Of a stretch of DNA of 64,000 bases, positions 1 to 64,000 are shown one piece after another (positions within the stretch are counted from its first letter, which is position 1; the number at the start of each line of letters is the position of its first letter). Location: the NCBI RefSeq assembly GCF_017368795.1, contig NZ_JAFNLL010000012.1, positions 1 to 64,000 of the forward strand. The letters are read 5' to 3'. This stretch comes from Arthrobacter cavernae. Lineage in GTDB: Bacteria > Actinomycetota > Actinomycetes > Actinomycetales > Micrococcaceae. The position numbers and the translations under genes are program-made. The notes under the pieces were generated by a model. The model saw only the letters and a list, made by a program, of their open reading frames with translations. It was not told the DNA's origin and made no database searches.

Positions 1-45
1 GCCGCGCAGCCTGCAGCCGCGCAGCCTGCAGCCGCGCAGCCCGCG
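1..45 (+). repeat. 15-bp tandem repeat inside the first gene
   Basis: Three in-frame copies of a 15-base unit encode Ala-Ala-Gln-Pro-Ala repeats. The third copy differs slightly. The array runs off the window edge, so its true copy number is unknown. It is the visible part of a low-complexity linker in the overlapping gene. Confidence 0.8.
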
Positions 46-387
46 GTGGCAGCCCAGCCCGAAGCCGCACAGCAGCCGCTGGCGGCCACCATGGCCACGC
101 CGGTGGTCTCCGCGGACATGCGGGCAGTCAGCGAATCCATCGGTGCCACCGTGGACCCGGCAAGCCGCCCCGAGGAGTCCGCGCATGCCCCTGCCTACGA
201 GGCCTTCTGGTTCGCCGTCGCGCAGCCCCGCCCGGCCCTGAGCGAGCAGACCGGGGAACCCGTCTTCACGATCCAACCCGGCGGCTGGGTGCTGGCCCTG
301 GAAGACCGCGGCCACGAATTCCTGGTCCAGGACACCGACGGCAAGGTAGGCGTCCTGCGCGACCTCAGCCACATCGAGCGCGGTTAG
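1..387 (+). CDS. C-terminal part of a repeat-linker hypothetical protein (5' end outside window)
   Basis: The reading frame is open from base 1 and ends at TAG 385-387, so the start lies upstream of the window. The visible N-terminal side is an Ala/Gln/Pro-rich linker. The last 60 or so residues form a compact segment with a GGWVLAL strand and a [15 protein letters not shown] tail that looks like a small beta-rich domain. I do not recognise a named family. An internal GTG at 46 could be called as a start, but the repeat continues in frame upstream of it, which argues against that. The nth gene begins 10 bases downstream and is probably co-transcribed. Confidence 0.7.
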
Positions 388-397
388 GCAGCCCGCC

Positions 398-1192
398 GTG
401 GCCGCTGACGGAGGCGAAACGCCGCTTGCCCTCAAGCGCCGCGCGCGCCGGATTAACAAGGCTCTCGCTGTGATGTACCCGTATGCGCACGCCGAGCTGG
501 ACTTCCGGAACCCTTTCGAACTCGTCGTGGCCACAGTGCTGTCCGCCCAGACCACCGATGTTCTGGTCAACCAGGTCACCAAGATCCTGTTCGCCCGCTA
601 CCCGGACGCCCGCGCCATGTCCGAGGCCGAACCCGCCGAACTGGAAGCGATCCTGCAGCCCACCGGCTTCTTCCGGGCCAAAGCGAAGAATGTCCTGGCG
701 CTGAGCACCCGACTGGTGGACGAGTACGACGGCGAGGTGCCCGGCCGGCTGGAAGATCTGGTGACGCTTCCCGGCGTCGGGCGGAAAACCGCGAACGTGG
801 TGCTGGGCAACGCCTTCGGTGTCCCCGGGATCACCGTGGACACACACTTCGGCAGGCTCGCCCGCCGCTTCGGCTGGACCGCCTCGGAGGACCCCGTGAA
901 GATTGAATTCGATGTCGCGGAACTGTTCGAGCCCAAGGACTGGACCATGCTGTCCCACCGCGTGGTCTTCCACGGCCGCCGGGTCTGCCATGCGCGCCGG
1001 CCCGCCTGCGGCGCCTGCCCCGTCGCCACGCTGTGCCCCAGCTACGGCGACGGCGAGACCGACCCCGCCAAGGCCGCCAAACTGCTCAAGTACGAGCTCG
1101 CCCCCGGCAACGAGGCGCTCCTGGCGCAGCTGCTGGCCGAGACGCACCGCGCAGCGGAGATCCGGATGGAATCGCAGAGGAGGCCTTCGTGA
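398..1192 (+). CDS. nth: Endonuclease III, DNA glycosylase/AP lyase
   Basis: This base-excision repair enzyme removes oxidised pyrimidines and cleaves the abasic site. The 264-residue protein has the helix-hairpin-helix motif LPGVGRKTA near residue 124, with the catalytic lysine at about 130. The catalytic aspartate lies in VDTHFGRL at about 148. Cysteines at about 197, 204, 207 and 213 have the C-X6-C-X2-C-X5-C spacing of the 4Fe-4S cluster. The length fits the actinobacterial family. I take the GTG at 398, 10 bases after the preceding gene. The stop overlaps the next start as GTGA, so the NUDIX gene is translationally coupled. Confidence 0.95.
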
Positions 1193-1866
1193 CGGCGCTC
1201 GAGGACCTGGCAGGACTGATTACGCGCTTTGATGCGGGCGGGGAGCAGCGCTCGGAGCATTGGGCGCAGCTGGCGGTGGGCGAGGAAACCAACAGGCCCG
1301 CGGCGGTCCTGATGCTGTTCGGCGTGCTCGATGACATCCCCGCCGAGTCCGGGCGCCCCATCGCGCCCGCGGACCTGGATGTCCTGCTGCTGGAACGCGC
1401 GCACACCCTGGATGACCACCCCGGGCAGGTGGCGTTCCCCGGCGGCAGCGTCGATCCCGAGGACGATTCGGTGGTGGCGGCGGCACTGCGGGAGGCTGTG
1501 GAGGAAACGGGGCTCGACGCCGGCGGTGTCCAGGTTCTGGGCGTCATCCCCGAACTGGGGCTGGCCCACAGCAACTTCAGGGTGACGCCGGTGCTGGCGT
1601 GGTGGGCTTCGCCGTCCCCGGTGCACGTGGTGGACCATGGGGAATCGGCCCAGGTATTCCGGGTGCCGGTGCGCGATCTGCTGGATCCGGACAACCGCGT
1701 CACGGCCACCATCACGCGCTTCGGGCGGACGTTCAGGAGCCCGGGCTTCACCGTCAATGGCGTGGTGGTGTGGGGCTTCACCGGGATGGTTCTCAGCGGG
1801 CTCTTCGATGAGCTGGGCTGGACTGTCCCGTGGGATGAAGAGCGGCTGGTCGAGATCGACATCTAG
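1189..1866 (+). CDS. NUDIX hydrolase of the CoA pyrophosphatase type
   Basis: The protein probably hydrolyses the pyrophosphate of CoA or related nucleotides. From GTG 1189 it has 225 residues. The CoA-type signature LLLER...[10 protein letters not shown] comes just before the NUDIX box, which runs from about residue 85 to 109 and contains REAVEETGL. The spacing between the first glutamate and the REAVEE block is two residues longer than the general NUDIX consensus, as is usual in CoA pyrophosphatases. The frame is open further upstream to 1033, but that part overlaps nth. The GTGA overlap at 1189-1192 and the pairing of nth with a NUDIX gene support the shorter start. Confidence 0.9.
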
Positions 1867-1939
1867 CGGCGGGGCCGCCTGGGTCTTGGAGTGCCCGGGC
1901 CGCACGGCGCCCGCTGTGGGCGCCGGTGCGGCACATGCG

Positions 1940-2140
1940 CTAAGCCGCCATGCGCTCCGAGTTGGAGCGGTCCACGATGAGACCCGTGGCGGCGTTTTCC
2001 CGGACGGCATTGATGCCGGCAACCACGCCCTGAAGGTGCTTGAACGTCGGCGACACTGCCACAACTGTTCCGTCCGCGGCCGTGAGCCGGAACCGGTACA
2101 AATCGTCGCTGTCCTTGAGAATTTCGAACTTGCCAGCCAT
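1940..2140 (-). CDS. Small DUF1508 (YegP-like) protein
   Basis: This 66-residue protein carries one DUF1508 repeat: GKFEILKDSDDLYRFRL, then a GVVAGINAVRENA helix. E. coli YegP contains two such repeats, and the function is unknown. I place the start at ATG 2140 because a purine-rich AAGGGGGAG lies about nine bases upstream. Longer starts at 2161 or 2233 add residues that do not look like the family. The gene is monocistronic and converges with the NUDIX gene. Confidence 0.8.
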   Translation of the reverse strand: MAGKFEILKDSDDLYRFRLTAADGTVVAVSPTFKHLQGVVAGINAVRENAATGLIVDRSNSERMAA

Positions 2141-2386
2141 AGCTGCAGTCTCCCCCTTCATGCTTCCTTGCATACCGGCGTCCGCGATGTGTCGGACGCC
2201 ACAGTGGGATAGTAGGCAGATGCCGCAGGGCAAACGAAGTTACCGCACGGTACATGACCTTCCCGGGGTCATACCGGCACATCTGGCTGAATATGCTGGC
2301 CAAAGGGCCTTCCCGGCGCTAGGGTGCGGGCTGGCATGGGGCGACTGTTGCGCACGGGGGTGCCCGGGGTGCGCAGGCGGGTGAGC

Positions 2387-3030
2387 TCAGAACAGCAAGA
2401 CGCGGCGCGGCGCCGGCACCGGGAACTCGACGGCGGCCCGGAACTGTGCCTCGGCGCCGGCCAGGCGGCGGGCCTCCATGCCCTGGAGCTCCGCGGCGTC
2501 CGCACTGTCCACGCCGGGCCGGGCGGCAAGCTCCATAAGCCACGCTCCGGCCACCACGCTGTCGTGCTGCTCGCCGAGGATCCGCTGCATGGCGACAGCG
2601 GGCTGGATGATCCCTGCCGCGGTGGGACCAAAGGCTTCGGCCACGGCCTCCACCTCATACCGTAGGCACTTGATGTCCTTGCGCGCCTGGTGCAGCAGCG
2701 TGTTCCGCTCCGATTCGTCGCCGGCTGCTGCCTCTGCAGCGAGGCTGAGTTGCAGCATCTCCCACTGGGTCTGCAGCCGCCGTGCCAGCTCCCCCAAGGT
2801 GTGGTGCCGCCCGTCATGGCGCAGCCGGTGGGAGTCCTTGCCCTTTCCTGCGAGGAGGGCCTCCCGGGCTGCCTGGACGGCCCTGTGGCTGCGCTTGCCC
2901 GCACCAAGGCAAGCCGTGCGCCGTGGATGGCTTCCTGGTCGGCTGCCGCGATCAGGGGGAGGTAGCCCTCCAGCTCGGTCAGCTGGAAAGCAAGGTACGT
3001 TCCCAGCGCGTCGCGGCCGTCGGATCCCAC
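2387..3030 (-). pseudogene. Decayed CHAD-domain gene
   Basis: CHAD domains are alpha-helical, histidine-rich domains that bind polyphosphate. The N-terminal piece (GTG 3030 to about 2890) reads like a CHAD start, ending EAIHGARLA. The coding frame then shifts. A second frame, open through 2797 to 2387, carries the C-terminal CHAD signature with ARKDIKCLRYEVEAVAEAFG and MQRILGEQHDSVVAGAWL. Roughly the middle 100 residues expected of the family are missing between the two parts. I therefore call a frameshifted, internally deleted pseudogene. The C-terminal frame alone could start only at a TTG (2797). A sequencing error could explain the frameshift but not the missing middle. Confidence 0.65.
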
Positions 3031-3122
3031 GGGGACAGTGTCCTACGGCGCTGGGGTGTGGGCAAGGTCGGGCCGGCTCGGCGGGTGGGGGTGCCGGGGC
3101 TTTGGGGCCGGTCGGGCTGCTC

Positions 3123-4808
3123 TTATTTCGCCTTGTCGTAGGAGTCGACGACGGCGATGCTCACCGGGAATTCGACCGGGATGGCGCCGAAGAGGAGTTC
3201 CTTGGCGGCATTGGCGGATTCCTCGATGGCACGGATGCACGCGTCCACCGCATCGTCCGGGGCATGGACCATGACTTCGTCGTGGAGGAAAAACACCAGT
3301 TCTCCGGACGGCGAGCCCTCGGCACGCAAGGTGCGCAGCCGCCGTCGTAGTTCAGCCAGCCAGCAGGAGGCCCAGTCCGCGGCGGAACCCTGCACCACGA
3401 AGTTGCGGGTGAAGCGACCCCTGGAGCGGGCCAGGCTGTCCGCGCGGCGCTGCTCCTCCGCCGTCGTGGACCGCTGGCTGCGGAGCCATCCCTGCGACGG
3501 CGGCGGGCTGCTGCGGCCCAGCCGCGAGGTGACGGTGCGGCCTGCCTCGCCGTCGCGCGCGGCCTGTTCCACGAAGCCGACCGCCCGCGGGTAGGTCCGG
3601 GCGAGCTGGGGCATGAGGCGCCCCGATTCGCCGGTGGTGGCGCCGTAGATGGCGCCGAGGAGGGCGATCTTGGCCTTGGCCCGGTCGCCGCCGAAGCCCT
3701 GGGCCGCGATGCCGGCGTAGAGGTCCTTGCCGCGGGCGGCCTCGGCCATTTTGGTGTCCTGCGCGAGTGCCACCAGCACGCGTGGTTCCAGCTGGGAGGC
3801 ATCGGCGACGATCAGCTTGTGCCCGGGATCGGCATGGACGGCGCCGCGGATGTTGCGCGGGATCTGCAGTGCCCCACCGCCGCGCGAGGCCCAGCGCCCG
3901 GACACCACGCCGCCCACCACGTACTCGGGCCGGAACCGCCCGTCGCGGACCCAGGTGTCCAGCCATGCCCAGCCGTTGGCCGTGTGCAGGCGCGAGAGCT
4001 TCTTGTAGGCCAGGAGCGGCTCGATGACGGGGTGGCTGGATTCCTGCAGTTCCCACTGCCGGGTGCTCTTGACCTCGATGCCGTTGCGGTGCAGGGCGCG
4101 CATGAGGTCCTGCGGGGAGTCCGGGTTCAGGTTCGGCGACTTGAGGATGCTCCGCAGCTCGGCACAGAGGGCCTCCAGCTTGGCCGGACGGTGGCCCGCC
4201 GGCGGGCGCGGGCCCAGATGGCCGGCCAGGATCTCCTCGTGCAGCTGCTCCCGCCACGGCACTCCGGAATGCTGCATCTCGGCGGCGATCATGGCCGTTG
4301 CCGATTCGGCGGCCAGCAACAGCTGGAGCCTCTTCTGCTTGTCCGCCGGCGCCTGGACCAGGGCGTGCTGCTGGGCGGCGAATTCGGTGCGGAGCTCCTC
4401 GAGGCCGGCCTGTGCCTGGCGGGGACCGGGGTCCTCGAAGAGGGCGCCCTGCTCGGCGGGCGGGGCGGGCGGCTGCAGGGCCCGCGGCGGCTGGGAGCCG
4501 TCGTCCTGCGTGAGCTTCTCGGCGTTCAGGGCGTAGTTGGTGTGGGCGGTGAACTCGGAGTGGGCCAGGATCGCGCCGCACAGGGCAAGGTCATGGCACC
4601 GTTCGAGCTCGACGCCGGCAGCCAGGAGCGCCGGGTACCAGTCCTGGGTGCGGAGCCAGACCCAGCGCGGGCGCTGCGCCTCGAGCTCATGCACGACGTC
4701 GGGCAGCTCGCTTGCGCTGACAACACGCGCGTCGGCTGTGGCCTTGCCCGCCGGGGAGACCCGCTGGATGGCTGCGCCGTCGGCATGGGCGGCGAGCAGC
4801 AGGTACAT
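3123..4808 (-). CDS. Family A DNA polymerase with degenerate 3'-5' exonuclease domain
   Basis: This is a PolA-related enzyme of the type annotated in actinobacteria as bifunctional 3'-5' exonuclease/DNA polymerase. It lacks the 5' nuclease domain of true Pol I. With the start at ATG 4808 it has 561 residues. Motif A (VADASQLEPRV) lies near residue 335, motif B (KAKIALLGAIYGATTGE) near 380-393, and motif C (FFLHDEVMVHAPDD) near 506. The N-terminal 170 residues resemble an exonuclease fold without clear catalytic acids. The frame is open to 5066. Starts at 4817, 4820 or GTG 4967 are possible, but MYLLLAAHADG resembles the family start. It is divergent from the Tad operon. Confidence 0.85.
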   Translation of the reverse strand: MYLLLAAHADGAAIQRVSPAGKATADARVVSASELPDVVHELEAQRPRWVWLRTQDWYPALLAAGVELERCHDLALCGAILAHSEFTAHTNYALNAEKLTQDDGSQPPRALQPPAPPAEQGALFEDPGPRQAQAGLEELRTEFAAQQHALVQAPADKQKRLQLLLAAESATAMIAAEMQHSGVPWREQLHEEILAGHLGPRPPAGHRPAKLEALCAELRSILKSPNLNPDSPQDLMRALHRNGIEVKSTRQWELQESSHPVIEPLLAYKKLSRLHTANGWAWLDTWVRDGRFRPEYVVGGVVSGRWASRGGGALQIPRNIRGAVHADPGHKLIVADASQLEPRVLVALAQDTKMAEAARGKDLYAGIAAQGFGGDRAKAKIALLGAIYGATTGESGRLMPQLARTYPRAVGFVEQAARDGEAGRTVTSRLGRSSPPPSQGWLRSQRSTTAEEQRRADSLARSRGRFTRNFVVQGSAADWASCWLAELRRRLRTLRAEGSPSGELVFFLHDEVMVHAPDDAVDACIRAIEESANAAKELLFGAIPVEFPVSIAVVDSYDKAK

Positions 4809-5020
4809 GCCCTCCATCATGCCCTGCCGCTGCGGGATGCCGCACGCATTGCGGACAGCTGCTGTTCCGTTCCAGGCGTCTTGCGGTTGGCGGGTCTGTT
4901 CTTGTTGGGGGCGGGGGCCGGGGTCGGACCGTTCCTCCACAGGGAGCGCCGGGGACGTGTTGTCCACATACGCCTCTTTCCAGCTGTTCCCGGCATGCCG
5001 TCGTCGGCGACATTGGCTCC

Positions 5021-6184
5021 ATGAGAAGGCGACACCTCGAGCAGCGGGCACCCGGCGGCAATACACGTAGCGGCACCATCCATGGCGGCATGCGTGGAAG
5101 CGGCGACGGCGGCAGGGACGGTCCCGGCGCGTGGCTGCCCCCGGCGTCGGGTGAGATTCTCCTGGTCACGGGCAACAATTTTCTCCGCGATGAAACGGAA
5201 CGGATCGTGGCCGCGGCCGGAGGGAGCCTGCGGACCGCCGCGGACGCTGCCCAGGCCGCCGCAGGCTGGGACAATGCGGACATCGTCCTGGTCGGCAGCG
5301 ATGTCCGCGAGCTCCCGCCGCGCCGGCGGGCCCCTGCTGTCCTGCTCGGTGTCAGCGGCGAGGACGGCAACATCTGGCAGCTCGCAGCGGTGCTGGGTGC
5401 CGAGCGCGTGGCGCTCCTGCCGGAAGCCGCCGCATGGCTTGCCGAGCACCTCAGCGCCTCCCGCTCGCCGGAAGCAGGAGGGCACGTGCTCGGACTGACC
5501 GGCGGGAGCGGCGGTGCCGGGGCAAGCACTGCGGCTGCCTGGCTGGCCCAGGCGGCGGCCGGACACGGCGCCCGGACCCTGCTGATCGACGGCGACCCGT
5601 GGGGCGGAGGCCTTGAGCTCACCCTCGCCGCGGAGGACACCCCTGGCCTGCGCTGGCCCGATCTCGCCGAGGCCCGGGGGAGCATCGACCACGCCCAGCT
5701 GTCCGACTCCCTTCCCGTTGCCGGCGGCTTCTCCTTTCTCTCCTGGCCCGGGACCAGGGAGCGGCCACCCGCAGTGGACCCCGCGTCCGTGGCCGCCGTC
5801 ATGGACGCGGCCAGGCGCGGCTTTGAAGTCGTCATCGTCGACATCGGCCGCGGCACCGACTCGCTGCGATCGTTTGCCTGGGACTGCGACAGGATCCTGC
5901 TGCTGGCAACGGCACAGCTGAAGTCGGCAGTGGCCGCCGCGCGGCTGCTGAATGAGCTGCCTCCTGTGGACACCGGACTCGTCATCCGGGGCAACCCGGG
6001 GGCCGGCATGGACGCACCGCTCATCGCCGAATCCTTGGGGCTGCCGCTGCACGGAGTCCTTCCCGAAGTCCGCGGCACGGGCACCGCCGCCGAGCTGGGC
6101 CGCCTGCTGGAGCTTGGCCGCCGGAAGCCCGTCCGGCGCTTCGCCGCCGGTGTCCTGGAGCTGCTCGACGGGGACGCGCCGTGA
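5021..6184 (+). CDS. ssd: Septum site-determining protein Ssd (CpaE/TadZ-like ATPase)
   Basis: This is a MinD/ParA-superfamily protein that heads actinobacterial Tad loci. In that setting it probably places the pilus machine, and in mycobacteria it affects septum formation. It has 387 residues: an N-terminal receiver-like domain (about 45-145), then a P-loop region GLTGGSGGAGAST at 158-170. That P-loop lacks the usual lysine, as is common in Ssd/CpaE proteins. DGDPWGGGLEL follows at about 190. The ATG at 5021 is preceded by GACATT six bases upstream, a possible leaderless -10. A later ATG at 5090 is possible. The stop overlaps the tadA start (GTGA). Confidence 0.85.
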   Translation: MRRRHLEQRAPGGNTRSGTIHGGMRGSGDGGRDGPGAWLPPASGEILLVTGNNFLRDETERIVAAAGGSLRTAADAAQAAAGWDNADIVLVGSDVRELPPRRRAPAVLLGVSGEDGNIWQLAAVLGAERVALLPEAAAWLAEHLSASRSPEAGGHVLGLTGGSGGAGASTAAAWLAQAAAGHGARTLLIDGDPWGGGLELTLAAEDTPGLRWPDLAEARGSIDHAQLSDSLPVAGGFSFLSWPGTRERPPAVDPASVAAVMDAARRGFEVVIVDIGRGTDSLRSFAWDCDRILLLATAQLKSAVAAARLLNELPPVDTGLVIRGNPGAGMDAPLIAESLGLPLHGVLPEVRGTGTAAELGRLLELGRRKPVRRFAAGVLELLDGDAP

Positions 6185-7500
6185 ACGGCCTGGGCGCGGG
6201 CATGGGTTTGGGCGCGGGCATGCCTGGCTCCGGGCCGCGGCGTCGCCAGAGCCAGCGACTGGACTCGGCACTGCTGGAGACGGTCCGCGAATCCGTCATG
6301 GCCGGGGCGGGGCCCGTCACGCCTACACGCGTGGCCGCGGCCGTCCATGCCAGCGGCCGCCTGCTTGGCACCGCCGGGGCGCTCGCCGCCGTCGAGACCA
6401 TCAGCGCTGAACTCAACGGGCTCGGCCCCTTGCAGCAACTGGCACGGGACCCGGCCGTGACAGACATCTTCGTCAACGGAACGCAGTCCGTGTGGCTGGA
6501 CCGGGGGCATGGATTGGAACGGTCCGCCGTCCACTTCGAGAGCGAGGCCCAAATCAGGGCACTGGCCGTGCGGCTGGTTGCGGCCGGTGGCCGCCGCCTG
6601 GACGACGGCTCGCCATGCGTGGATGTCAGGCTCGACGGCGGCTACAGGGTCCATGCGGTGCTGCCGCCGATATCGACCGCCGGCACGCTGCTGTCCATCC
6701 GCATCCGGCGCGAGGAGGTGTTCACGCTGGCGGAGCTGCGGGCCGGCGGCATGTTCGGTCCGCTCGTCGAGCAGCTCCTGCGCGCTGTCATGCAGCGAAG
6801 ACTGAGCTTCCTGATCAGCGGCGCCACGGGATCCGGCAAGACCACGCTGCTGTCCACCATGCTTGGCCTGAGCCGGCCGGAGGAACGTCTGGTCCTGATC
6901 GAGGATGCCGCCGAGTTGAACCCGGTCCATCCGCATGTAGTGTCTCTGGAATCACGGCACGGGAACCTCGAGGGCGGCGGTGCGCTGGATCTTGGCGAGC
7001 TGGTCCGGCAGGCTCTGAGGATGCGCCCGGACCGCTTGATCGTGGGCGAATGCCGTGGCGCGGAGGTCCGCGAACTGCTGACGGCCCTCAACACGGGCCA
7101 CACCGGCGGCGGCGGGACCATCCACGCCAACACAGCCGAGGCCGTGCCGGCCCGCCTGGTAGCGCTCGGTGCCCTCGCCGGGCTGAGCCAGGACGCCGTG
7201 CGGCTGCAGGTCTCCAGCGCCCTCGACGCCGTGATCCACGTGGAGCGGACGGCCCGGGGCCGCACGGTGGCGTCCATCGGGCTCCTGACCGACGACGCCG
7301 CGGGCCAGACCGTGGTGCCCGCCCTGGAACTGCGCGGAGGCCGGGTGCTGGCGGGCCCTGCGTGGGGGAGGCTGGCAGCGAAGCTTGGGCTGGATTCGGA
7401 CGAGCTGGGGCCGGAGGGGCTGGGGCCGGAGGGGCTGGGGCCGGAGGGGCTGGTGCCGGCCGCCCCGGGGCCCAAGACCCGGACCGGTGAGGCCACATGA
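6181..7500 (+). CDS. tadA: TadA/CpaF-type pilus assembly ATPase
   Basis: This hexameric secretion ATPase powers Flp pilus assembly from the cytoplasmic face of the membrane. Its 439 residues contain Walker A GATGSGKTT at about 213-221, an Asp box VLIEDAAEL near 240, Walker B RLIVGE at about 285-290 and the His box NTGHTGGGGTIHANT near 305-318. These are the standard PilT/CpaF landmarks. The start is Gly/Met-rich and the C-terminus carries a GPEGL repeat not expected in the family. The start overlaps ssd and the end overlaps the TadB gene by four bases (ATGA), so ssd to TadC form one coupled operon. Confidence 0.93.
   Translation: MNGLGAGMGLGAGMPGSGPRRRQSQRLDSALLETVRESVMAGAGPVTPTRVAAAVHASGRLLGTAGALAAVETISAELNGLGPLQQLARDPAVTDIFVNGTQSVWLDRGHGLERSAVHFESEAQIRALAVRLVAAGGRRLDDGSPCVDVRLDGGYRVHAVLPPISTAGTLLSIRIRREEVFTLAELRAGGMFGPLVEQLLRAVMQRRLSFLISGATGSGKTTLLSTMLGLSRPEERLVLIEDAAELNPVHPHVVSLESRHGNLEGGGALDLGELVRQALRMRPDRLIVGECRGAEVRELLTALNTGHTGGGGTIHANTAEAVPARLVALGALAGLSQDAVRLQVSSALDAVIHVERTARGRTVASIGLLTDDAAGQTVVPALELRGGRVLAGPAWGRLAAKLGLDSDELGPEGLGPEGLGPEGLVPAAPGPKTRTGEAT
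7405..7449 (+). repeat. 15-bp tandem repeat at the tadA 3' end
   Basis: Three exact copies of a 15-base G-rich unit encode Leu-Gly-Pro-Glu-Gly. A degenerate fourth unit follows. The repeat is in frame and adds a flexible tail after the ATPase domain. Copy number probably varies between strains by slippage. Confidence 0.85.
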
Positions 7501-8330
7501 CGGTCCTTCTGGTCCTGGTGCTGGCGGCCGCAGCCTGGCTTGTGGTGCGCCATCCCCGCGGGCGGGCCCTGCGTGTGCGGCGCGCGCTGCGCCGCGGTGC
7601 CGGACCCCTCGACCGTAAACCGTGGGGGCGGAGGACACGGGGACGGCAGGAGGCGCTGCCCCTCATGGTCCTCGTCCAGCAGTTGGCCGCCCTTCTGCGT
7701 GGCGGACGGTCGTCGTCAAAGCTGTGGGAGGAACTGTGGACCGTCCACGGAGGGGAGGAGCGCACGGCCGCCAGCGGTGGGTCCCCGGGAAGGCCAGCCG
7801 GCCGAGCCCCTGACCAGCCCGCGGTGACGGCCGCGTCCGCCCGCCTGTCGCCCGCATCGCTGGACGTCCTCGCCGCAGCCAGGGCAGCCTCGGCCCTCGG
7901 AGCCTCAACCGCGGACGCCATCCGGAGCACCCTGGACCATGCCTTCGCGCAGCAAGGCGGCTCCATGGCGCTGCAAAGCAGGGCCGAGCGGCGGATCTGG
8001 GGCGAGCTCGCGGCCTGCCTCGATGTTGCCGAAACCAGCGGCTGCCCGCTGGCGGACATCCTCACACGATTCTGCACGCAACTGGAAGCCGAGGACGACG
8101 CCGACGCCGCACGTCAAACAGCGCTCGCCGGCCCCAAAGCCACTGTCCGGCTGCTGAGCTGGCTGCCTGTCCTTGGCCTTGGCCTGGGCATGGTCCTCGG
8201 CGTGGATCCGCTGGGTATCCTTCTCGGCAATGCCGTGGGCGTCGCCGCGCTGGCAGCCGGTGTGGTCCTTACGGTGGCCGGCAGGGTCTGGTCCTCGCGG
8301 CTGGTCAGCTCCGCGGCGGGAGGACCGTGA
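7497..8330 (+). CDS. tadB: TadB-like inner-membrane platform protein (T2SF family)
   Basis: This membrane platform protein pairs with TadA in Flp pilus assembly. It has 277 residues. A hydrophobic N-terminal segment (LLVLVLAAAAWLVV) comes first, then a soluble helical T2SF domain with LDVLAAARAASALG and ACLDVAETSGCPLADILTRF. Two C-terminal membrane segments follow (LLSWLPVLGLGLGMVLG and VAALAAGVVLTVAG). This order is typical of shortened actinobacterial TadB proteins. It overlaps tadA by ATGA and the TadC gene by GTGA. Confidence 0.85.
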   Translation: MTVLLVLVLAAAAWLVVRHPRGRALRVRRALRRGAGPLDRKPWGRRTRGRQEALPLMVLVQQLAALLRGGRSSSKLWEELWTVHGGEERTAASGGSPGRPAGRAPDQPAVTAASARLSPASLDVLAAARAASALGASTADAIRSTLDHAFAQQGGSMALQSRAERRIWGELAACLDVAETSGCPLADILTRFCTQLEAEDDADAARQTALAGPKATVRLLSWLPVLGLGLGMVLGVDPLGILLGNAVGVAALAAGVVLTVAGRVWSSRLVSSAAGGP

Positions 8331-8950
8331 TGCACGGACCGGTTCCCGCGCTTGCCGTGGCCCTTCTGCTGGGGCTTGCGGCCGGACTGGCCCTCACCGG
8401 CCCGAGCAGGAGTCGTGGCCGCCTGACGATGGAATTCCTGGGCAGGCCTTCCGCTGCGCCCTGGGACGGCGGCAGGGAAGCCACAGGATCCCAGGACGCG
8501 CGCGGAGGCCACAGGGACGGCCTGCGCGACACCGCCATGATGCTTGAACTCATTGCCGCGATGCTCGACGCCGGGGCGGGGATCGGGAGGGCACTGGAGC
8601 TGATCGCTGCGTGTGCTGCGCCTCCGGTCAGCCGGTCCCTGCGCCCGGTCGTCGCCGCCCTGGCCATCGGCGCCGACTGGGAGACGGCGTGGCGCAGTTC
8701 CGCCGCGCAGACCGCCGAGGTCCTGCGCCTGAAGGATGCCCTCGCCTTCGCCGCCCTGACCGGCGCCCCCTCCGCGGCGATCCTCTACGCACAGGCGGCA
8801 CGGGACCGGCGGGAACAATTCAGGTCCGCGGAGAAGAAGGCGGCTGCCCTGGGCGTGAAGCTCGTCATCCCGCTGGGCCTGTGCTCCCTCCCGGCCTTCC
8901 TGTGCCTCGGAGTGGTTCCGGTCCTCATCGCCATGCTGCCGGGCGGCTGA
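8327..8950 (+). CDS. tadC: TadC-like platform protein (T2SF family)
   Basis: This is the second platform protein of the Tad machine. The 207-residue product has an N-terminal membrane segment, then a T2SF helical domain with MMLELIAAMLDAGAGIGRALE and LRLKDALAFAALTG. The last 30 residues hold a hydrophobic pair (LGVKLVIPLGLCSLPAFLCLG). The start GTG overlaps the previous stop and is followed at once by ATG 8330, so either start is possible. A 144-base gap follows before the pilin gene, the only break in this run and a plausible place for an extra promoter. Confidence 0.85.
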   Translation: MMHGPVPALAVALLLGLAAGLALTGPSRSRGRLTMEFLGRPSAAPWDGGREATGSQDARGGHRDGLRDTAMMLELIAAMLDAGAGIGRALELIAACAAPPVSRSLRPVVAALAIGADWETAWRSSAAQTAEVLRLKDALAFAALTGAPSAAILYAQAARDRREQFRSAEKKAAALGVKLVIPLGLCSLPAFLCLGVVPVLIAMLPGG

Positions 8951-9094
8951 CCAGCCGCATCGAGTTCCCCTCCACACGCTCCCGCCAGGGACGGTTTTCC
9001 ACTTAGCCGAAGCCGCCGCTTACCTGCACCACTCGGCCGCGGAAGAGTCAAAGAAGTACCGGCAGAAGCGCCGGCACCCGACGAAAGGAACATC

Positions 9095-9529
9095 ATGCAA
9101 ACCACAACCAAGATCCCGTCCGGCCCTTCCGCCACCCCGTCTGCCCATGGCGCAAGCCACACGGCGCCGTCTGAGCCGGGAAGCCCGGCTGGGCCCGCCG
9201 TCGCGCCAATGCTGGCCTCCTCGGCGGGGTCCGCTGGCCCGTCGCGGCCGGCCGCGATCCGTGAACTCCCCCTCGGATCATCCCCGTCCCGGGCGGCTGA
9301 GGAGCCTGCCCACGAGGGCAAGGGGCCGGGTTTGCGAACAGGCTCAGGCCGCAAGATCCGCAGCCGCGCCCGCCTCACGGGATCCGAGCTGGGGATGGCC
9401 ACGGCCGAATATGCGATTGCCACTCTGGCAGCAGTCGGTTTTGCCGGCCTGCTGGTGGTCATTCTGCGCAGCGATGAAGTCCGTGGGTTCCTGCTGAACC
9501 TTATCCGCACGGCCCTCGCGTTGCCATGA
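9095..9529 (+). CDS. DUF4244 Flp-type prepilin with long leader
   Basis: This is probably the structural pilin of the Tad locus. The 144-residue protein ends in a DUF4244 segment. Its sequence G-MATAE-YAIATLAAVGFAG (Gly100, Glu105) matches the type IVb prepilin pattern of cleavage after Gly with Glu at +5. Cleavage there would leave a 44-residue mature pilin with a hydrophobic helix and a basic patch (RSDEVRGF). The leader of about 100 residues is rich in Pro, Ser, Ala and Gly and is unusually long for a prepilin. The start ATG has AAAGGA upstream. It overlaps the next gene by ATGA. Confidence 0.85.
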   Translation: MQTTTKIPSGPSATPSAHGASHTAPSEPGSPAGPAVAPMLASSAGSAGPSRPAAIRELPLGSSPSRAAEEPAHEGKGPGLRTGSGRKIRSRARLTGSELGMATAEYAIATLAAVGFAGLLVVILRSDEVRGFLLNLIRTALALP

Positions 9530-10056
9530 CCGCGCCCACCGGCGGTCGAGCAGGGCGGGCGGGACCCGCAGCCGCGGGATGGCACCCTGGTCCGGGGAAG
9601 GACCGGGGCGCCGTCACCGCCGAGTTCGCCGTGGCCCTGCCAGCGGTCCTACTTCTCCTCGCCTTCCTGCTGGCCGGTTCCGCAGCAGGCATCATGCAGT
9701 TCCGCTTGGAGGAGGCGGCCCGGGCGGGTGCCCGGGCCCTGGCCCGCGGCGAGAGCACCGGACTCGTCGACGACGTGGTCCGGCGACTTGCCGGACAGGG
9801 CGCCACGGCGGTGGTCGCGGAGGACGGCGAGTGGGTGACTGTCACCGCCTCGGCGAGGGTTCCCGGGCCCCTCGGCACCATCATCCCGTGGACGCTCTCG
9901 GCCACGGCATCGGCCCGCGGGGAGACTCCGCAGGCCGCGGCGGCCCAGGTTCATCCGTTGGGACACGGCGTTTCATTTCCGGGGCTGAGGGAAGCCCGCG
10001 CAGACGGGCTCGACGCACTGGACCGGACGTGGGGCTGGCACGGAGTGGCCGCATGA
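9526..10056 (+). CDS. tadE: TadE-family minor pseudopilin
   Basis: This is a minor pilin-like component of the Tad machine. Its 176 residues contain DRGAVTAEFAVALPAVLLLLAF, in which Gly followed by AVTAE again fits a prepilin cleavage site with Glu at +5. A hydrophobic helix and a small extracytoplasmic domain (VRRLAGQGATAVVAEDGEWVTVTASARV) follow. About 25 Gly/Ala/Pro-rich residues precede the motif. It is translationally coupled on both sides by ATGA overlaps at 9526 and 10053. Confidence 0.85.
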   Translation: MTAPTGGRAGRAGPAAAGWHPGPGKDRGAVTAEFAVALPAVLLLLAFLLAGSAAGIMQFRLEEAARAGARALARGESTGLVDDVVRRLAGQGATAVVAEDGEWVTVTASARVPGPLGTIIPWTLSATASARGETPQAAAAQVHPLGHGVSFPGLREARADGLDALDRTWGWHGVAA

Positions 10057-10451
10057 GCGGCCGCAGGGGTGGCCCGGCCCCAGGGCCGGGTGCGGGGCGC
10101 GTGGATGCCGGCCACCGGGAGCGCGGTTCGGGAACCATTTTGGCCGCCTCTTTGGGAATCGTGGTCATGCTCATGACGGCGGGTGTGCTGCTGCTGGCCC
10201 AGGCAGGTGTCATGGCTTCACGGGCAGCGTCGGCGGCAGATCTGGCTGCCCTGGCCGGGGCTGATGCCGCGCGGGGGATCATGCAAGGCGATCCCTGCTC
10301 CGTCGCGGCCAGCGTGGCCGCGCGCCACAGCGCCGCGGTGCTCTCCTGCACAGTGGCCGGCGGCGAGATCGTGGAAGTCCGGACAGAGTTGGCGCAGCAT
10401 TCACCCTTCGGCGCGGCCACAGGCCGGGCAAGGGCAGGACCGCCGCCCTAG
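10053..10451 (+). CDS. TadE-like protein of the helicase/secretion neighbourhood
   Basis: This is the last gene of the Tad operon. I start it at ATG 10053, which overlaps the tadE stop; the frame is open to 9579 but only as a shadow of tadE. The 132-residue product has RERGSGTILAASLGIVVMLMTAG, then an Ala-rich helix (ASRAASAADLAALAGADAARG) and a conserved Cys pair (PCSVAASVA... LSCTVAGG) that may form a disulfide outside the cell. It matches the small TadE-like family always found next to the helicase encoded just downstream. Unlike its neighbours it lacks Glu at +5. Confidence 0.85.
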   Translation: MSGRRGGPAPGPGAGRVDAGHRERGSGTILAASLGIVVMLMTAGVLLLAQAGVMASRAASAADLAALAGADAARGIMQGDPCSVAASVAARHSAAVLSCTVAGGEIVEVRTELAQHSPFGAATGRARAGPPP

Positions 10452-10567
10452 GAAACGGGCTGCCACCATGGGGTTGGGACTGCTGAGTTGGGCTGCGCTC
10501 CGGATGCCGAGGGGCCTTCCGCTTTTACATCACGGCACGCTCTTCACAGGCTCCACGGGAACCGCTC

Positions 10568-12910
10568 CTACACGGCGTCCTTGAGGAATACGTCGATCAG
10601 CGTGATGGCGGCTGCCTTGTCCAGGGGGTTGTTCTTGTTTCCGCATTTGGGGGACTGCACGCAGGAGGGGCAGCCGTTGTCGCACTCGCAGGAGCGGATG
10701 GCGTCGCGGGTGGCCGTGAGCCACACCCTGGCCTTCTCGAAGCCCCGCTCCGCGAAGCCCGCACCCCCGGGGTGGCCGTCGTACACGAAAATCGTCGGCA
10801 CCCCGGTGTCGGCGTGGATGGCCGTGGACACCCCGCCGATGTCCCAACGGTCACTTGAGGCGACCAGGGGCAGGAGCCCTATTGCGGCGTGTTCCGCAGC
10901 ATGGAGTGCGCCGGGGAACTGTGCTTCGACCAGGCCCGCGCCCGTCAGTGAGCGGTTATGCACCACGAACCAGACGGCCTTGGTGAAGAGGTCCCTGGCC
11001 CCGAGCTCCAGGGGCTCCTCGCCCAGGATCTCGTTCGATATCAAGGCCTTGCGCTGGAAGGAGACCACCTGTGTTGTCACCTTCACCTCCCCGAAATGGA
11101 CCGCGACATCGCCCCATTCCACGGTCCGGAGGGTTTGCAGCACTTCGATCTGCGTTACGTCCCGGGCCGTCGTGTAGAAATCGGGGTTGGCCCGGCGGAC
11201 CATCACGCAGTGCTCCTCTTCATTCAGGTCTTCCACGAGGTAGCTGTCGCCCTGGTGGACGTAGACGGCCCCGGTGTGCGCCTGGTAGTGGGTCTGGGGC
11301 GAATCCATGGTCCCCAAGAGGGACCCGGTTTCGGAGTCCACGATGCTCACCGGTCCGCCGCCGTCGGCCCGCAGGTTCACCATGGCCGCGGCGCTCTCCG
11401 GGTGCGTCCAGAACCAGCCGGCAGGCCTCTTCCGCAGATACCCCTGGGTCACGAGCTGTCCCAGCAGGCCCTCGGCCGTGGGGCCGAACAGCTCCAGTTC
11501 CGCCGTCCCGATCGGCAGCTCGGCCGCGGCAGCGCACAGGTGCGGCCCCAGCACATAGGGGTTGCCGGGATCGAACACGGTCGCTTCCACGGACACATCG
11601 AAGATCGCCTCCGGGTGGTTCACGAGGTAGGTGTCCAGGGGGTCGTCGCTTGCCACGAAGGCCGCGATGGCATCCTGTCCCGCACGGCCGGCACGGCCGA
11701 TCTGCTGGAAAAGCGACGCCCTGGTTCCTGGCCAGCCGGCCACGAGCACGGCGTCGAGGCCCGAGATATCGATGCCCAGCTCCAACGCCGAGGTGCTGGA
11801 AACACCCAGCAGCTCACCGGACCTCAGTGCCCGCTCCAGGGCGCGGCGTTCCTCGGGCAGGTAACCGGAGCGGTAGGCCGCCACCCGCCGGGGCAGGCTC
11901 GGGTCCACCTCTTCCAGAAGCCTCTTGGCGATGGACGAAATGGTCTCGGCTCCGCGCCGTGACTTGATGAAGGCGATGGTGCGGACGCGCGAGGAGACCA
12001 GATTGGCCAGAATGTCTGCGGTCTCGGCAACGGCCGTCCGGCGATTCTTGGCACCGTTTTCGCCCTTGAGTTCGGTCAGCGCCGGTTCCCAGAACGCCAC
12101 CGTTGTGGAACCATGCGGCGAGCAGTCCTCCGAGACTTCCTTGACCGGGGCGCCGATGAGCCGGCCGAAGGACGTGCCGGGGTCGGATGCCGTTGCCGAC
12201 GCCGCGATGAACACCGGTTCCGGGAAGGAGGTCCCTGCCCCGTAGTAGGCACAGATGCGCCGGAGCCGGCGCATCAGATTGGCCACATGTGAACCGAACA
12301 CGCCCCGGTAGCTGTGGGCTTCGTCCACGATCACATAGCGCAGCCGCCGGAAGAACCGCGCCCACCAGGCATGGTTCGGCAGGATCCCGAAGTGCAGCAT
12401 GTCCGGGTTGGCCAGGATGAAGTTGGCGTGGTCCCTGATCCAGCGGCGGGATGAGGGGTCGGTGTCCCCGTCGTAGGTCTCCGCGCGGACCGTGGGCAGC
12501 TTCAGGGCGCGGATGGCGGCCAGCTGGTCGGCAGCGAGGGCCTTGGTGGGGGACAGGTAGAGGGTGACGGCGCCGTCGTCGTGGATTTTTCCGGGCTCGG
12601 ACAGCACGCGCAATTCGGAACGGTGGATCGCATCCAGGGCCGGGAGTTGGTAGGCGAGGGACTTGCCGGACGCCGTCCCGGTGGCGATCACCACGTGCTG
12701 GCCGGAGTGGGCCAGCTCGGCGGCCTCGGTCTGGTGCCGGTACGGCTCGTGGATTCCGAGTGTGCCGTAGGCGGCGACGACGTCCGGGTGGGCCCAGGCC
12801 GGCCATGGCTCGTGGACGGCCTGCCGGGCGGGGATGGTGCGGACATGACGGAGCTGCTCGGGGTCCGGAGTACGGCCCAGAAGGGAGATCAGCGAGTCGT
12901 GCGTGGCCAC
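10568..12910 (-). CDS. DEAH-box helicase with DUF1998 domain (MrfA/YprA type)
   Basis: This superfamily 2 helicase is related to B. subtilis MrfA, which acts in mitomycin C lesion repair. In 780 residues it has Walker A IATGTASGKS (about 75-84), DEAH within VIVDEAHSYRG (about 196-199), and motif VI QQIGRAGRAGQ. The C-terminal DUF1998 region carries a four-cysteine cluster CECDNGCPSCVQSPKCG that fits a zinc site. The GTG start has CAGAAT six bases upstream, a near-consensus leaderless -10. The gene converges with the Tad operon, an association known across actinobacteria, but any functional link to pili is unproven. Confidence 0.92.
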   Translation of the reverse strand: MATHDSLISLLGRTPDPEQLRHVRTIPARQAVHEPWPAWAHPDVVAAYGTLGIHEPYRHQTEAAELAHSGQHVVIATGTASGKSLAYQLPALDAIHRSELRVLSEPGKIHDDGAVTLYLSPTKALAADQLAAIRALKLPTVRAETYDGDTDPSSRRWIRDHANFILANPDMLHFGILPNHAWWARFFRRLRYVIVDEAHSYRGVFGSHVANLMRRLRRICAYYGAGTSFPEPVFIAASATASDPGTSFGRLIGAPVKEVSEDCSPHGSTTVAFWEPALTELKGENGAKNRRTAVAETADILANLVSSRVRTIAFIKSRRGAETISSIAKRLLEEVDPSLPRRVAAYRSGYLPEERRALERALRSGELLGVSSTSALELGIDISGLDAVLVAGWPGTRASLFQQIGRAGRAGQDAIAAFVASDDPLDTYLVNHPEAIFDVSVEATVFDPGNPYVLGPHLCAAAAELPIGTAELELFGPTAEGLLGQLVTQGYLRKRPAGWFWTHPESAAAMVNLRADGGGPVSIVDSETGSLLGTMDSPQTHYQAHTGAVYVHQGDSYLVEDLNEEEHCVMVRRANPDFYTTARDVTQIEVLQTLRTVEWGDVAVHFGEVKVTTQVVSFQRKALISNEILGEEPLELGARDLFTKAVWFVVHNRSLTGAGLVEAQFPGALHAAEHAAIGLLPLVASSDRWDIGGVSTAIHADTGVPTIFVYDGHPGGAGFAERGFEKARVWLTATRDAIRSCECDNGCPSCVQSPKCGNKNNPLDKAAAITLIDVFLKDAV

Positions 12911-13007
12911 CCGTTTATTCTGTCACCGCGCCGGGGGAGCCAGCGCCGCCGAGTCACCACCGCTGCGGGCACCACCGCCGCCGGGCAGGACCACGCCAGC
13001 GATGCGG

Positions 13008-13703
13008 CTACGCCACCGAGAGGTCGGCTGCCTCTCCGCCCCTGGTGGAAATCATCAGCACGTGGCAGACGTCCTTCCAGCCAAGGTGCGAATAGAGCTT
13101 CTGCCCGTCCAGGGAAGCCAGCAGGAGGCCGTTCTGGACGTCATGTTCGAAGGCCTGCGCTGCCAGCGCCTTCATGATGAAACTGCCCAGCCCGCGGCGC
13201 TGGAACGCCGGTTCCGTGACAATCTTGTCGAACACTGCCGTGCCCTTGACCACGTACACACGGCCGCTCGCGGCCACCTGTTCGCCGGAATGGACCACGG
13301 CGTGGTGCACGCCGTTGGCCTCGGACGTGGCCAGCTCCAGGTCATCGTCATGCAGCCACGGGTCCTCGGAATCCTGGGTTTCCATGTCCACGATCATCAT
13401 GGTCTGGGACGCCGAGGTGACATGCAGCCCATGCTGCCCGGCCAGGAACGAGTACCGGGCGACGTCATTCGTCAGGACGGTGAGGATGCGCGTGGGGGCT
13501 TCCGATGTCTTGGCGGCAAGCTCGGCAAATTCGCCGTCCGAAGGATCATGCGCGAAGTACTCCCAATCGCCGGTCTTGTCAGCGCGCAAGGCCGCCGGGA
13601 AGCGGCCCTCGTTGCGTGTTTCATAGCCCCGGCAGCCGGACCAGCCGGCTACCCAGACTTCCAACAGATGAGCGATGTCTTCAACCAAGGCGTCTGCACT
13701 CAT
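13008..13703 (-). CDS. GNAT-family N-acetyltransferase
   Basis: This is an acetyl-CoA-dependent N-acetyltransferase of unknown substrate, 231 residues long. The C-terminal half has the GNAT core: VYVVKGTAVFDKIVTEPAFQRRGLGSFIMKAL, in which QRRGLGS is the acetyl-CoA pyrophosphate loop, and a final KLYSHLGWK strand-helix. The N-terminal half (WEYFAHDPSDGEFAELAA) is not a second clear GNAT fold. The ATG has TAGTCT six bases upstream and is predicted to be leaderless. Confidence 0.85.
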   Translation of the reverse strand: MSADALVEDIAHLLEVWVAGWSGCRGYETRNEGRFPAALRADKTGDWEYFAHDPSDGEFAELAAKTSEAPTRILTVLTNDVARYSFLAGQHGLHVTSASQTMMIVDMETQDSEDPWLHDDDLELATSEANGVHHAVVHSGEQVAASGRVYVVKGTAVFDKIVTEPAFQRRGLGSFIMKALAAQAFEHDVQNGLLLASLDGQKLYSHLGWKDVCHVLMISTRGGEAADLSVA

Positions 13704-13830
13704 GTAGAGAGACTATGCCAGCGCCGCATTTAGCAACAGGGGGCCGCCAGTATCAGCAGCATTAACACTTCGGGCGCCTTGCGAAAGCTTCCGACACGCG
13801 GATTTTCCCCCACCAAGTACGCTTAAATAC

Positions 13831-14727
13831 GTGGCTTTGAACCGAATTGTGCTCTTTTATGGCTTTACCCCGATCGCCGACCCGGACGCGGTGCGGCTCT
13901 GGCAGCGTGCCCTGTGCGAGAAACTCGGCCTCGCCGGGCGCATCCTGATCTCCCCGGACGGCATCAACGCCACCGTGGGCGGCGAGCTGAACAACATGAA
14001 GCAGTACGTCAAGACCACCCGCGAATACAAGGGTTTCCACGGCATCGACTTCAAGTGGTCCGAGGGCGGCGCCGCCGATTTCCCGCGCCTGAGCGTCAAG
14101 GTCCGCGACGAAATCGTCTCATTCGGCGCTCCGGGCGAACTGAAGGTGGACGGGAACGGCGTGGTGGGCGGCGGCACGCACCTCCAGCCGGAGGAGCTGC
14201 ACGCCATGCTGGAGGCGAAGAGGGCAGCCGGACAGGAAGTGAAGTTCTTCGACGGCCGCAATGCCTTCGAAGCGCAGATTGGCAAATTCAAGGATGCGAT
14301 CGTTCCGGACGTCGCCACCACGCACGACTTCATCAAGGAACTCGATTCCGGCAAGTACGACGACCTCAAGGACCAGCCGGTGGTCACGTACTGCACCGGC
14401 GGCATCCGCTGCGAAGTCCTCTCCAGCCTCATGGTGAACCGCGGTTTCAAAGAGGTCTACCAGCTCGACGGCGGGATCGTCCGCTACGGCGAGACGTTCA
14501 AGGACCAGGGACTCTGGGAGGGCTCGCTGTACGTGTTCGACAAGCGCATGCACGTCGAATTCAGCGAGGACGCCAAGACCATCGGCGAATGCGTGCGCTG
14601 TGCGTCGCCCACCAACAAGTTCGAGAACTGCTCGAACCTCAGCTGCCGGACCCTGACCCTGTACTGCGCCGGGTGCGCTTCCAGCCCGGAGACCCTGCGC
14701 TGCCCCGGAGGCTGCGCCGCAGCCTGA
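13831..14727 (+). CDS. trhO: tRNA uridine(34) hydroxylase TrhO (YceA, rhodanese-like)
   Basis: This enzyme is involved in oxygen-dependent 5-hydroxyuridine formation at position 34 of tRNA. Its 298 residues begin with an acylphosphatase-like YceA domain ([25 protein letters not shown]). The rhodanese domain has [16 protein letters not shown] and the active-site loop [11 protein letters not shown] with catalytic Cys at about 188. A Cys-rich tail (CVRC...CSNLSC...CAGC...CPGGC) may bind a metal. The GTG start has TACGCT seven bases upstream and no Shine-Dalgarno, so it is predicted to be leaderless. Confidence 0.93.
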
Positions 14728-14735
14728 ACAGCCCG

Positions 14736-15266
14736 CTAAAGCCGACTGACGCGGTAGGCGAAATTCGCGTCGTTGTTCGCCGACACCGTGATGGCCAGCA
14801 CGGCATCCCTCGCCAGCTGCAGCACGTTCACCCGCGTGTTGGCGCAGTCCAGCGTGAGCTCCACCAGTGCCGCGTTGCCGTTCTTCACCACGAATGATGC
14901 CCGGCGGGTCCCCCGGCAGGCCAGGGACACGGCGTAGGAGCCGCCGGGGAGCTGCACGGTCTGTTCGGTGCGCGATTCCCCGGCCTTCACGAGCCCGTGG
15001 CTTTCATAGAACGACTGCCCCTGGGAGTCCGGCACCACGGCCCGGGCCCAGGCGTCCAGTTTTTCCCCGGTGACCGTCCGGCCCAGCTCCGGGTCGCGCG
15101 GCAGCACCGGATCCGTGAAGGACCGTGCGGCGGGGCTGGGGGTCGGCCTCCCGCCGTCGTCGATGTACTCGCAGGCGGCCAGCGGGCCGCAGAGCCCAAG
15201 CAAAATCACGACGGCGGCACCCGCCAGCCGTCCAGACCGCACCTGCCGGGCGCCCGGGCTGCCCAT
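14736..15266 (-). CDS. Lipoprotein, paralogue of the neighbouring gene
   Basis: The 176-residue product has a signal peptide with lipobox LAAC (Cys32), so it should be anchored on the outer face of the membrane. A Pro/Ser linker follows, then a domain with LPGGSYAVSLACRG, a LTLDCANT strand and a C-terminal ANNDANFAYRVSRL. The cysteines in SLACRG and LDCANT could pair. The same layout occurs in the protein encoded at 15344-15784, so the two are probably tandem duplicates. The function is unknown. ATG 15266 has TAGAGT six bases upstream (leaderless). Confidence 0.75.
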   Translation of the reverse strand: MGSPGARQVRSGRLAGAAVVILLGLCGPLAACEYIDDGGRPTPSPAARSFTDPVLPRDPELGRTVTGEKLDAWARAVVPDSQGQSFYESHGLVKAGESRTEQTVQLPGGSYAVSLACRGTRRASFVVKNGNAALVELTLDCANTRVNVLQLARDAVLAITVSANNDANFAYRVSRL

Positions 15267-15343
15267 GTGCTGACTCTACGCCTGCAGCATCGGCGGCCAA
15301 AAGACCATCCGCCCGGGACGCCGGAGCCGGGCCGGAACGCCCG

Positions 15344-15784
15344 TCAGGCGGCGGGAACCAGTTGGTAGGCATAGATCAAGGGTGCGTCCACGCTTGAGGT
15401 GCTGATGCTCAGCGGCCCGCTTGTGGCCACCTTGATCCTGACCGTTTCGAGGCTGCCGTTGCAGGCCGCCCCGGCGTCGGCGATCTGCCTGCCTGCGGAG
15501 GTCACGGCGAAGAAGGCCTTGCCGCCGCCGTCGCAGGCCATGGTGAGCCTGTAGTTCCCGGCGGTGACACTGGCCGCGTCCTTGACGATGGGGTCCCGGT
15601 TGAGGATCTTCCCTGCATCCTCCAGAACGATGCCGCTGGCGGACGGCAGGGTCGTGGCCTTCCAGGAGGGGACGTCTGCGTCGGTGATGCTGCCGGGCGC
15701 CTGGCAGGCGGTTGCTGCCGCGACGGTGCCTGCCGCGACGGCAAGCAGGGCGGCGAGGCGCCATGTGGAGGGGAGGAAAACCAT
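15344..15784 (-). CDS. Lipoprotein, paralogue of the neighbouring gene
   Basis: The 146-residue product has a signal sequence ending in ATAC, a plausible lipobox. The mature part contains TAGNYRLTMACDGGGKAFFAV, AACNGSLETVRI and a final DAPLIYAYQLVPAA. These align by pattern with the product of 14736-15266 (GGSYAVSLACRG, LDCAN, ANFAYRVSRL). Function is unknown; small two-cysteine beta domains of this sort may sense or bind cell-surface ligands, but that is a guess. ATG 15784 has TAGCGT six bases upstream, so each paralogue seems to have its own leaderless promoter. Confidence 0.75.
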   Translation of the reverse strand: MVFLPSTWRLAALLAVAAGTVAAATACQAPGSITDADVPSWKATTLPSASGIVLEDAGKILNRDPIVKDAASVTAGNYRLTMACDGGGKAFFAVTSAGRQIADAGAACNGSLETVRIKVATSGPLSISTSSVDAPLIYAYQLVPAA

Positions 15785-15878
15785 GCTTCAACGCTACCTG
15801 CTCCGGCCTGCTGGGGCTTTGTCCACATAGGGGCATTGCCCGGTCAGCCTCCGGGAATCGCGGCAATAGACTGGCAGG

Positions 15879-17552
15879 GTGACTGATTCCGCAAGCATTT
15901 TCGCCACCGGCAACATCCCCGACGCCCCGCGCAGCGACCTCCCGGAGCTGCTCGTGGCGCTCGCGGCGGACCTTCGCGCCGTCGGCTATACGGTGGACGG
16001 AGTCGCCGCGTTCCTGGGCGCCGCCGCGTCCTCGGCGCTTAATCGGGACCAGTTGATCCCCGCCCTGATCGTCACCGGCCAGGCCGTCAAGGCGGATCCG
16101 GGTGCCCGTGCGCTCGCCGCCGTTGTCAGTCTGTGGCTCCTCGCCGTCCCGCAGCCGCCGGAAGAGATCGACGCCGCCCTTCCGGGCATCCGCACCGCGG
16201 GCTTGCTTGAGCTGGGGTTGGTCGAGCTGGACGACGGCGCTGTCGCCGCCAAGGCGGATCTGCGCCCCTACGGCTGGGATGCGAATGAGGACGGCAGCGG
16301 AGGTGCGGAGCTGTGGGTCTCCAGCGACCTTGCGGCCCACCAACGTGCCGGCGTGCTGCGCCATGACCATGTGCTGGGCATCGGGCAGGCCTCCACCACG
16401 CTGGTGCAGACCACCATCCGGCGCCACACGGAACGTGCCCTGGATCTCGGGACCGGCTGCGGCATCCAGACCTTCCACCTGCTGCACCACTGCGATCACG
16501 TCACAGCGACCGACATTTCCGAGCGAGCGCTGGCCTTCACCCGCTTCAACCTCCTGCTCAACGCGGAGGCCCTGCACCTGGACCCCAAAAACCTGGAAGC
16601 CCGCGTCAGCCTGCGCCTCGGATCGCTGCTGGAGCCGGTCGCGGGGGAGCACTTCGGGCTGGTGGTCTCCAACCCGCCTTTTGTGATCACCCCGCGCAGC
16701 ACCGGCGAGTCCGCGTCAGAGCAGTTCACGTACCGCGACGGCGGGCTGCCGGGAGATGACATCGTGGCCAGCCTGGTCCGGACCCTGTTCGGGGTCCTGG
16801 CCCCCGGCGGCACGGCCCAGATGCTTGGAAACTGGGAAATCACGGCCGGCACGCGGTGGAGCGAGCGGCCCAAGTCCTGGCTGGACGGTTCCGGCACCGA
16901 CGCCTGGTTCATACAGCGCGAGCAGGTGGGCCCGGAGCAGTACGCGGAAACCTGGCTGCAGGACGCCTCGGAAACCCGGGACCGCGGCCATTACCAGGAG
17001 TCGTACGCCGCCTACCTGGCGGACTTCGCTTCGCGCAACGTGGAGGGCATCGGCTTCGGCATGATCTGGCTTCGCCGCCCCGCAGATACCGCGAACGCCG
17101 CAAGCGGGGAGAACGCCGCAGATACCGGGAACGCTGCTGCCATCAGCCGCTTCGAGGAAATCACCTACCCCATCGAACAGCCCGTGGGTCCGCACCTTGG
17201 CGCTTCGGTGGAGCGCGCCGACTGGCTGGCCGCCCACCACCTGGCGGAGGCCCACCTGGTGGTTGCCGAGGACGTCACGGAGGAACGCCACCAGCGCCCC
17301 GGCGCAGAACACCCGGGCGTCATCCTCCTGCGCCAGGGAGCCGGCCTGCGCCGGACCAACCTGCTGAGCACCGAACTCGCCGGTTTCGTCTCCGCGTGCG
17401 ACGGTGAACTCTCCGTCCGCCAGATCATCGGCGCGCTTGCCGCGCTACTGGGCGGGGGCGAGGACTTCGAGCCGGAGGCCTTCCGCGCAGGCCTGCTGGA
17501 GGAGGTCGGCAACTTGGTGCGCGACGGCTTCCTCCTCCCGGAAGGACACTAG
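15879..17552 (+). CDS. SAM-dependent methyltransferase with N5-glutamine/adenine-type NPPF motif
   Basis: This 557-residue protein has an actinobacterial N-terminal helical domain (1-180). A class I methyltransferase core follows: motif I LDLGTGCGIQ (188-197), acidic loop ATDISERAL and motif IV VVSNPPFV (262-269). NPPF is typical of enzymes methylating amide or amine nitrogens, such as PrmC-like methyltransferases. The C-terminal 150 residues form an extra domain (HPGVILLRQGAGLRRTN) of unknown role. The substrate is unknown. GTG 15879 has TAGACT six bases upstream, so the gene is predicted to be leaderless. Confidence 0.85.
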   Translation: MTDSASIFATGNIPDAPRSDLPELLVALAADLRAVGYTVDGVAAFLGAAASSALNRDQLIPALIVTGQAVKADPGARALAAVVSLWLLAVPQPPEEIDAALPGIRTAGLLELGLVELDDGAVAAKADLRPYGWDANEDGSGGAELWVSSDLAAHQRAGVLRHDHVLGIGQASTTLVQTTIRRHTERALDLGTGCGIQTFHLLHHCDHVTATDISERALAFTRFNLLLNAEALHLDPKNLEARVSLRLGSLLEPVAGEHFGLVVSNPPFVITPRSTGESASEQFTYRDGGLPGDDIVASLVRTLFGVLAPGGTAQMLGNWEITAGTRWSERPKSWLDGSGTDAWFIQREQVGPEQYAETWLQDASETRDRGHYQESYAAYLADFASRNVEGIGFGMIWLRRPADTANAASGENAADTGNAAAISRFEEITYPIEQPVGPHLGASVERADWLAAHHLAEAHLVVAEDVTEERHQRPGAEHPGVILLRQGAGLRRTNLLSTELAGFVSACDGELSVRQIIGALAALLGGGEDFEPEAFRAGLLEEVGNLVRDGFLLPEGH

Positions 17553-17588
17553 CCCGTGGGCGGCCAGAGCGCTGGCTACACTGATCAG

Positions 17589-18233
17589 GTGATTGCAGAC
17601 AGGCAGCAAGGGGAGGCCGCGGCAGTGGCCGCCCGCCGGAAACGGCCAGAGAAAACGGTCGAGATCAGCGATCCCAAAGCCATCCGTGCCCTCGCCCATG
17701 CTGCCCGCCTTGAGGTCATTTCGGAGCTCTACGCCACCCAAGCGAGCCACACCGCCACGGAGCTTGCCGCCCGTACCGGGCTGACCCCCAGCGCCATGAG
17801 CTATCACCTGCGGGCACTGCGGAAATGGGGGATCGTCGCGCCGGCTGAAACGTCCGGCGACGCCCGTGAACGGCGCTGGAAGGCGGCCGGAACGGACTTC
17901 ACCATCAAATCCGGCGGCAGCGCCGCGAACCCCGAGATCGCCGTCGTCGACCTCGAACTGGATGCTTTCCGGCGGCGGGCAGCGGCATTTGCCCGGGCTC
18001 GGGCCGAACGGCGGCAGCACGGCAATGCCGCTGCGGAGCCCAGCTCGGTGATGCTGTCCAGCAACCTGCTGTACCTGACCGACCAGCAACGGGCCGAGCT
18101 CTCCGAGAAGCTTTTCGAGCTCCTGCGAAGCTACGAACTCGAGGATCCCGCACGGATCCCCGCCGGTGCGCAGAGGGTCGCCACGCTGTGGTCGATGATC
18201 CCGGATGACCGGGTGGCGCCCGGAAACCAGTAG
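17589..18233 (+). CDS. Winged-helix (ArsR-like) transcriptional regulator
   Basis: This is a DNA-binding regulator with target unknown. From GTG 17589 it has 214 residues. The HTH domain lies near residues 25-105: DPKAIRALAHAARLEVISEL, then TELAARTGLTPSAMSYHLRALRKWGIV as recognition helix and wing. The remainder is helical (LELDAFRRRAAAFARARAERR) and may dimerise. The frame is open to GTG 17556, which has a GGAAGGA-like site upstream. However TACACT lies six bases before 17589, which favours a leaderless start there. It lies 36 bases after the methyltransferase gene. Confidence 0.8.
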   Translation: MIADRQQGEAAAVAARRKRPEKTVEISDPKAIRALAHAARLEVISELYATQASHTATELAARTGLTPSAMSYHLRALRKWGIVAPAETSGDARERRWKAAGTDFTIKSGGSAANPEIAVVDLELDAFRRRAAAFARARAERRQHGNAAAEPSSVMLSSNLLYLTDQQRAELSEKLFELLRSYELEDPARIPAGAQRVATLWSMIPDDRVAPGNQ

Positions 18234-18343
18234 ACGGCCAGGGCCCCGGGTTTTCCACATAGATGCGCAGGATTCTGCAAAATATGGTGAACTAGGCCAA
18301 TATGGGCACATCGCCCGAGCAAATCTTTTTCTGTAGGAGCACC

Positions 18344-21070
18344 GTGCCAAGCAAGGCCAAAACCGGCAAGAAACTCGTGATCGTGGAGTCTCCTGCCAAG
18401 AGCAAGACCATCGCCAAGTACCTGGGCGAAGGCTTCATTGTCGAGGCCTCCATCGGCCACATCCGTGACCTCCCGCAGCCCTCGGACCTCCCTGCAGAAC
18501 TGAAGAAGACCTCGGTTGGCAAGTTCGCCGTCGACATCGAAAACGACTTCAAGCCGTACTACGTGGTGTCCCCGGACAAGAAGAAAAAGGTTGCCGAGCT
18601 CAAGGCCCAGCTGAAAGACGCTGACGCGCTCTATCTCGCAACCGATGGGGACCGCGAAGGCGAAGCCATCGCGTGGCACCTCCTGGAGGTCCTGAAGCCC
18701 AAGGTTCCCGTCTACCGCATGACCTTCGGTGAAATCACCAAGGAAGCCATCCACCGGGCCATGGACAACCTGCGGGACGTCGACACCGCCCTCGTGGACG
18801 CCCAGGAAACCCGCCGCGTCCTGGACCGCCTCTACGGCTACGAGATCTCCCCGGTCCTGTGGCGCAAAGTGGCCCGCGGCCTGTCCGCTGGCCGCGTGCA
18901 GTCCGTGGTCACCCGCATGGTGGTGGACCGCGAACGCGAGCGCATGGCTTTCAGGTCCGCGTCCTACTGGGACCTGACCGGCCAGTTCGGCGCCGGTTCG
19001 GCATCCTTCAAGGCCAAGCTTGCTGCCGTGGACGGCGCGAAGGTTGCCAGCGGCCGCGACTTCAACGACGACGGCGTGCTCACCTCCTCCAACGCCGTGC
19101 ACCTCAACGAGGAGCTGGCTACCTCGCTGGCGGCTGCGCTGGAGACCGCGGACTTCCGTGTCCGCTCCGTCGACACCAAGCCGTACACCCGCCGGCCTGC
19201 CGCCCCGTTCACCACGTCCACGCTGCAGCAGGAAGCCGGCCGCAAGCTGCGCTTCTCCTCCAAGAGCACCATGCAGGTGGCCCAGCGCCTGTATGAAAAC
19301 GGCTACATCACCTATATGCGTACGGACTCGTCCGCGCTGAGCGATGAAGCCGTCACGGCCGCCCGCCGCCAGGCCTCCGAGCTCTACGGCCCCGAGTACA
19401 TCCCGGCGTCCCCCCGGGTTTACACCGGCAAGGCAGCGAACGCGCAGGAAGCCCACGAGGCCATCCGCCCCGCCGGTGACTCGTTCCGCACGCCGGCCCA
19501 GGTGGCCAGCCAGCTCTCCGGCGATGAGTTCCGCCTCTACGAGCTGATCTGGAAGCGCACCGTTGCCTCCCAGATGGGCGATGCCAAGGGATCCACCGCC
19601 ACCATCCGCCTCGGTGCCGTGGCGAGCGACGGCCGCGACGCCGAATTCTCGGCCTCCGGTACCGTCATCACCTTCCCCGGCTTCCTGGCCGCCTATGAAG
19701 AAGGCAAGGACGAGAGCCGCGGAGACGAGGACTCCGAGGAAGCCCGCCGCCTGCCCAACGTGGCCAAGGACGATGCCCTGAGCGCCTCCGAGATCGTTGC
19801 GATCGGCCACGACACCTCGCCGCCGCCGCGCTACACGGAAGCCTCCCTCACGGCGGAGCTGGAAAAGAAGGGCATCGGCCGCCCGTCCACCTATGCCTCC
19901 ACCATTTCCACCATCCAGGACCGCGGCTACGTCCGGAAGCAGGGTTCGGCCCTGGTGCCGAGCTGGATCGCGTTCTCGGTGATCCGCCTGCTCGAGCAGC
20001 ACTTCACGGACTACGTGGACTACGAGTTCACGGCCGACATGGAAGGCGACCTGGACAAGATCGCCAACGGCCAGGCCGTGGGCGCGGCGTGGCTCAAGCA
20101 CTTCTACTACGGTGAAGACTCCGATCCCGGCCTGCTCAGCATTGTGAACAACCTCGGCGAAATCGATGCCCGCGAGATCAACTCCGTGCCGATCGCCGAA
20201 GGCATCACCCTGCGCGTGGGCAAGTTCGGCCCGTACCTGGAAAGCTCCATCCCCACCATCGACGCCAAGACCGGTGAAGTGGTGGAATCGGCCCGCGCCA
20301 ACGTGCCCGAGGACCTGGCCCCGGACGAGCTCACGCCCGCCAAGGCCATCGAGCTCATGGAGACGGCAGCCCCGGAGGAACGCGTCCTGGGCAACGACCC
20401 CCACACCGGGCACACGGTGGTGGCCAAGAACGGCCGCTACGGCGCCTACGTCACCGAGGTCATCCCGGAGGTGACCGAGGAACAGCTGGCCAACCAGCCG
20501 GTGGAGTACTACAAGAACGGCAAGCCCAAGCCGCCGAAGAAGCCCGTCAAGGCCAAGCCGCGCACCGGCTCGCTGTTCAAGTCCATGACGGTTGACTCCA
20601 TCACCCTGGACGAGGCCATGCAGCTCATGAGCCTGCCCCGGGTGCTCGGCGACGACGCGGAAGGCACCCCGATCACGGTGCAGAACGGCCGCTTCGGCCC
20701 GTACCTGAAGAAGGGCACCGACTCCCGCTCGATCGGCACGGAAGAGGAAATCTTCACGATCACGCTGGAACAGGCGCTGGAGATCTACTCGCAGCCCAAG
20801 CAGCGTGGTGCCCGTGCCGCCGTGCCACCGCTGGCCGAGTTCGGCCCGGACCCGGTCTCGGAGAAGAACATCGTGGTGAAGGAAGGCCGCTTCGGCCCGT
20901 ACATCACCGACGGCGTCACCAACATCACGGTTCCGCGGGCAACCTCCCTGGAGGAGCTGACCCGGGAGCAGGCCATCGAACTCCTCGCCGAAAAGCGCGC
21001 CAAGGGCCCGGTCAAGCGGACCACCACGGCCCGCAAGGCGCCGGCGAAGAAGGCCGCAGCCAAGAAGTAA
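18344..21070 (+). CDS. topA: DNA topoisomerase I
   Basis: This type IA topoisomerase relaxes negative supercoils. From GTG 18344 it has 908 residues. The Toprim domain opens with LVIVESPAKSKTIAKYLG. The catalytic tyrosine is Tyr324 in GYITYMRTDSS. The C-terminal region has repeated GRFGPY motifs (four copies: KFGPYLE, RYGAYVT, RFGPYLK, RFGPYIT) and a Lys/Ala-rich tail, as in mycobacterial TopA, which lacks zinc fingers. I prefer GTG 18344 over the upstream ATG 18302 because GTAGGAG lies at the right distance before it and family members start just before the Toprim domain. Confidence 0.96.
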   Translation: MPSKAKTGKKLVIVESPAKSKTIAKYLGEGFIVEASIGHIRDLPQPSDLPAELKKTSVGKFAVDIENDFKPYYVVSPDKKKKVAELKAQLKDADALYLATDGDREGEAIAWHLLEVLKPKVPVYRMTFGEITKEAIHRAMDNLRDVDTALVDAQETRRVLDRLYGYEISPVLWRKVARGLSAGRVQSVVTRMVVDRERERMAFRSASYWDLTGQFGAGSASFKAKLAAVDGAKVASGRDFNDDGVLTSSNAVHLNEELATSLAAALETADFRVRSVDTKPYTRRPAAPFTTSTLQQEAGRKLRFSSKSTMQVAQRLYENGYITYMRTDSSALSDEAVTAARRQASELYGPEYIPASPRVYTGKAANAQEAHEAIRPAGDSFRTPAQVASQLSGDEFRLYELIWKRTVASQMGDAKGSTATIRLGAVASDGRDAEFSASGTVITFPGFLAAYEEGKDESRGDEDSEEARRLPNVAKDDALSASEIVAIGHDTSPPPRYTEASLTAELEKKGIGRPSTYASTISTIQDRGYVRKQGSALVPSWIAFSVIRLLEQHFTDYVDYEFTADMEGDLDKIANGQAVGAAWLKHFYYGEDSDPGLLSIVNNLGEIDAREINSVPIAEGITLRVGKFGPYLESSIPTIDAKTGEVVESARANVPEDLAPDELTPAKAIELMETAAPEERVLGNDPHTGHTVVAKNGRYGAYVTEVIPEVTEEQLANQPVEYYKNGKPKPPKKPVKAKPRTGSLFKSMTVDSITLDEAMQLMSLPRVLGDDAEGTPITVQNGRFGPYLKKGTDSRSIGTEEEIFTITLEQALEIYSQPKQRGARAAVPPLAEFGPDPVSEKNIVVKEGRFGPYITDGVTNITVPRATSLEELTREQAIELLAEKRAKGPVKRTTTARKAPAKKAAAKK

Positions 21071-21099
21071 CCGCTTGGTGGCCTTGGCCTGCTTGAGTC

Positions 21100-21155
21100 C
21101 GTGGGTGCGGGCCGGGTGCTGCGTTCCAGAACGCAGCACCCGGCCCGCACCCACG
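21100..21155. repeat. Perfect 27-bp-arm palindrome downstream of topA
   Basis: Arms 21100-21126 and 21129-21155 are perfectly complementary, with only CA between them. It could act as the topA terminator, although no T tract follows. Its right arm is closely matched at 22381-22407, so it belongs to a small repeat family that flanks the DUF559 gene. Confidence 0.9.
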
Positions 21156-21222
21156 TTCAGGGTTTTCCACATAGGCAGTTGCGGCGCTGGCATGGCCGGT
21201 GCCATCCCCTGAAGCTGAATGT

Positions 21223-22314
21223 ATGGAGTCTTCCAACAGCCAGCAACCGCACGCTTTGACCGACCCACTTGCCAGCTTGTGGGCCGACATGCCAGATGTT
21301 GCCGATCCAAGCCGTGGCGCCCCGCCGAGGGACAGGTCCCGTGGCGACGCCCGGCCAAGCGCAAGTCCCGTCCGGCCCGCCTCCGGGCTGAAGAGGGCCA
21401 CGGCGATTCCGGTGCCGGCGGGGAACCTCTGGCGGACCGAGGAACTGAGAGCCCAGGGCCTCAGTAAGCGCCACATCAACGAGCACCTCCGCTCCGGCTC
21501 CTTGGTAAGGGTCCGGACAGGAGTCATGGTCCGTGGCGCCTTCTGGAATGAACTTTCGGACGACGGCCGGGAGCGCGCCCGATTGGCCGCGTATGGCAGG
21601 CGTACCATTGTGGCCTCGGCGGACGGGCTGACGTTCAGCCACACCTCCGCCGCCCGCCTGCATCGCCTATCCCTGTGGGATGCTGATCGGCTGATCCACG
21701 TGATCATCCCCTACCATGCGGCAAAGGGATCCCACGCTACCGACGTCAGGGCACACGCAGGCTCCCTCCTTCCCGGTGACCGGATGGAGATTGACGGGCT
21801 GCCGGTGACAAGCCTCGACCGCACCATCCTTGATTGCGCGCTGATGATGAGCTACCGGCAAGGCCTGGTTCTCCTGGACCACGCCTTGCGGGTTGGTGGC
21901 AACCGTCAGTGGTTGGAGTTGGAATGCGTCAGGCTGGTTGGTGTCAGGGGAGTCACCGCATTCCGCCGGGCGTTGGCGTTCGCCGGCCCCTTGTCCGAGT
22001 CTGCGGGGGAGACATTGGCCCGAGACGCGATAGCCAAGCTGGGATTCCCTGAGCCTGTGCTCCAGTTCCAGGTTAAGACACATCGGGGCGCCAACCGGTT
22101 CGACTTCGCCTGGCCGGATCGTCGTGCGGCCGTGGAATTCGACGGCAAGTCCAAATACTTCGACTACAAGCCCACGGCCGAGGTGATTTTCGAGGAACGC
22201 CGGCGGGAGAAGCTATTGACCGAGCAGGGCTGGCGGATCCTGCGCATCGAATGGAAGGACCTCTTTGACGAACGAGGCCTGAAGGTACGGCTGCTCAGGC
22301 TGCTTGGGGGCTGA
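21223..22314 (+). CDS. DUF559-type protein with AbiEi-like N-terminal region
   Basis: I recognise a DUF559-like nuclease fold of the Vsr/PD-(D/E)XK type at the C-terminus: FDFAWPDRRAAVEFDGKSKYFDY, then EERRREKLLTEQGWRILRIEWKDL. The N-terminal part (LWRTEELRAQGLSKRHINEHLRSGSLVRVRTGVMV) resembles the winged-helix start of AbiEi-type proteins. A middle domain has LDRTILDCALMMSYRQGLVLLDHAL. Its role is unknown and no toxin partner lies beside it. I use ATG 21223, with GAAGCT six bases upstream as a possible -10; ATG 21199 is an alternative. The gene sits between two related palindromes, which suggests a mobile cassette. Confidence 0.75.
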   Translation: MESSNSQQPHALTDPLASLWADMPDVADPSRGAPPRDRSRGDARPSASPVRPASGLKRATAIPVPAGNLWRTEELRAQGLSKRHINEHLRSGSLVRVRTGVMVRGAFWNELSDDGRERARLAAYGRRTIVASADGLTFSHTSAARLHRLSLWDADRLIHVIIPYHAAKGSHATDVRAHAGSLLPGDRMEIDGLPVTSLDRTILDCALMMSYRQGLVLLDHALRVGGNRQWLELECVRLVGVRGVTAFRRALAFAGPLSESAGETLARDAIAKLGFPEPVLQFQVKTHRGANRFDFAWPDRRAAVEFDGKSKYFDYKPTAEVIFEERRREKLLTEQGWRILRIEWKDLFDERGLKVRLLRLLGG

Positions 22315-22317
22315 GTT

Positions 22318-22407
22318 CGTGGGTGCGGGCTTGGTGGCTTCGGTCTGAATACGTGGGCCTGCGCCGGGGACTTGGTTCCGGAACGCAGCGCTTGGCCCGC
22401 ACCCACG
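22318..22407. repeat. Second, degenerate copy of the topA-downstream palindrome
   Basis: Outer arms 22318-22330 and 22395-22407 are perfect 13-bp inverted repeats. The segment 22381-22407 matches the right arm of the 21100-21155 palindrome with about four differences in 27 bases. The middle contains what looks like a second diverged left arm from about 22353. It begins three bases after the DUF559 stop codon. Confidence 0.8.
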
Positions 22408-22484
22408 ATCTCGACGGCGGGGACTCGGCCAAGAGCGGACGGCCGGAATTGCGTCCCGGACGGCAGCTGTGGTCGAGTAGAAGC

Positions 22485-22919
22485 ATGACTGAACAGACGG
22501 TTTCCCCGGACGACGCGCCCCTGAACGACCTCGAAGCCCAGCTTGCCCTGGCCGAACAGCCGGATGCGAACCCCGTGGACGTCATCCTGGCCTTCCTCAA
22601 CAACGAGGTGTTCCTCATCAGCGCCGAGGCCGTGGAAGGCCCGGAATCGTCGGTGGAGCCGCTGGTGCTCTCCAACGCCGAGGGCCAGCCCGTCCTTGCC
22701 GTGTTCAGCCACCCCAGCCGCGTGGACACCCGTTTCCTCGAGGCCGCCCCGTACGTCCTGGGCACCATGGGCTCGGCCGTGTTGGGCAACATCGGCGACG
22801 AACTCGGCATGGTCATCAACCCCGGCAGCGCCTACGGCTTCGAAATCGACCCGGAAGGCATCTCCAACATCCGCCGCGACTTCAAGCGCGCCGACGAAGC
22901 CGGGCAGCCCGCGGAATAG
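22485..22919 (+). CDS. SseB-family protein
   Basis: This 144-residue protein belongs to the SseB N-terminal domain family, whose molecular role in actinobacteria is not established. Visible features are an acidic N-terminus (SPDDAPLNDLEAQLALAEQP), a mixed alpha/beta core with NPVDVILAFLNNEVFLIS, VEPLVLSNAEGQPVLAVFS and LGMVINPGSAYGFEIDPEGISNIRRDF. The last of these is the characteristic SseB strand-loop-helix. I start at ATG 22485; the frame is open to 22323, but that part lies within the palindrome region. The gene precedes the Ppx gene by about 90 bases on the same strand. Confidence 0.85.
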   Translation: MTEQTVSPDDAPLNDLEAQLALAEQPDANPVDVILAFLNNEVFLISAEAVEGPESSVEPLVLSNAEGQPVLAVFSHPSRVDTRFLEAAPYVLGTMGSAVLGNIGDELGMVINPGSAYGFEIDPEGISNIRRDFKRADEAGQPAE

Positions 22920-23010
22920 CGGCTGCCAGCCGGGTGCCACCGGCCGCCAAGATGCGAGAAACGCCCCGCCAATTTGCTCCGCGGGCTTCGAATCGGGGAA
23001 TAATGGCAGA

Positions 23011-24093
23011 ATGCGTCTTGGCGTTCTCGACATCGGGTCCAACACCGTCCACCTTCTACTGGTGGACGCGCACCCGGGCGCACGCCCCGTAGCCTTCGCC
23101 TCGCACAAGCGACCCCTGTCGCTGGTGCAGTATCAGGACGGCGACGGCAACATCACCGACGCCGGCCAGCACGAACTGATCGAATTCATCCTCGAAGCCT
23201 GGGAGTTCGCGGCCCGCCACAAGGCCAAGGACCTCCTCGCGTTCTGTACCTCGGCCATCCGCGAAGCCAGCAACGGCGCCGAGGTGCTGGCCAGGGTCAA
23301 GCACGAAACCACCGTGACGCTGCAGGAACTGACCGGCAGCGAGGAAGCCTCCATGACGTTCTTCGCCGTGCGGCGTTGGTACGGTTGGGGCGCCGGGCCC
23401 ATCCTGGACCTGGACATCGGCGGCGGCTCCTTCGAAATGGCCTACGGCACGGACGAGCTTCCCGAACTCGCCACCTCGGTCCCGCTGGGGGCCAGCCGGC
23501 TGACGCGTGACTGGCTGCATGACGATCCGCCCACGGCCAAGAGCGTCAAGGCACTGCGCCGCTACATCCGAGACACCCTCAAGCCGGTGATTCCCGGCTT
23601 TGCCTCCCTGGGCCGGGCCAACCTCGTTGCAGGGACGTCCAAGACCTTCCGCTCGCTCGCGCGGATCGCGGGGGCCGCCCCCAGCGGTGCCGGCCCCTAC
23701 GTAAAACGCGAACTCCACGCCACGGACCTCGGTCTGTGGTCCCAGCGCATCTCCGCCATGACCGTGGCGGACCGGCTGTACCTGCCCGGCGTGTCGGATG
23801 CCCGGGCCCGGCAGCTGCTGGCCGGTGCGCTCGTGGCCGAGGCCGCGCTGGAAATGTTCGAGTTTCCCAAGATGGAGATCTGCCCCTGGGCCTTGCGCGA
23901 AGGCCTGATCCTGCGCCGCCTCGACCAGCTGGTCTTTGACGATGCACTGGATCCCGCACCGCACGTGGGCAAGGCCGCCAAGACCAAGGAAAAGGCCGCC
24001 AGGAAGGCCGCCAAGCTGCAGGAGAGCATGGACGAGGCCCTCCGGGACCCCGCGGCGGAACCGGCCCCCGCGGCGGGCGGGCTGACGGTCTGA
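23011..24093 (+). CDS. Ppx/GppA-family exopolyphosphatase or pppGpp phosphatase
   Basis: This is an ASKHA-fold phosphatase acting on polyphosphate or (p)ppGpp. It has 360 residues from ATG 23011. Landmarks are the phosphate-1 loop LGVLDIGSNTVHLLLVDA, the CTSAIREASNG segment and the phosphate-2 loop LDLDIGGGSFEM, then LGASRLTRDW. The length and lack of an HD domain match the short mycobacterial paralogue rather than long E. coli Ppx. The C-terminus is a Lys/Ala-rich helix. The following gene starts one base after the stop, so the two are co-translated. The order Ppx, isomerase, ProC is, as I recall, conserved in mycobacteria. Confidence 0.92.
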   Translation: MRLGVLDIGSNTVHLLLVDAHPGARPVAFASHKRPLSLVQYQDGDGNITDAGQHELIEFILEAWEFAARHKAKDLLAFCTSAIREASNGAEVLARVKHETTVTLQELTGSEEASMTFFAVRRWYGWGAGPILDLDIGGGSFEMAYGTDELPELATSVPLGASRLTRDWLHDDPPTAKSVKALRRYIRDTLKPVIPGFASLGRANLVAGTSKTFRSLARIAGAAPSGAGPYVKRELHATDLGLWSQRISAMTVADRLYLPGVSDARARQLLAGALVAEAALEMFEFPKMEICPWALREGLILRRLDQLVFDDALDPAPHVGKAAKTKEKAARKAAKLQESMDEALRDPAAEPAPAAGGLTV

Positions 24094-24094
24094 G

Positions 24095-24931
24095 ATGAGC
24101 ACCGACGTCGAGCACCCCGAAGCAAACGGCCCCCGCATCCCGGTGGCGCTCTCCAGCGCGTCCGTCTACCCGCTGAGCGTCCACGACGCCTTCGCCGTGG
24201 CGCAGGACCTCGGCTACGACGGCGTAGAGGTCATGGTCACCAACAACGCCACGAGCCAGAACCTGGACGCCCTGGTCCAGCTCAGCCACCGCTACCGGCA
24301 GCCGATCGTGTCCATCCATGCCCCCACGCTGCTGCTGACCCAGCAGGTGTGGGGTGCGGCGTGGAACAAGATAGTGATGTCCTGCCGGATGGCCCGCGAG
24401 GTGGGCTGCGACACCGTGGTGGTCCATCCGCCGTTCCGCTGGCAGGCCAACTACGCGGAGAACTTCGCCGAAGGCGTCCGCGAGATCGCTGCGCTGTACC
24501 AGGTCCACATCGCGGTGGAGAACATGTACCCGTGGCGTGTGCGCGGCCGGGAAGCGCTGGCATACCTGCCGCACTGGGACCCGATCGGCCAGGACTACGA
24601 CGACGTCACGTGGGACTTCTCGCACGCCGCCACCGCGGGGGTCAACAGCCTGGAGGCCGTGCAGGCGCTGGGCAACAAGCTGCGCCACGTCCACCTGACG
24701 GACGGCTCCGGCTCCGGCAAGGATGAGCATCTGATCCCCGGAACAGGAACGCAACAGTGTGCCGATGTCCTCCAGCACATTGCCTCCAACGGGTTCAACG
24801 GAGTGGTGGTGGCCGAGATCTCCACGCGCAAGGCCAAGATCGCAGGGGAGCGCGAACAGATGCTCGCCGAAACGCTGCGTTTCGCCCGCCAGCACCTGGG
24901 GGCACCGCTGGTGCGGAGTTTCGAAAACTAG
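24095..24931 (+). CDS. Sugar phosphate isomerase/epimerase-like TIM barrel
   Basis: This 278-residue protein has the AP endonuclease 2/xylose isomerase-like TIM barrel: SSASVYPLSVHDAFAVAQDLGYDGVEVMVTN, PIVSIHAP, CDTVVVHPPFRWQANYAE, IAVENMYPW, VTWDFSHAATAG and LRHVHLTDGSG...HLIPGTG. The His, Glu and Asp residues at strand ends are the usual metal ligands. The substrate is unknown. It overlaps the stop region of the Ppx gene with only one base between, so it belongs to the same operon. Confidence 0.88.
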   Translation: MSTDVEHPEANGPRIPVALSSASVYPLSVHDAFAVAQDLGYDGVEVMVTNNATSQNLDALVQLSHRYRQPIVSIHAPTLLLTQQVWGAAWNKIVMSCRMAREVGCDTVVVHPPFRWQANYAENFAEGVREIAALYQVHIAVENMYPWRVRGREALAYLPHWDPIGQDYDDVTWDFSHAATAGVNSLEAVQALGNKLRHVHLTDGSGSGKDEHLIPGTGTQQCADVLQHIASNGFNGVVVAEISTRKAKIAGEREQMLAETLRFARQHLGAPLVRSFEN

Positions 24932-24999
24932 CACCCGACGGCGGCAGGCCGGCTGTGCGGCGACGGCGGCCACCGCCGAGTGCCGGCGTTTAAGGCGAA

Positions 25000-25053
25000 A
25001 GCACCGGCGGTCCGGACGGGAAATGGGGGTAAACCGTCGGGACCACCGGTGCT
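25000..25053. terminator. Long nested hairpin after the isomerase gene
   Basis: Outer arms 25000-25013 and 25040-25053 pair over 14 bases with one mismatch. Inner GGACGG and CCGTC segments can extend the stem. No T tract follows. It is placed 69 bases after the isomerase stop and probably ends that operon, but a small structured RNA is also possible. Confidence 0.55.
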
Positions 25054-25108
25054 GTTGGCGGACATCCCCATGCCCGCCTCATCACTCGCACCCTCTATGA
25101 GGTAACTA

Positions 25109-25153
25109 CCAAGATACGGAGCAATCTTGGGCGAAGCCTGCAATAATCTTGGG
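25109..25153. promoter_or_regulatory. Inverted and direct repeats in the proC leader region
   Basis: CCAAGAT (25109-25115) and ATCTTGG (25124-25130) form an inverted repeat. The sequence AATCTTGGG recurs at 25145-25153, giving two direct copies 22 bases apart, about two helical turns. This suggests a binding site for a regulator of proC or a short hairpin. No regulator can be named. Confidence 0.4.
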
Positions 25154-25213
25154 AACTCGCTGTGAATCCTGGCGGTAACTGCGCCGGCCCCGGCGAACTG
25201 GCATCATGGAGCC

Positions 25214-26044
25214 ATGAACAACCGAATCGCCTTCCTTGGCTGTGGATCCATGAACGAGGCCATCCTGGGCGGCATGCTGGCCGCGGGGACGGACCCGGCC
25301 GACATCGTCGCCACCGTCCGCCGTGCCGAACGTGCGGACGAGCTGGCCCACCGCCACGGGATCATGGCCATCGCCGGCGAGGAGGATCCGGACAACAACA
25401 AGCTCGCCGCGAAGGGCTCCGCGGTGGTGATCCTGGGCGTCAAACCCGCCGGCATCGCCGACCTCGCCCGGGAAATCGGCTCCTCGTTGGCCCCGGACAC
25501 CATCGTGGTGAGCGTGGCCGCCGCCGTCTCCATCGCGCAGATTGAGGCGCTGCTGCCCGTCGGCCAGCCTGTTATCCGGACCATGCCGAACACGCCCGCC
25601 AAACTGGGCCGCGGGGTCGTCTCCGTGTCGCCCGGGACGCACTGCACCCCGGAACAGCTGCAGAAGGCCAAGGACATCCTGGCCGCAGCCGGCAAGGTGG
25701 TGGAGATCCCCGAGGAACAGGTGGACGCGCTGTCCGCCATCAGCGGCTCGGGCCCCGCTTATGCGTTCTACCTCGCCGAGGCCATGGCGGCCGCCGGTGT
25801 CGAACTCGGCCTGGACGCGGAGTTGTCCCTGATGCTGGCCCGCGAAACCGTGGCCGGCGCGGGCTTCATGCTGGCCGAGCCCGGCGCGGACCCAACCGCA
25901 CTGCGCATCGCTGTCACCAGCCCGAACGGAACCACCGAGCGTGCCATCGCGGCTTTCAACGACGGCGGGATCCCCGGCATCATCGCCGACGGCGCCCGCG
26001 CGGCGGCCGCCCGCGCCGCCGAAATCACGCAGCAGCTCGGCTGA
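25214..26044 (+). CDS. proC: Pyrroline-5-carboxylate reductase
   Basis: This enzyme catalyses the last step of proline synthesis, NAD(P)H-dependent reduction of pyrroline-5-carboxylate. It has 276 residues. The N-terminal Rossmann motif is FLGCGSMNEAILGGML. The signature region VDALSAISGSGPAYAFYLAEAM lies near residue 170, with TVAGAGFMLAE and VTSPNGTTERAIAAF following, as in the P5CR family. ATG 25214 has CATCAT six bases upstream, a weak leaderless -10, so either a leaderless or short-leader transcript is possible. Confidence 0.96.
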   Translation: MNNRIAFLGCGSMNEAILGGMLAAGTDPADIVATVRRAERADELAHRHGIMAIAGEEDPDNNKLAAKGSAVVILGVKPAGIADLAREIGSSLAPDTIVVSVAAAVSIAQIEALLPVGQPVIRTMPNTPAKLGRGVVSVSPGTHCTPEQLQKAKDILAAAGKVVEIPEEQVDALSAISGSGPAYAFYLAEAMAAAGVELGLDAELSLMLARETVAGAGFMLAEPGADPTALRIAVTSPNGTTERAIAAFNDGGIPGIIADGARAAAARAAEITQQLG

Positions 26045-26045
26045 C

Positions 26046-26096
26046 CCTACGGCCGCGCCGGTCCTACGGCCGCGCCGGTCCTACGGCCGCGCCGCG
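26046..26096. repeat. 17-bp tandem repeat across the trkA stop codon
   Basis: Three copies of a 17-base unit follow the proC stop. The third copy contains the trkA stop codon (26081-26083, minus strand), and the first two duplicate that gene end. It lies at a convergent gene junction. Confidence 0.85.
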
Positions 26097-26767
26097 AAGC
26101 GCTCCAGCAGGTCCACGTGGCCGGACACGATTAGCATGTCGTGCCCGGAGACCTTGGTCTCCGGGCGGGCGTATGTGAAGTCCTCGCCCGGGGTCTTCAC
26201 ACCCACAATGGTCACGCCGTACTTGGAGCGGACTTTGGATTCCTCCAGGGTGAACCCCACCGTCTCCTTGGGCGGGTACATTTTGACGATCGCGTAGTCG
26301 TCGTCGAACTCGATGAAGTCCAGCATGCGCCCGGAGACCAGGTGGGCGGCGCGGACGCCGGCGTCGGCCTCGGGGTAGATCACGTGGTTGGCGCCGATCC
26401 GGGTGAGGATCTTTCCGTGCGAAGGCGTGATGGCCTTGACCCAGAGGTGCTGAATCCCGAGGTCCACGAGGTTCACGGTGATCAGCACGGAGGACTCGAT
26501 GGACGTGCCCACGCCCACCACGGCCGAGCTGAACTCCTGGGCACCGAGTTGGCGGAGGGCATCGATGTTGGTGGCATCGGCTTCCACCACGTGGGTGAGG
26601 ACGGGCGCCCATTTCTGCACCAGGGCGCGGTCGCGTTCGATCGCCAGGACCTCGCGGCCCTGCTTGACCAGTTGCTCGGCCGTGGCGGAGCCGAAGCGGC
26701 CCAGGCCGATCACCAGCACGGGTTCATTGTGGGAGGGCCGGTTGGCCGCTCCTGTCGAATTAGCCAA
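26081..26767 (-). CDS. trkA: TrkA/KtrA-type potassium channel regulatory subunit
   Basis: This is the cytoplasmic RCK subunit that gates the TrkH channel. It has 228 residues. The RCK-N Rossmann motif is VLVIGLGRFGSATAEQLVKQG and the acidic loop VLAIERDRALV. The C-terminal RCK-C domain spans SKYGVTIVGVKTPGEDFTYARPETKVSGHDMLIVSG. I start at TTG 26767, which overlaps the trkH stop by eight bases and has AGAGAGG seven bases upstream. The frame is open to 26833 but that part is inside trkH. The product ends AARP at a stop embedded in a tandem repeat. Confidence 0.92.
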   Translation of the reverse strand: MANSTGAANRPSHNEPVLVIGLGRFGSATAEQLVKQGREVLAIERDRALVQKWAPVLTHVVEADATNIDALRQLGAQEFSSAVVGVGTSIESSVLITVNLVDLGIQHLWVKAITPSHGKILTRIGANHVIYPEADAGVRAAHLVSGRMLDFIEFDDDYAIVKMYPPKETVGFTLEESKVRSKYGVTIVGVKTPGEDFTYARPETKVSGHDMLIVSGHVDLLERFAARP

Positions 26768-28193
26768 TGATTGGCCTCTCTTCCGGGTAGTGGTACAGCT
26801 GGCTGCGCTCGCGCAGGGCCAGCGCAGCGGCAAGGGTCACGGTGCCGACGCGGCCGGCGAACATGAGGGCGGACAGGACGTAGACGCCCGACGGCGGCAG
26901 CTCGGCACTGAGGTTGGTGCTGAGTCCCACGGTGGCGAAGGCGGAGATGGTTTCAAAGAGCACGCGGTCCAGCGTGGCCCCGCTGATCTGGAGCAGCAGG
27001 AAGGCCGACACCGATACGAGCGTGGCACCGGCGACGATCACCGAGATGGCCACCCGCATGGTGCCCTGGGGGATGGTGCGGCCGTAGACCTTCACATCGG
27101 TGTCGCCGCGGGCCTCGGCCACGATGGCGAGGAACATGACGGCGATGGTGGTCACCTTGATGCCGCCCGCCGTCGACGCCGAACCGCCGCCGGCGAACAT
27201 GAGGGCATCGGTGAGCAGCATGGTGGTGGATTCCATGTGGTTCTGGTCCACCAGGTTGAAACCGCCCGAGCGGGTCATGACGGAGGCGAAGAGGGAATGG
27301 ATGACCTTGTCGTCAAGGTCCATGCGGCCGATGGTCCGCACGTTGTCCCACTCCATGAGCGCCCACAGGACCATGCCCGCCGCCAGCAGGATGAAGGACA
27401 CCTGGATGGTGAGCTTGGTGTGCAGGTTCCACTTTTTCCAGTTGAGCCCGTTCTGCTGCAGGACCATCACCACGGGGAAGCCCAGGCTGCCCAGGAAGAC
27501 GCCCAGCATGAGGGGGACGAGGATCCACAGATCGGTCTCGTAGGGCACGATGCCGTCCGAGTGGGGCGTGAAACCGGCGTTGTTGAACGCGGAAATCGAG
27601 TAGAAGACGCCGTGCCACACGGACTGCCAGAAGTCTTCGCCGAGCGTCATGAACCGGGGGATCAGGGCCAGCGCCAGGGCTGCCTCGATCACCACGGAGG
27701 TCACGATGACGATCCGCAGCAGGGTACCCACCTCGCCCAGCCTGCCCGCGTTGTTCATGGCCTCCTGCGCGATCAGCTTGCCCCGCACGCCCAGGCGTTT
27801 GCTGACCATGAGGGCCAGCAGCGAGGCGAGGGTCAAGGTGCCCAAGCCGCCCACGAAGATGCCCACCAGGATGACCAGCTGGCCGAAGAAGGTCCAGTGC
27901 GTCGCCGTCGAGACCACGGTGAGCCCGGTGACGCAGACGCTGGAGACAGCCGTGAACATGGCCTGGTGCAGCGGCGTGACCACGCCGGCGGCGGAGGCTG
28001 CGGGCAGGGACAGTAGCCCGGTGAACAACAGGATCACGACGCCGAAGACCGTCAGCGCCAAACGCGCCGGGGAAGTGTTGGCGATGTTGTCGATGAAGTC
28101 GCGCACGCCTGTGAAGATCCACAGGCCTTCCCGTTCGGACTGGACGGGTTGCCAGTTGGCCGGGCTCTTGGACCTCGACTGGCTCTGAGTCAT
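26760..28193 (-). CDS. trkH: TrkH/KtrB-type potassium uptake channel subunit
   Basis: This is the membrane channel of a Ktr/Trk potassium uptake system. It has 477 residues from ATG 28193, which has GAGGAAG upstream. The frame extends to 28214. Several pore loops are visible, including MFTAVSSVCVTGLTVV, ISAFNNAGFTPHSDG and SASTAGGIKVTTIA. In the last segment, TAGGIK is the fourth pore region, and the first pore glycine sits in VTGL. The short length fits KtrB. The trkH-trkA overlap gives co-translation. Confidence 0.92.
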   Translation of the reverse strand: MTQSQSRSKSPANWQPVQSEREGLWIFTGVRDFIDNIANTSPARLALTVFGVVILLFTGLLSLPAASAAGVVTPLHQAMFTAVSSVCVTGLTVVSTATHWTFFGQLVILVGIFVGGLGTLTLASLLALMVSKRLGVRGKLIAQEAMNNAGRLGEVGTLLRIVIVTSVVIEAALALALIPRFMTLGEDFWQSVWHGVFYSISAFNNAGFTPHSDGIVPYETDLWILVPLMLGVFLGSLGFPVVMVLQQNGLNWKKWNLHTKLTIQVSFILLAAGMVLWALMEWDNVRTIGRMDLDDKVIHSLFASVMTRSGGFNLVDQNHMESTTMLLTDALMFAGGGSASTAGGIKVTTIAVMFLAIVAEARGDTDVKVYGRTIPQGTMRVAISVIVAGATLVSVSAFLLLQISGATLDRVLFETISAFATVGLSTNLSAELPPSGVYVLSALMFAGRVGTVTLAAALALRERSQLYHYPEERPIIG

Positions 28194-28293
28194 GGTGCTT
28201 CCTCGATCGAACATGCTTTCCTGAGTAGTAAACCACTAATCGCGCGGCGTAACCGGGCGGCCGGGCCCCAGGGGCTCGGGTAGCCTGATCTGG

Positions 28294-29505
28294 ATGACTT
28301 TCCGGTCCAACATCCGCCACTCCGCACTGCCAACGACGGTGGTGTGGGACCCCGCGCTGACCGCGTACAACTTCGGCCCCGGCCACCCCATGGCGCCGGA
28401 CCGTCTTGAGCTCACGGCGAGGCTCGCCGCGGCGCTTGGACTGTTCGACCACGAACACGTGGCGGTCGAGCCACCGGAGCCCGCCACCGACGTCGAACTC
28501 CACACCGTGCACAGCGCCGACTACGTCGCGGCGGTCCGCCGCGTGAGTGAGGATCCGACGACGCCGGACGAGGCGCATGGCCTGGGCACCGAAGACGATC
28601 CCGCGTTTCGCGGCATGCACGAGGCCAGTGCGCGGCTGGCCGGCGGTTCGCTGCTGGCCGCCAGCGCCCTGCTGTCCGGCAGCGCCGTCCGCGCCGTGAA
28701 TTTCAGCGGCGGCATGCACCACGCGGCCCGTGACCGGGCCAGCGGATTCTGCATCTACAACGATGCGGCGCTCGCCGTGCAGCGCCTGCTCGACGGCGGC
28801 GTCCGCAAGGTCGCGTACATCGACGTCGACGCCCATCACGGCGACGGCACGCAGAACATCTTCTGGAACGATCCCCGGGTCCTGACCATCTCCCTGCATG
28901 AATCCGGGCTCTCGCTGTTCCCCGGCACGGGCTTCGCCAACGAGATCGGCGGCCCGGACGCGCAGGGCATGGCCGTCAACGTGGCACTGCCGGCCTGGAC
29001 CGAGGACGCCGCCTGGCTGCGAGCCTTCCACGCCGTGGTGCCGCAACTGGTGGGGGCCTTCGAGCCCGAGGTGATCGTCAGCCAGCACGGCTGCGACTCG
29101 CACCGCCTGGACCCCCTCACACATTTGAACCTCAGTGTGGACGGACAGCGCGAGGCGGCTGCCGCCGTCGCCAGCCTGGCGTCCCGGTACTGCGGGAACC
29201 GGTGGATTGCCACCGGCGGGGGAGGCTACGAGGTCACGGGCGTTGTCCCGCGCGCCTGGAGCCACCTGATCGGCATGGTGGCCCAGCGCCCCGTGCCGGT
29301 CTCCACGCCGGTTCCCGAGGCCTGGCGCAGCTATGTACGCGAGCGCTACGGCATCACGGCACCGGAGCTCATGGGCGACGGCGTGGACACCTGGTGGCGT
29401 TCCTGGGAGGTCGGCTACGACCCCAACGACGCCGTGGACCGGAGCATCATGGCCACGCGCAAGGAAGTGTTCCCGCTGCACGGCCTGGACCCCTGGTTCG
29501 ACTGA
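28294..29505 (+). CDS. acuC: AcuC-like protein deacetylase (class I HDAC fold)
   Basis: This zinc-dependent deacetylase is related to B. subtilis AcuC, which deacetylates acetyl-CoA synthetase. The 403-residue protein shows HPMAPDRLELTARL near the N-terminus, the catalytic region FSGGMHHAARDRASGFCIYNDAALAV, and the metal site YIDVDAHHGDGTQNIFW. Further metal ligands lie in VIVSQHGCDSHRLDPL and TGGGGYE. ATG 28294 has TAGCCT seven bases upstream and is predicted to be leaderless. It diverges from trkH. Confidence 0.9.
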   Translation: MTFRSNIRHSALPTTVVWDPALTAYNFGPGHPMAPDRLELTARLAAALGLFDHEHVAVEPPEPATDVELHTVHSADYVAAVRRVSEDPTTPDEAHGLGTEDDPAFRGMHEASARLAGGSLLAASALLSGSAVRAVNFSGGMHHAARDRASGFCIYNDAALAVQRLLDGGVRKVAYIDVDAHHGDGTQNIFWNDPRVLTISLHESGLSLFPGTGFANEIGGPDAQGMAVNVALPAWTEDAAWLRAFHAVVPQLVGAFEPEVIVSQHGCDSHRLDPLTHLNLSVDGQREAAAAVASLASRYCGNRWIATGGGGYEVTGVVPRAWSHLIGMVAQRPVPVSTPVPEAWRSYVRERYGITAPELMGDGVDTWWRSWEVGYDPNDAVDRSIMATRKEVFPLHGLDPWFD

Positions 29506-29571
29506 GGGCACCTGGCTCCCATCGGCGAAATAGTGATGCCAATCGGTGTATATGTCGCTAGGGTGGGAGCC

Positions 29572-30117
29572 ATGGTGACTGACGACGTATTTGCCGTCAT
29601 TGCTGAGGCAACCAGGCGCGACATCCTGGTTTCCCTCCGCTCTGGGGACAAGGCTGTAGGTGAACTGGTGGAGGAGCTTGCTGCGAGCCAGCCCACCATT
29701 TCGAAGCATTTGAAGGTTCTGCGGGAGGCGGATCTCGTCAGCATGCGTGCCCAGGGCCAGAAGCGCTACTATGCGCTGAACGCCAAGCCACTGGCCGGCA
29801 TCGCCAGCTGGCTGGAGACGTTCGACGTCGGCCCTGCCGCAAGCGCCGTGGTTCCCGCCGTCGCGCCCGCCGAAACCGAAACGGAAACAGTGCACGGCCG
29901 CCCCGCCGGCGACGCCGCGAAGGCACAGCCTGCCGCCTCCGCGGTCACCGCCGGCGAACCCCAGGCCCCGACGCTCCCCGAAACGGCCGGCGCCGCGCCC
30001 GGAGCGGACGATACCGTTCCGCAGCAGATCGGACGCACCGTGGGCCGCGCGGCAACCAAGGCGGCCGACCTTCTGGCGAACCTGCCGAACCTGCCGAAGT
30101 TCGGCCGGAAGAAGTAG
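29572..30117 (+). CDS. ArsR-family regulator with long Ala/Pro-rich tail
   Basis: This is a winged-helix repressor-like protein with 181 residues from ATG 29572. Residues 1-80 are an ArsR domain: VFAVIAEATRRDILVSLRSGDKAVGELVEELAASQPTISKHLKVLREADLV, then the wing QKRYYALNAKPL. No ArsR-type metal-binding Cys motif is present. Residues 85-160 are a low-complexity Ala/Pro/Glu/Thr linker, and the end is basic (LPNLPKFGRKK). TAGGGT lies seven bases before 29572, which supports this start over 29533. Its target is unknown; gdhA is immediately downstream after a 250-base gap. Confidence 0.85.
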   Translation: MVTDDVFAVIAEATRRDILVSLRSGDKAVGELVEELAASQPTISKHLKVLREADLVSMRAQGQKRYYALNAKPLAGIASWLETFDVGPAASAVVPAVAPAETETETVHGRPAGDAAKAQPAASAVTAGEPQAPTLPETAGAAPGADDTVPQQIGRTVGRAATKAADLLANLPNLPKFGRKK

Positions 30118-30281
30118 CCTCCCCGCGGCTTGGAGGAAGCGCACAATATACACCGCCTCGACAGCAATCTAACGTGATGCTCGCCACACTGTTAAGTTGG
30201 CGTTCATCCCCTGTTCCCGCGTCATTACGCCATTTTGCGGCACCTCCATGTCCTGAAGCGCCACCGGTCACAATGAACTGA

Positions 30282-31709
<1,428 letters not shown>

Positions 31710-31735
31710 TCCTTTCCTCTTCGCCGAGATGACAG

Positions 31736-31771
31736 ATGGCGGCAGTGTTCTTCCGGGAACACTGCCGCCAT
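31736..31771. terminator. gdhA terminator hairpin
   Basis: Perfect 15-bp arms (31736-31750 and 31757-31771) enclose the loop TTCCGG, 26 bases after the gdhA stop. No long T tract follows. The core sequence is nearly repeated in the terminator at 34357-34386. Confidence 0.8.
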
Positions 31772-31843
31772 TGTCGTCATTGCGCGTGCCTGCCGCCCGA
31801 CACCATAATCATCATGGGTCAGCGTTCATGGAAGGGGACGGTC

Positions 31844-32257
31844 ATGCGTCGTTCGCAGGAACTGGAAGATCTGGTCGCGCGGTGGTTCGCTGCGGCAAGC
31901 ACGGGAGATGCATCCCTTGTGGATACCGCCGTCTCACTAGACCCGGGCGCCCGCCTGATTGGCAGTGACCCCTCGGAATGGCTTCATGGTGGCGAAGCCG
32001 TGGCTCGGTTCCTGCGCGGCGAAGTAACCAACGCCGCGGGCCAGGCGCAGTTCTCCCCGGAGGGAACCGAGGCGTTTGAGGAGGGGACGGTGGGGTGGGC
32101 CACCACCCGTCTCACCATCACGCTTCCGGACGGCGGCCACGTCTCGCCGCGCTGGAGCGCCGTTTTCCACCGCGAGGGTGATACCTGGCGGTTCGTTCAG
32201 ACGCATGCCTCGATAGGAGTCGCCAACGCCGACATCGGCTGGATCTACCCCGGCTGA
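31844..32257 (+). CDS. NTF2-like (SnoaL/DUF4440-type) protein
   Basis: This 137-residue protein has an NTF2-like fold: RRSQELEDLVARWFAAASTGDASLVD, a variable loop, then beta strands VGWATTRLTITLPDG, SPRWSAVFHREGDTWRFVQTHASIGVAN. Such domains bind small ligands or catalyse simple reactions, so no substrate can be assigned. I start at ATG 31844, because GGAAGGGG lies about seven bases upstream. ATG 31814 is an alternative. The gene ends four bases from the stop of the convergent lldD-like gene. Confidence 0.8.
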   Translation: MRRSQELEDLVARWFAAASTGDASLVDTAVSLDPGARLIGSDPSEWLHGGEAVARFLRGEVTNAAGQAQFSPEGTEAFEEGTVGWATTRLTITLPDGGHVSPRWSAVFHREGDTWRFVQTHASIGVANADIGWIYPG

Positions 32258-32261
32258 AGGG

Positions 32262-33566
32262 TCAGAGGGACAGCAGCCGGACGTGGTCCGGGGTGAGTTC
32301 CGAGACCTTGCTTACGCCGAGTAGCGCCATGGTGCGTGCCATGTCCTTCTCCAGGATCCCGATGGTGCGGTCCACGCCTGCCCGGCCGCCGGCCATGAGC
32401 CCGTAGAGGTAGGCGCGGCCGATCAGCGTGAAGTTGGCCCCCAGGGCCAGTGCGGCCACGATGTCGGCGCCGCCCATGATGCCGGTGTCCAGGATGATGT
32501 CCGCCTTCCCCTTGAGGGCGGCGGAGACCTCCGGCAGCAGGTGGAACGGGATGGGCGCGCGGTCCAGTTGGCGGCCGCCGTGGTTCGAGAGCACAATGCC
32601 ATCCGCACCGTGGTCCACCACCTTGCGCGCGTCGTCCACGGTCTGGATGCCCTTGACCACCAGCTTGCCCTTCCACGTTTCGCGCAGCCAGTCGAGGTCA
32701 TCGAACGTCAGGGTGGGGTCGAACATGGAGTTGATGAGATCGGCCACCGTGCCGGTGTAGCGGGACAGGGAGGCGAACGTCAGGGGCTCGTGGGTCAGGA
32801 AGTTGAACCACCAGGCCGGGCGGTACGAGGCATCCAGGACGGTCTTGATGGTCAGTGCCGGAGGAATGGTCATGCCGTTGCGGACATCGCGCAGGCGGGC
32901 CCCGGCAACGGCGGTGTCCACCGTGACCATGAGGGTGTCGTTCCCCGCGGCGGCGGCCCGTTCGATGAGTTCCAGCGAACGCTCGCGGTCCGTCCACAGG
33001 TACAGCTGGAACCAGTTGCGCCCGTTCGGCGCCGCGGCGGCCACGTCCTCGATGGAAGCCGTTCCCATGGTGGAGAGGGTGTACGGGATGCCCGCGGCCT
33101 CCGCGGCCTGCGAGCCGGCATATTCGCCCTCGGACTGCATCATCCGGGTGAAACCCGTGGGCGCGATGCCGAAGGGCAGCCGGGATTCCTTGCCCAGGAT
33201 GTCCGTGCGGAGGTCGATGCTGGACACATCGCGCAGGATGCCCGGCCGGAACTCGATGTCCTGGAAGGCCTCCCGGGCCCGGCGCAGGGTGATCTCCGCT
33301 TCCGCGGCGCCGTCGGTGTAGTCGAACGGTGCCTGCGGGGTGCGGCGCTTGGCGATGTCCCGCAGCTCCCAGATGGTGCTGGCGCGGCGCAGGCGGGCGG
33401 CCTGGCCGAATTCGGGTTTCTTGAACTGCATCAGGGGAGCCAGGTCTGCGATCTTCGGAACGCGCCGCCTGAGGGCCGGCGGACGCCCGACGGCGGTGCC
33501 GCCGTGTGCGGATGCGTCACCGCTGGCGCCGCTCATCGGAGTGGTGGGCTGGATGGTCTGCGTCAT
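32262..33566 (-). CDS. lldD: FMN-dependent alpha-hydroxy acid dehydrogenase (L-lactate dehydrogenase type)
   Basis: This flavoenzyme oxidises L-lactate or another 2-hydroxy acid and passes electrons to quinone or oxygen. It has 434 residues from ATG 33566. Landmarks are [60 protein letters not shown], and the active site [12 protein letters not shown] with the catalytic His. [20 protein letters not shown] binds the FMN phosphate. GGAG lies seven bases before ATG 33566; the long open frame upstream to 34388 is a shadow of the divergent regulator. Regulation by the FadR-type neighbour is likely. The exact substrate is not proven. Confidence 0.85.
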
Positions 33567-33587
33567 TGCTGTCTCCGGATTCGATTG

Positions 33588-33627
33588 TGTGGTTGGACCA
33601 CACTCTAGATCATGTGGTCCAACCACA
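33588..33627. promoter_or_regulatory. Double FadR/LldR-type operator
   Basis: Two 15-bp boxes, 33588-33602 and 33613-33627, are exact reverse complements. Each is itself a palindrome of form TGTGGT-N3-ACCACA. This fits the TNGTNNNACNA consensus of FadR-family GntR regulators. Box centres lie 25 bases apart. The site lies between the divergent lldD-like and regulator genes, just upstream of the regulator -10. Confidence 0.85.
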
Positions 33628-33644
33628 TCAAGTAGAATTCGCAT

Positions 33645-34337
33645 ATGCGCACCCACGAACTCGTCCTGCACTGGATCGAGAAGCAGCTCTCGGACGGCCA
33701 GTTGCTGCTCGGCGGCAGGCTCCCGGCCGAGCGGGCCCTGGCCGAGCAGCTGCAGGTGTCCCGCACCTCGGTCCGGGAGGCCATCCGGATCCTCGAGGCC
33801 ATGGGCGTGGTCCGGGCGGGCGTGGGCTCGGGCAAGGACGCCGGGACCGTGGTCATCGCAGAGCCTGCCTCGGCACTCGGCTCGGCGCTGCGCCTCCACG
33901 TCGCCACGCAGCATCTGCCCGTCGCCGATATCGTGGAAACGCGTGCCCTGCTGGAATCGTGGGCCGTGGCGCGCGCCAAGCCGGACACCCCTGCACTGGC
34001 GGAAGCCGCCCGGCTGCTGGAGGAGATGGACGCGCACGCCGCCGTCGACGATTTCCTCGGACTGGACGTCCGCTTCCACGTTGCGCTGGCAGAGGCCGCC
34101 GGAAATGCCGTGGTGAGCACCATGATGGGCTCGCTGCGGGAGGCGATTGAAGGCTACGCCGCTGCGCTCACGGCCAACCTGCCCGACTGGGAGACCACCG
34201 CAGCGCGCCTGCGGGCCGAGCACCGCGCCATCCTGCAGGCAGTGAACGACGGCGACGGCGAGCGCGCGGCCGAGCTGGTGGCCGCCCACATCCACGGCTT
34301 CTACCGCGAGGCCGGGCTGGGACAGGCCCCGGACTGA
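33645..34337 (+). CDS. FadR-type GntR-family regulator (LldR-like)
   Basis: This regulator has 230 residues. The GntR winged helix comes first: [51 protein letters not shown]. The FCD ligand domain follows, with [34 protein letters not shown] and [16 protein letters not shown]; its Asp and His residues usually bind a metal that contacts the effector. By position it probably senses a hydroxy acid and represses the divergent oxidase and itself. ATG 33645 has TAGAAT six bases upstream, so the mRNA is predicted to be leaderless. Confidence 0.9.
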
Positions 34338-34356
34338 AGCCGCCCAAATGAAACGA

Positions 34357-34386
34357 GGCGGCAGCGTCCTTCCGGACACTGCCGCC
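34357..34386. terminator. Bidirectional terminator hairpin
   Basis: Arms 34357-34369 and 34374-34386 pair over 13 bases with one mismatch, loop TTCC. It lies between the convergent regulator and GH3 genes and can serve both. It resembles the gdhA terminator in sequence. Confidence 0.75.
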
Positions 34387-34421
34387 ACCTGCTATTTCGC
34401 GGATCGAACCAGAAGCCGCGA

Positions 34422-36923
34422 CTAGCGCAGCTCGATGTCCAGGACCTGGAAATCATCGGCCGCATGGCGGCCCACCAGCAGCTGGAACGTTCCGGGCTCA
34501 AACTGCCAGCCGCCGTCGTAGTGGCCGAAGGAACGGGCTGGGAGCAGCACTTCAACGCTGTCCGCGCCGCCGGCGGCCAGGTGCACGTCCGCAAAGCCGG
34601 CCAGCCAGCGCACGGGACGCTCCACGGCGGAATCCTTGCGGGCGAGGTACACCTGCACCACTTCGCGGCCCGTCCGCTTGCCCGTGTTGCTCACGGGCAC
34701 GTGGACTCGCACGTCCTGGCCTGCCAGGACGGACGCCGGGGCGTGGGCCCCGCCGAATTCGAACGTGGAATAGCCCAGGCCGAAGCCGAACGGGTAGGCC
34801 GGGGCGGCGCCGCCGGCGGCTTCCTGCCGGAGCCAGGCGCGGTAGCCGATGTGGATGCCCTCGGAGTACACCACCTTGCCGTCCACCGGCGTGGTGCTCA
34901 GCACGGGACCGTCCTCAAGGGTGGCCGGCCACGTGGTGGGGAGGCGTCCGCCCGGTTCCGCCGCGCCCAGCAGGATGTCGGCGACGGCAGCGCCGAATTC
35001 CTGTCCGCCGAACCAGCCCAGCAGCACCGCGCCCACCTTGTCCCGCCACGGCATCAGCACCGGGGATCCCGAGTTGACCACCACCACCGTGCGCTGATTC
35101 ACCGCGGCCACGGCCTCCACGAGCCGGTTCTGGTGCCCGGGCAGGTCGAGGTCCTGGCGGTCGAAGCCCTCGGACTCGATCGCGGCGTTGGTGCCGACCA
35201 CCACCACGGCGACGCCGGCCGTCCGGGCCGCCTCCACGGCGGCGGCGATCTCCGCGTCCGGATCCTCGACGACGGTTTCCTCGCCCAGCAGGATGGCTGT
35301 CAAGGGGATTTCCTGCTGTGCCGGCAGCCGGTACACGGCCTCGATGGAGATACGCTGCCCGGCCTCGGCCTGGACAGCATGCACGGACTGCGGCGGGGCG
35401 AACAAGGCCGCGCCCAGCACGTTCGTGTCGTCATGGATGGTGTCGTTGAAGAGTTCGACGCCGTCGATCTCCAGCCGGACTTCGCCCACCGTGCCGACGC
35501 CCAGGTGGTGCACACCGGCGGTTTCGGCCGTCCATTCAGTCTGCATGCGGATCGCTGCTGCACCCTCGGGGATGCCGACGCCGAACCAGATCAGGTGCGA
35601 GGCCAGCCGGTCCTCACCCGAGATTTCGGTGCCGTCGGCAGCCAGGAAGCTGACGCGCATGCCGGGAACGCCGGACACCGGGTTGTGGAGTGCGGTCCGG
35701 GCGAAGGGCTGCAGCCCCTCGGCCACCTTGGCGCCGCGGACATAGCTGAGCTCGACGTTGCCGGGCAGGGCCTTCCGCAGCCCTTCCAGCGGCGAGACGG
35801 TGTATTTGGGCATCACGGTGGCGCTGCCGCCGCCCTGGGTGCGCGCTTCCTCGGCGTTGTGGCCGATGACGGCGACGCTGCCCAGCGCCGCGGCGTCCAG
35901 CGGCAGCAGGCCGCCCTCGTTGCGGACCAGCACGGCGCCCCGCACGGCCACCTCGCGGGCCAGCGCGGCGCCGTCGAGCTGCGCGGGAAGCTCCCGGACG
36001 GCCGGTTCGAAGCCCTCCAGGACCCCCACCCGGGCGGCCAGGCGCAGGATGCGGGTGGCCTTTTCCAGGATCGCGTCGCGGCTGACCCGGCCGTCCTCGA
36101 CGGCGGCGAGCAGCTTGGCGCCCCAGTGGCCCACGGGGCCCGGCATCTCCAGGTCCTGGTGGGCATTGGCGGCCTCCACGGACCGCACGCCGGTCCAGTC
36201 CGAGACCACTACGCCGTCGAAGCCCCACTCGGTGGAGAGCGGCGTTTCCAGGAGTTTGTTCTCACTGGCGGTGGTGCCGTTGATGGAGTTGTAGGAGCTC
36301 ATCACCAGCCACGCGCGGGCTTCGGTGATGGCGTCCTCGAAGGCCGCCAGGTAGAGCTCCCGCAAGGGGCGCTCGTCCACCACGGAGTCGGCCGTGAAGC
36401 GATCAGTCTCGGCCTCGTTGGCCAGGTAGTGCTTGGGGGTCGCGCCAACGCCCATGGACTGCACGCCGGCCACATAGCCGGCAGCCATGGTGGCGGTGAG
36501 GCGGGGGTCTTCGCTCATGCACTCGAAGTGGCGGCCGCCCAAGGGTGAGCGGTGCAGGTTGATGGTGGGGCCCAGGACGACGTGGACGCCCTTGCGGCGG
36601 GCCTCCTGGCCCAGGACCTGTCCGTAACTCCGGGCCAGCTCGACGCTCCACGTCGCAGCGAGGGCCGACGACGACGGCAGCGAGACGGAGTCGTGGCGCT
36701 CGTCGAAGTCCTCGCCGCGGACCCCGGACGGGCCGTCGGAGAGCACAATGCGCTTCAGGCCGATCTCCGGGATGCCGTGCGTGGACCAGACATCGGCGCC
36801 GGTCAGCAGCCTGAGCTGCAGCTCAAGGCTGAGGGAGCGGGCAGTTTCGCGGATCCGGGCGTCGTCGTCGGGAAAGATTGCCGCGGAGGGCTCGACGGCG
36901 GACGGGGACAGTACGGGGTTCAC
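34422..36923 (-). CDS. Glycoside hydrolase family 3 beta-glycosidase with PA14 insert
   Basis: This enzyme probably hydrolyses beta-linked oligosaccharides inside the cell, as no signal peptide is seen. The 833-residue protein has the GH3 barrel with LSDGPSGVRGE, KHYLANE (about 164-170) and the nucleophile Asp242 in VVVSDWTGV. The second GH3 domain holds VIGHNAEEARTQGGGSA. A PA14-like segment (about 400-560) interrupts it. A fibronectin-like domain ends the chain. The start GTG 36923 has AGGAG eight bases upstream, inside the MFS 3' end. It forms an operon with the MFS gene, which suggests uptake and cleavage of a glycoside. Exact specificity is unknown. Confidence 0.9.
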   Translation of the reverse strand: MNPVLSPSAVEPSAAIFPDDDARIRETARSLSLELQLRLLTGADVWSTHGIPEIGLKRIVLSDGPSGVRGEDFDERHDSVSLPSSSALAATWSVELARSYGQVLGQEARRKGVHVVLGPTINLHRSPLGGRHFECMSEDPRLTATMAAGYVAGVQSMGVGATPKHYLANEAETDRFTADSVVDERPLRELYLAAFEDAITEARAWLVMSSYNSINGTTASENKLLETPLSTEWGFDGVVVSDWTGVRSVEAANAHQDLEMPGPVGHWGAKLLAAVEDGRVSRDAILEKATRILRLAARVGVLEGFEPAVRELPAQLDGAALAREVAVRGAVLVRNEGGLLPLDAAALGSVAVIGHNAEEARTQGGGSATVMPKYTVSPLEGLRKALPGNVELSYVRGAKVAEGLQPFARTALHNPVSGVPGMRVSFLAADGTEISGEDRLASHLIWFGVGIPEGAAAIRMQTEWTAETAGVHHLGVGTVGEVRLEIDGVELFNDTIHDDTNVLGAALFAPPQSVHAVQAEAGQRISIEAVYRLPAQQEIPLTAILLGEETVVEDPDAEIAAAVEAARTAGVAVVVVGTNAAIESEGFDRQDLDLPGHQNRLVEAVAAVNQRTVVVVNSGSPVLMPWRDKVGAVLLGWFGGQEFGAAVADILLGAAEPGGRLPTTWPATLEDGPVLSTTPVDGKVVYSEGIHIGYRAWLRQEAAGGAAPAYPFGFGLGYSTFEFGGAHAPASVLAGQDVRVHVPVSNTGKRTGREVVQVYLARKDSAVERPVRWLAGFADVHLAAGGADSVEVLLPARSFGHYDGGWQFEPGTFQLLVGRHAADDFQVLDIELR

Positions 36924-38189
36924 TTACTTGACTCCTTTGATGCGGGTGACGAGGGCGGCGCCGATGATGCCAACGACGGCCGCGCCGATGAACAGCGCCG
37001 AATAGCCACCCCAGGCGATGACGGGGAATGCCAGGGCCGGCACGAGCGACTGGGGGAGTGCCTGGGCGATGTTGAAGACACCGAAGGTCTTGGCGTTCTC
37101 GCTCTGGTTGCCCGGCAGCAGGTCTGTGATGAGGGCGACGTCGACGGCGCCGAAGCAGCCCAGGCCCAGCCCAACGACGGTCTGGCCCACCATGACCTGG
37201 CCCGTGGAGGCGCTCGTGGCGATGATGATGAGGCCGATCATGATGATCAGGGCCGAGGCGATGACGAGGACCTTGCGCTTGCCGATCCTGTCGCTGATCC
37301 AGCCACCGATAAGGCTGGTGACCACAGTGCCCACGGAGCTGACCAGGGTTGCCTGGAAGACGAGTCCTGCCACGGCCGACTCCGCGACGTGGAGCTGGTC
37401 CGTGAAGAAGTACGGCAGGTAGAGCAGGGCGGCGCAGTAACCGATGAAGACCATGAACTTGGTGAGCCAGGCCCAGCCCAGGCCCGGGAAGGCGCGGGGA
37501 TCGAAGTAGAAGGAGCCCAGGATTTCCTTGAGGTTCAGCGGGGCGGGCTTTTCCGTGAGGACCCGGTCCTTGAAGGTGAACGCGAAGGCGATAGCGAGGA
37601 CGGTGCCCGTGATGCCCGGCACGATGGCCATCTGGAAGGCGTTGTCGAAGAGCTGCGCGAAGTAGGCGGCGGCCACCAGCCCGATGGGCAATGTCATGCC
37701 GATCAGGCCCGAGAGCCGGCCACGCTCGGCGGGGGCCGCCTGGTCAGGCAGGGTGGCAACGAGCGCTGCGAGGGCGGCGTTGAAGCCCAGCTGGGCGAAG
37801 ATCCAGGCCACCATCACCCCTGCCACGTTCCCGGCCAGGCCGAGAAAGAACAGGGCGGCAAGCCCGGTGAGGGCGCCGCCGATGATCCATGGCTTCCGCA
37901 TGCCAAACCGGGAGGTGGTCCGGTCGCTCAGCCGGCCGAACAGGGGATTGGCGAGCAGTGCGACGATCGCCCCGACGCCGGCAACCAGGCTCAGTGCGCC
38001 GGCGCGGGTGTCCGGCGTCGTGATTTCCGAGACCTTGATGGCCAGCACCACGATGGCCGGAGCGAGCAGTGCCATCCAGAGCCCGGCGCTGGCGATCGGC
38101 ATGCCGATAACGTAGGCGCGCGGTGCCGGCACGGCTGCGGCGGGCCCGGACACTGCTGCTGGGGTTTGGGGAATGGTCTTGATGGCCAC
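36924..38189 (-). CDS. Major facilitator superfamily sugar transporter
   Basis: This 12-helix transporter has 421 residues. It shows an MFS loop 2-3 motif NPLFGRLSDRTTSRFGMRKPW and the related GGWISDRIGKRK between helices 8 and 9, which place it near sugar:cation symporters. Its partner in the operon is a GH3 glycosidase, so the substrate is probably a glycoside or oligosaccharide. I choose GTG 38189, because AGGAGG lies five bases before it; the frame extends to 38216. A candidate -10 TAGGAT (minus strand, 38234-38239) lies just downstream of the TetR-type operator. Confidence 0.85.
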   Translation of the reverse strand: MAIKTIPQTPAAVSGPAAAVPAPRAYVIGMPIASAGLWMALLAPAIVVLAIKVSEITTPDTRAGALSLVAGVGAIVALLANPLFGRLSDRTTSRFGMRKPWIIGGALTGLAALFFLGLAGNVAGVMVAWIFAQLGFNAALAALVATLPDQAAPAERGRLSGLIGMTLPIGLVAAAYFAQLFDNAFQMAIVPGITGTVLAIAFAFTFKDRVLTEKPAPLNLKEILGSFYFDPRAFPGLGWAWLTKFMVFIGYCAALLYLPYFFTDQLHVAESAVAGLVFQATLVSSVGTVVTSLIGGWISDRIGKRKVLVIASALIIMIGLIIIATSASTGQVMVGQTVVGLGLGCFGAVDVALITDLLPGNQSENAKTFGVFNIAQALPQSLVPALAFPVIAWGGYSALFIGAAVVGIIGAALVTRIKGVK

Positions 38190-38245
38190 GTTGCCTCCTG
38201 ACGGGAAGTGGCCCACCTTTGGGCCATGGGGAAGATCCTAGCCGC

Positions 38246-38270
38246 AAAAACCGAGTCTGACTAGGTTTTT
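38246..38270. promoter_or_regulatory. TetR-type operator between MFS and TetR genes
   Basis: Arms AAAAACCGAG (38246-38255) and CTAGGTTTTT (38261-38270) are inverted with one mismatch and a 5-base centre. The site lies directly upstream of the MFS -10 candidate and 19 bases before the TetR -10 at 38289, so one protein could repress both directions. Confidence 0.65.
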
Positions 38271-38300
38271 GATGAAATGAAGGTGAAATAGGCTGTCTGG

Positions 38301-38900
38301 ATGTCCACTTCGAAGTCGCGCGGGCCGTACGCCAAGGGGGCGGAACGCCGCGAACAGATTGTCCAGACCGCCACCGATGTCTTTGCCACGGAGGGTTTTG
38401 AAGGCACGGCACTCAAGCGCGTGGCCGAACTCGTGGGGGTCAGGGAGGCCACGCTCTTCCACTATTTCCGCGGCAAACAGGAGCTTCTGACGGCCGTGCT
38501 CGCGGAGCGCGACCGCCGAGGAATGGACACGGTCGGATCCGACCACGTGGCCCTGCCCGGGCTGGCGGCCGTGGCCGAGCGCAACAGCAGGGAGCCGGGC
38601 CTCACCACCCTGTACACGGTGGCCTCCGCAACCGCGAACGATCCCGGGCATGACTCGCACGCGTATTTCCGGCAGCGGTATGCGTGGCTGGTCCAGGAAC
38701 TCGGTGCGGACATCACGGCGCGGCAGGCGGCCGGCGAGGTGCGCACAGACCTGCCCGCCGACGCCCTGGCCCGGCTCGTCATAGCGTCCTTCGACGGCCT
38801 GCAGTTGCAGTGGCTCTACGACAAGGACCTCGATGTGGCGGAGGGTCTCCGCGGGCTGATCGACGTGATCCTGGCCCCGCCCGGGAAAGCTACGCCCTGA
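38301..38900 (+). CDS. TetR/AcrR-family regulator
   Basis: This 199-residue repressor has the N-terminal HTH GAERREQIVQTATDVFATEGFEGTALKRVAELVGVREATLFHYFRGKQELLTAVL. The C-terminal ligand domain is helical and not assignable to an effector. It is divergent from the MFS-GH3 operon and is the likely local regulator through the inverted repeat at 38246-38270. ATG 38301 follows TAGGCT by six bases, a predicted leaderless start. Its 3' end overlaps the convergent LacI-type gene by 11 bases. Confidence 0.9.
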   Translation: MSTSKSRGPYAKGAERREQIVQTATDVFATEGFEGTALKRVAELVGVREATLFHYFRGKQELLTAVLAERDRRGMDTVGSDHVALPGLAAVAERNSREPGLTTLYTVASATANDPGHDSHAYFRQRYAWLVQELGADITARQAAGEVRTDLPADALARLVIASFDGLQLQWLYDKDLDVAEGLRGLIDVILAPPGKATP

Positions 38901-39903
38901 CCGGTCCCGTGCTGCCCCGGACTTCCATCTGCGGTGCGAAGTAGTCGGTGGGGGATTCGGCGTCGTTGTTCATGATCAGGTCACGCATGCGCCGCCATGC
39001 GAGGTCGCCCAGGCTGGCAATGGGGACCGCCGCCGTGGTGAGCGGAGGCATGGTGTACCGCGCGAACGGCATGTCATCGAAGCCGGTGACGGATATGTCC
39101 TCGGGGACGCGGATGCCACGCGCGCTGAGACCGTTGAGGAGCCCCATGGCGGCGAGGTCGTTGAAGACCAGGATGCCGGTGGCGCCGCTGGCCTGCACGG
39201 CATCCGTTGCCTCGAAACCGGCGTCGAAGGTGTTCCCGCCGGGCAGGATCTGCAGCTCAACCCCGGGGAAATCGGCGGTGAACTGCCTCAGGCCCGCGAG
39301 CCGCTGCACATTCGAGGCGCTGGCCTCGGGGCCGGTCAGGTAGAGCAGCCGGCGGTGGCCGAGTCCCACCAGATGGGCGCCCAGTTCCTGGATGCCCTGG
39401 CCGTAGTCCACCACCAGGCTGGGTGTGGGCACTGACGCGGTGGTGCGGTTGATGAGGACCAGTGGATACAAGGACGGGGCAAGCTCCTCGAGTTCGGCGT
39501 CGCTCATGCGTGGGGCGCAGAGCACCACGCCGTCGCAGCGGCGCCTGGCCTCACCGGCGAGGATGGCTTCCTCGCTTGAGACCTCGGAGGAGTCGGCAAT
39601 CAGGACCCTGTAGCCGTCCCGTGCTGCGGCGACGCTGAGGCCGCGGAGGATGGCCTGGAAGGTGGGGTTGGAGAGATCCGGGACCACGATGCCGATCGTG
39701 TCCGATTTTCCCAGCGCCAGGCTGCGGCCCATGGGATTCGGCTTGTACTTCAGTTCGGTGGCGGCGGCGCGCACACGGGCTGCGATGACCGGATCAACAC
39801 TGGTGTTTCCGTTCATGACCCGAGACACCGTGGCATGTGACACTCCGGCCTTGAGGGCGACGTCGGCGATGCCGATGCGCCGGGTTTCGCGTCTGCCCGC
39901 CAT
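38890..39903 (-). CDS. LacI-family regulator
   Basis: This 337-residue sugar-responsive regulator has the LacI HTH and hinge: RIGIADVALKAGVSHATVSRVMNG (residues 10-33) and YKPNPMGRSLALG. A periplasmic-binding-like core follows with IGIVVPDLSNPTFQAILRGL, GILVFNDLAAMGLLNGL and ISVTGFDDMPFARYTMPPLTT. By proximity it may act on the GH3-MFS operon, but the only LacI-type operator I see is in front of its own gene (39956). The start is ATG 39903. Confidence 0.92.
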   Translation of the reverse strand: MAGRRETRRIGIADVALKAGVSHATVSRVMNGNTSVDPVIAARVRAAATELKYKPNPMGRSLALGKSDTIGIVVPDLSNPTFQAILRGLSVAAARDGYRVLIADSSEVSSEEAILAGEARRRCDGVVLCAPRMSDAELEELAPSLYPLVLINRTTASVPTPSLVVDYGQGIQELGAHLVGLGHRRLLYLTGPEASASNVQRLAGLRQFTADFPGVELQILPGGNTFDAGFEATDAVQASGATGILVFNDLAAMGLLNGLSARGIRVPEDISVTGFDDMPFARYTMPPLTTAAVPIASLGDLAWRRMRDLIMNNDAESPTDYFAPQMEVRGSTGPVRA

Positions 39904-39955
39904 GGAGTCCTTCCTCTGCCAAAACTCTCCTGCAACAGAAGCCTAGCGGGTGCGG

Positions 39956-39967
39956 GGAAGCGTTTTC
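39956..39967. promoter_or_regulatory. LacI-type operator upstream of the LacI gene
   Basis: On the minus strand this reads GAAAACGCTTCC, which fits the GAAANCGNTTNC half-site symmetry of LacI-family operators with the central CG. It lies about 52 bases upstream of the LacI start codon, suggesting autoregulation. Confidence 0.5.
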
Positions 39968-40059
39968 TCTGCATGACTCCGGGGTCACGGTGCATGACGC
40001 CGGGACGGGAGCACGCACGGGGCTCTAGGAACGGCAAGGTGCCACATCGTGGACGGAAT

Positions 40060-40089
40060 TTGGCGGGCCCGGGAGGCCCGGGCTATGGT
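40060..40089 (+). promoter_or_regulatory. Promoter of the aro leader/DAHP synthase transcript
   Basis: A -35-like TTGGCG (40060-40065) and -10 TATGGT (40084-40089) are separated by 18 bases. The -10 lies six bases before the leader peptide ATG at 40096, so the transcript should begin at or next to that ATG. Confidence 0.65.
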
Positions 40090-40095
40090 GTGTCC

Positions 40096-40155
40096 ATGAC
40101 TAACCGTTGGTATGCGTATTTTTCGTTGGCTCTGGAGGGGCCCGCGTCGCACTGA
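40096..40155 (+). CDS. Aromatic-rich leader peptide of the DAHP synthase gene
   Basis: This 19-codon ORF encodes MTNRWYAYFSLALEGPASH. Trp5, Tyr6, Tyr8 and Phe9 form a dense cluster of the three aromatic amino acids made by the pathway that starts with the downstream enzyme. It starts leaderlessly from the promoter at 40060-40089. Codons 10-15 form the 5' arm of a 14-bp stem with 40171-40184. The arrangement is that of ribosome-mediated attenuation: stalling at the aromatic codons when charged tRNA is short would block this stem. I know of leader-peptide attenuation in front of aromatic genes in Corynebacterium, so the principle is established. The function here is inferred. Confidence 0.75.
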   Translation: MTNRWYAYFSLALEGPASH

Positions 40156-40264
40156 CACGCATCCAACACACCTTCAGAGCCAACAGGGCAGAGATCATTC
40201 TCTGCCCTTCGCCATATCCGGCGGGTTCTGAACTGGGACCCGCTCCACATCCGGAACAGGACCC
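40125..40264 (+). promoter_or_regulatory. Predicted attenuator structures before the DAHP synthase gene
   Basis: Stem 1:2 pairs 40125-40138 with 40171-40184 (14 bp, one G-U). Stem 3:4 pairs 40185-40194 with 40199-40208 (perfect 10 bp, loop TCAT). A third hairpin pairs 40221-40229 with 40235-40243. Its 5' arm (40223-40230) can instead pair with CAGGACCC at 40257-40264, which contains the Shine-Dalgarno AGGA of the next gene. Arms 2 and 3 share CAGAG, and arms 1 and 4 share CTCTG, so alternative pairings are possible. No strong T tract follows stem 3:4, so control may act on translation. Confidence 0.65.
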
Positions 40265-40267
40265 ATC

Positions 40268-41416
40268 ATGACCAGCATCGCCGCAGAAACCACCGAAACC
40301 GAAGGCCGCGCCCTGAACGGCGGCGCCAGCCAGCCGTCGACGTCGAACCTGCGCGTCAGCCGCTTCGAGCCCCTTCCCGCCCCGCAGGAAGTGATCGCCG
40401 AACTGCCGCTGACCGAGAAGACCGCCGCCGTCGTCGAACGCGGCCGCGACGAAGTCCGCGCCATCATGGACGGCGTGGATGACCGCCTCCTGGTGATCGT
40501 GGGACCGTGCTCCATCCACGACCCCAAGGCCGGCCTCGAATACGCCCGCCGCCTGGTCAGCCAGGCCGAAAGGCACAAGGAAGACCTGCTGGTGGTCATG
40601 CGTGCGTACTTCGAAAAGCCGCGCACCACGGTGGGCTGGAAGGGCCTCATCAACGATCCCCACCTGGACGGCAGCCACGACATCGCCGCCGGCCTGCGCG
40701 CCGCCCGCGGCTTCCTGCACCAGGTGACGGCCCTGGGCCTGCCCACCGCCACCGAATTCCTCGAGCCGATCAGCCCGCAGTACATGGCCGACCTCGTCTC
40801 CTGGGGCGCCATCGGCGCCCGCACCACTGAAAGCCAGATCCACCGCCAGCTCGCTTCCGGGCTGTCCATGCCGATCGGCTTCAAGAACGGGACCGACGGC
40901 GACCTCCAGGTCGCGATCGACGCCTGCGGTGCCGCTGCAGCGCAGCAGGCTTTCCTGGGGATCGACGGCGACGGCCGTGCGGCCCTGGTGGCCACCGCCG
41001 GAAACCCGGACACCCACGTCATCCTGCGCGGCGGACGCAAGGGCCCCAACTACTCCGCAGACGACGTCGCGGCGGCCTCCGGACGCCTCTCGGCCAAGGG
41101 CCTGAACCCGCGCCTGATCGTGGACGCCAGCCACGCCAACAGCGGCAAAAGCCACCACCGCCAGGCCGAGGTCGCCCTCGAAATCGGTGCGCAGCTGGAG
41201 GCGGGGGAATCGTCCCCGATCGCAGGCGTCATGCTCGAGAGCTTCCTGGTGGGCGGCGCCCAGAACCTGGACGTCGAGCAGCAGCTCTCCGGCGCTGCCG
41301 AACTCGTCTACGGCCAGAGCGTCACCGATGCCTGCATGGAATGGGATGTCACGGTGTCCGTGCTGGATCAGCTCGCCGCCTCTGCCCGGAAGCGCCGGCT
41401 GGCAACGGCCGCGTAG
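40268..41416 (+). CDS. aroG: Class I DAHP synthase (first step of aromatic amino acid synthesis)
   Basis: This enzyme condenses phosphoenolpyruvate with erythrose-4-phosphate to form DAHP. The 382-residue protein is of the AroF/G/H class I type: LVIVGPCSIHDPKAGLEYARRL, MRAYFEKPRTTVGWKGLINDPHLDGS, TEFLEPISPQYMADLVSWGAIGART, VDASHANSGKSHHRQ and GVMLESFLVGGAQ. These carry the metal and phosphate ligands. The first 35 residues are an extension typical of such proteins. ATG 40268 has AGGA at 40258-40261. The preceding leader peptide suggests control by aromatic amino acid supply. The gene symbol (aroG versus aroF/H) is a label only. Confidence 0.93.
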   Translation: MTSIAAETTETEGRALNGGASQPSTSNLRVSRFEPLPAPQEVIAELPLTEKTAAVVERGRDEVRAIMDGVDDRLLVIVGPCSIHDPKAGLEYARRLVSQAERHKEDLLVVMRAYFEKPRTTVGWKGLINDPHLDGSHDIAAGLRAARGFLHQVTALGLPTATEFLEPISPQYMADLVSWGAIGARTTESQIHRQLASGLSMPIGFKNGTDGDLQVAIDACGAAAAQQAFLGIDGDGRAALVATAGNPDTHVILRGGRKGPNYSADDVAAASGRLSAKGLNPRLIVDASHANSGKSHHRQAEVALEIGAQLEAGESSPIAGVMLESFLVGGAQNLDVEQQLSGAAELVYGQSVTDACMEWDVTVSVLDQLAASARKRRLATAA

Positions 41417-41574
41417 GCCCTCCGGGAACGCCGTTTTACCCCAGACCCCTTTCACAGCGGCACCATCAGCACCTAGAGTATCTAGCACATGGTTGGATTG
41501 ATGGCTCAGCATCGACGGACCCGTGCAATATCGTGGCGTCACTGTCGCGAGCTGAGAGCAAAGGAATAAGAGAA

Positions 41575-41787
41575 ATGTCTGCAGGGACTAACTTCTCGAA
41601 TGCGCGCTTCATGACCGTGGCGGAAGTAGCCGAGGTCCTGCGCGTTTCCAAGATGACCGTGTACCGCTTGGTCCATTCGGGGGAAATGCCTGCCGTCAGG
41701 TTCGGCCGGTCTTTCCGGGTTCCTGAAGAAGCTGTGGCACAGTACCTCAAAAGTGCCATCGTGGACGGACAATCCGAGTCCGCCTGA
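41575..41787 (+). CDS. BldC/excisionase-like small HTH protein
   Basis: This 70-residue MerR-superfamily DNA-binding protein consists of a single HTH_17-type domain: FMTVAEVAEVLRVSKMTVYRLVHSGEMPAVRFGRSFRVPEEAVAQYL. It resembles Streptomyces BldC and the mycobacterial Rv0500A product. The latter, as I recall, also lies beside a bS22-type gene, so I read it as a chromosomal regulator rather than a phage excisionase. ATG 41575 has AAGGA about nine bases upstream; the open frame to 41341 is a shadow of aroG. Confidence 0.88.
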   Translation: MSAGTNFSNARFMTVAEVAEVLRVSKMTVYRLVHSGEMPAVRFGRSFRVPEEAVAQYLKSAIVDGQSESA

Positions 41788-41961
41788 GGCCTGCTTTGGT
41801 CCGTTGAGCGGACGGCGGTCACGGGGTGCCCCGGATAGGCGGTACCCTGTTAAGGAACGTTTTACGTCATCGTAAGAATCTGTCAGTTGACGAGTCTGTT
41901 GCTCAGTTCAAGGACCTCACCCAGCAGACAGGATCTTCATCTAGTTTGGTAAGGAACTTTC

Positions 41962-42060
41962 GTGGGTTCAGTTATTAAGAAGCGTCGCAAGCGTATGGCC
42001 AAGAAGAAGCACCGCAAGCTGCTTCGCAAGACCCGCCACCAGCGCCGCAATAAGAAGTAG
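41962..42060 (+). CDS. Small ribosomal subunit protein bS22 (AURKAIP1/COX24 domain)
   Basis: This 32-residue, extremely basic peptide begins VGSVIKKRRKRMAKKKHRK and ends TRHQRRNKK. It matches the actinobacterial 30S protein bS22, which binds 16S rRNA near the decoding region. The GTG start has AAGGAA six bases upstream. The 174 bases before it form an untranslated leader or intergenic region that contains no other ORF. A strong terminator follows at 42081. It is easily missed because of its size. Confidence 0.9.
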   Translation: MGSVIKKRRKRMAKKKHRKLLRKTRHQRRNKK

Positions 42061-42080
42061 AGATACTTCACAAAGCGTAA

Positions 42081-42114
42081 ATGCCCGTCGCCTTCCGAGG
42101 TGGCGGGCATTTTT
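42081..42114 (+). terminator. Intrinsic terminator of the bS22 gene
   Basis: A 12-bp stem with two G-U pairs (42081-42092 with 42099-42110) is followed by five T residues (42110-42114). This is the clearest Rho-independent terminator in the window. Confidence 0.88.
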
Positions 42115-42130
42115 GCGTCCGGGTTGGCGG

Positions 42131-42190
42131 GTTTATGTACACATCGCGCCCTTATCGCCCGGCCTTTGAGGGCGAGAGGTGTACATAAAC
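42131..42190. repeat. Roughly 60-bp palindromic repeat, copy A
   Basis: The element starts GTTTATGTACA and ends TGTACATAAAC, with internal GCCCTT, GGCCT and AGGGCG blocks. The same pattern occurs at 53852-53910. It lies between the bS22 terminator and the convergent HAD gene and could terminate both strands. Confidence 0.85.
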
Positions 42191-42200
42191 TCCAGTGGGC

Positions 42201-43019
42201 CTAGACCCGCGGGCCGCGGAACTTGGAGAAGCCCCGCCACAGGCCGTACACGGCACCGCCAACGGTCGCGGCCTTCAGCCCGAGGGTGGCGGCGCGGCGG
42301 CCGGAACGGAAGTCGTACACGGGCCAGTTGTACTCGCGGGCATGGCGGCGCAAGGACGCGTCCGGGTTGATGACCACCGGGTGGCCCACCAGGGTCAGCA
42401 GCGGGATGTCGTTGTGCGAGTCGCTGTAGGCCCAGCAGCGGTCAAGGTCCAGGCCCTCTTCCTCGGCCACGCGTTTCACCGCCACGGCCTTGGCCGGGCC
42501 GTGCAGGATCTCGCCCACCAGCTTGCCGGTGTACTTGCCGTCGTGGATTTCGCCGACGGTGCCGAGTGCGCCTGTGAGGCCGAGCCGGGTGGCGATGACG
42601 CTGGCCACTTCAATGGGGGTGGCCGTCACCAGCCACACCTTCCGGCCGACACGCAGGTGCTGTTCGGCCAGGGCCTTGGTGCCCGGCCAGATCCGCGACT
42701 CGATCATTTCGTCGTAGACTTCTTCGCCGAGTTCCTTGACGTCGGCCACGGCGATGCCGGCCGCGAGCGTCAGTGCGGAATCCCGCACCGAGCGCACATC
42801 GTCCATGTTCTCGCCGCGCAGCACGAACTTGAACTGCTTCCAGGCGAATCCGGCGGCCTGCGACAGCGTGAACGCCTTGCGTTCGTACATCTTGCGCGCC
42901 ACGTGGAAGAGGCTGGCGCCCTTCATCAGGGTGTTGTCGACGTCGAAGAATGCGGCTTCGCCGTGGTGCTGCGGTGCGTTGGGCGCCTTGGCCGCAGCGG
43001 CGTTCTTCTCGTCGGGCAT
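42201..43019 (-). CDS. HAD-IB phosphatase (SerB1-like)
   Basis: This is a 272-residue haloacid dehalogenase superfamily hydrolase of subfamily IB. The nucleophile motif is AAFFDVDNTLMKGASLF (DxDxT form), the second motif is VWLVTATPIEVASVIA, and the third is CWAYSDSHNDIPLLTLVGHPVVINPD. Members include phosphoserine phosphatase-like proteins, but the substrate cannot be fixed. The C-terminal RSGRRAATLGLKAATVGGAVYGLW segment may be membrane-associated. ATG 43019 has TAGACT six bases upstream (leaderless). Confidence 0.88.
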   Translation of the reverse strand: MPDEKNAAAAKAPNAPQHHGEAAFFDVDNTLMKGASLFHVARKMYERKAFTLSQAAGFAWKQFKFVLRGENMDDVRSVRDSALTLAAGIAVADVKELGEEVYDEMIESRIWPGTKALAEQHLRVGRKVWLVTATPIEVASVIATRLGLTGALGTVGEIHDGKYTGKLVGEILHGPAKAVAVKRVAEEEGLDLDRCWAYSDSHNDIPLLTLVGHPVVINPDASLRRHAREYNWPVYDFRSGRRAATLGLKAATVGGAVYGLWRGFSKFRGPRV

Positions 43020-43115
43020 GCCTTGAGTCTAGTCAATCGCCGGAGCCTTGCGGTGCCGGCCGGGCCCGGCCGGCCCGCGTCGACGGCGCGCCCCGCCTCC
43101 CGTTACCGTTGAGGC

Positions 43116-43370
43116 ATGCCGAATCCCGACGTCGTTCTTCTCACCAAAGCTGACTGCCACCTGTGCGCTGCCGCGCGCGACGCCGTCCAACGCGTGACCT
43201 CCGGGCTGGGGTTGGGCTGGACGGAGAAGTCCATCGAAGCCGACCCCGCCCTGCAGGAGCGCTACGCGGAAGAAATCCCCGTGGTGCTGGTGGACGGGAT
43301 CCAACGGGACTTCTGGAAGATCGATGAGGCCCGGCTGACGCGCGTTCTCCAGAAGGCATTGGACGGCTGA
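43116..43370 (+). CDS. Glutaredoxin-like thioredoxin-fold protein
   Basis: This 84-residue protein has the DUF836/glutaredoxin-like fold: VVLLTKADCHLCAAARDAV with a CxxC redox pair (CHLC), and EEIPVVLVDG carrying the cis-proline. It may reduce disulfides or act as a thiol sensor. Rex, the redox repressor, is encoded 85 bases downstream on the same strand, which gives a redox theme. ATG 43116 follows TACCGT by six bases, so it is predicted to be leaderless. Confidence 0.9.
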   Translation: MPNPDVVLLTKADCHLCAAARDAVQRVTSGLGLGWTEKSIEADPALQERYAEEIPVVLVDGIQRDFWKIDEARLTRVLQKALDG

Positions 43371-43455
43371 GCCGGCTGCACGTTCTGACACGGCTTTGTT
43401 GCGTCCGGCAACGGAGTCATAGAGTGGAACAACCAAGAGACGCAATGGAGAGACC

Positions 43456-44151
43456 GTGACTGCGCTGGAACCGTCGCCCAAGGCGACAACAGGGGATCAA
43501 GAATCTGCCGCCAAGCAGATTCCGCCCGCGGCCGTGGCCCGGATGACCCTCTACCTGCGCGCGCTGAACTCCCTGCTGGCCGAAGGCGTGGAACGGGTGT
43601 CGTCCGAGGCGCTGGCCGAGGCCTCCGGTGTCAGTTCCTCCACGCTGCGCAAGGACCTCTCGTACGTGGGCTCCTACGGCACGCGCGGGGTGGGCTACGA
43701 GGTCCAGAACTTGAGCCGCCACATCGCCGCGGCCCTGGGACTGACACACGACTGGAAGGTCGCAATTGTCGGTGCCGGCAACCTCGGCAAGGCCCTCGCC
43801 CGGTACGGCGGTTTCGAATCCCGGGGTTTCGACGTCGTGGCGATCTTCGACGCGGACCCCATGGTGATCGGAAACGAGGTCGGCTGGCTGCGGGTCAGCG
43901 ACAGCGCCGAGCTGGAGCGCGTCCTGGAACGGACGGGTGCCAACATGGTGGTGCTCGCCCTGCCGGCCACCGTGGCGCAGGAGGTCTGCGACCGCGTGAT
44001 CGCCGCCGGCATCCGCAGCATCCTCAGCTTCGCCCCGGTCCTGCTGCAGGTGCCCCCGCACGTCAACCTGCGCAAAGTGGACATGGCCACCGAACTGCAG
44101 ATCCTCGCCTACCATGCACAACGGGCGCAGACACCGGGCCAGGCAGTCTAG
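43456..44151 (+). CDS. rex: Redox-sensing transcriptional repressor Rex
   Basis: Rex binds DNA when the NADH/NAD+ ratio is low and controls respiratory genes. It has 231 residues. The winged helix is AVARMTLYLRALNSLLAEGVERVSSEALAEASGVSSSTLRKDLSYVGSYGTRGVGY. The NAD-binding motif is VAIVGAGNLGKALARY, and FAPVLLQVPPHVNLRKVDMATELQILAY ends the domain-swapped helix. GGAGAGACC precedes GTG 43456. A TAGAGT -10 near 43420 suggests a short leader. I see no Rex operator in this intergenic region. Confidence 0.94.
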   Translation: MTALEPSPKATTGDQESAAKQIPPAAVARMTLYLRALNSLLAEGVERVSSEALAEASGVSSSTLRKDLSYVGSYGTRGVGYEVQNLSRHIAAALGLTHDWKVAIVGAGNLGKALARYGGFESRGFDVVAIFDADPMVIGNEVGWLRVSDSAELERVLERTGANMVVLALPATVAQEVCDRVIAAGIRSILSFAPVLLQVPPHVNLRKVDMATELQILAYHAQRAQTPGQAV

Positions 44152-44194
44152 CCCCGGCCGGGTCCGCGCCCGCTCGCTTGTGGGTCTCCGCGGC

Positions 44195-44935
44195 CTAGCG
44201 GCCGTACGGGTTCCCCGGCTGGTTGTAGGGGTTCGCGAAAGGCTGGGCCTTGCGGAAGTACGGTGCCGAGGCCGGCAAGTACAGCAGCACGATCGCGGCG
44301 ATGCCCAGCAGGATGGTGATGGTGCCCACACCGATCTGGGTCAGCCCCAGCAGTGAAATTGCGGCGAAGACCGTTCCGAGGATGCGTGCCCAGTTCTTGC
44401 CCTTGCGGACGCCGAATGCAACCAGGGCGTAGAGCCCGGCGAAGATCACCGAGACGACAATGAAGACGGTGACCAGGCCGCCGATGAGGCTGTCGGCGTC
44501 GATGCCCGAGGCATTGCTGCCCTGGGCAGCCAAGGCCTCCTCGATCATGCGCTTGCCTTCCGGCGAATTCAGCGTGGCGGACGCGAACGGGATGCCGATC
44601 AAGGTCAGCAGCCCGGCCGCAAGGATCAGCCAGAAGGAGATGTTGACCAGTTGCGGCACGCCGGCCGGCGCTGGCTGCTGGCTCGGCCACACGTTCTGCT
44701 GTGCGTACGGGGAGGGCTGCTGGCCGTAGGGCGAGGGCTGCTGGCCGTACGGGGGCGGCTGCTGGCCATACTGGGGAGCCTGCTGGCCGTACTGCGGGGC
44801 GGCGGGCTGGCCCGGCTGAGGAGCCTGCTGGCCGTACTGGGGAGCCTGCTGGCCGTACTGCGGCTGTTCGGGGGTTCCGTTGCCGGGGCTGGTTCCGTCA
44901 CCCGGGTTGGACGGCGGATAGGGAGGGTTGCTCAT
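44195..44935 (-). CDS. Membrane protein with Gln/Tyr/Pro-rich repeat tail
   Basis: The 246-residue protein has a cytoplasmic-looking N-terminal tail of about 90 residues made of repeated YGQQ units (PQYGQQAPQYGQQ and similar). Four membrane segments follow: FWLILAAGLLTLIGIPFA, LVTVFIVVSVIFAGLYALVAFG, ILGTVFAAISLLGL and ITILLGIAAIVLLYLPAS. The layout parallels the gene at 45158-45814. The function is unknown; low-complexity tails of this type often mediate clustering. AAGGAA precedes ATG 44935. Confidence 0.8.
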   Translation of the reverse strand: MSNPPYPPSNPGDGTSPGNGTPEQPQYGQQAPQYGQQAPQPGQPAAPQYGQQAPQYGQQPPPYGQQPSPYGQQPSPYAQQNVWPSQQPAPAGVPQLVNISFWLILAAGLLTLIGIPFASATLNSPEGKRMIEEALAAQGSNASGIDADSLIGGLVTVFIVVSVIFAGLYALVAFGVRKGKNWARILGTVFAAISLLGLTQIGVGTITILLGIAAIVLLYLPASAPYFRKAQPFANPYNQPGNPYGR

Positions 44936-45091
44936 GGCGTTCCTTTGCTTGGTCGACTGCGATAGCGGCTGCCGGGTGCAGCAAAACGACCCTGCCCCCA
45001 GCCTGGCTTAATTCCACCGTACCCCGCAGCAAGGCGCCCGGGAGGATCACACGCAGGAAATGTGGATGCCGGGGAGAGGAAGCGCGCAAAG

Positions 45092-45130
45092 AAGGCCACG
45101 GCAGGTCCTGGGACAGCTTGCCGTGGCCTT
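45092..45130 (-). terminator. Terminator of the 45158-45814 gene
   Basis: Perfect 12-bp arms (45092-45103 and 45119-45130) enclose a 15-base loop. On the minus strand the stem is followed by CTTTGC. It lies 28 bases after the gene's stop. Confidence 0.7.
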
Positions 45131-45157
45131 CAGTTGTGAGAGAGCGGTGGGACGGGA

Positions 45158-45814
45158 CTACACGAAGTGCTTCTGCGATTCCGGGAGCCACATCAGGACG
45201 GCTGCTGCGACTGCTGCGGCCGATCCGATGAAGTTGACGTTGAGGGTCATGAGCTGGAACAGCAGCGCAATGGCCGCCAGCCCGCCCAGGATCGACAGCA
45301 CCAGGCGCGCCCAGCGGGCGCCTTCCTTCAGCCGTATCGCAATGAATACGTAGAACGCTGCGAAGACCAGGCTGAACACGAGGCCCGCAATGCCGGCCCC
45401 GATCAGCAGTTCGCCGAACGCGCTCTGGATAGTGAAGATGTTGACAATGCTTGCTACGACTCCAAGGGCTGCGGCTGCGATCCATAGCCAGTAGGAAATG
45501 GTCAGTTGCTGCGGCACACCGGTGGTGTCCCTGAGCCGCTGGGCGATGTTGTTGAAATCCAGTCCAAAGGCGTTGCGGGCCGGGGCGGCATAGCCAAGGC
45601 CCGCCGGCGGTGCGTTGTTGGGGCCCGCGGGGACTCCGTAGCCCGGCATCGGCTGGCCCGGCTGTGCCGGCGGCTGGTACGCCTGCGGCGGCTGGTATCC
45701 CTGCGGAGGCTGGTATCCCTGCGGAGGCTGGTAACCCGCAGGAGGGACATTGCCAGGCTGTGGTGGCTGTGCGTCTGGCTGCTGAGGTTGAGGAACTTCG
45801 TTTGGGTTACTCAT
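45158..45814 (-). CDS. Membrane protein with YQPPQG repeat tail
   Basis: The 218-residue protein begins with a Pro/Gln-rich region containing tandem GYQPPQ units. A short amphipathic stretch (FGLDFNNIAQRLRDTTGV) leads into four membrane segments: LWIAAAALGVVASIVN, LLIGAGIAGLVFSLVFAAFYVFIAIRL, LVLSILGGLAAIALL and NFIGSAAAVAAAVLMWLP. It is a paralogue by layout of the 44195-44935 product. ATG 45814 has TAAAGT seven bases upstream, so it appears leaderless and separately transcribed. The frame extends to 45952 without support. Confidence 0.8.
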   Translation of the reverse strand: MSNPNEVPQPQQPDAQPPQPGNVPPAGYQPPQGYQPPQGYQPPQAYQPPAQPGQPMPGYGVPAGPNNAPPAGLGYAAPARNAFGLDFNNIAQRLRDTTGVPQQLTISYWLWIAAAALGVVASIVNIFTIQSAFGELLIGAGIAGLVFSLVFAAFYVFIAIRLKEGARWARLVLSILGGLAAIALLFQLMTLNVNFIGSAAAVAAAVLMWLPESQKHFV

Positions 45815-45925
45815 GGCACTCACTTTAGACCCGGGGTTGAAGGATGCATAGGAGATTTTCAGCCAATTTGATGCCACCTGCCGGGGCTTGTCCAAAGAAT
45901 TGCCGGAGGTCCCCAGGGCAAGAAA

Positions 45926-45968
45926 ACGGCGCCCCCAGTTCGTGCAATGCACGACTTGGAGGCGCCGT
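45926..45968 (-). terminator. Terminator of the YceI gene
   Basis: A long stem of about 18 bp with few mismatches (arms starting ACGGCGCC at 45926 and ending GGCGCCGT at 45968) is followed on the minus strand by TTTTCTTG. This is a good intrinsic terminator for the yceI-like gene ending at 46026. Confidence 0.8.
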
Positions 45969-46025
45969 GGGCGCTGGTTCAGACGTCCTGCCGACGCAGG
46001 GACTGCCCGTACTTATACGGCAGAC

Positions 46026-46574
46026 TTATGCCGCGGGGGCGATGAAGGCGAGCTCAAGGTTGATGACAACCTTGTCGCTGACCAGCACGCCGCCGGCCTC
46101 AAGCACTGCGTTCCAGGTCAGGCCGAATTCCTTGCGGCTGATGGTGGTCTCGCCGGAGATGCCGGCGCGGGTGTTGCCGAAGGGGTCAACGGCCACGCCG
46201 TTGAATTCGGTCTCAATGGCGACCTCCTTGGTGACGCCCTTGATGGTGAGATCGCCCACCAAGTCGAAGCTGTCGCCGTTGGCCTTGATGTGGCGGGAGA
46301 CAAAGGTGATTTCCGGGAACTTCTCGACGTCGAAGAAGTCCTCGCCCTTGACGTGGCCGTCGCGGTTGACGTCGCCGGAGTCGAAGCTGGCGGTCTGGAT
46401 GCTCGCGCTGACCTTGGAGTCTGCAAGGCTCTCGCCCAGTTCCAGGGTGGCCTCGGCTTGTGTGAACTGGCCACGGACCTTGCTGATGCCTGCGTGCCGG
46501 ACGGTGAAGCCGATCTCGCTGTGGGAGTTGTCGAGGGTCCAGATGCCGGTGGTGACGTTGGCGGGGAGAGTCAT
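46026..46574 (-). CDS. YceI-family lipid-binding protein
   Basis: YceI proteins are lipocalin-like barrels that bind polyisoprenoids or similar lipids. The 182-residue protein has GIWTLDNSHSEIGFTVRHAGISKVRGQF, the DVEKFPEITFVSRHIKA segment and VGDLTIKGVTKEVAIETEF, all typical. No signal peptide is visible, so it appears cytoplasmic, unlike E. coli YceI. I start at ATG 46574 with AAGGAG upstream; the frame extends to 46643. A palindrome at 46629-46644 could be a MarR-type operator. Confidence 0.9.
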   Translation of the reverse strand: MTLPANVTTGIWTLDNSHSEIGFTVRHAGISKVRGQFTQAEATLELGESLADSKVSASIQTASFDSGDVNRDGHVKGEDFFDVEKFPEITFVSRHIKANGDSFDLVGDLTIKGVTKEVAIETEFNGVAVDPFGNTRAGISGETTISRKEFGLTWNAVLEAGGVLVSDKVVINLELAFIAPAA

Positions 46575-46628
46575 GGTGGTGCTCCTTGTTCGTGTGGAAG
46601 GTGGTCCGTTGCCTGGCCTGCTGACTGT

Positions 46629-46644
46629 TAGTTGAACTATCAAC
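46629..46644. promoter_or_regulatory. MarR-like palindrome upstream of yceI
   Basis: GTTGA-ACTA-TCAAC (46631-46644) and the overlapping TAGTTGAACTA (46629-46639) are inverted repeats. TTGACA on the minus strand (46654-46659) is a good -35, so the palindrome covers the -10 region. The surrounding 46640-46770 stretch is notably AT-rich and holds a 12-bp palindrome at 46668-46679. Confidence 0.5.
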
Positions 46645-46778
46645 CGACCCTTATGTCAAGTATAAACATGCATATGCATCTTTTATTCCAATGCGGCGGG
46701 AACGTTTCGCAACAATCTTGAGTTCTACATTCCGTAGAAGATTTCAGATCACCCGACATCTTTGAGAAACTGGTAAAC

Positions 46779-47444
46779 ATGCCCCAAGCAACTGTCCATC
46801 TGCTTCGCCATGGCGAGGTCCACAATCCCGATGGCGTCCTCTATGGCAGGCTGCCCGAATTCCACCTGTCCGAACGCGGACGGGACATGGCGCAGATGCT
46901 TGCCGAGCACTTTGCCGCCCGTGTCCAGGACGGCGCCAGGATCGTGCACCTGGTCGCTTCGCCGCTGACGCGTGCCCAGGAGACGGCGCAGCCCACGGCT
47001 GAGGCGCTCAACCTTGAGATCCACACCGAGCCGCGCATCATCGAGGCCGAGAACCACTTCCAGGGCCTCCACGCCACCATGGGCGAGTTCTTCAAGCCCA
47101 AGCACTGGTTCCAGCTGCGCAACCCGCTGCGCCCGTCCTGGGGCGAAGCCTACAAGGACCAGGCCGCCCGCATGCTGGCCGCCGTCGAAGATGCACGGCT
47201 GCGCGCGATCGCCCTCGGTGGCGACGGCGCGGAAGCCATCCTGGTCAGCCACCAGCTGCCCATCTGGGCCACCCGCCTGAGCGCCGAAGGCCGCCGCCTG
47301 TGGCACGATCCGCGCAAGCGCGAATGCACACTCACCTCCCTGACGTCCCTGGTGTTCGACGACGACGGCAGGATCGTGCGCGTCGACTACAGCGAACCGG
47401 CCGCCGTGCTTCTGCCCGGCGCAGCCAGCACCCCGGGGGCATAG
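46779..47444 (+). CDS. Histidine phosphatase-family protein (phosphoglycerate mutase-like)
   Basis: This 221-residue protein has the phosphohistidine signature TVHLLRHGEVHN at residues 5-16, with the catalytic His in LRHGE, then the phosphate-binding SPLTRAQETAQP and ILVSHQLPIW near the C-terminus. The substrate is unknown. It heads the cytochrome c maturation operon, in the same order I recall from mycobacteria (mutase, TlpA, CcdA, ResB, CcsB). The next ORF starts two bases after its stop. Confidence 0.9.
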   Translation: MPQATVHLLRHGEVHNPDGVLYGRLPEFHLSERGRDMAQMLAEHFAARVQDGARIVHLVASPLTRAQETAQPTAEALNLEIHTEPRIIEAENHFQGLHATMGEFFKPKHWFQLRNPLRPSWGEAYKDQAARMLAAVEDARLRAIALGGDGAEAILVSHQLPIWATRLSAEGRRLWHDPRKRECTLTSLTSLVFDDDGRIVRVDYSEPAAVLLPGAASTPGA

Positions 47445-47446
47445 GC

Positions 47447-48061
47447 ATGGACAGCAAGACTCCCCTCACCTCGCGCCGCGGCCTCCTGGCCGCCGGCGGC
47501 GTGCTGCTGGCCGGGCTGACCATGGGCCTTTCCGCCTGCGCGCAGGAGGACGCCCTGGCCAAGCAGGCCAAGGCCGGCGACAACAAGAACTACGTGGCCG
47601 GCGACGGCTCCGTGACCGAGTTCGCCAAGGCCGACCGCAGCTCCGCCATCGCCATCAAGGGTTCGCTCTTTGACGGCACCACCATTGAGCCCAAGGACCT
47701 GCTGGGCAAGGTGACCGTCCTGAACTTCTGGTTCGCCGCCTGCGCGCCATGCCGTGTGGAGGCGCCCGTCCTCGAAGAACTGCACCAGGAATTCAAGGCC
47801 CAGGGCGTCCAGTTCTTCGGCGTCAACCTCCGCGACGAGAAGGCCACGGCCGAGGCCTTCGAGAAGTCCTTCGGCGTGGGCTACCAGAGCTTCGATGACA
47901 AGAACGGCGCCGTGCTCCTCTCCGTCTCCGGCATCGTGCCGCCGGGCGCGGTCCCCACCACGCTGGTCCTGGACAAGGACGGCAAGGTGGCTTCCCGCGT
48001 GCTCGGCGAGATCCAGAAGAGCACCCTGAAGGCACTCATCACCTCCGCCGTGGCCGAGTAG
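47447..48061 (+). CDS. TlpA-like thiol:disulfide reductase lipoprotein (ResA type)
   Basis: This extracytoplasmic thioredoxin keeps apocytochrome c haem-binding cysteines reduced. The 204-residue protein has a signal region with RR (TSRRGLLAAGG) and lipobox LSAC, and a TlpA/ResA domain with VLNFWFAACAPCRVEAP. CAPC is the redox CxxC. GIVPPGAVPTTLVLDKDG supplies the cis-proline loop. The twin arginine may route it through Tat. It is followed 11 bases later by ccdA, which supplies it with electrons. Confidence 0.93.
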   Translation: MDSKTPLTSRRGLLAAGGVLLAGLTMGLSACAQEDALAKQAKAGDNKNYVAGDGSVTEFAKADRSSAIAIKGSLFDGTTIEPKDLLGKVTVLNFWFAACAPCRVEAPVLEELHQEFKAQGVQFFGVNLRDEKATAEAFEKSFGVGYQSFDDKNGAVLLSVSGIVPPGAVPTTLVLDKDGKVASRVLGEIQKSTLKALITSAVAE

Positions 48062-48072
48062 GCCGCAGCCCC

Positions 48073-48828
48073 ATGAACAGCCCCTTCGCCGAGACCATCC
48101 TGAACGGATCGCTGCTCCTCGCTGTGCCCGTTGCGCTGCTGGCCGGCCTGGTCTCCTTCCTCTCGCCGTGCGTGCTGCCCCTCGTCCCCGGCTACCTGGG
48201 CTACGTCACCGGGCTCACCGGCGTCGACCTCCAGAAGCAGAAGCGCGGCCGCATGCTGGCCGGAATCGGCCTGTTCGTGCTGGGCTTCTCGGTGATCTTC
48301 GTGCTGCTGGGCGGGGCCTTCGGGCAGCTCGGCACGCTCATCACCGGCCCGCAGAACGCCTGGATCACGCAGGTTCTGGGTCTCCTGGTCATTGCCATGG
48401 GCGTGGTGTTCATGGGCGGCTTCGGCTGGCTGCAGCGCGACGCCAAGATCCATGCCAAGCCGCCGGCAGGGCTGTGGGGCGCACCGCTGCTGGGCATCAC
48501 CTTCGGGCTCGGCTGGGCGCCGTGCATCGGGCCGACCTATTCGGCGGTCCAGCTGCTGAGCCTGTCCGGCGGGTCCTCCGCGACCAAGGGAGCCCTCCTC
48601 GCCTTCGCCTATAGTCTTGGCCTTGGCATCCCCTTCCTGCTGATCGCACTGGCGGTCCGGCGCGGAATCGGCGTCATGGACTTTTTCCGTACCCACCGCC
48701 TGGCCATCCAGCGGATCGGCGGCGGGATCCTGCTCCTGCTCGGCATCCTCATGGCCACCGGGGTGTGGGGCACCTGGGTGACCGGGCTGCAGTACTGGTT
48801 CCAAAACGACGTGAAGTTGCCGATCTGA
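48073..48828 (+). CDS. ccdA: CcdA thiol-disulfide transmembrane electron carrier
   Basis: CcdA carries reducing power from cytoplasmic thioredoxin across the membrane to the TlpA/ResA partner. The 251-residue protein has six membrane segments. The two redox cysteines sit in FLSPCVLPLVPGYLGYVTG and GLGWAPCIGPT, the standard pair of the DsbD/CcdA core. It is coupled to resB by a TGATG overlap at 48826-48830. Confidence 0.94.
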   Translation: MNSPFAETILNGSLLLAVPVALLAGLVSFLSPCVLPLVPGYLGYVTGLTGVDLQKQKRGRMLAGIGLFVLGFSVIFVLLGGAFGQLGTLITGPQNAWITQVLGLLVIAMGVVFMGGFGWLQRDAKIHAKPPAGLWGAPLLGITFGLGWAPCIGPTYSAVQLLSLSGGSSATKGALLAFAYSLGLGIPFLLIALAVRRGIGVMDFFRTHRLAIQRIGGGILLLLGILMATGVWGTWVTGLQYWFQNDVKLPI

Positions 48829-50543
48829 TGAGCGAGCCCGTGAAAGCCAAGAAGTCCGCCGCCACGTCCGCGGCCCCTGCGCCTAAGACGCCAGCGCCCA
48901 GGACGCCAGCCATCGACAAGGCCAAGTCCGAGGCCGCGCTGCCCGTGCTGGGGCCCAAGGACATGCTGCGCTGGGCCTGGACCCAGCTGACCAGCATGCG
49001 CACGGCCCTGTTCCTGCTGCTCCTGCTGGCCGTGGCGGCCGTCCCCGGCTCGCTGTTCCCGCAGCGCCCGGCCAACCCCTCGATCGTCACGCAGTACATC
49101 AAGGACAACCCGGACTACGGCAAGATCCTGGACGCCCTGCAGCTGTACGACGTCTACTCCTCGGCCTGGTTCTCGGCCATCTACATCCTGCTGTTCGTCT
49201 CGCTGATCGGCTGCGTCACCCCGCGCGCCATCGCGCACTACAAAGCCATGCGCTCCCAGCCGCCGCGCACCCCCAAAAGGCTCTCCCGGCTCCCCGAGTA
49301 CGGCACACTGGTGTTGCCCGCCGACGCCGGGATCCCGGCGTCGCGCGCCATCACGGATGCCGCCGGGCTGCTCAAGAGGCGCGGCTACCGCGTGGAGGTG
49401 CGGGACGCGGACGGCGCCATGCCGAACCTCGGCGCGGAACGCGGCTTCCTCAAGGAAGTCGGCAACCTGGTCTTCCACACCTCGCTGATCGGCGTCCTGG
49501 TGTCCGTGGCCGCCGGAGGCCTGTTCGGCTACAGCGGCCAGCGCATCCTGGTGGAGGGCGACACGTTCGTGAACACCCTGGTGGGCTATGACCAGTTCAC
49601 CCCGGGCACCAACTTCCAGAGCAGCTGGCTGCAGCCCTACTCCGTCCAGTTGGACAAGTTCGAGGTCAAGTTCGACCGCGAATCACCCAACAAGTTCGGC
49701 CAGCCCATCGACTTCACCGCGGACGTCACCACGAAGGACACCCCGGACGCGCCCGCCCGGAAGCAGGTGCTCAAGGTCAACGAGCCCGTCAGCCTCGGCG
49801 GCACCAGCATCTACCTGACCGGCAACGGCTACGCGCCCGTGGTCACCGTGCGCGACGGCAGCGGCAACATCGCCATGCAGGGGCCCGTCGTGGCGAAGCT
49901 GCAGGGCGACAACTACTACTCCTCCGTGGTCATCAAGGTCCCCGACGCCAAGCCGGAACAGCTCGGATTCGCCGGATTCTTCCTGCCCACGGCCTTCGTC
50001 ACCGAGCAGGGCATCTCCTTCAGCGGCGATCCCGAACTGATCAACCCCCAGATGAGCCTCAACTCGTACTACGGCGACCTCGGGCTGGACAAGGGCGTGC
50101 CGCAGAACGTCTTCGAACTGGACGTCAAGGACCTCAAGCAGCTCAACGGCCGCGACCTTGAGGCAGGCGGCATCACGCTCGCCCCGGGCATGACCTACAC
50201 CCTGCCCGAGGGCAAGGGCACCATCAGCTTCGACGGCGTCAAGAGGTACGTGGGCGTGGATATCCACCACAACCCGGGCCAGCTTTACGCACTGATCTTT
50301 GGCCTTCTCGCTGTCGCCGGCCTGGTCCTCTCCCTGTACCTGAACCGCCGCCGCGTCTGGGTCCGCACCGGCACCCACGACGACGGCCGCACCATGGTGG
50401 AATACGGCCTCCTGGCCCGCGGCGAGGACCACCGGCTCGCAGGCGAAGCCGCGGCACTCCGCGAACTCTTCAGCCGGGAATGGCAGATCGCCGATCAGGC
50501 GGACGCCCCCACCGTCTCTTCCTCAACCTCGAAGGACAACTAA
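48828..50543 (+). CDS. resB: Cytochrome c maturation protein ResB (Ccs1)
   Basis: ResB forms with CcsB the System II haem export and ligation complex. It has 571 residues from ATG 48828. The N-terminal linker is Ala/Lys/Pro-rich. Membrane segments follow (TALFLLLLLAVAAVPGSLFP, FSAIYILLFVSLIGCVTPRA, LVFHTSLIGVLVSVAAGG), then a large extracytoplasmic domain. A C-terminal segment (LYALIFGLLAVAGLVLSLYL) closes the chain. The ORF runs to 48765 upstream, but the TGATG overlap with ccdA fixes the start. It overlaps ccsB by one base (TAATG). Confidence 0.93.
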   Translation: MSEPVKAKKSAATSAAPAPKTPAPRTPAIDKAKSEAALPVLGPKDMLRWAWTQLTSMRTALFLLLLLAVAAVPGSLFPQRPANPSIVTQYIKDNPDYGKILDALQLYDVYSSAWFSAIYILLFVSLIGCVTPRAIAHYKAMRSQPPRTPKRLSRLPEYGTLVLPADAGIPASRAITDAAGLLKRRGYRVEVRDADGAMPNLGAERGFLKEVGNLVFHTSLIGVLVSVAAGGLFGYSGQRILVEGDTFVNTLVGYDQFTPGTNFQSSWLQPYSVQLDKFEVKFDRESPNKFGQPIDFTADVTTKDTPDAPARKQVLKVNEPVSLGGTSIYLTGNGYAPVVTVRDGSGNIAMQGPVVAKLQGDNYYSSVVIKVPDAKPEQLGFAGFFLPTAFVTEQGISFSGDPELINPQMSLNSYYGDLGLDKGVPQNVFELDVKDLKQLNGRDLEAGGITLAPGMTYTLPEGKGTISFDGVKRYVGVDIHHNPGQLYALIFGLLAVAGLVLSLYLNRRRVWVRTGTHDDGRTMVEYGLLARGEDHRLAGEAAALRELFSREWQIADQADAPTVSSSTSKDN

Positions 50544-51613
50544 TGCCCGTCATCAACGAAACCCTGGGCCAGTACAGCGAGCTGTTCATGCTCCTGGCCG
50601 CGGCCACGTACACGGTGGCATTCATCGCGTTCGCCTGGGACCTCGCCAAGAGCTCCAAGACCCTGCAGGCCGTGGACCTGAAGGCCGCCGCGGCCGCGGC
50701 AGGCGCCAAGGTTGCCGTCGCGGCCGGCCGTCTCGGCGGGCCCGACGCGGGCGGTTCCGACGCCGGCGGGCCGGCAGGACGTGCCGAGCGTCCGACGTCG
50801 GGACTCACCGTTGAGGGAGGCACCGCGGCGGGCGACATGAAGTACGCCGCCGAACGCCGGGTCCCGGCCCGCGTTGCGGTCGCCCTGACGGTCCTGGGCG
50901 TCGCGATCCACGGCGCCGGCGTGCTGACCCGCGCCCTGGGCGCCGGCCGCGTGCCGTGGGGCAACATGTACGAATTCCTCACCACCGGCGCGTTCGTGGC
51001 CGTGGCCGTCTTCCTGCTGGCCCTCATCCGCCGCGACCTGCGCTTCCTGGGCACGTTCGTGCTGGGCCTGGCCGTCATCATGCTCGTGGCCGCGGCCGTG
51101 GCCTACTGGACCCCGGTGGGCCACCTGGTTCCCGCGTTGCAGAGCTACTGGCTGGTCATCCACGTTTCCATCGCGGTGCTGGCCTCGGCGCTGTTCACGC
51201 TGACGTTCGCCATGTCCGCGCTGCAGCTGGTGCAGTCGTACCGGCAGAGGACCTTGGCCGCGGGCGGTGCCGACAAGCTGGGCTTCATGCGCCTGGTCCC
51301 CAACGCCCTGAGCCTGGAGAACCTCTCCTACCGCATCAACACCGTCGCGTTCGTGGGCTGGACCTTTACCCTCATGTTCGGTGCCATCTGGGCCGAAAAG
51401 GCCTGGGGCCGCTTCTGGGGCTGGGACACCAAGGAAGTCTGGACCTTCGTGATCTGGGTGGTCTACGCCGGCTACCTGCACGCCCGCGCCACCCGCGGCT
51501 GGACCGGCACCCGCGCGGCCTGGCTGTCGATCGTCGGCTACCTGTGCGTGATCTTCAACTTCACCATCGTGAACCAGTTCTTCAACGGGCTGCACTCGTA
51601 CTCGGGGCTGTAA
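50543..51613 (+). CDS. ccsB: Cytochrome c maturation protein CcsB (CcsA family)
   Basis: This is the haem-handling half of the System II synthase. The 356-residue protein has eight or so membrane segments. The conserved haem-binding WWD region is WGRFWGWDTKEVWTFVIWVVYAGYLHAR. An upstream VPWGNMYEF and later LHSYSGL are typical; His residues near residue 210 and in the last loops serve as haem ligands in the family. An Ala/Gly-rich linker (about 50-110) separates helix 1 from helix 2. It is the last gene of the operon; a 338-base gap follows. Confidence 0.94.
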   Translation: MPVINETLGQYSELFMLLAAATYTVAFIAFAWDLAKSSKTLQAVDLKAAAAAAGAKVAVAAGRLGGPDAGGSDAGGPAGRAERPTSGLTVEGGTAAGDMKYAAERRVPARVAVALTVLGVAIHGAGVLTRALGAGRVPWGNMYEFLTTGAFVAVAVFLLALIRRDLRFLGTFVLGLAVIMLVAAAVAYWTPVGHLVPALQSYWLVIHVSIAVLASALFTLTFAMSALQLVQSYRQRTLAAGGADKLGFMRLVPNALSLENLSYRINTVAFVGWTFTLMFGAIWAEKAWGRFWGWDTKEVWTFVIWVVYAGYLHARATRGWTGTRAAWLSIVGYLCVIFNFTIVNQFFNGLHSYSGL

Positions 51614-51706
51614 GGCGGGCTGCTGCCGCCAAGCTGGGGGCTGAGGTCCGTAGGGCGGGCGGCTGGGTCCGCCGAGCCGAGGCCCTTCGCCGTCGCTTAG
51701 ACACGC

Positions 51707-51754
51707 TCGAAAGGCGCCACTTCGGTCGCTGGGCGACCTCCGTGGCGCGTTCGA
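51707..51754. repeat. Compound palindrome in the ccsB-DUF559 gap
   Basis: TCGAAAGGCGCCAC...GTGGCGCGTTCGA arms enclose a second stem GGTCGC-TGG-GCGACC, separated by 3x3-base internal loops. The whole is nearly symmetric and resembles dispersed palindromic elements more than a terminator. Confidence 0.6.
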
Positions 51755-51870
51755 TCGCGATGCGCTCCTACCCGAAGGGCCGCGGCCTGGCTCGTGGGCT
51801 GCTACCCCTATGCTGCGGGGCGTCGGCTGGCTGGATCCGGACGTGATGTCGCCACCCTTCTAGCTGTGGA

Positions 51871-51919
51871 TTGCCACTTTGGGCCGCTATGAGAGCTCGA
51901 TTGCGGCCCCAAGTGGCAA
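51871..51919. terminator. 17-bp-arm hairpin before the DUF559 gene end
   Basis: Arms 51871-51887 and 51903-51919 pair over 17 bases with one T/G difference. It lies 33 bases past the stop of the minus-strand DUF559 gene and may terminate it and, in the other direction, the ccs operon. Confidence 0.7.
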
Positions 51920-51951
51920 AGGGCTTCCGAAATGTGGGTTTACTTCGGTGC

Positions 51952-52890
51952 CTAGGATGCCCCATTTGCCTTTGGCGCCGTCCAGCCACGTTCCGTGAGC
52001 GCTGCGCGGACCCTGGTGACAGCTCTTGGCTCGGCTCCGGGGACGGCTACGTCCAGATCGGATTGTGTTAGCCGGACGACCCGCCAACCAAGTTCCAAGG
52101 CATTTTCGTCACGGGCGATGTCGCTGCGGCGCTGCGCTGGCCTTGCATGATGGCCGCCGTCGTACTGGATGGCAATCTTCAGCTCTTCGTAGGACATGTC
52201 CGGGTCCTGGATCCAGCCGCCGGTGTTGTCAAAGATGGGCAGGTTGATTCCGGGTTCCGGGAGCCCGTGCTTCACGAGGAGGAGCCGCACCTCCGTCTCC
52301 TTGGGCGAATCGGTGCCTGTACGCATTCGTTTCCTGGCATCCATGGCCTTGCAGTGGCCGGCCGCACCACGCCGCGACTCCAGATACGCGTCGAGCTGCC
52401 CCGGCGTGGCATCTGGATTGCGGCGGCGCAAAAGGTGGTCGCCGGCGATCACGAGTTCATCCTCATCGAGGACCGAGGACAGATCGAACCACGTTCGCAG
52501 CGCTGAAGTGCACGTGACCATCCGCCCGTGGGTGATCTCGTCAGGGCGCAGGCGCAATTGATGGCCTTTGACTCCCCTGCGGCGCACAGCCCTTTTGCCG
52601 GGCAGCTGTGTCAGATGGATGATTGCGTGGTCCTGCAGCGTCAAGGGTAAAGGGAATCCCCACAATGCCGCCGCCGTGACATGGGACGCTACGGCGCCCG
52701 TGGCCGTGGTGAGTGCCTGGACCCGCCGCAGGAGTGTGACTTCAGTGCCGGTCCGGAGGCGGACGCCGCGACACGGAGTTACGAGGTCCGTTGCCCTGGT
52801 CCTTCGTCGCGTGAGGCCCGCTTCCAAGGCCTGGGCCACGGTGAAGGGGGCGTCGTGGAATTCCGATGGCAGGCAGTTGGGGCGTCGCAT
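51952..52890 (-). CDS. DUF559-domain protein with AbiEi-like N-terminal region (second copy type)
   Basis: The 312-residue protein has an N-terminal HTH-like region (APFTVAQALEAGLTRRRTRATDLVTPCRGVRLR), a middle domain (TSALRTWFDLSSVLDEDELVIAGDHLL) and a C-terminal Vsr-like DUF559 fold: IQDPDMSYEELKIAIQYDGGHHA, then RSDIARDENALELGWRVVRLTQSDL. Layout matches the 21223-22314 protein, although sequence similarity is low. No partner gene is present. I use ATG 52890; ATG 52935 is also open. Function is unknown; a nuclease role is suggested by fold only. Confidence 0.78.
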   Translation of the reverse strand: MRRPNCLPSEFHDAPFTVAQALEAGLTRRRTRATDLVTPCRGVRLRTGTEVTLLRRVQALTTATGAVASHVTAAALWGFPLPLTLQDHAIIHLTQLPGKRAVRRRGVKGHQLRLRPDEITHGRMVTCTSALRTWFDLSSVLDEDELVIAGDHLLRRRNPDATPGQLDAYLESRRGAAGHCKAMDARKRMRTGTDSPKETEVRLLLVKHGLPEPGINLPIFDNTGGWIQDPDMSYEELKIAIQYDGGHHARPAQRRSDIARDENALELGWRVVRLTQSDLDVAVPGAEPRAVTRVRAALTERGWTAPKANGAS

Positions 52891-53083
52891 GAATTGATTC
52901 TCGGGCCGTGCAAGGCGCCCACCAGCGTTTTCCACAGATTTGCGCTGCTGTGGAGGTCTAGTTAGCAGCCTGTGCCCTGGAGAATTGCCGTTTCGTGCCG
53001 GAATAAACGCCGGAAAGCGGCCTGAAATGGCAAACGTGACGTGGCACCAACGGCGGAGGTCAGGACGGGAGGTGCTGGCTGGG

Positions 53084-53461
53084 TCAGGAGGTGATGCCGT
53101 CGCTGCCTTCGACGCCGGTTTCGCCCTTGAGCTTGCGCTCCTTGGCGTCCAGTTCGTCCTTGAGCTTCTTCAGCCGCTCGGCCTCGGCCTTGTTGCGGCG
53201 GCGTGCCTCAAGGTTGCGCAGGAACTCGGGATCGTCGTCGGGGGCGGTGGGGTGGCGGTACGTCTGCGGGGCTTTGCGCGTGTTGTAGGGGCGGCCGAAG
53301 ATGAACCACAGGATGGCGCCCAGTAACGGGAGGCACACCACGACCACAAGCCAGGCCGGCTTGGAGAGTCCGCGCGTTGAGCGGCCATCGGTGCGGATCA
53401 CGTCCACGAGTCCGTAGATGTAGATGACTAGAACGACGATGACGCCAACAACCCGGAGCAT
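53084..53461 (-). CDS. PLDc_N-domain small membrane protein
   Basis: The 125-residue protein has two membrane segments, VVGVIVVLVIYIYGLVDVI and LVVVVCLPLLGAILWFIFGRPY, that match the PLDc_N (phospholipase D N-terminal) domain. No phospholipase catalytic HKD motif is present. A charged coiled-coil-like tail follows (RNLEARRRNKAEAERLKKLKDEL). The function is unknown. ATG 53461 has TAGACT six bases upstream. It is divergent from the DUF4229 gene, which is also leaderless. Confidence 0.85.
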   Translation of the reverse strand: MLRVVGVIVVLVIYIYGLVDVIRTDGRSTRGLSKPAWLVVVVCLPLLGAILWFIFGRPYNTRKAPQTYRHPTAPDDDPEFLRNLEARRRNKAEAERLKKLKDELDAKERKLKGETGVEGSDGITS

Positions 53462-53540
53462 GAACCAAGTCTAGCCGCCGCCGGGGTCCCGCATGGGCCC
53501 GTGACCAGAGTGCAACCATTCGGGCAGCTAAACTTGGACT

Positions 53541-53849
53541 GTGGCTTTCCTGAAGTATTCCCTGATCCGTCTGGCGCTGTTCGTGCCGTTGTTCGTGCTG
53601 TTCGCCTTCTTGCAGGTCGGCTGGATACTGGCGGTGATCTTTGCCGGGCTCATCGCGTTCGCCATCAGCTACCTGTTCTTCCAGAAGCAGCGAGACGCTG
53701 CCACGGCGGCCATGCGCGAACGCTTCTCCGGCCGTGCCAAGCCCATCCGCACCGCCGGCGAGGTGGAGGACGCCGCCGCCGAGGACCGCCTGGTGGACGA
53801 AAACCCGGACATCGCCGTCAACAACGACAAGCGCCCGGACCAGGCCTAG
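53541..53849 (+). CDS. DUF4229 membrane protein
   Basis: This 102-residue protein starts MAFLKYSLIRLALFVPLFVLF, with two membrane helices (to FAISYLFFQKQ), followed by a basic then acidic tail. It matches DUF4229, a small actinobacterial family usually found beside menA, as here. The function is unknown. GTG 53541 has TAAACT six bases upstream (leaderless). The gene ends two bases before palindromic repeat copy B. Confidence 0.85.
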   Translation: MAFLKYSLIRLALFVPLFVLFAFLQVGWILAVIFAGLIAFAISYLFFQKQRDAATAAMRERFSGRAKPIRTAGEVEDAAAEDRLVDENPDIAVNNDKRPDQA

Positions 53850-53851
53850 GA

Positions 53852-53910
53852 GTTTATGTACAGCTGATGCCCTTTCGAGGCCTCCTTAAGGGCGGGAGCT
53901 GTACATAAAC
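53852..53910. repeat. Roughly 60-bp palindromic repeat, copy B
   Basis: It has the same ends (GTTTATGTACA and TGTACATAAAC) and internal blocks as copy A at 42131-42190. It fills the whole space between the convergent DUF4229 and menA genes, abutting the menA stop codon. It probably terminates both. Confidence 0.85.
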
Positions 53911-54792
53911 TCAGAACCCGCGGCTCAGCACCAGTCCGAGCGAGAACAACACGCTGTAGCCAAGATTGATCAAGCCGGTCTGTTTCAGGACCGGGATCAG
54001 GCTCTTGCTCTTCTTGCCGTTGACCATGAGCCAGGCCGGCGTGAGGCAGGCGGGGATCAGCAGCAGCACGATCAGCATCCACGGCTTGGCGGGGGCCAGG
54101 ACGATCACCAGCAGGATCGCCACGGCGAGCATCAGCACGTAGCTTTCGCGGGCATGGCGGTCGCCCAGGCGGACAGCCAGGGTCTTCTTCCCGGCCACGA
54201 TGTCCGTGGGGATGTCGCGGACGTTGTTGGCCATGAGCAGGGCGCAGGCGATCAGGCCCGTGCCGATTGCGCCGATCACGGCAGCCAGGCTCAGCTGGCC
54301 CGCCTGCGTGTACGTGGTGCCCAGCGTGGCCACCAGCCCGAAGAAGACGAAGACGAACACGTCGCCCAGGCCCATGTAGCCGTACGGGTTTTTGCCCCCG
54401 GTGTAGCCCCAGGCCGCCAGCACACAGCCGATCCCCACGAGGATCAGCCACCACGTCTGCGTGATGATCACCAGGATCAGGCCGCACACCATGGCCGCGC
54501 CGAACAGAGCGAAGGCCGCCCACTTGACCTGCCCGGGCTTGGCTGCGCCCGAACCGACAAGCCGCAAGGGACCAACCCGGTCCTCGTCCGTGCCGCGGAT
54601 CCCGTCCGAGTAGTCGTTGGCGTAGTTGACGCCGAGCTGCAGGAGGAGTGCCACGAGGGCTGCCAGGATCGCGTTCGGCAGCCGGAAGGACTGCAGCTCG
54701 TAGGCCGCCGCGCTGCCGATCAGCACCGGCGCAATCGCCGCCGGCAGTGTGCGGAGCCGGGCCCCTTGGATCCATTGTGCAGCTGTCGCCAC
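53911..54792 (-). CDS. menA: 1,4-dihydroxy-2-naphthoate prenyltransferase
   Basis: MenA attaches the polyprenyl chain to dihydroxynaphthoate in menaquinone synthesis. The 293-residue integral membrane protein has the UbiA-type Asp-rich motif NYANDYSDGIRGTDEDR near residue 70 and the second conserved region VMANNVRDIPTDIVAGKKTLAVRLG near 180. About eight membrane helices follow. I choose GTG 54792, where GAGG lies at a suitable distance and the start matches family length. ATG 54867 is possible. It lies 96 bases downstream of menE. Confidence 0.93.
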   Translation of the reverse strand: MATAAQWIQGARLRTLPAAIAPVLIGSAAAYELQSFRLPNAILAALVALLLQLGVNYANDYSDGIRGTDEDRVGPLRLVGSGAAKPGQVKWAAFALFGAAMVCGLILVIITQTWWLILVGIGCVLAAWGYTGGKNPYGYMGLGDVFVFVFFGLVATLGTTYTQAGQLSLAAVIGAIGTGLIACALLMANNVRDIPTDIVAGKKTLAVRLGDRHARESYVLMLAVAILLVIVLAPAKPWMLIVLLLIPACLTPAWLMVNGKKSKSLIPVLKQTGLINLGYSVLFSLGLVLSRGF

Positions 54793-54888
54793 GTTCAGTA
54801 CCTCGCGTAGTTTCGCAGTGATTGTTTCGCAGTGTTGTTCAGGTGCTGCGGGTCCCGCCCCGGCCATGATGGCCCGGGCGGGACCTGT

Positions 54889-56019
54889 CTATTGTCCCTG
54901 ATGCAGTTTGGAGAGCAGTTCGATCATGGCCAGCCGGTCCGGTTTGCCATTGGCGAGCATGAGGAGTCCGTCCGCCGCGAGCACCGTTTTAGGTGCCGCA
55001 GCACCCAGTTCCGCGTGCCTGCGCGCCGTGAATCCCTCGATGCCTTCGGGGCTGGGATCGGCCACGGCCACATAGGCGGCCACGGCCTGGCCCCACTCGC
55101 GGGACGGGACGCCGGCGACGAAAGCCGCGCTCACGCCGTCGAGCGCTTCCAGCTGTGCCTGGATGAACGCGGCGGACACCTTGACGCCGCCGGTGATGAT
55201 GACGTCGTCGGCCCGTCCCAGGACGGCGAGGGTGCCATCGGCGGCGAGCTCGCCGAGGTCATTGGTGCGGTACCAGCGGATGCCGTCCTCCTCAAAGAAC
55301 GCCCCGGCCGTGGCCCTGGGGGCGTCGAGGTAGCCGGCGGCCACGGTGTCGCCGCCCAGCAGGATCCGGCCGTCGTCGCCGAGGCGGATCTCGACGCCGT
55401 CCAGCGGCCTGCCGTCGTACACGCAGCCGCCGCACGTCTCGGCCGAGCCGTACGTCGTGACGATGTTAACGCCCGCAGCGCGCGCGGCTTCGAGCAGCTC
55501 CGGGGAGGCGGGGGCGCCGCCCAGCAGGATCGCGTTGAAGCGGCGCAGCGCCGCGAGGGTGGCCGGCGCGGGGGATTCGAGCAGCCTCTGCAGCTGCGTG
55601 GGAACCAGCGAGGTGAAGCGGACCTTGTCCGTGAGTTCCTCGGCGGCAGCGGTGAAGGCTTCCGGCGTGAAACCGTGGGTGAGGTCCATGACCCAGGGGC
55701 GTGTGCCGCCGAAGAGGGAGCGCACCAGGACCTGGACGCCGGCCACGTACTGCAGGGGGAGTGCCAGCAGCCACTGGCCTTCGCCGCGCAGGGCCAGCGC
55801 CGTGGCCACGGAGGACGCCGCGAGGGCATCGACCGTGAGCACCGTCGCCTTGGGAGCGCCAGTGGAGCCGGACGTCCGGACCACGACGGCGGCATCCTCG
55901 ACGCCGGTCTCAACAGGCACCGCGGTGGGCTGGCCGTCTGCACCCACCACGATTTCGACGGCGGGGCCCTCACCGTGGAGGGCGGCCGCAAGTGCCTTCA
56001 GTACGGGATCGATGTCCAC
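54889..56019 (-). CDS. menE: o-Succinylbenzoate-CoA ligase
   Basis: MenE activates o-succinylbenzoate to its CoA ester. The 376-residue protein is a short member of the ANL superfamily, typical of actinobacteria. Landmarks are VVVRTSGSTGAPKATVLT (P-loop), FNAILLGGAPASPELLEAA, TTYGSAETCGGCVYDG, DDGRILLGGDTVAAGY and FVAGVPSREWGQAVAAYV. The C-terminal Lys-bearing loop ends NGKPDRLAMIELL. GTG 56019 lies nine bases after the menB stop, so the pair is an operon. Confidence 0.93.
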   Translation of the reverse strand: MDIDPVLKALAAALHGEGPAVEIVVGADGQPTAVPVETGVEDAAVVVRTSGSTGAPKATVLTVDALAASSVATALALRGEGQWLLALPLQYVAGVQVLVRSLFGGTRPWVMDLTHGFTPEAFTAAAEELTDKVRFTSLVPTQLQRLLESPAPATLAALRRFNAILLGGAPASPELLEAARAAGVNIVTTYGSAETCGGCVYDGRPLDGVEIRLGDDGRILLGGDTVAAGYLDAPRATAGAFFEEDGIRWYRTNDLGELAADGTLAVLGRADDVIITGGVKVSAAFIQAQLEALDGVSAAFVAGVPSREWGQAVAAYVAVADPSPEGIEGFTARRHAELGAAAPKTVLAADGLLMLANGKPDRLAMIELLSKLHQGQ

Positions 56020-56028
56020 GGGCGCGTC

Positions 56029-56982
56029 CTAGAAGTAGTACGGGAAGTTGGACCAGTCCGGATCGCGCTTCTCGAGGAAGGCTTCCTTGCCCTCCACGGC
56101 CTCGTCCGTCATGTAGGCCAGGCGCGTGGCTTCACCGGCGAAGACCTGCTGGCCGGCCAGGCCGTCGTCGGCCAGGTTGAAGGCGAACTTGAGCATGCGG
56201 ATGGCCTGCGGCGACTGGCGGGCGATGTCCGCGGCGTATTCCAGGGCGACTTCCTCGAGCCGTTCGTGGTCCACGGCCTCGTTCACGGCACCCATGCGGA
56301 CCATGTCCTCGGCGGAGTATTCACGGGCCAGGAAGAAGATCTCCCGGGCGGCCTTCTGGCCGATCTGGCGGGCCAGCAGCGCGGAGCCGTAGCCGGCGTC
56401 GAAACTTCCCACCGTGGCGTCCGTCTGCTTGAACTTGCCGTGCTCGCGCGAGGCGATGGTGAGGTCGGAGACCACATGCAGCGAGTGCCCGCCACCGGCC
56501 GCCCAGCCGTTCACGACGGCGATGACCACCTTGGGCATGGTGCGCATGAGCCGCTGGACTTCCAGGATGTGCAGGCGGCCGGCCCGGGCGGGGTCGATGC
56601 TTTCCTTGGTCTCGCTGTAGGCGTAGCGGTAGCCGTCGCGGCCGCGGATCCGCTGGTCGCCGCCGGAGCAGAAGCTGTGGCCGCCGTCCTTGGGGGAGGG
56701 GCCGTTGCCGGTCAGCAGCACTGTGGCGACGTCCGGGGTCATGCGGGCGTGGTCCATGGCCCGGTAGAGCTCGTCCACGGTGCCGGGGCGGAAGGCGTTG
56801 CGGACCTCCGGGCGGTTGAAGGCGATGCGGACCGTGGGGAGGTCCTTGACGATGGCGCCGCCTGCGTCCCGTTCCACTTGCCGGTGGTACGTCATGTCCT
56901 GGAAATCGTCGAAGCCGGAGACGGTGCGCCAGCGCGAAGGGTCGAAGACGTCGGATACCTGGGCAGGAAGGTGGTTGTTCAC
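56029..56982 (-). CDS. menB: 1,4-dihydroxy-2-naphthoyl-CoA synthase
   Basis: MenB closes the second ring in menaquinone synthesis. The 317-residue crotonase-fold protein has FCSGGDQRIRGRDGYRYA, AVVNGWAAGGGHSLHVVSDLTIAS and SFDAGYGSALLARQIGQKAAREIFFLAREY, and ends with the conserved EKRDPDWSNFPYYF tail. These are hallmark MenB sequences. The GTG start at 56982 has TAGACT six bases upstream and should be leaderless. menB, menE and menA run in one direction. Menaquinone is the quinone that feeds the cytochrome c branch matured by the 46.8-51.6 kb operon. Confidence 0.96.
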   Translation of the reverse strand: MNNHLPAQVSDVFDPSRWRTVSGFDDFQDMTYHRQVERDAGGAIVKDLPTVRIAFNRPEVRNAFRPGTVDELYRAMDHARMTPDVATVLLTGNGPSPKDGGHSFCSGGDQRIRGRDGYRYAYSETKESIDPARAGRLHILEVQRLMRTMPKVVIAVVNGWAAGGGHSLHVVSDLTIASREHGKFKQTDATVGSFDAGYGSALLARQIGQKAAREIFFLAREYSAEDMVRMGAVNEAVDHERLEEVALEYAADIARQSPQAIRMLKFAFNLADDGLAGQQVFAGEATRLAYMTDEAVEGKEAFLEKRDPDWSNFPYYF

Positions 56983-57042
56983 AGTCCGAGTCTAGTAATC
57001 GCCTCAGCTGATGCAGAACTCGTTTCCTTGTCGGGTGCGGGG

Positions 57043-57789
57043 TTACGGCTGGAGCTGCTGTATCTGGTCCATGAACTCCGGCGGCACGGCGTAAATCAGC
57101 ACCACGGCCAGGAGGTTCTTGGCGGCATGCACGAAGTAGGAGAACATTAGGTTCTTCCCCGTCCAGACGTACACGGCGACCAGGACGATGGCCATGCCCA
57201 GGTACGGCGCCACGGCGGAGAGCACCAGTCCTTCCCTGCCCACCACGTGGATGGACGCGAAGACCAGCACGGACAGGGTGCAGCAGATCCAGATGTTCAC
57301 GTGCCGGGACAGCTTGCCGATCAGCAGATGCCGGAAGAGGTACTCCTCCACGAACGGGCCAAGGACCACCAGGAGCGGGACCATGAGCCAGGGAGGCACC
57401 TGCTGCATGAGGCCCTGGATGTCCAGTTGGTTCTCCGCGCTCTGCACGGTGCCCGTTGCGGCCACCAGGATGGCCGTGAACACCAGCATGGCCACCAGGG
57501 ACGCCGGCACCATGGCGGCGGTGAACCACGGCCGTGTGCCGAGGATGCGGACGTCGCGGGCCACCACGTGCCGGGCCGAGGCCACGGCGAACACTCCGAC
57601 GCACGTATAGAACACGAGATTGACCGCATATGACTCGCTGGCGGGATCCGGGAAAACGGGCCGCAGGAGGGGCTCCAGCAGTTCGCTGGCCACGGCGAAA
57701 AGCGCCGTGAATGCAAGGTAGATGGCGGCCGCGGTGGCATCCAGGCCGTTGAAGCGGTACAGCGTGGCCGGCTCTCGAATGGTGCCCAT
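57043..57789 (-). CDS. CPBP-family intramembrane metalloprotease
   Basis: This is a 248-residue membrane protein with about seven helices and a CPBP/Rce1-type active site. The conserved glutamate pair lies in VLGPFVEEYLFRHLLIG. Candidate metal-binding His residues lie in FASIHVVGREG and YFVHAAKNLLAV. The substrate is unknown; bacterial members often process peptides or protect against bacteriocins. ATG 57789 has TAGGCT six bases upstream (leaderless). It is divergent from the metal transporter. Confidence 0.88.
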   Translation of the reverse strand: MGTIREPATLYRFNGLDATAAAIYLAFTALFAVASELLEPLLRPVFPDPASESYAVNLVFYTCVGVFAVASARHVVARDVRILGTRPWFTAAMVPASLVAMLVFTAILVAATGTVQSAENQLDIQGLMQQVPPWLMVPLLVVLGPFVEEYLFRHLLIGKLSRHVNIWICCTLSVLVFASIHVVGREGLVLSAVAPYLGMAIVLVAVYVWTGKNLMFSYFVHAAKNLLAVVLIYAVPPEFMDQIQQLQP

Positions 57790-57833
57790 GTGCCCAGCCT
57801 AACTTTGCGCGGCGGCGTGCGCCTGGCTAAAAT

Positions 57834-57849
57834 GTTCGGCATGCCTAAC
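57834..57849. promoter_or_regulatory. DtxR/MntR-like operator over the start codon of the metal transporter
   Basis: GTTCGGC-AT-GCCTAAC is a 16-bp palindrome with one mismatch per half. It fits the general symmetry of DtxR-family (iron or manganese) operators. It covers the predicted transcription start and the ATG of the leaderless SBP gene. Confidence 0.6.
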
Positions 57850-58785
57850 TTATTGTTTCGGTGCGCCAAAGACGTCCACCGAGCCGCCGCTGTCCTTGCC
57901 GTTCTGGGGCTCTCCCTGGGACTGGCAGCCTGCGGCGGCACCCCTGCCTCCAGCGCTGATGATCGCCCCGTTGTCCTGACCACGTTCACCGTCCTCGCCG
58001 ACGTCGCCAAGAACGTTGCAGGCGACAAACTCCGCGTCGAATCCATCACCAAGGCCGGTGCCGAGATCCACGGCTACGAGCCCACGCCCGGAGACATCCG
58101 CAAAGCGGCGCAGGCCGACCTCATCCTCGACAACGGACTGAACCTGGAAGCCTGGTTCGCCCAGTTCGTGGAGGGCCTGGACGTGCCCCACGCCGTGGTC
58201 AGCGATGGTGTCAAGGTCATGCCGATCGGCGAGGATTCCTATCAGGGCAAGCCGAACCCGCACGCCTGGATGTCGCCCAGCAACGTGCAGATCTATGCCA
58301 ACAACATGGCCAAGGCCTTCGCCACCCTGGATCCCGCCAACGCCGCCGTTTTCGAAGCCAACGCCAAGGCCTACAACGCCCAACTCCAGTCCGTCCAGGA
58401 CGAGATGGTGGCCAAGCTGTCCGTGCTGCCCGAAAACCACCGTGCGCTGGTGACCTGCGAAGGCGCCTTCTCCTACCTGGCCCGCGACGCCGGGCTCAAG
58501 GAGGTCTACATCTGGGCCGTCAACGCCGAGCAGCAGGCCACGCCCCAGCAGATCACCCGGGCCATCGAGTTCGTCAAGAGCAAGCAGGTGCCCGCGGTGT
58601 TCTGCGAATCCACCGTCTCGGACGCTCCTATGCAGCAGGTGGTCGGCGCCACCGGCGCGAAATTCGGCGGCGTGCTCTACGTTGACTCCCTGTCCGAGGC
58701 CGACGGCCCCGTGCCGACGTACCTGGACCTGATGCGGCACGACGCCAAGACCATCACCACGGCCCTGTCGGGCGGCACCCCGTGA
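57841..58785 (+). CDS. Metal ABC transporter substrate-binding lipoprotein (Mn/Zn cluster A-I)
   Basis: This lipoprotein captures Mn2+ or Zn2+ for import. It has 314 residues from ATG 57841. The lipobox is LAAC (Cys31). The SBP_bac_9 domain follows, with VLTTFTVLADVAKNVAG, ITKAGAEIHGYEPTPGD (first His ligand), NPHAWMSPSN (second His), VTCEGAFSYLARDAG and VFCESTVSDAPMQQV (the Glu and Asp ligands). The His-rich loop of zinc-specific ZnuA is absent, so manganese is more likely. ATG 57841 has TAAAAT seven bases upstream; starts at 57790 and 57832 are less likely. Confidence 0.9.
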   Translation: MPNLLFRCAKDVHRAAAVLAVLGLSLGLAACGGTPASSADDRPVVLTTFTVLADVAKNVAGDKLRVESITKAGAEIHGYEPTPGDIRKAAQADLILDNGLNLEAWFAQFVEGLDVPHAVVSDGVKVMPIGEDSYQGKPNPHAWMSPSNVQIYANNMAKAFATLDPANAAVFEANAKAYNAQLQSVQDEMVAKLSVLPENHRALVTCEGAFSYLARDAGLKEVYIWAVNAEQQATPQQITRAIEFVKSKQVPAVFCESTVSDAPMQQVVGATGAKFGGVLYVDSLSEADGPVPTYLDLMRHDAKTITTALSGGTP

Positions 58786-59516
58786 GCCACCCCGCAATCG
58801 TGGTCGACAACGTCACCGTCCACTACGGCGACGTCCTGGCGTTGGATGGCGCCTCGTTGTCCTTGGACCACTCGCGCATCTGCGGCCTGGTGGGGATGAA
58901 CGGCTCCGGCAAGTCCACCCTGTTCAAAACCATCATGGGCATGGTCAAGCCGGATTCCGGCCGTGTCCTGATCAACGGCCACGCGCCCGTGAAATCCCGC
59001 AAGGAAGCCGGAATCGGCTACGTGCCGCAGAGCGAGGACGTGGACTGGGCCTTCCCGCTGTCCGTGCGCGATGTGGTGATGATGGGCCGCTACGGGCAGC
59101 TCGGGTTCACCCGCCGCCCCCGCAAGGCGGACCGCGACGCCGTCGGACAGGCCCTGGAACGCGTCGAGCTGAGCGACTTCGCCGACCGGCAGATCGGCCA
59201 GCTGTCCGGCGGACAGAAGAAGCGCGCCTTCGTGGCGCGCGGCATCGCGCAGGGCGCCACCATGATGCTGCTGGACGAACCGTTCGCCGGCGTGGACAAG
59301 CGCTCCGAAGCCACCATCACCCGGCTGCTGCGCGAGCTCGCCGCCGACGGCGCCACCATCCTGGTCTCCACGCACGACCTCCATGCCCTGCCGCAGCTAT
59401 GCGACGAAGCGGTGCTCCTGATGCGCAGGGTCCTCATGCACGGCAGCCCCGACATGGTGCTGCGGCCGGAAAACCTTGCCATGGCCTTCGGCCTCGACGT
59501 CATGAACAGGGACTAG
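58782..59516 (+). CDS. Metal ABC transporter ATP-binding protein
   Basis: This ATPase powers the metal importer. The 244-residue protein has Walker A GMNGSGKSTLFK (about 38-47), ABC signature LSGGQKKRAFVARGIA, Walker B TMMLLDEPFAG and the switch His in STHDLHALP. The start GTG overlaps the preceding stop (GTGA), and the permease gene begins five bases after its stop, so the three genes form one coupled operon. Confidence 0.94.
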   Translation: MSHPAIVVDNVTVHYGDVLALDGASLSLDHSRICGLVGMNGSGKSTLFKTIMGMVKPDSGRVLINGHAPVKSRKEAGIGYVPQSEDVDWAFPLSVRDVVMMGRYGQLGFTRRPRKADRDAVGQALERVELSDFADRQIGQLSGGQKKRAFVARGIAQGATMMLLDEPFAGVDKRSEATITRLLRELAADGATILVSTHDLHALPQLCDEAVLLMRRVLMHGSPDMVLRPENLAMAFGLDVMNRD

Positions 59517-59521
59517 CCGCC

Positions 59522-60394
59522 ATGGACATCCTCAATTTCCTGCTGGAACCGCTCAGCTACGACTTCATGGTTCGGGCGCTCGCGACGACGGCCATTGCCG
59601 CCGTGGTCTGCGCGGTGCTGAGCTGCTGGCTCGTCCTGATCGGCTGGTCCCTCATGGGCGACGCTGTCTCGCACGCGGTGCTGCCCGGCGTCGTACTCGC
59701 CTACATCGTGGGCGCGCCGTTTGCGCTCGGCGCGCTGGTTTTCGCGCTGATCGCGGTGACCATGATCGGCGTCGTGCGGAACACCAGCCGGGTCAAGGAA
59801 GACGCCGCGATCGGCATCGTCTTCACCTCGCTGTTCGCGCTGGGCCTGGTGCTGATCTCCGTCACGCCGAGCCAGACGGACCTGAACCACATCATCTTCG
59901 GCAACCTGCTCGGCGTGAGCATCCCGGACCTCATCCAGGTGGTGGTCCTGGGCGTGGTGGCCTTCGCCATCCTCATCTTCAAGCGCCGGGACCTCACGCT
60001 GTACGCCTTTGACCCCACCCATGCCCACGCCATCGGCCTTTCGCCCAAGAGGCTCGGTGCGCTCCTGCTGGGCCTGCTGGCCCTCACGTCCGTGGTGGCG
60101 CTGCAGACCGTGGGCGTGGTGCTGGTGGTGGCCATGCTGATCATCCCCGGCGCCACGGCCTACCTGCTGACGGACCGCTTCTCCAGGATGCTGGTCATTG
60201 CGCCGGTTATCTCAGTGGTGTGCTCCATGGCGGGCATCTACCTGAGCTACTACCTGGACACGGCCTCGGGCGCCATGGTGGTGGTGACACAGGGTGCCGT
60301 GTTCGCCGTCGTCTATCTCTTCAGCCCCCGGCAGGGGCTCATCGGCACCCGCATGGCGAGGGCCCGCCGGAAGCGGGCCCTGGCCACTGCCTAA
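59522..60394 (+). CDS. Metal ABC transporter permease (ABC-3 family)
   Basis: This is the channel of the importer. The 290-residue protein has about eight membrane helices, with GWSLMGDAVSHAVLPGVVLAY near the N-terminus and a C-terminal region VALQTVGVVLVVAMLIIPGATAYLL. These are standard ABC-3 signatures for Mn/Zn/Fe transport. Its 3' end encodes a basic tail; the DNA there can form a 9-bp GC hairpin (60359-60381). The stop lies inside a 14-bp tandem repeat. Confidence 0.93.
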   Translation: MDILNFLLEPLSYDFMVRALATTAIAAVVCAVLSCWLVLIGWSLMGDAVSHAVLPGVVLAYIVGAPFALGALVFALIAVTMIGVVRNTSRVKEDAAIGIVFTSLFALGLVLISVTPSQTDLNHIIFGNLLGVSIPDLIQVVVLGVVAFAILIFKRRDLTLYAFDPTHAHAIGLSPKRLGALLLGLLALTSVVALQTVGVVLVVAMLIIPGATAYLLTDRFSRMLVIAPVISVVCSMAGIYLSYYLDTASGAMVVVTQGAVFAVVYLFSPRQGLIGTRMARARRKRALATA

Positions 60395-60432
60395 GGCCTA
60401 CGCCCTAAGGCCTACGCCCTAAGTCCTACGCC
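60391..60432. repeat. 14-bp tandem repeat at a convergent gene junction
   Basis: Three 14-base units of form CTAAGGCCTACGCC (the third with one change) span the stop of the metal permease (60392-60394) and the stop of the DrrB-like gene (60426-60428). Each unit carries a stop codon on both strands. Confidence 0.88.
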
Positions 60433-61214
60433 CGGACGGACTTGCGGTTGTACAGCCACAGCGCCCAGGCGTAGCCGCCCACACTGAGGACCGCGCACCA
60501 GATGAACGTGGCGGGCATCGTCCCGGCCTCCACCGGCGTGCCCATCAGGAGGCCCCTGACGGCTTCAATGAACGGGGTGAAGGGCTGGATGTCGGCGAAC
60601 CAGCGCAGCACGTCCGGCATGGAACCGGTGGGCACGAACCCGCTGCCCAGGAACGGCAGCAGCAAGAAGATCATGGGCTGGTTGCTGGCCGTTTCGATGC
60701 TCTTGGCGTTCATGCCCATGGCCACGGACAACCACGTCACGGAGAATGCGATGAGGGTGAGCACGCCCAGGGCTCCGAGCCAGCCCGCAGGTGAACCGGT
60801 GGGCCGGAAGCCGATCAGCACAGCCACGGCGGCCACGAGCAACATGGCGGCCATGGTCTGGATGAGACTGCCCAGGACGTGGCCGGTCAGCACGGCACCC
60901 CGGGAGATCGCCATGGTGCGGAAGCGTGCAACGATGCCCTCCGTCATGTCCGTGGCCACCGAGATTGCGGTGCCCGTGGCACCCCCGGTGAGGGTCAGCA
61001 TCAGGACGCCCGGCACGATGTAGGCGAGGTAGTCGTCCCTGTCGCCGCCCAGTCCCGAACCCAGCGTCCCGCCGAGCACGTAGACAAAGAGCAACAGGAA
61101 AACGATCGGCGTCCCGGCAACGAACAGCGGGATCGAGGGGTAGCGCTGCACATGCTTGAGGTTCCGGCGCAACATGGTGGTCGCGTCGGCCGCTGCAAAG
61201 CTGAGACTGCTCAT
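60426..61214 (-). CDS. DrrB-like ABC-2 type permease
   Basis: This 262-residue membrane protein has six helices of the ABC-2 exporter family. The region MLTLTGGATGTAISVATDMTEGIVARFRTMAISR is the conserved coupling segment of DrrB-type permeases. PFLGSGFVPTGSMPDVLRWFADIQPFTPFIEAVRGLL is also typical. It forms an exporter with the ATPase upstream, with ATGA overlap at 61211-61214. The substrate is unknown; drug or lipid export is usual for this family. Its stop is embedded in a tandem repeat. Confidence 0.9.
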   Translation of the reverse strand: MSSLSFAAADATTMLRRNLKHVQRYPSIPLFVAGTPIVFLLLFVYVLGGTLGSGLGGDRDDYLAYIVPGVLMLTLTGGATGTAISVATDMTEGIVARFRTMAISRGAVLTGHVLGSLIQTMAAMLLVAAVAVLIGFRPTGSPAGWLGALGVLTLIAFSVTWLSVAMGMNAKSIETASNQPMIFLLLPFLGSGFVPTGSMPDVLRWFADIQPFTPFIEAVRGLLMGTPVEAGTMPATFIWCAVLSVGGYAWALWLYNRKSVRA

Positions 61215-62173
61215 CGTACTGTCTCCTTCTGGCTGGCGGAATCCTTCTGGCCGGTGAGGGCGAGGAAGACATCGTCCAGGTTCGGTGTTTGGACGGAGAG
61301 GTCGCTGACCTCGATCGAGGCGCGCTCCAGGCGGTCCAGCACGTCCTTCAGGGACCTGACGCCGTCGTCGCCGGCGACCTCCAAAGTGAGGGCGTCGTCG
61401 TCGCGGGCGTCTGAGTCGAGAACGACGGCGGCCCGCTCCAACGCGGACAGGTCACCGAACGTGAGGCGGATGTGCCCGCCCGGGACCAGCCGCTTCAGCT
61501 CGGCAGGCGTGCCCTCGGCGACGATCCGGCCCTGGTCCAGCACGGCGATCCTGTCCGCCAGGTGGTCGGCTTCGTCCAGGTACTGGGTGGTCAGGAAGAT
61601 GGTGACGCCGCGGGCCGCGAGGCCCTGGATGATCTCCCACATGGTGCGGCGGCTGCGCGGGTCCAGGCCCGTGGTGGGCTCGTCCAGGAAGATGATCTCC
61701 GGATCGCCCATCAGGGTCATGGCGAGGTCGAGCCGGCGCCGCATGCCGCCAGAGTACGTGGCGAGCGGCTTCCTGGCGGCTTCCACGAGGTCGAAGCGCT
61801 CCAGGAGTTCGGCCGTGCGGCGCTTGAGCTCGGCCGCGGGGAGGTGCCGGAGCCTGCCCATCAGGGCCAGGTTTTCCTCGCCGGTGAGCAGGGCGTCCAC
61901 GGCCGAGAACTGCCCGGTGAGGCCGATCCTGCCGCGCACCTGCTCGGCCTCATGCCCGACGTCGAAACCTCCCACCGCGATCTCCCCGCCATCGGCACGG
62001 ATCAGGGTGGAGAGGATGTGGACGATCGTCGTCTTGCCGGCGCCGTTGGGGCCGAGGAGGGCGAAGATGGTTCCCGCCGGAACGGTGAGGTCAACGCCGT
62101 CGAGGACTTGTTTGCTGCCGTATGCCTTGCGCAGCCCGGCCACCGTGATGGCCGCAGGGGTGGTGCTTGCCAT
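61211..62173 (-). CDS. DrrA-like ABC transporter ATP-binding protein
   Basis: This ATPase belongs to the daunorubicin-resistance (DrrA) family. The 320-residue protein has Walker A LLGPNGAGKTTIVHIL (about 40-48), signature YSGGMRRRLDLAMTL, Walker B PEIIFLDEPTTGLDP and switch TTQYLDEADHLADR. A C-terminal extension has the DrrA-type GGHIRLTFGDLSALERAA. AAGGAAG lies before ATG 62173. It follows the DUF4097 gene by 51 bases and belongs with it and the RHH gene to one operon. Confidence 0.93.
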   Translation of the reverse strand: MASTTPAAITVAGLRKAYGSKQVLDGVDLTVPAGTIFALLGPNGAGKTTIVHILSTLIRADGGEIAVGGFDVGHEAEQVRGRIGLTGQFSAVDALLTGEENLALMGRLRHLPAAELKRRTAELLERFDLVEAARKPLATYSGGMRRRLDLAMTLMGDPEIIFLDEPTTGLDPRSRRTMWEIIQGLAARGVTIFLTTQYLDEADHLADRIAVLDQGRIVAEGTPAELKRLVPGGHIRLTFGDLSALERAAVVLDSDARDDDALTLEVAGDDGVRSLKDVLDRLERASIEVSDLSVQTPNLDDVFLALTGQKDSASQKETVR

Positions 62174-62224
62174 GACTCTTCCTTTGCTTGGATCGTGCGT
62201 GGGTCTTACCGGGTTCCTTGGGTC

Positions 62225-63088
62225 TTACAGTGCGGGGGCAGGGGAGCGCCGCACGGTGATGTCGCCGTAGGCGCTGCGGGCCCGGATCTCCACTTTGGCG
62301 TCCGTCTCGCCCGGCCCGGACGTGGCGTCGAGTCCGTTGCGGACGCGCCCGTACTTGGTGCTGAGGTCCAGCCACGCGGCGCTGCCTTCGCGGATGCCGA
62401 TGGCCAGTGATCCGGCTGCGGTCTGGAGGGTGAGGGTTCCGCGGGCCACCTCGCCGATGGTGATGTCGCCGTTGGAGGCCTTGATGGTTGTATTGGCGCC
62501 GGCCCGTTCCAGGACGACGTCTCCATTGGCGGCACTGACGTGGAGTTCGCCGGCGGCATCCACGATGTGCGTGCTGCCGTTGCCGTTCTTGACGCTGGCA
62601 ATTCCGTCGATGTCCCGGACCCGGATCTTGCCCGAGCCAGTCTTGATCTCGGCCCGGCCCGCGACGCGTTCCACGGTCACGTCGCCCATGCCCGTGTGGA
62701 CCCGGAGGTCGGTGCAATGGTCGATCCGGACGTGGCCCATGTCCGTCTTGAGATCGGCGGAGCTGAACTCGCCCTCGCAGCGGAGGTCGCCCATGCCGGA
62801 CTTCAGGTCCAGGCCGCAGCCGATGGGCACTTCTACGGTGATGTCCACCGCTCCGCCGTCGCTGAACCAGGTGTGGCGGAGCGCGGGACGAAGCCTGACC
62901 TGCAGGCGGCCGTCCGAATAGTCCACCGTGGTCTGCTCGGCCATTTTGATGTCCAGGGCGCGGCTTGCGGTGCGCGGCTGAACGTTGACCACAGTGTCGC
63001 TGCGGTTGCCGGCGACGATCCAGATATCGGCACGGACAGAAACGTCCACGACCACGGCGATCGGCTGGGGGGTCTCGAAGGTTGTCAT
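62225..63088 (-). CDS. DUF4097-family beta-helix protein
   Basis: This 287-residue protein is made of repeated short beta strands, as in DUF4097/LiaG-like proteins: CDLRVHTGMGDVTVERVAGRAEIKTGSGKIRVRD, and so on. About ten such turns of the form TGxGxVxV follow each other, which predicts a right-handed beta helix. No membrane anchor is visible. In related operons it accompanies stress-responsive exporters, but the role is not known. I start at ATG 63088, which overlaps the stop of the RHH gene as TGATG; ATG 63100 is also open. Confidence 0.85.
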   Translation of the reverse strand: MTTFETPQPIAVVVDVSVRADIWIVAGNRSDTVVNVQPRTASRALDIKMAEQTTVDYSDGRLQVRLRPALRHTWFSDGGAVDITVEVPIGCGLDLKSGMGDLRCEGEFSSADLKTDMGHVRIDHCTDLRVHTGMGDVTVERVAGRAEIKTGSGKIRVRDIDGIASVKNGNGSTHIVDAAGELHVSAANGDVVLERAGANTTIKASNGDITIGEVARGTLTLQTAAGSLAIGIREGSAAWLDLSTKYGRVRNGLDATSGPGETDAKVEIRARSAYGDITVRRSPAPAL

Positions 63089-63606
63089 CAGCGTGCCCAT
63101 CCTGTGAAGTTCTGCTCGCCGGGGTCCCGACGTGCCGTCCGTTGCGATTGTTGGCTGCCCTTGAGGGCATCCGCCACAGCCCGGATCAACCAGGAGTTGA
63201 CGGACAGGCCTTCGAGGCCCGCGGCCTCTTCGACCTGCTGCTTGAGGAGGTCCGGGAGGCGGAGCGTGGTACGGGAGGTGCTGCCGCCGTCGGGCTCCTC
63301 CGCGGAAAAGGCGCGCGTCGGCTGGCTCGATCGCTCGCTGACGGCCTCGAAGTCGGCTGCGGCCGGCTGGTTGGTGACCACGAACTCCGGATCGCGGCCC
63401 CGCAGCCGGACCTCCACCGAGGCCGGGGCGAGCTCCAGGGTGATTTCGCTGGCGGCGTCGGAGAGGGCTTCCAGCAGGACGAGGCGGACGGTGGATTCAA
63501 GGGCGGCGGTGAGGCGTTCGCTCAGGGCAAGCGCGTCCGGTCCGCCGGCCTCCGCGGCCACGTCCAACTGGTGTTGGACTGAGGTGACGTATTGGTTGAG
63601 TTGCAT
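63088..63606 (-). CDS. Ribbon-helix-helix (HicB/Arc-type) regulator
   Basis: The 172-residue protein has a C-terminal ribbon-helix-helix: SRTTLRLPDLLKQQVEEAAGLEGLSVNSWLIRAVADALKG at about 110-149, which is a DNA-binding dimer fold. The N-terminal 75 residues form an alpha/beta domain (YVTSVQHQLDVAAEAGG, EITLELAPASVEVRLRG) that could bind a ligand. Although often labelled HicB antitoxin, no HicA toxin is present. The operon partners are DUF4097 and DrrAB. Three ATGGTGTCAT boxes at its own start suggest autorepression. Confidence 0.8.
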   Translation of the reverse strand: MQLNQYVTSVQHQLDVAAEAGGPDALALSERLTAALESTVRLVLLEALSDAASEITLELAPASVEVRLRGRDPEFVVTNQPAAADFEAVSERSSQPTRAFSAEEPDGGSTSRTTLRLPDLLKQQVEEAAGLEGLSVNSWLIRAVADALKGSQQSQRTARRDPGEQNFTGWAR

Positions 63607-63668
63607 GACACCATCCTGACGTCATAATGGTGTCATGTCAAGAACTTGGTGGGGAAAAATGGTGTCAT
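63605..63668. promoter_or_regulatory. Triple ATGGTGTCAT operator of the RHH operon
   Basis: The 10-mer ATGGTGTCAT lies at 63627-63636 and 63659-63668, and inverted at 63605-63614, where it includes the start codon. Between the first two sits the palindrome TGACGTCA (63617-63624). A degenerate TGTGGTGTCGG copy follows at about 63669. Clustered short boxes fit cooperative ribbon-helix-helix binding. Confidence 0.75.
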
Positions 63669-63840
63669 ATGTGGTGTCGGGTGGCAGCTCGCGCGGCGCC
63701 TGGGGCGGTGATGAGTCCCGGGTGGGGTCCCTGCAAACGGATCGTTACACCTTGTCCTGTGGGCGGAAACATGCCGCGGCGTGTCCGGAAACAACGGCGG
63801 ACCACCATGGAAGAGTCAGCCGGCCGAAAGGACTTGCCCC

Positions 63841-64000
63841 GTGATCGCCAAGAATCTCTTCCTGCAGGGCATCTACCCTTTCGAGGGTTCCGGGCTGGAC
63901 AAGCCGGTTCCCATCCATGCTGAGCTCTCCCACTTCGTCCCGGACGGCGTCATCAACCAGACCCTCTACTTCCGAGGCGGCAATTCGAGCCCGGAACTCA
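63841..64000 (+). CDS. N-terminal part of a conserved small protein (3' end outside window)
   Basis: The frame is open from GTG 63841 to the window end. AAAGGA lies about nine bases upstream. The 53 visible residues include AKNLFLQGIYPFEGSGLDKP, ELSHFVPDGVINQTLYFRGGNSSPEL. The last block looks like a conserved actinobacterial protein family that I have seen under various uncertain names, including molybdopterin oxidoreductase. I cannot assign a function. The 234-base region upstream contains the RHH operator and no other gene. Confidence 0.7.
   Translation, partial: MIAKNLFLQGIYPFEGSGLDKPVPIHAELSHFVPDGVINQTLYFRGGNSSPEL

Follow-up and report, generated by a model that had tools for sequence, protein, structure and literature searches.

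A candidate aromatic leader-peptide switch upstream of a type I DAHP synthase gene, with counterparts in several actinobacterial groups

How is a DAHP synthase gene controlled when it is preceded by a short open reading frame packed with aromatic codons and by several RNA hairpins that could compete with one another? The question arises at one locus of the window, that is, of the whole 64,000-nucleotide (64 kb) stretch of DNA analysed here, for which the initial annotation had proposed an aromatic leader-peptide control region that senses all three end products at the committed first step. The gene does serve that step, its product being a class I DAHP synthase (TIGR00034, 482.8 bits against a cut-off of 173.2), but it is not the only one there, as a type II DAHP synthase is also present in the same genome (contig C68). 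A leader in front of this second synthase was considered and rejected, no aromatic leader being seen in the 300 bases upstream of its open frame. The gene and its leader comprise the following features:

Positions 40268-41416, + strand: type I DAHP synthase gene (aroF/G/H type, 382 aa; TIGR00034)
Positions 40096-40155, + strand: leader peptide ORF MTNRWYAYFSLALEGPASH, ATG 40096 to TGA 40155, 19 codons, read from the sequence
Positions 40108-40122, + strand: control codons UGG UAU GCG UAU UUU, inside the leader ORF
Positions 40084-40089, + strand: -10-like hexamer TATGGT, which would set the transcript start at or beside the leader ATG

The 19-codon ORF was recovered exactly as first described, with aromatic residues W5, Y6, Y8 and F9, and 112 bases lie between its stop and the synthase gene start. 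Across both strands of the 64 kb, only two ATG or GTG starts lead into an ORF of 9-35 aa with at least four aromatics in five codons, and these are probably ATG 40096 and the in-frame GTG 40090 of the DAHP synthase leader. A sigma-70 scan demanding a -35 box did not find a promoter at the leader. Among related leaders, a TANNNT/G hexamer starts at -12 or -13 from the start codon in 130 of the 161 scanned and in 130 of the 154 kept after cleaning, a placement of the -10-like hexamer that appears to fit a leaderless ORF, the kind that attenuators of Corynebacterium glutamicum have. The codons themselves are unusual: UAU accounts for 11.9% of the Tyr codons and UUU for 5.6% of the Phe codons in 33 long ORFs of the window, and in the 154 cleaned, non-redundant leaders Tyr is written UAU in 233 of 236 cases and Phe UUU in 149 of 163. 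Leaders other than the RWYAYF type have the same habit (UAU 89/92, UUU 80/89). Almost no variation, even at wobble positions, is seen across 94 distinct sequences in the aromatic codons or in segment 1 of the RNA described below, and this near-invariance indicates a constraint at the RNA level besides that at the peptide level.

The RNA from the leader ORF to the synthase start can be divided into these segments:

Positions 40125-40138, + strand: segment 1, 5' arm of helix 1:2, within the leader ORF; core GGCUCUGGAGG from 40128
Positions 40171-40184, + strand: segment 2, whose partner is segment 1 or segment 5
Positions 40185-40208, + strand: hairpin 3:4 (40185-40194 with 40199-40208, 10 pairs), present in both modelled states
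Positions 40210-40213, + strand: segment 4b, CGCC, which pairs with 5a GGCG 40220-40223 and closes the third helix of a three-way junction
Positions 40220-40232, + strand: segment 5, consisting of 5a GGCG 40220-40223 and 5b GGUUCUGAA 40224-40232
Positions 40238-40243, + strand: segment 6, ACCCGC, 3' arm of hairpin 5:6 (40221-40226 with 40238-40243)
Positions 40257-40264, + strand: segment 7, Shine-Dalgarno (SD) region CAGGACCC, upstream of the synthase start

The three stems that had been proposed are all present where they were placed, helix 1:2 having 14 pairs, one of them G-U (40125-40138 with 40171-40184). The fold of 40096-40290 reaches -81.5 kcal/mol, compared with -57.1 +/- 4.5 for 200 dinucleotide shuffles (z -5.4), a stability that exceeds chance. 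Segment 5b resembles segment 1 and pairs with 40173-40181 of segment 2, so segment 2 can pair with either. The helices at this locus can therefore compete, as had been suggested, but the competitor is 2:5, of which the initial annotation made no mention, and no competitor of 3:4 was found. The proposed pairing of the third hairpin's 5' arm with the SD was confirmed in the window as 8 pairs, one of them U-G (40223-40230, GGGUUCUG, with 40257-40264). Directly 3' of 3:4, UCGCCAUAUC (40209-40218) is a poor U tract with 3 U in 10, and a scan of the window called no terminator on the + strand.

The element is conserved well beyond this genome. The 231-base region 40060-40290 has one match per genome at 85% identity or more in 101 genomes, namely its own and 100 of the same genus. 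Further copies within the genome were rejected, the three other matches being two antisense pieces of the element itself and one at E 0.9. In a wide search, a covariance model (R1) under strict filters recovered just 6 of 396 genomes, and the wider search was therefore guided by the synthase protein; genomes lacking a synthase match at E 1e-80 were left out (117 of 149 order genomes and 194 of 246 class genomes), and in family f6, with a synthase match in 171 of 201 genomes, upstream regions were sampled from part of these. Among named genomes, the records that matched best came from Arthrobacter and Paenarthrobacter, in keeping with an Arthrobacter-like host. The best 80 synthase loci in such genomes were retained, and all 80 carry an aromatic leader, 75 recognized by a pattern scan and five (L066, L067, L074, L077, L078) separately; reduced leaders occur in Brachybacterium (L067, Tyr only) and Actinotalea (L077, Trp and Tyr). 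Leaders of the same kind precede type I DAHP synthase genes in Microbacterium, Brachybacterium, Actinotalea and several further families. Of 26 loci read upstream in the order search, 19 carry a leader, such as RRWRYFVVALEGP, RWFTYAKSALEGP, RWYWRFTPAPLGA and VRWYWFVSAPAAA, and the seven in which it is absent upstream all belong to family f77, with two synthase genes. The class search covered 27 loci, of which 16 have a leader, one was masked and 10, all of family f102, have none. Another 48 loci came from families f6 (47) and f7 (1); a script picked the element in 47 of them, and the last (L219) was recognized by eye. The forms seen there include the YWRFIEAPGG and YFWFSRPAPGG types and, in small-genome members, WRFYF and RFYF.

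Altogether, the script assigned an element to 198 of 219 loci, and removal of ten wrong assignments gave the 154 non-redundant leaders, which were partly checked individually; real leaders are absent from the script's picks at no fewer than five loci (L010, L057, L103, L160, L219), and the sets of 141 and 161 leaders used for some counts predate the removal. All three aromatic residues are present in 139 of the 154 leaders, the remainder having Phe and Tyr (11), Trp and Tyr (2), Tyr alone (1) or Phe and Trp (1), and the order of the residues varies, with 20 patterns in the 141 leaders of the pre-cleaning set. From the first base of the last aromatic codon to the arm 1 core, the distance is 8 bases in 134 of the 154, 11 bases in 12, and other or unclear in 8; ten g369 leaders have an extra Trp codon within the arm. 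Counted from the first stop-codon base, segment 2 begins after 10-17 bases in 119 of the 141 leaders (pre-cleaning set).

In an alignment of 29 sequences, helices 1:2, 3:4 and 5:6 together are 98.2% paired over 867 cells, and 10 of their 30 pairs are changed on both sides. Double changes affect six of the ten pairs of 3:4 and two of the six pairs of 5:6, the latter helix being 97.1% paired. The three-way junction (2:5, 3:4 and 4b:5a) is 98.0% paired, with 4b:5a at 100% and two of its four pairs doubly changed in one sequence each. Helix 2:5 has zero double changes in this alignment, and its support therefore rests on the wider family. The conservation among relatives by which the initial annotation had proposed to judge the element is thus present, as the region recurs in the 101 genus genomes, the aromatic codons are conserved and the arms of 1:2 and 3:4 covary, and the idea of an aromatic leader-peptide control region before the DAHP synthase gains support.

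Across the wider family, swap tests compared each pairing energy with that obtained from exchanged partners; they used unselected regions, and kinship partly remains in them, within-group values being fairer. Segment 2 pairs with its own downstream region at -15.9, compared with -13.8 +/- 0.30 when swapped, and 0 of 20000 permutations were as low (59 representatives, including L078, which was mis-segmented and is absent from the later sets). In 49 representatives, helix 1:2 gave z -8.1 overall and -4.0 within groups, and helix 2:5 gave z -6.2 overall and -2.4 within groups, with 1% of permutations as low. The 2:5 signal is strongest in the 20 Mycobacteriales-type sequences (z -3.1) and lower in 13 mixed ones (z -1.0), and no signal was obtained within the 16 Micrococcales-type sequences alone (z +0.5). 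Pairing of the SD with the 5/6 region gave z -3.9 both overall and within groups (49 representatives; -4.5 Mycobacteriales-type, -0.2 mixed with n=13, -1.8 Micrococcales-type). Two control pairings were null, segment 1 with the 5/6 region (+0.1) and segment 1 with the SD (+0.4), and segment 2 with the SD was weaker in its own combination than when swapped (z +3.1). RNAalifold also suggested that the aromatic codons pair with 4b, but this helix showed no covariation (z +1.4; within groups +0.1) and was rejected. Three further z values for 2:5 and 5:6 (-6.8, -3.7 and -8.6) are biased in that the segments were chosen as best partners, a bias that leaves the 6:SD and 5:SD values given below unaffected; a segment of a single base additionally distorts the ungrouped 5:6 value from the 46-representative set. 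These comparisons support helices 1:2 and 2:5 and the pairing of the SD with the 5/6 region as probable features of the family.

Which arm holds the SD depends on the type of element. When the test was split by arm in 46 representatives of the wider family, 6:SD gave z -5.3 (within groups -4.5) and 5:SD z -0.3. In 66 distinct RWYAYF-type elements, tested over the 20 bases before the start codon with five elements dropped, 5b:SD gave z -2.8 and 6:SD z +1.0; the margin exceeds 1 kcal in favour of 5b:SD in 45 of the 66 and in favour of 6:SD in 18, and GGACCC lies within the SD in 53. Segments 5b and 6 occur in two forms there, GGGUUCUG with GGGCCCGC, as in the window, and GGGCUCUG with GGGUCCGC. 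Segment 5 as the partner of the SD, as the initial annotation had it, is thus supported for the RWYAYF type but not over the wider family. Folding with forced helices predicts the window's SD-AUG region to be 25% unpaired when segment 1 holds segment 2 and 68% unpaired with 2:5. Among the representatives treated in the same way, the 15 Micrococcales-type sequences gave 10 in which 2:5 makes the SD more accessible and 1 in which it does the reverse; the corresponding figures are 3 and 4 for 18 Mycobacteriales-type sequences and 4 and 2 for 12 others. Unforced folding of 55 representatives with arm 1 free, arm 1 blocked or a ribosome at the stop showed no systematic difference at the SD (blocked against free, 10 up and 9 down). 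Control of translation initiation, which had been put forward in the initial annotation, is therefore plausible in view of the complementarity of the SD to the 5/6 region and its predicted opening with 2:5, but unforced folding did not bear it out. Because of the forced-helix opening and the 5b:SD signal, set against the indifferent unforced folding, a translational output is favoured by the models in this genus and is not extended to the whole family.

Aromatic leaders with alternative pairings recur before DAHP synthase genes in many actinobacteria, and the leader with its aromatic codons and alternative RNA helices therefore very probably tunes DAHP synthase to aromatic amino acid supply. 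As to how, the comparisons of sequence make it probable, though well short of certain, that the element is a ribosome-operated AroR-type leader-peptide switch, in which expression of the type I DAHP synthase would be set by the supply of charged aromatic tRNA. When the aromatic tRNAs are charged, the ribosome would leave the leader and 1:2 would re-form, making segment 5 available to segment 6 or the SD, and the synthase would be poorly expressed. A ribosome halted at the last aromatic codons would instead cover the first bases of segment 1, whereupon segment 2 would pair with 5b and, together with 3:4 and 4b:5a, build the three-way junction that frees the SD. The output in this genus would most likely be translation initiation, with added premature termination possible. 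A ribosome reaches about 12 bases past the first base of its A-site codon. In the window, arm 1 starts 5 bases, and its core 8 bases, after the first base of the last aromatic codon; a ribosome with Phe9 or Tyr8 in the A site would cover the opening bases of segment 1 and release those bases of segment 2 with which 5b can pair. For Trp5 and Tyr6 the distance to the core is 20 and 17 bases (17 and 14 to the first pair), and both codons are probably too far from segment 1 for occlusion by a stalled ribosome. So short a reach, restricted to the nearest codons, agrees with the response of the C. glutamicum aroF operon to Phe and not to Tyr availability given in the available part of PMC11802643. 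The sensing of all three products that the initial annotation had envisaged is thus suggested by codon conservation, but it is not explained by simple occlusion, since Trp5 and Tyr6 probably lie out of reach.

The retention of Trp, unexplained by simple occlusion, is the reason for retaining a reading of opposite sign, in which a halted ribosome stops short of 1:2 and leaves it intact as the on-state, whereas a ribosome finishing the leader breaks 1:2 in favour of 2:5. In its favour, the aromatic codons, that for Trp among them, precede arm 1, the last one at a fixed spacing (the 134 and 12 of 154 leaders above), the start of segment 2 in 119 of 141 leaders falls at or past the edge of a terminating ribosome, and 6:SD covaries over the wider family, so that the SD would close once 2:5 releases segment 6; if true, the logic of trp would be reversed widely in actinobacteria and codons of all three aromatics could count. 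We nevertheless consider this scenario unlikely, because the SD is predicted to be less accessible in the 1:2 state, both in the window and in its relatives, the SD partner here is mostly 5b, and the lack of a Tyr effect in C. glutamicum (available part of PMC11802643) fits reading by the nearest codon only. Still less likely is arrest by the nascent peptide itself, in which R-W-Y-x-Y-F and like sequences would halt the ribosome on a free aromatic amino acid and no uncharged tRNA would be involved: the aromatic set, often preceded by Arg, recurs widely, but residue order and spacing vary between families while the set is kept, and the RNA arm, nearly fixed in its bases down to the wobble positions, accounts for the conserved C-terminal ALEG/APGG. 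Least credible of all is the view that the stems are mere 5'-UTR structure serving stability or spacing and that the peptide is translated to no purpose, given that the rare UAU and UUU codons are retained across orders, that the spacing to arm 1 is fixed and that covariation is found in the mutually exclusive helices 1:2 and 2:5.

A more substantial, though still doubtful, alternative to the occlusion of segment 1 with translational output is transcription attenuation as in the trp operon, in which 3:4 (or 5:6) would terminate upon free translation of the leader and stalling would lead to read-through. Attenuator transcripts at C. glutamicum aroF, and a rise of aroF operon transcription upon Phe limitation, are described in the available parts of PMC4046766 and of the review PMC11802643, respectively; as against the latter's transcriptional effect, the available part of PMC7356990 calls aroR a translational regulatory leader peptide. 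Many double changes maintain the GC-rich hairpin 3:4, and six f6 relatives (L176, L178, L189, L199, L210, L218) have a real U tract, 7 U in 10, after it, so termination may be an output in some lineages. However, the window's own tract is the poor one noted above and its + strand scan gave no terminator, no alternative partner of segment 3 or 4 was found, 3:4 being part of both modelled states, and YFWF-type elements, in the part of the f6 sequences read by eye, appear to do without 3:4.

The occlusion switch favoured here has a close precedent. Neshat et al. reportedly described in 2014 an aroR attenuator upstream of aroF in Corynebacterium glutamicum. As far as the accessible descriptions go, this is the nearest described system and the window's element is a variant of it: both have a run of aromatic codons in a leader peptide immediately before a type I DAHP synthase gene, but the C. 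glutamicum leader has Phe-Tyr-Phe only (PMC11802643, available part) whereas the present one has Trp-Tyr-x-Tyr-Phe, and helix 2:5, the three-way junction and the SD complementarity seen here are absent from the portions of the aroR descriptions that were compared.

The classical ribosome-mediated attenuators are those of E. coli trp and pheA, which, like the element, combine control codons in a leader peptide with RNA helices that exclude one another. However, the control codons here lie upstream of arm 1 and not within it, no 2:3 antiterminator opposed to a 3:4 terminator was found, the alternative partner of segment 2 being segment 5, and 3:4 coexists with 2:5. For Actinobacteria, the available part of Seliverstov et al. 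2005 (PMC1262725) describes trp, ilvB and cys leaders, a LEU element and ileS T-boxes, which are akin to the present element in phylum and in comprising leader peptides with or without terminators, the ileS T-boxes sequestering the SD; that part reports no conserved structures upstream of Phe and Tyr operons, and the words DAHP, aroF and aroG are absent from the main text as available. In Rfam 15 (4227 models, T-box included), the leader has no match at E up to 1 in a search of 35000-46000, and a T-box, a riboswitch or another Rfam family was rejected on that basis. The sole match listed in that search lies at 37222-37298, outside the leader.

In the literature searched, most subscription papers being beyond reach, there was no description of a DAHP synthase leader outside Corynebacterium, so that the known leader control of this enzyme is, in the accessible sources, that of the C. 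glutamicum Phe-Tyr-Phe peptide only, whereas the same kind of leader is found here in several actinobacterial groups. The set of aromatic residues persists, its codons are nearly fixed as rare wobble codons, and the pairing scheme is predictive. The element would make it possible to test, where the shikimate pathway begins, whether a single leader reads three end products, and it could serve as a handle when actinobacteria are engineered to produce aromatics. Sequences from other members may link the two kinds of leader. Three f6 members (L203-L205), probably Corynebacterium, carry WRFYF or RFYF leaders, which resemble the Phe-Tyr-Phe leader of C. glutamicum in the available parts of PMC4046766 and PMC11802643, and two of them (L203 and L205) show the arms GGCUCCGG / CCGGAGCC. 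Compared side by side, several further families and the small-genome f6 members have leader forms intermediate between the window type and that of Corynebacterium.

Ten elements of the genus g369 (family f6; synthase loci L181-L183, L185, L187, L188, L190, L192, L194 and L201) harbor a YWRFMWAPGG leader, with an additional Trp codon lying within RNA segment 1 itself. These elements might respond to Trp through direct occlusion, in which the stalled ribosome covers segment 1. The YFWF-type elements (L206-L208, L211-L215 and L217), perhaps from Nocardia and relatives, seem to lack hairpin 3:4, and the pairing of segments 2 and 5 would thus turn into a plain hairpin. Four of them (L208, L211, L213 and L214) have the Shine-Dalgarno sequence of the synthase gene masked by a CCUG/CAGG hairpin. 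L031 shows natural variation in its leader, where a shift of reading frame (MTNRWYAYFSLCSGGARV) changes the latter half of the encoded peptide. In addition, a record titled Sporosarcina beigongshangi (L055, NZ_JADHDY010000003.1) encodes an Arthrobacter-type synthase (79% identity) with a complete RWYAYFSLALEGPASN leader; this assembly is probably mislabelled or contaminated.

Within the stretch read, the aromatic leader was absent upstream of the synthase in all ten loci of family f102 (L148, L149, L152, L153, L156, L158, L162, L165, L169 and L172), half of which (L149, L153, L156, L169 and L172) contain GCGTTAGGG upstream of the gene. The window's own genome encodes a second DAHP synthase:

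Contig C68, 52012-53304: type II DAHP synthase (L226; PF01474, 662.5 bits)

No aromatic leader was seen in the 300 bases before its open frame, and the gene itself may start leaderless.

In the window, the leader and the type I synthase gene are flanked by two genes:

38890-39903, minus strand: regulator gene, divergent to the leader
41577-41787: small helix-turn-helix protein, directly 3' of the synthase

The former, which we take from its sequence to be a LacI-type regulator, shares a common intergenic region with the leader owing to its divergent orientation, and the latter is similar to BldC/excisionase-type proteins.
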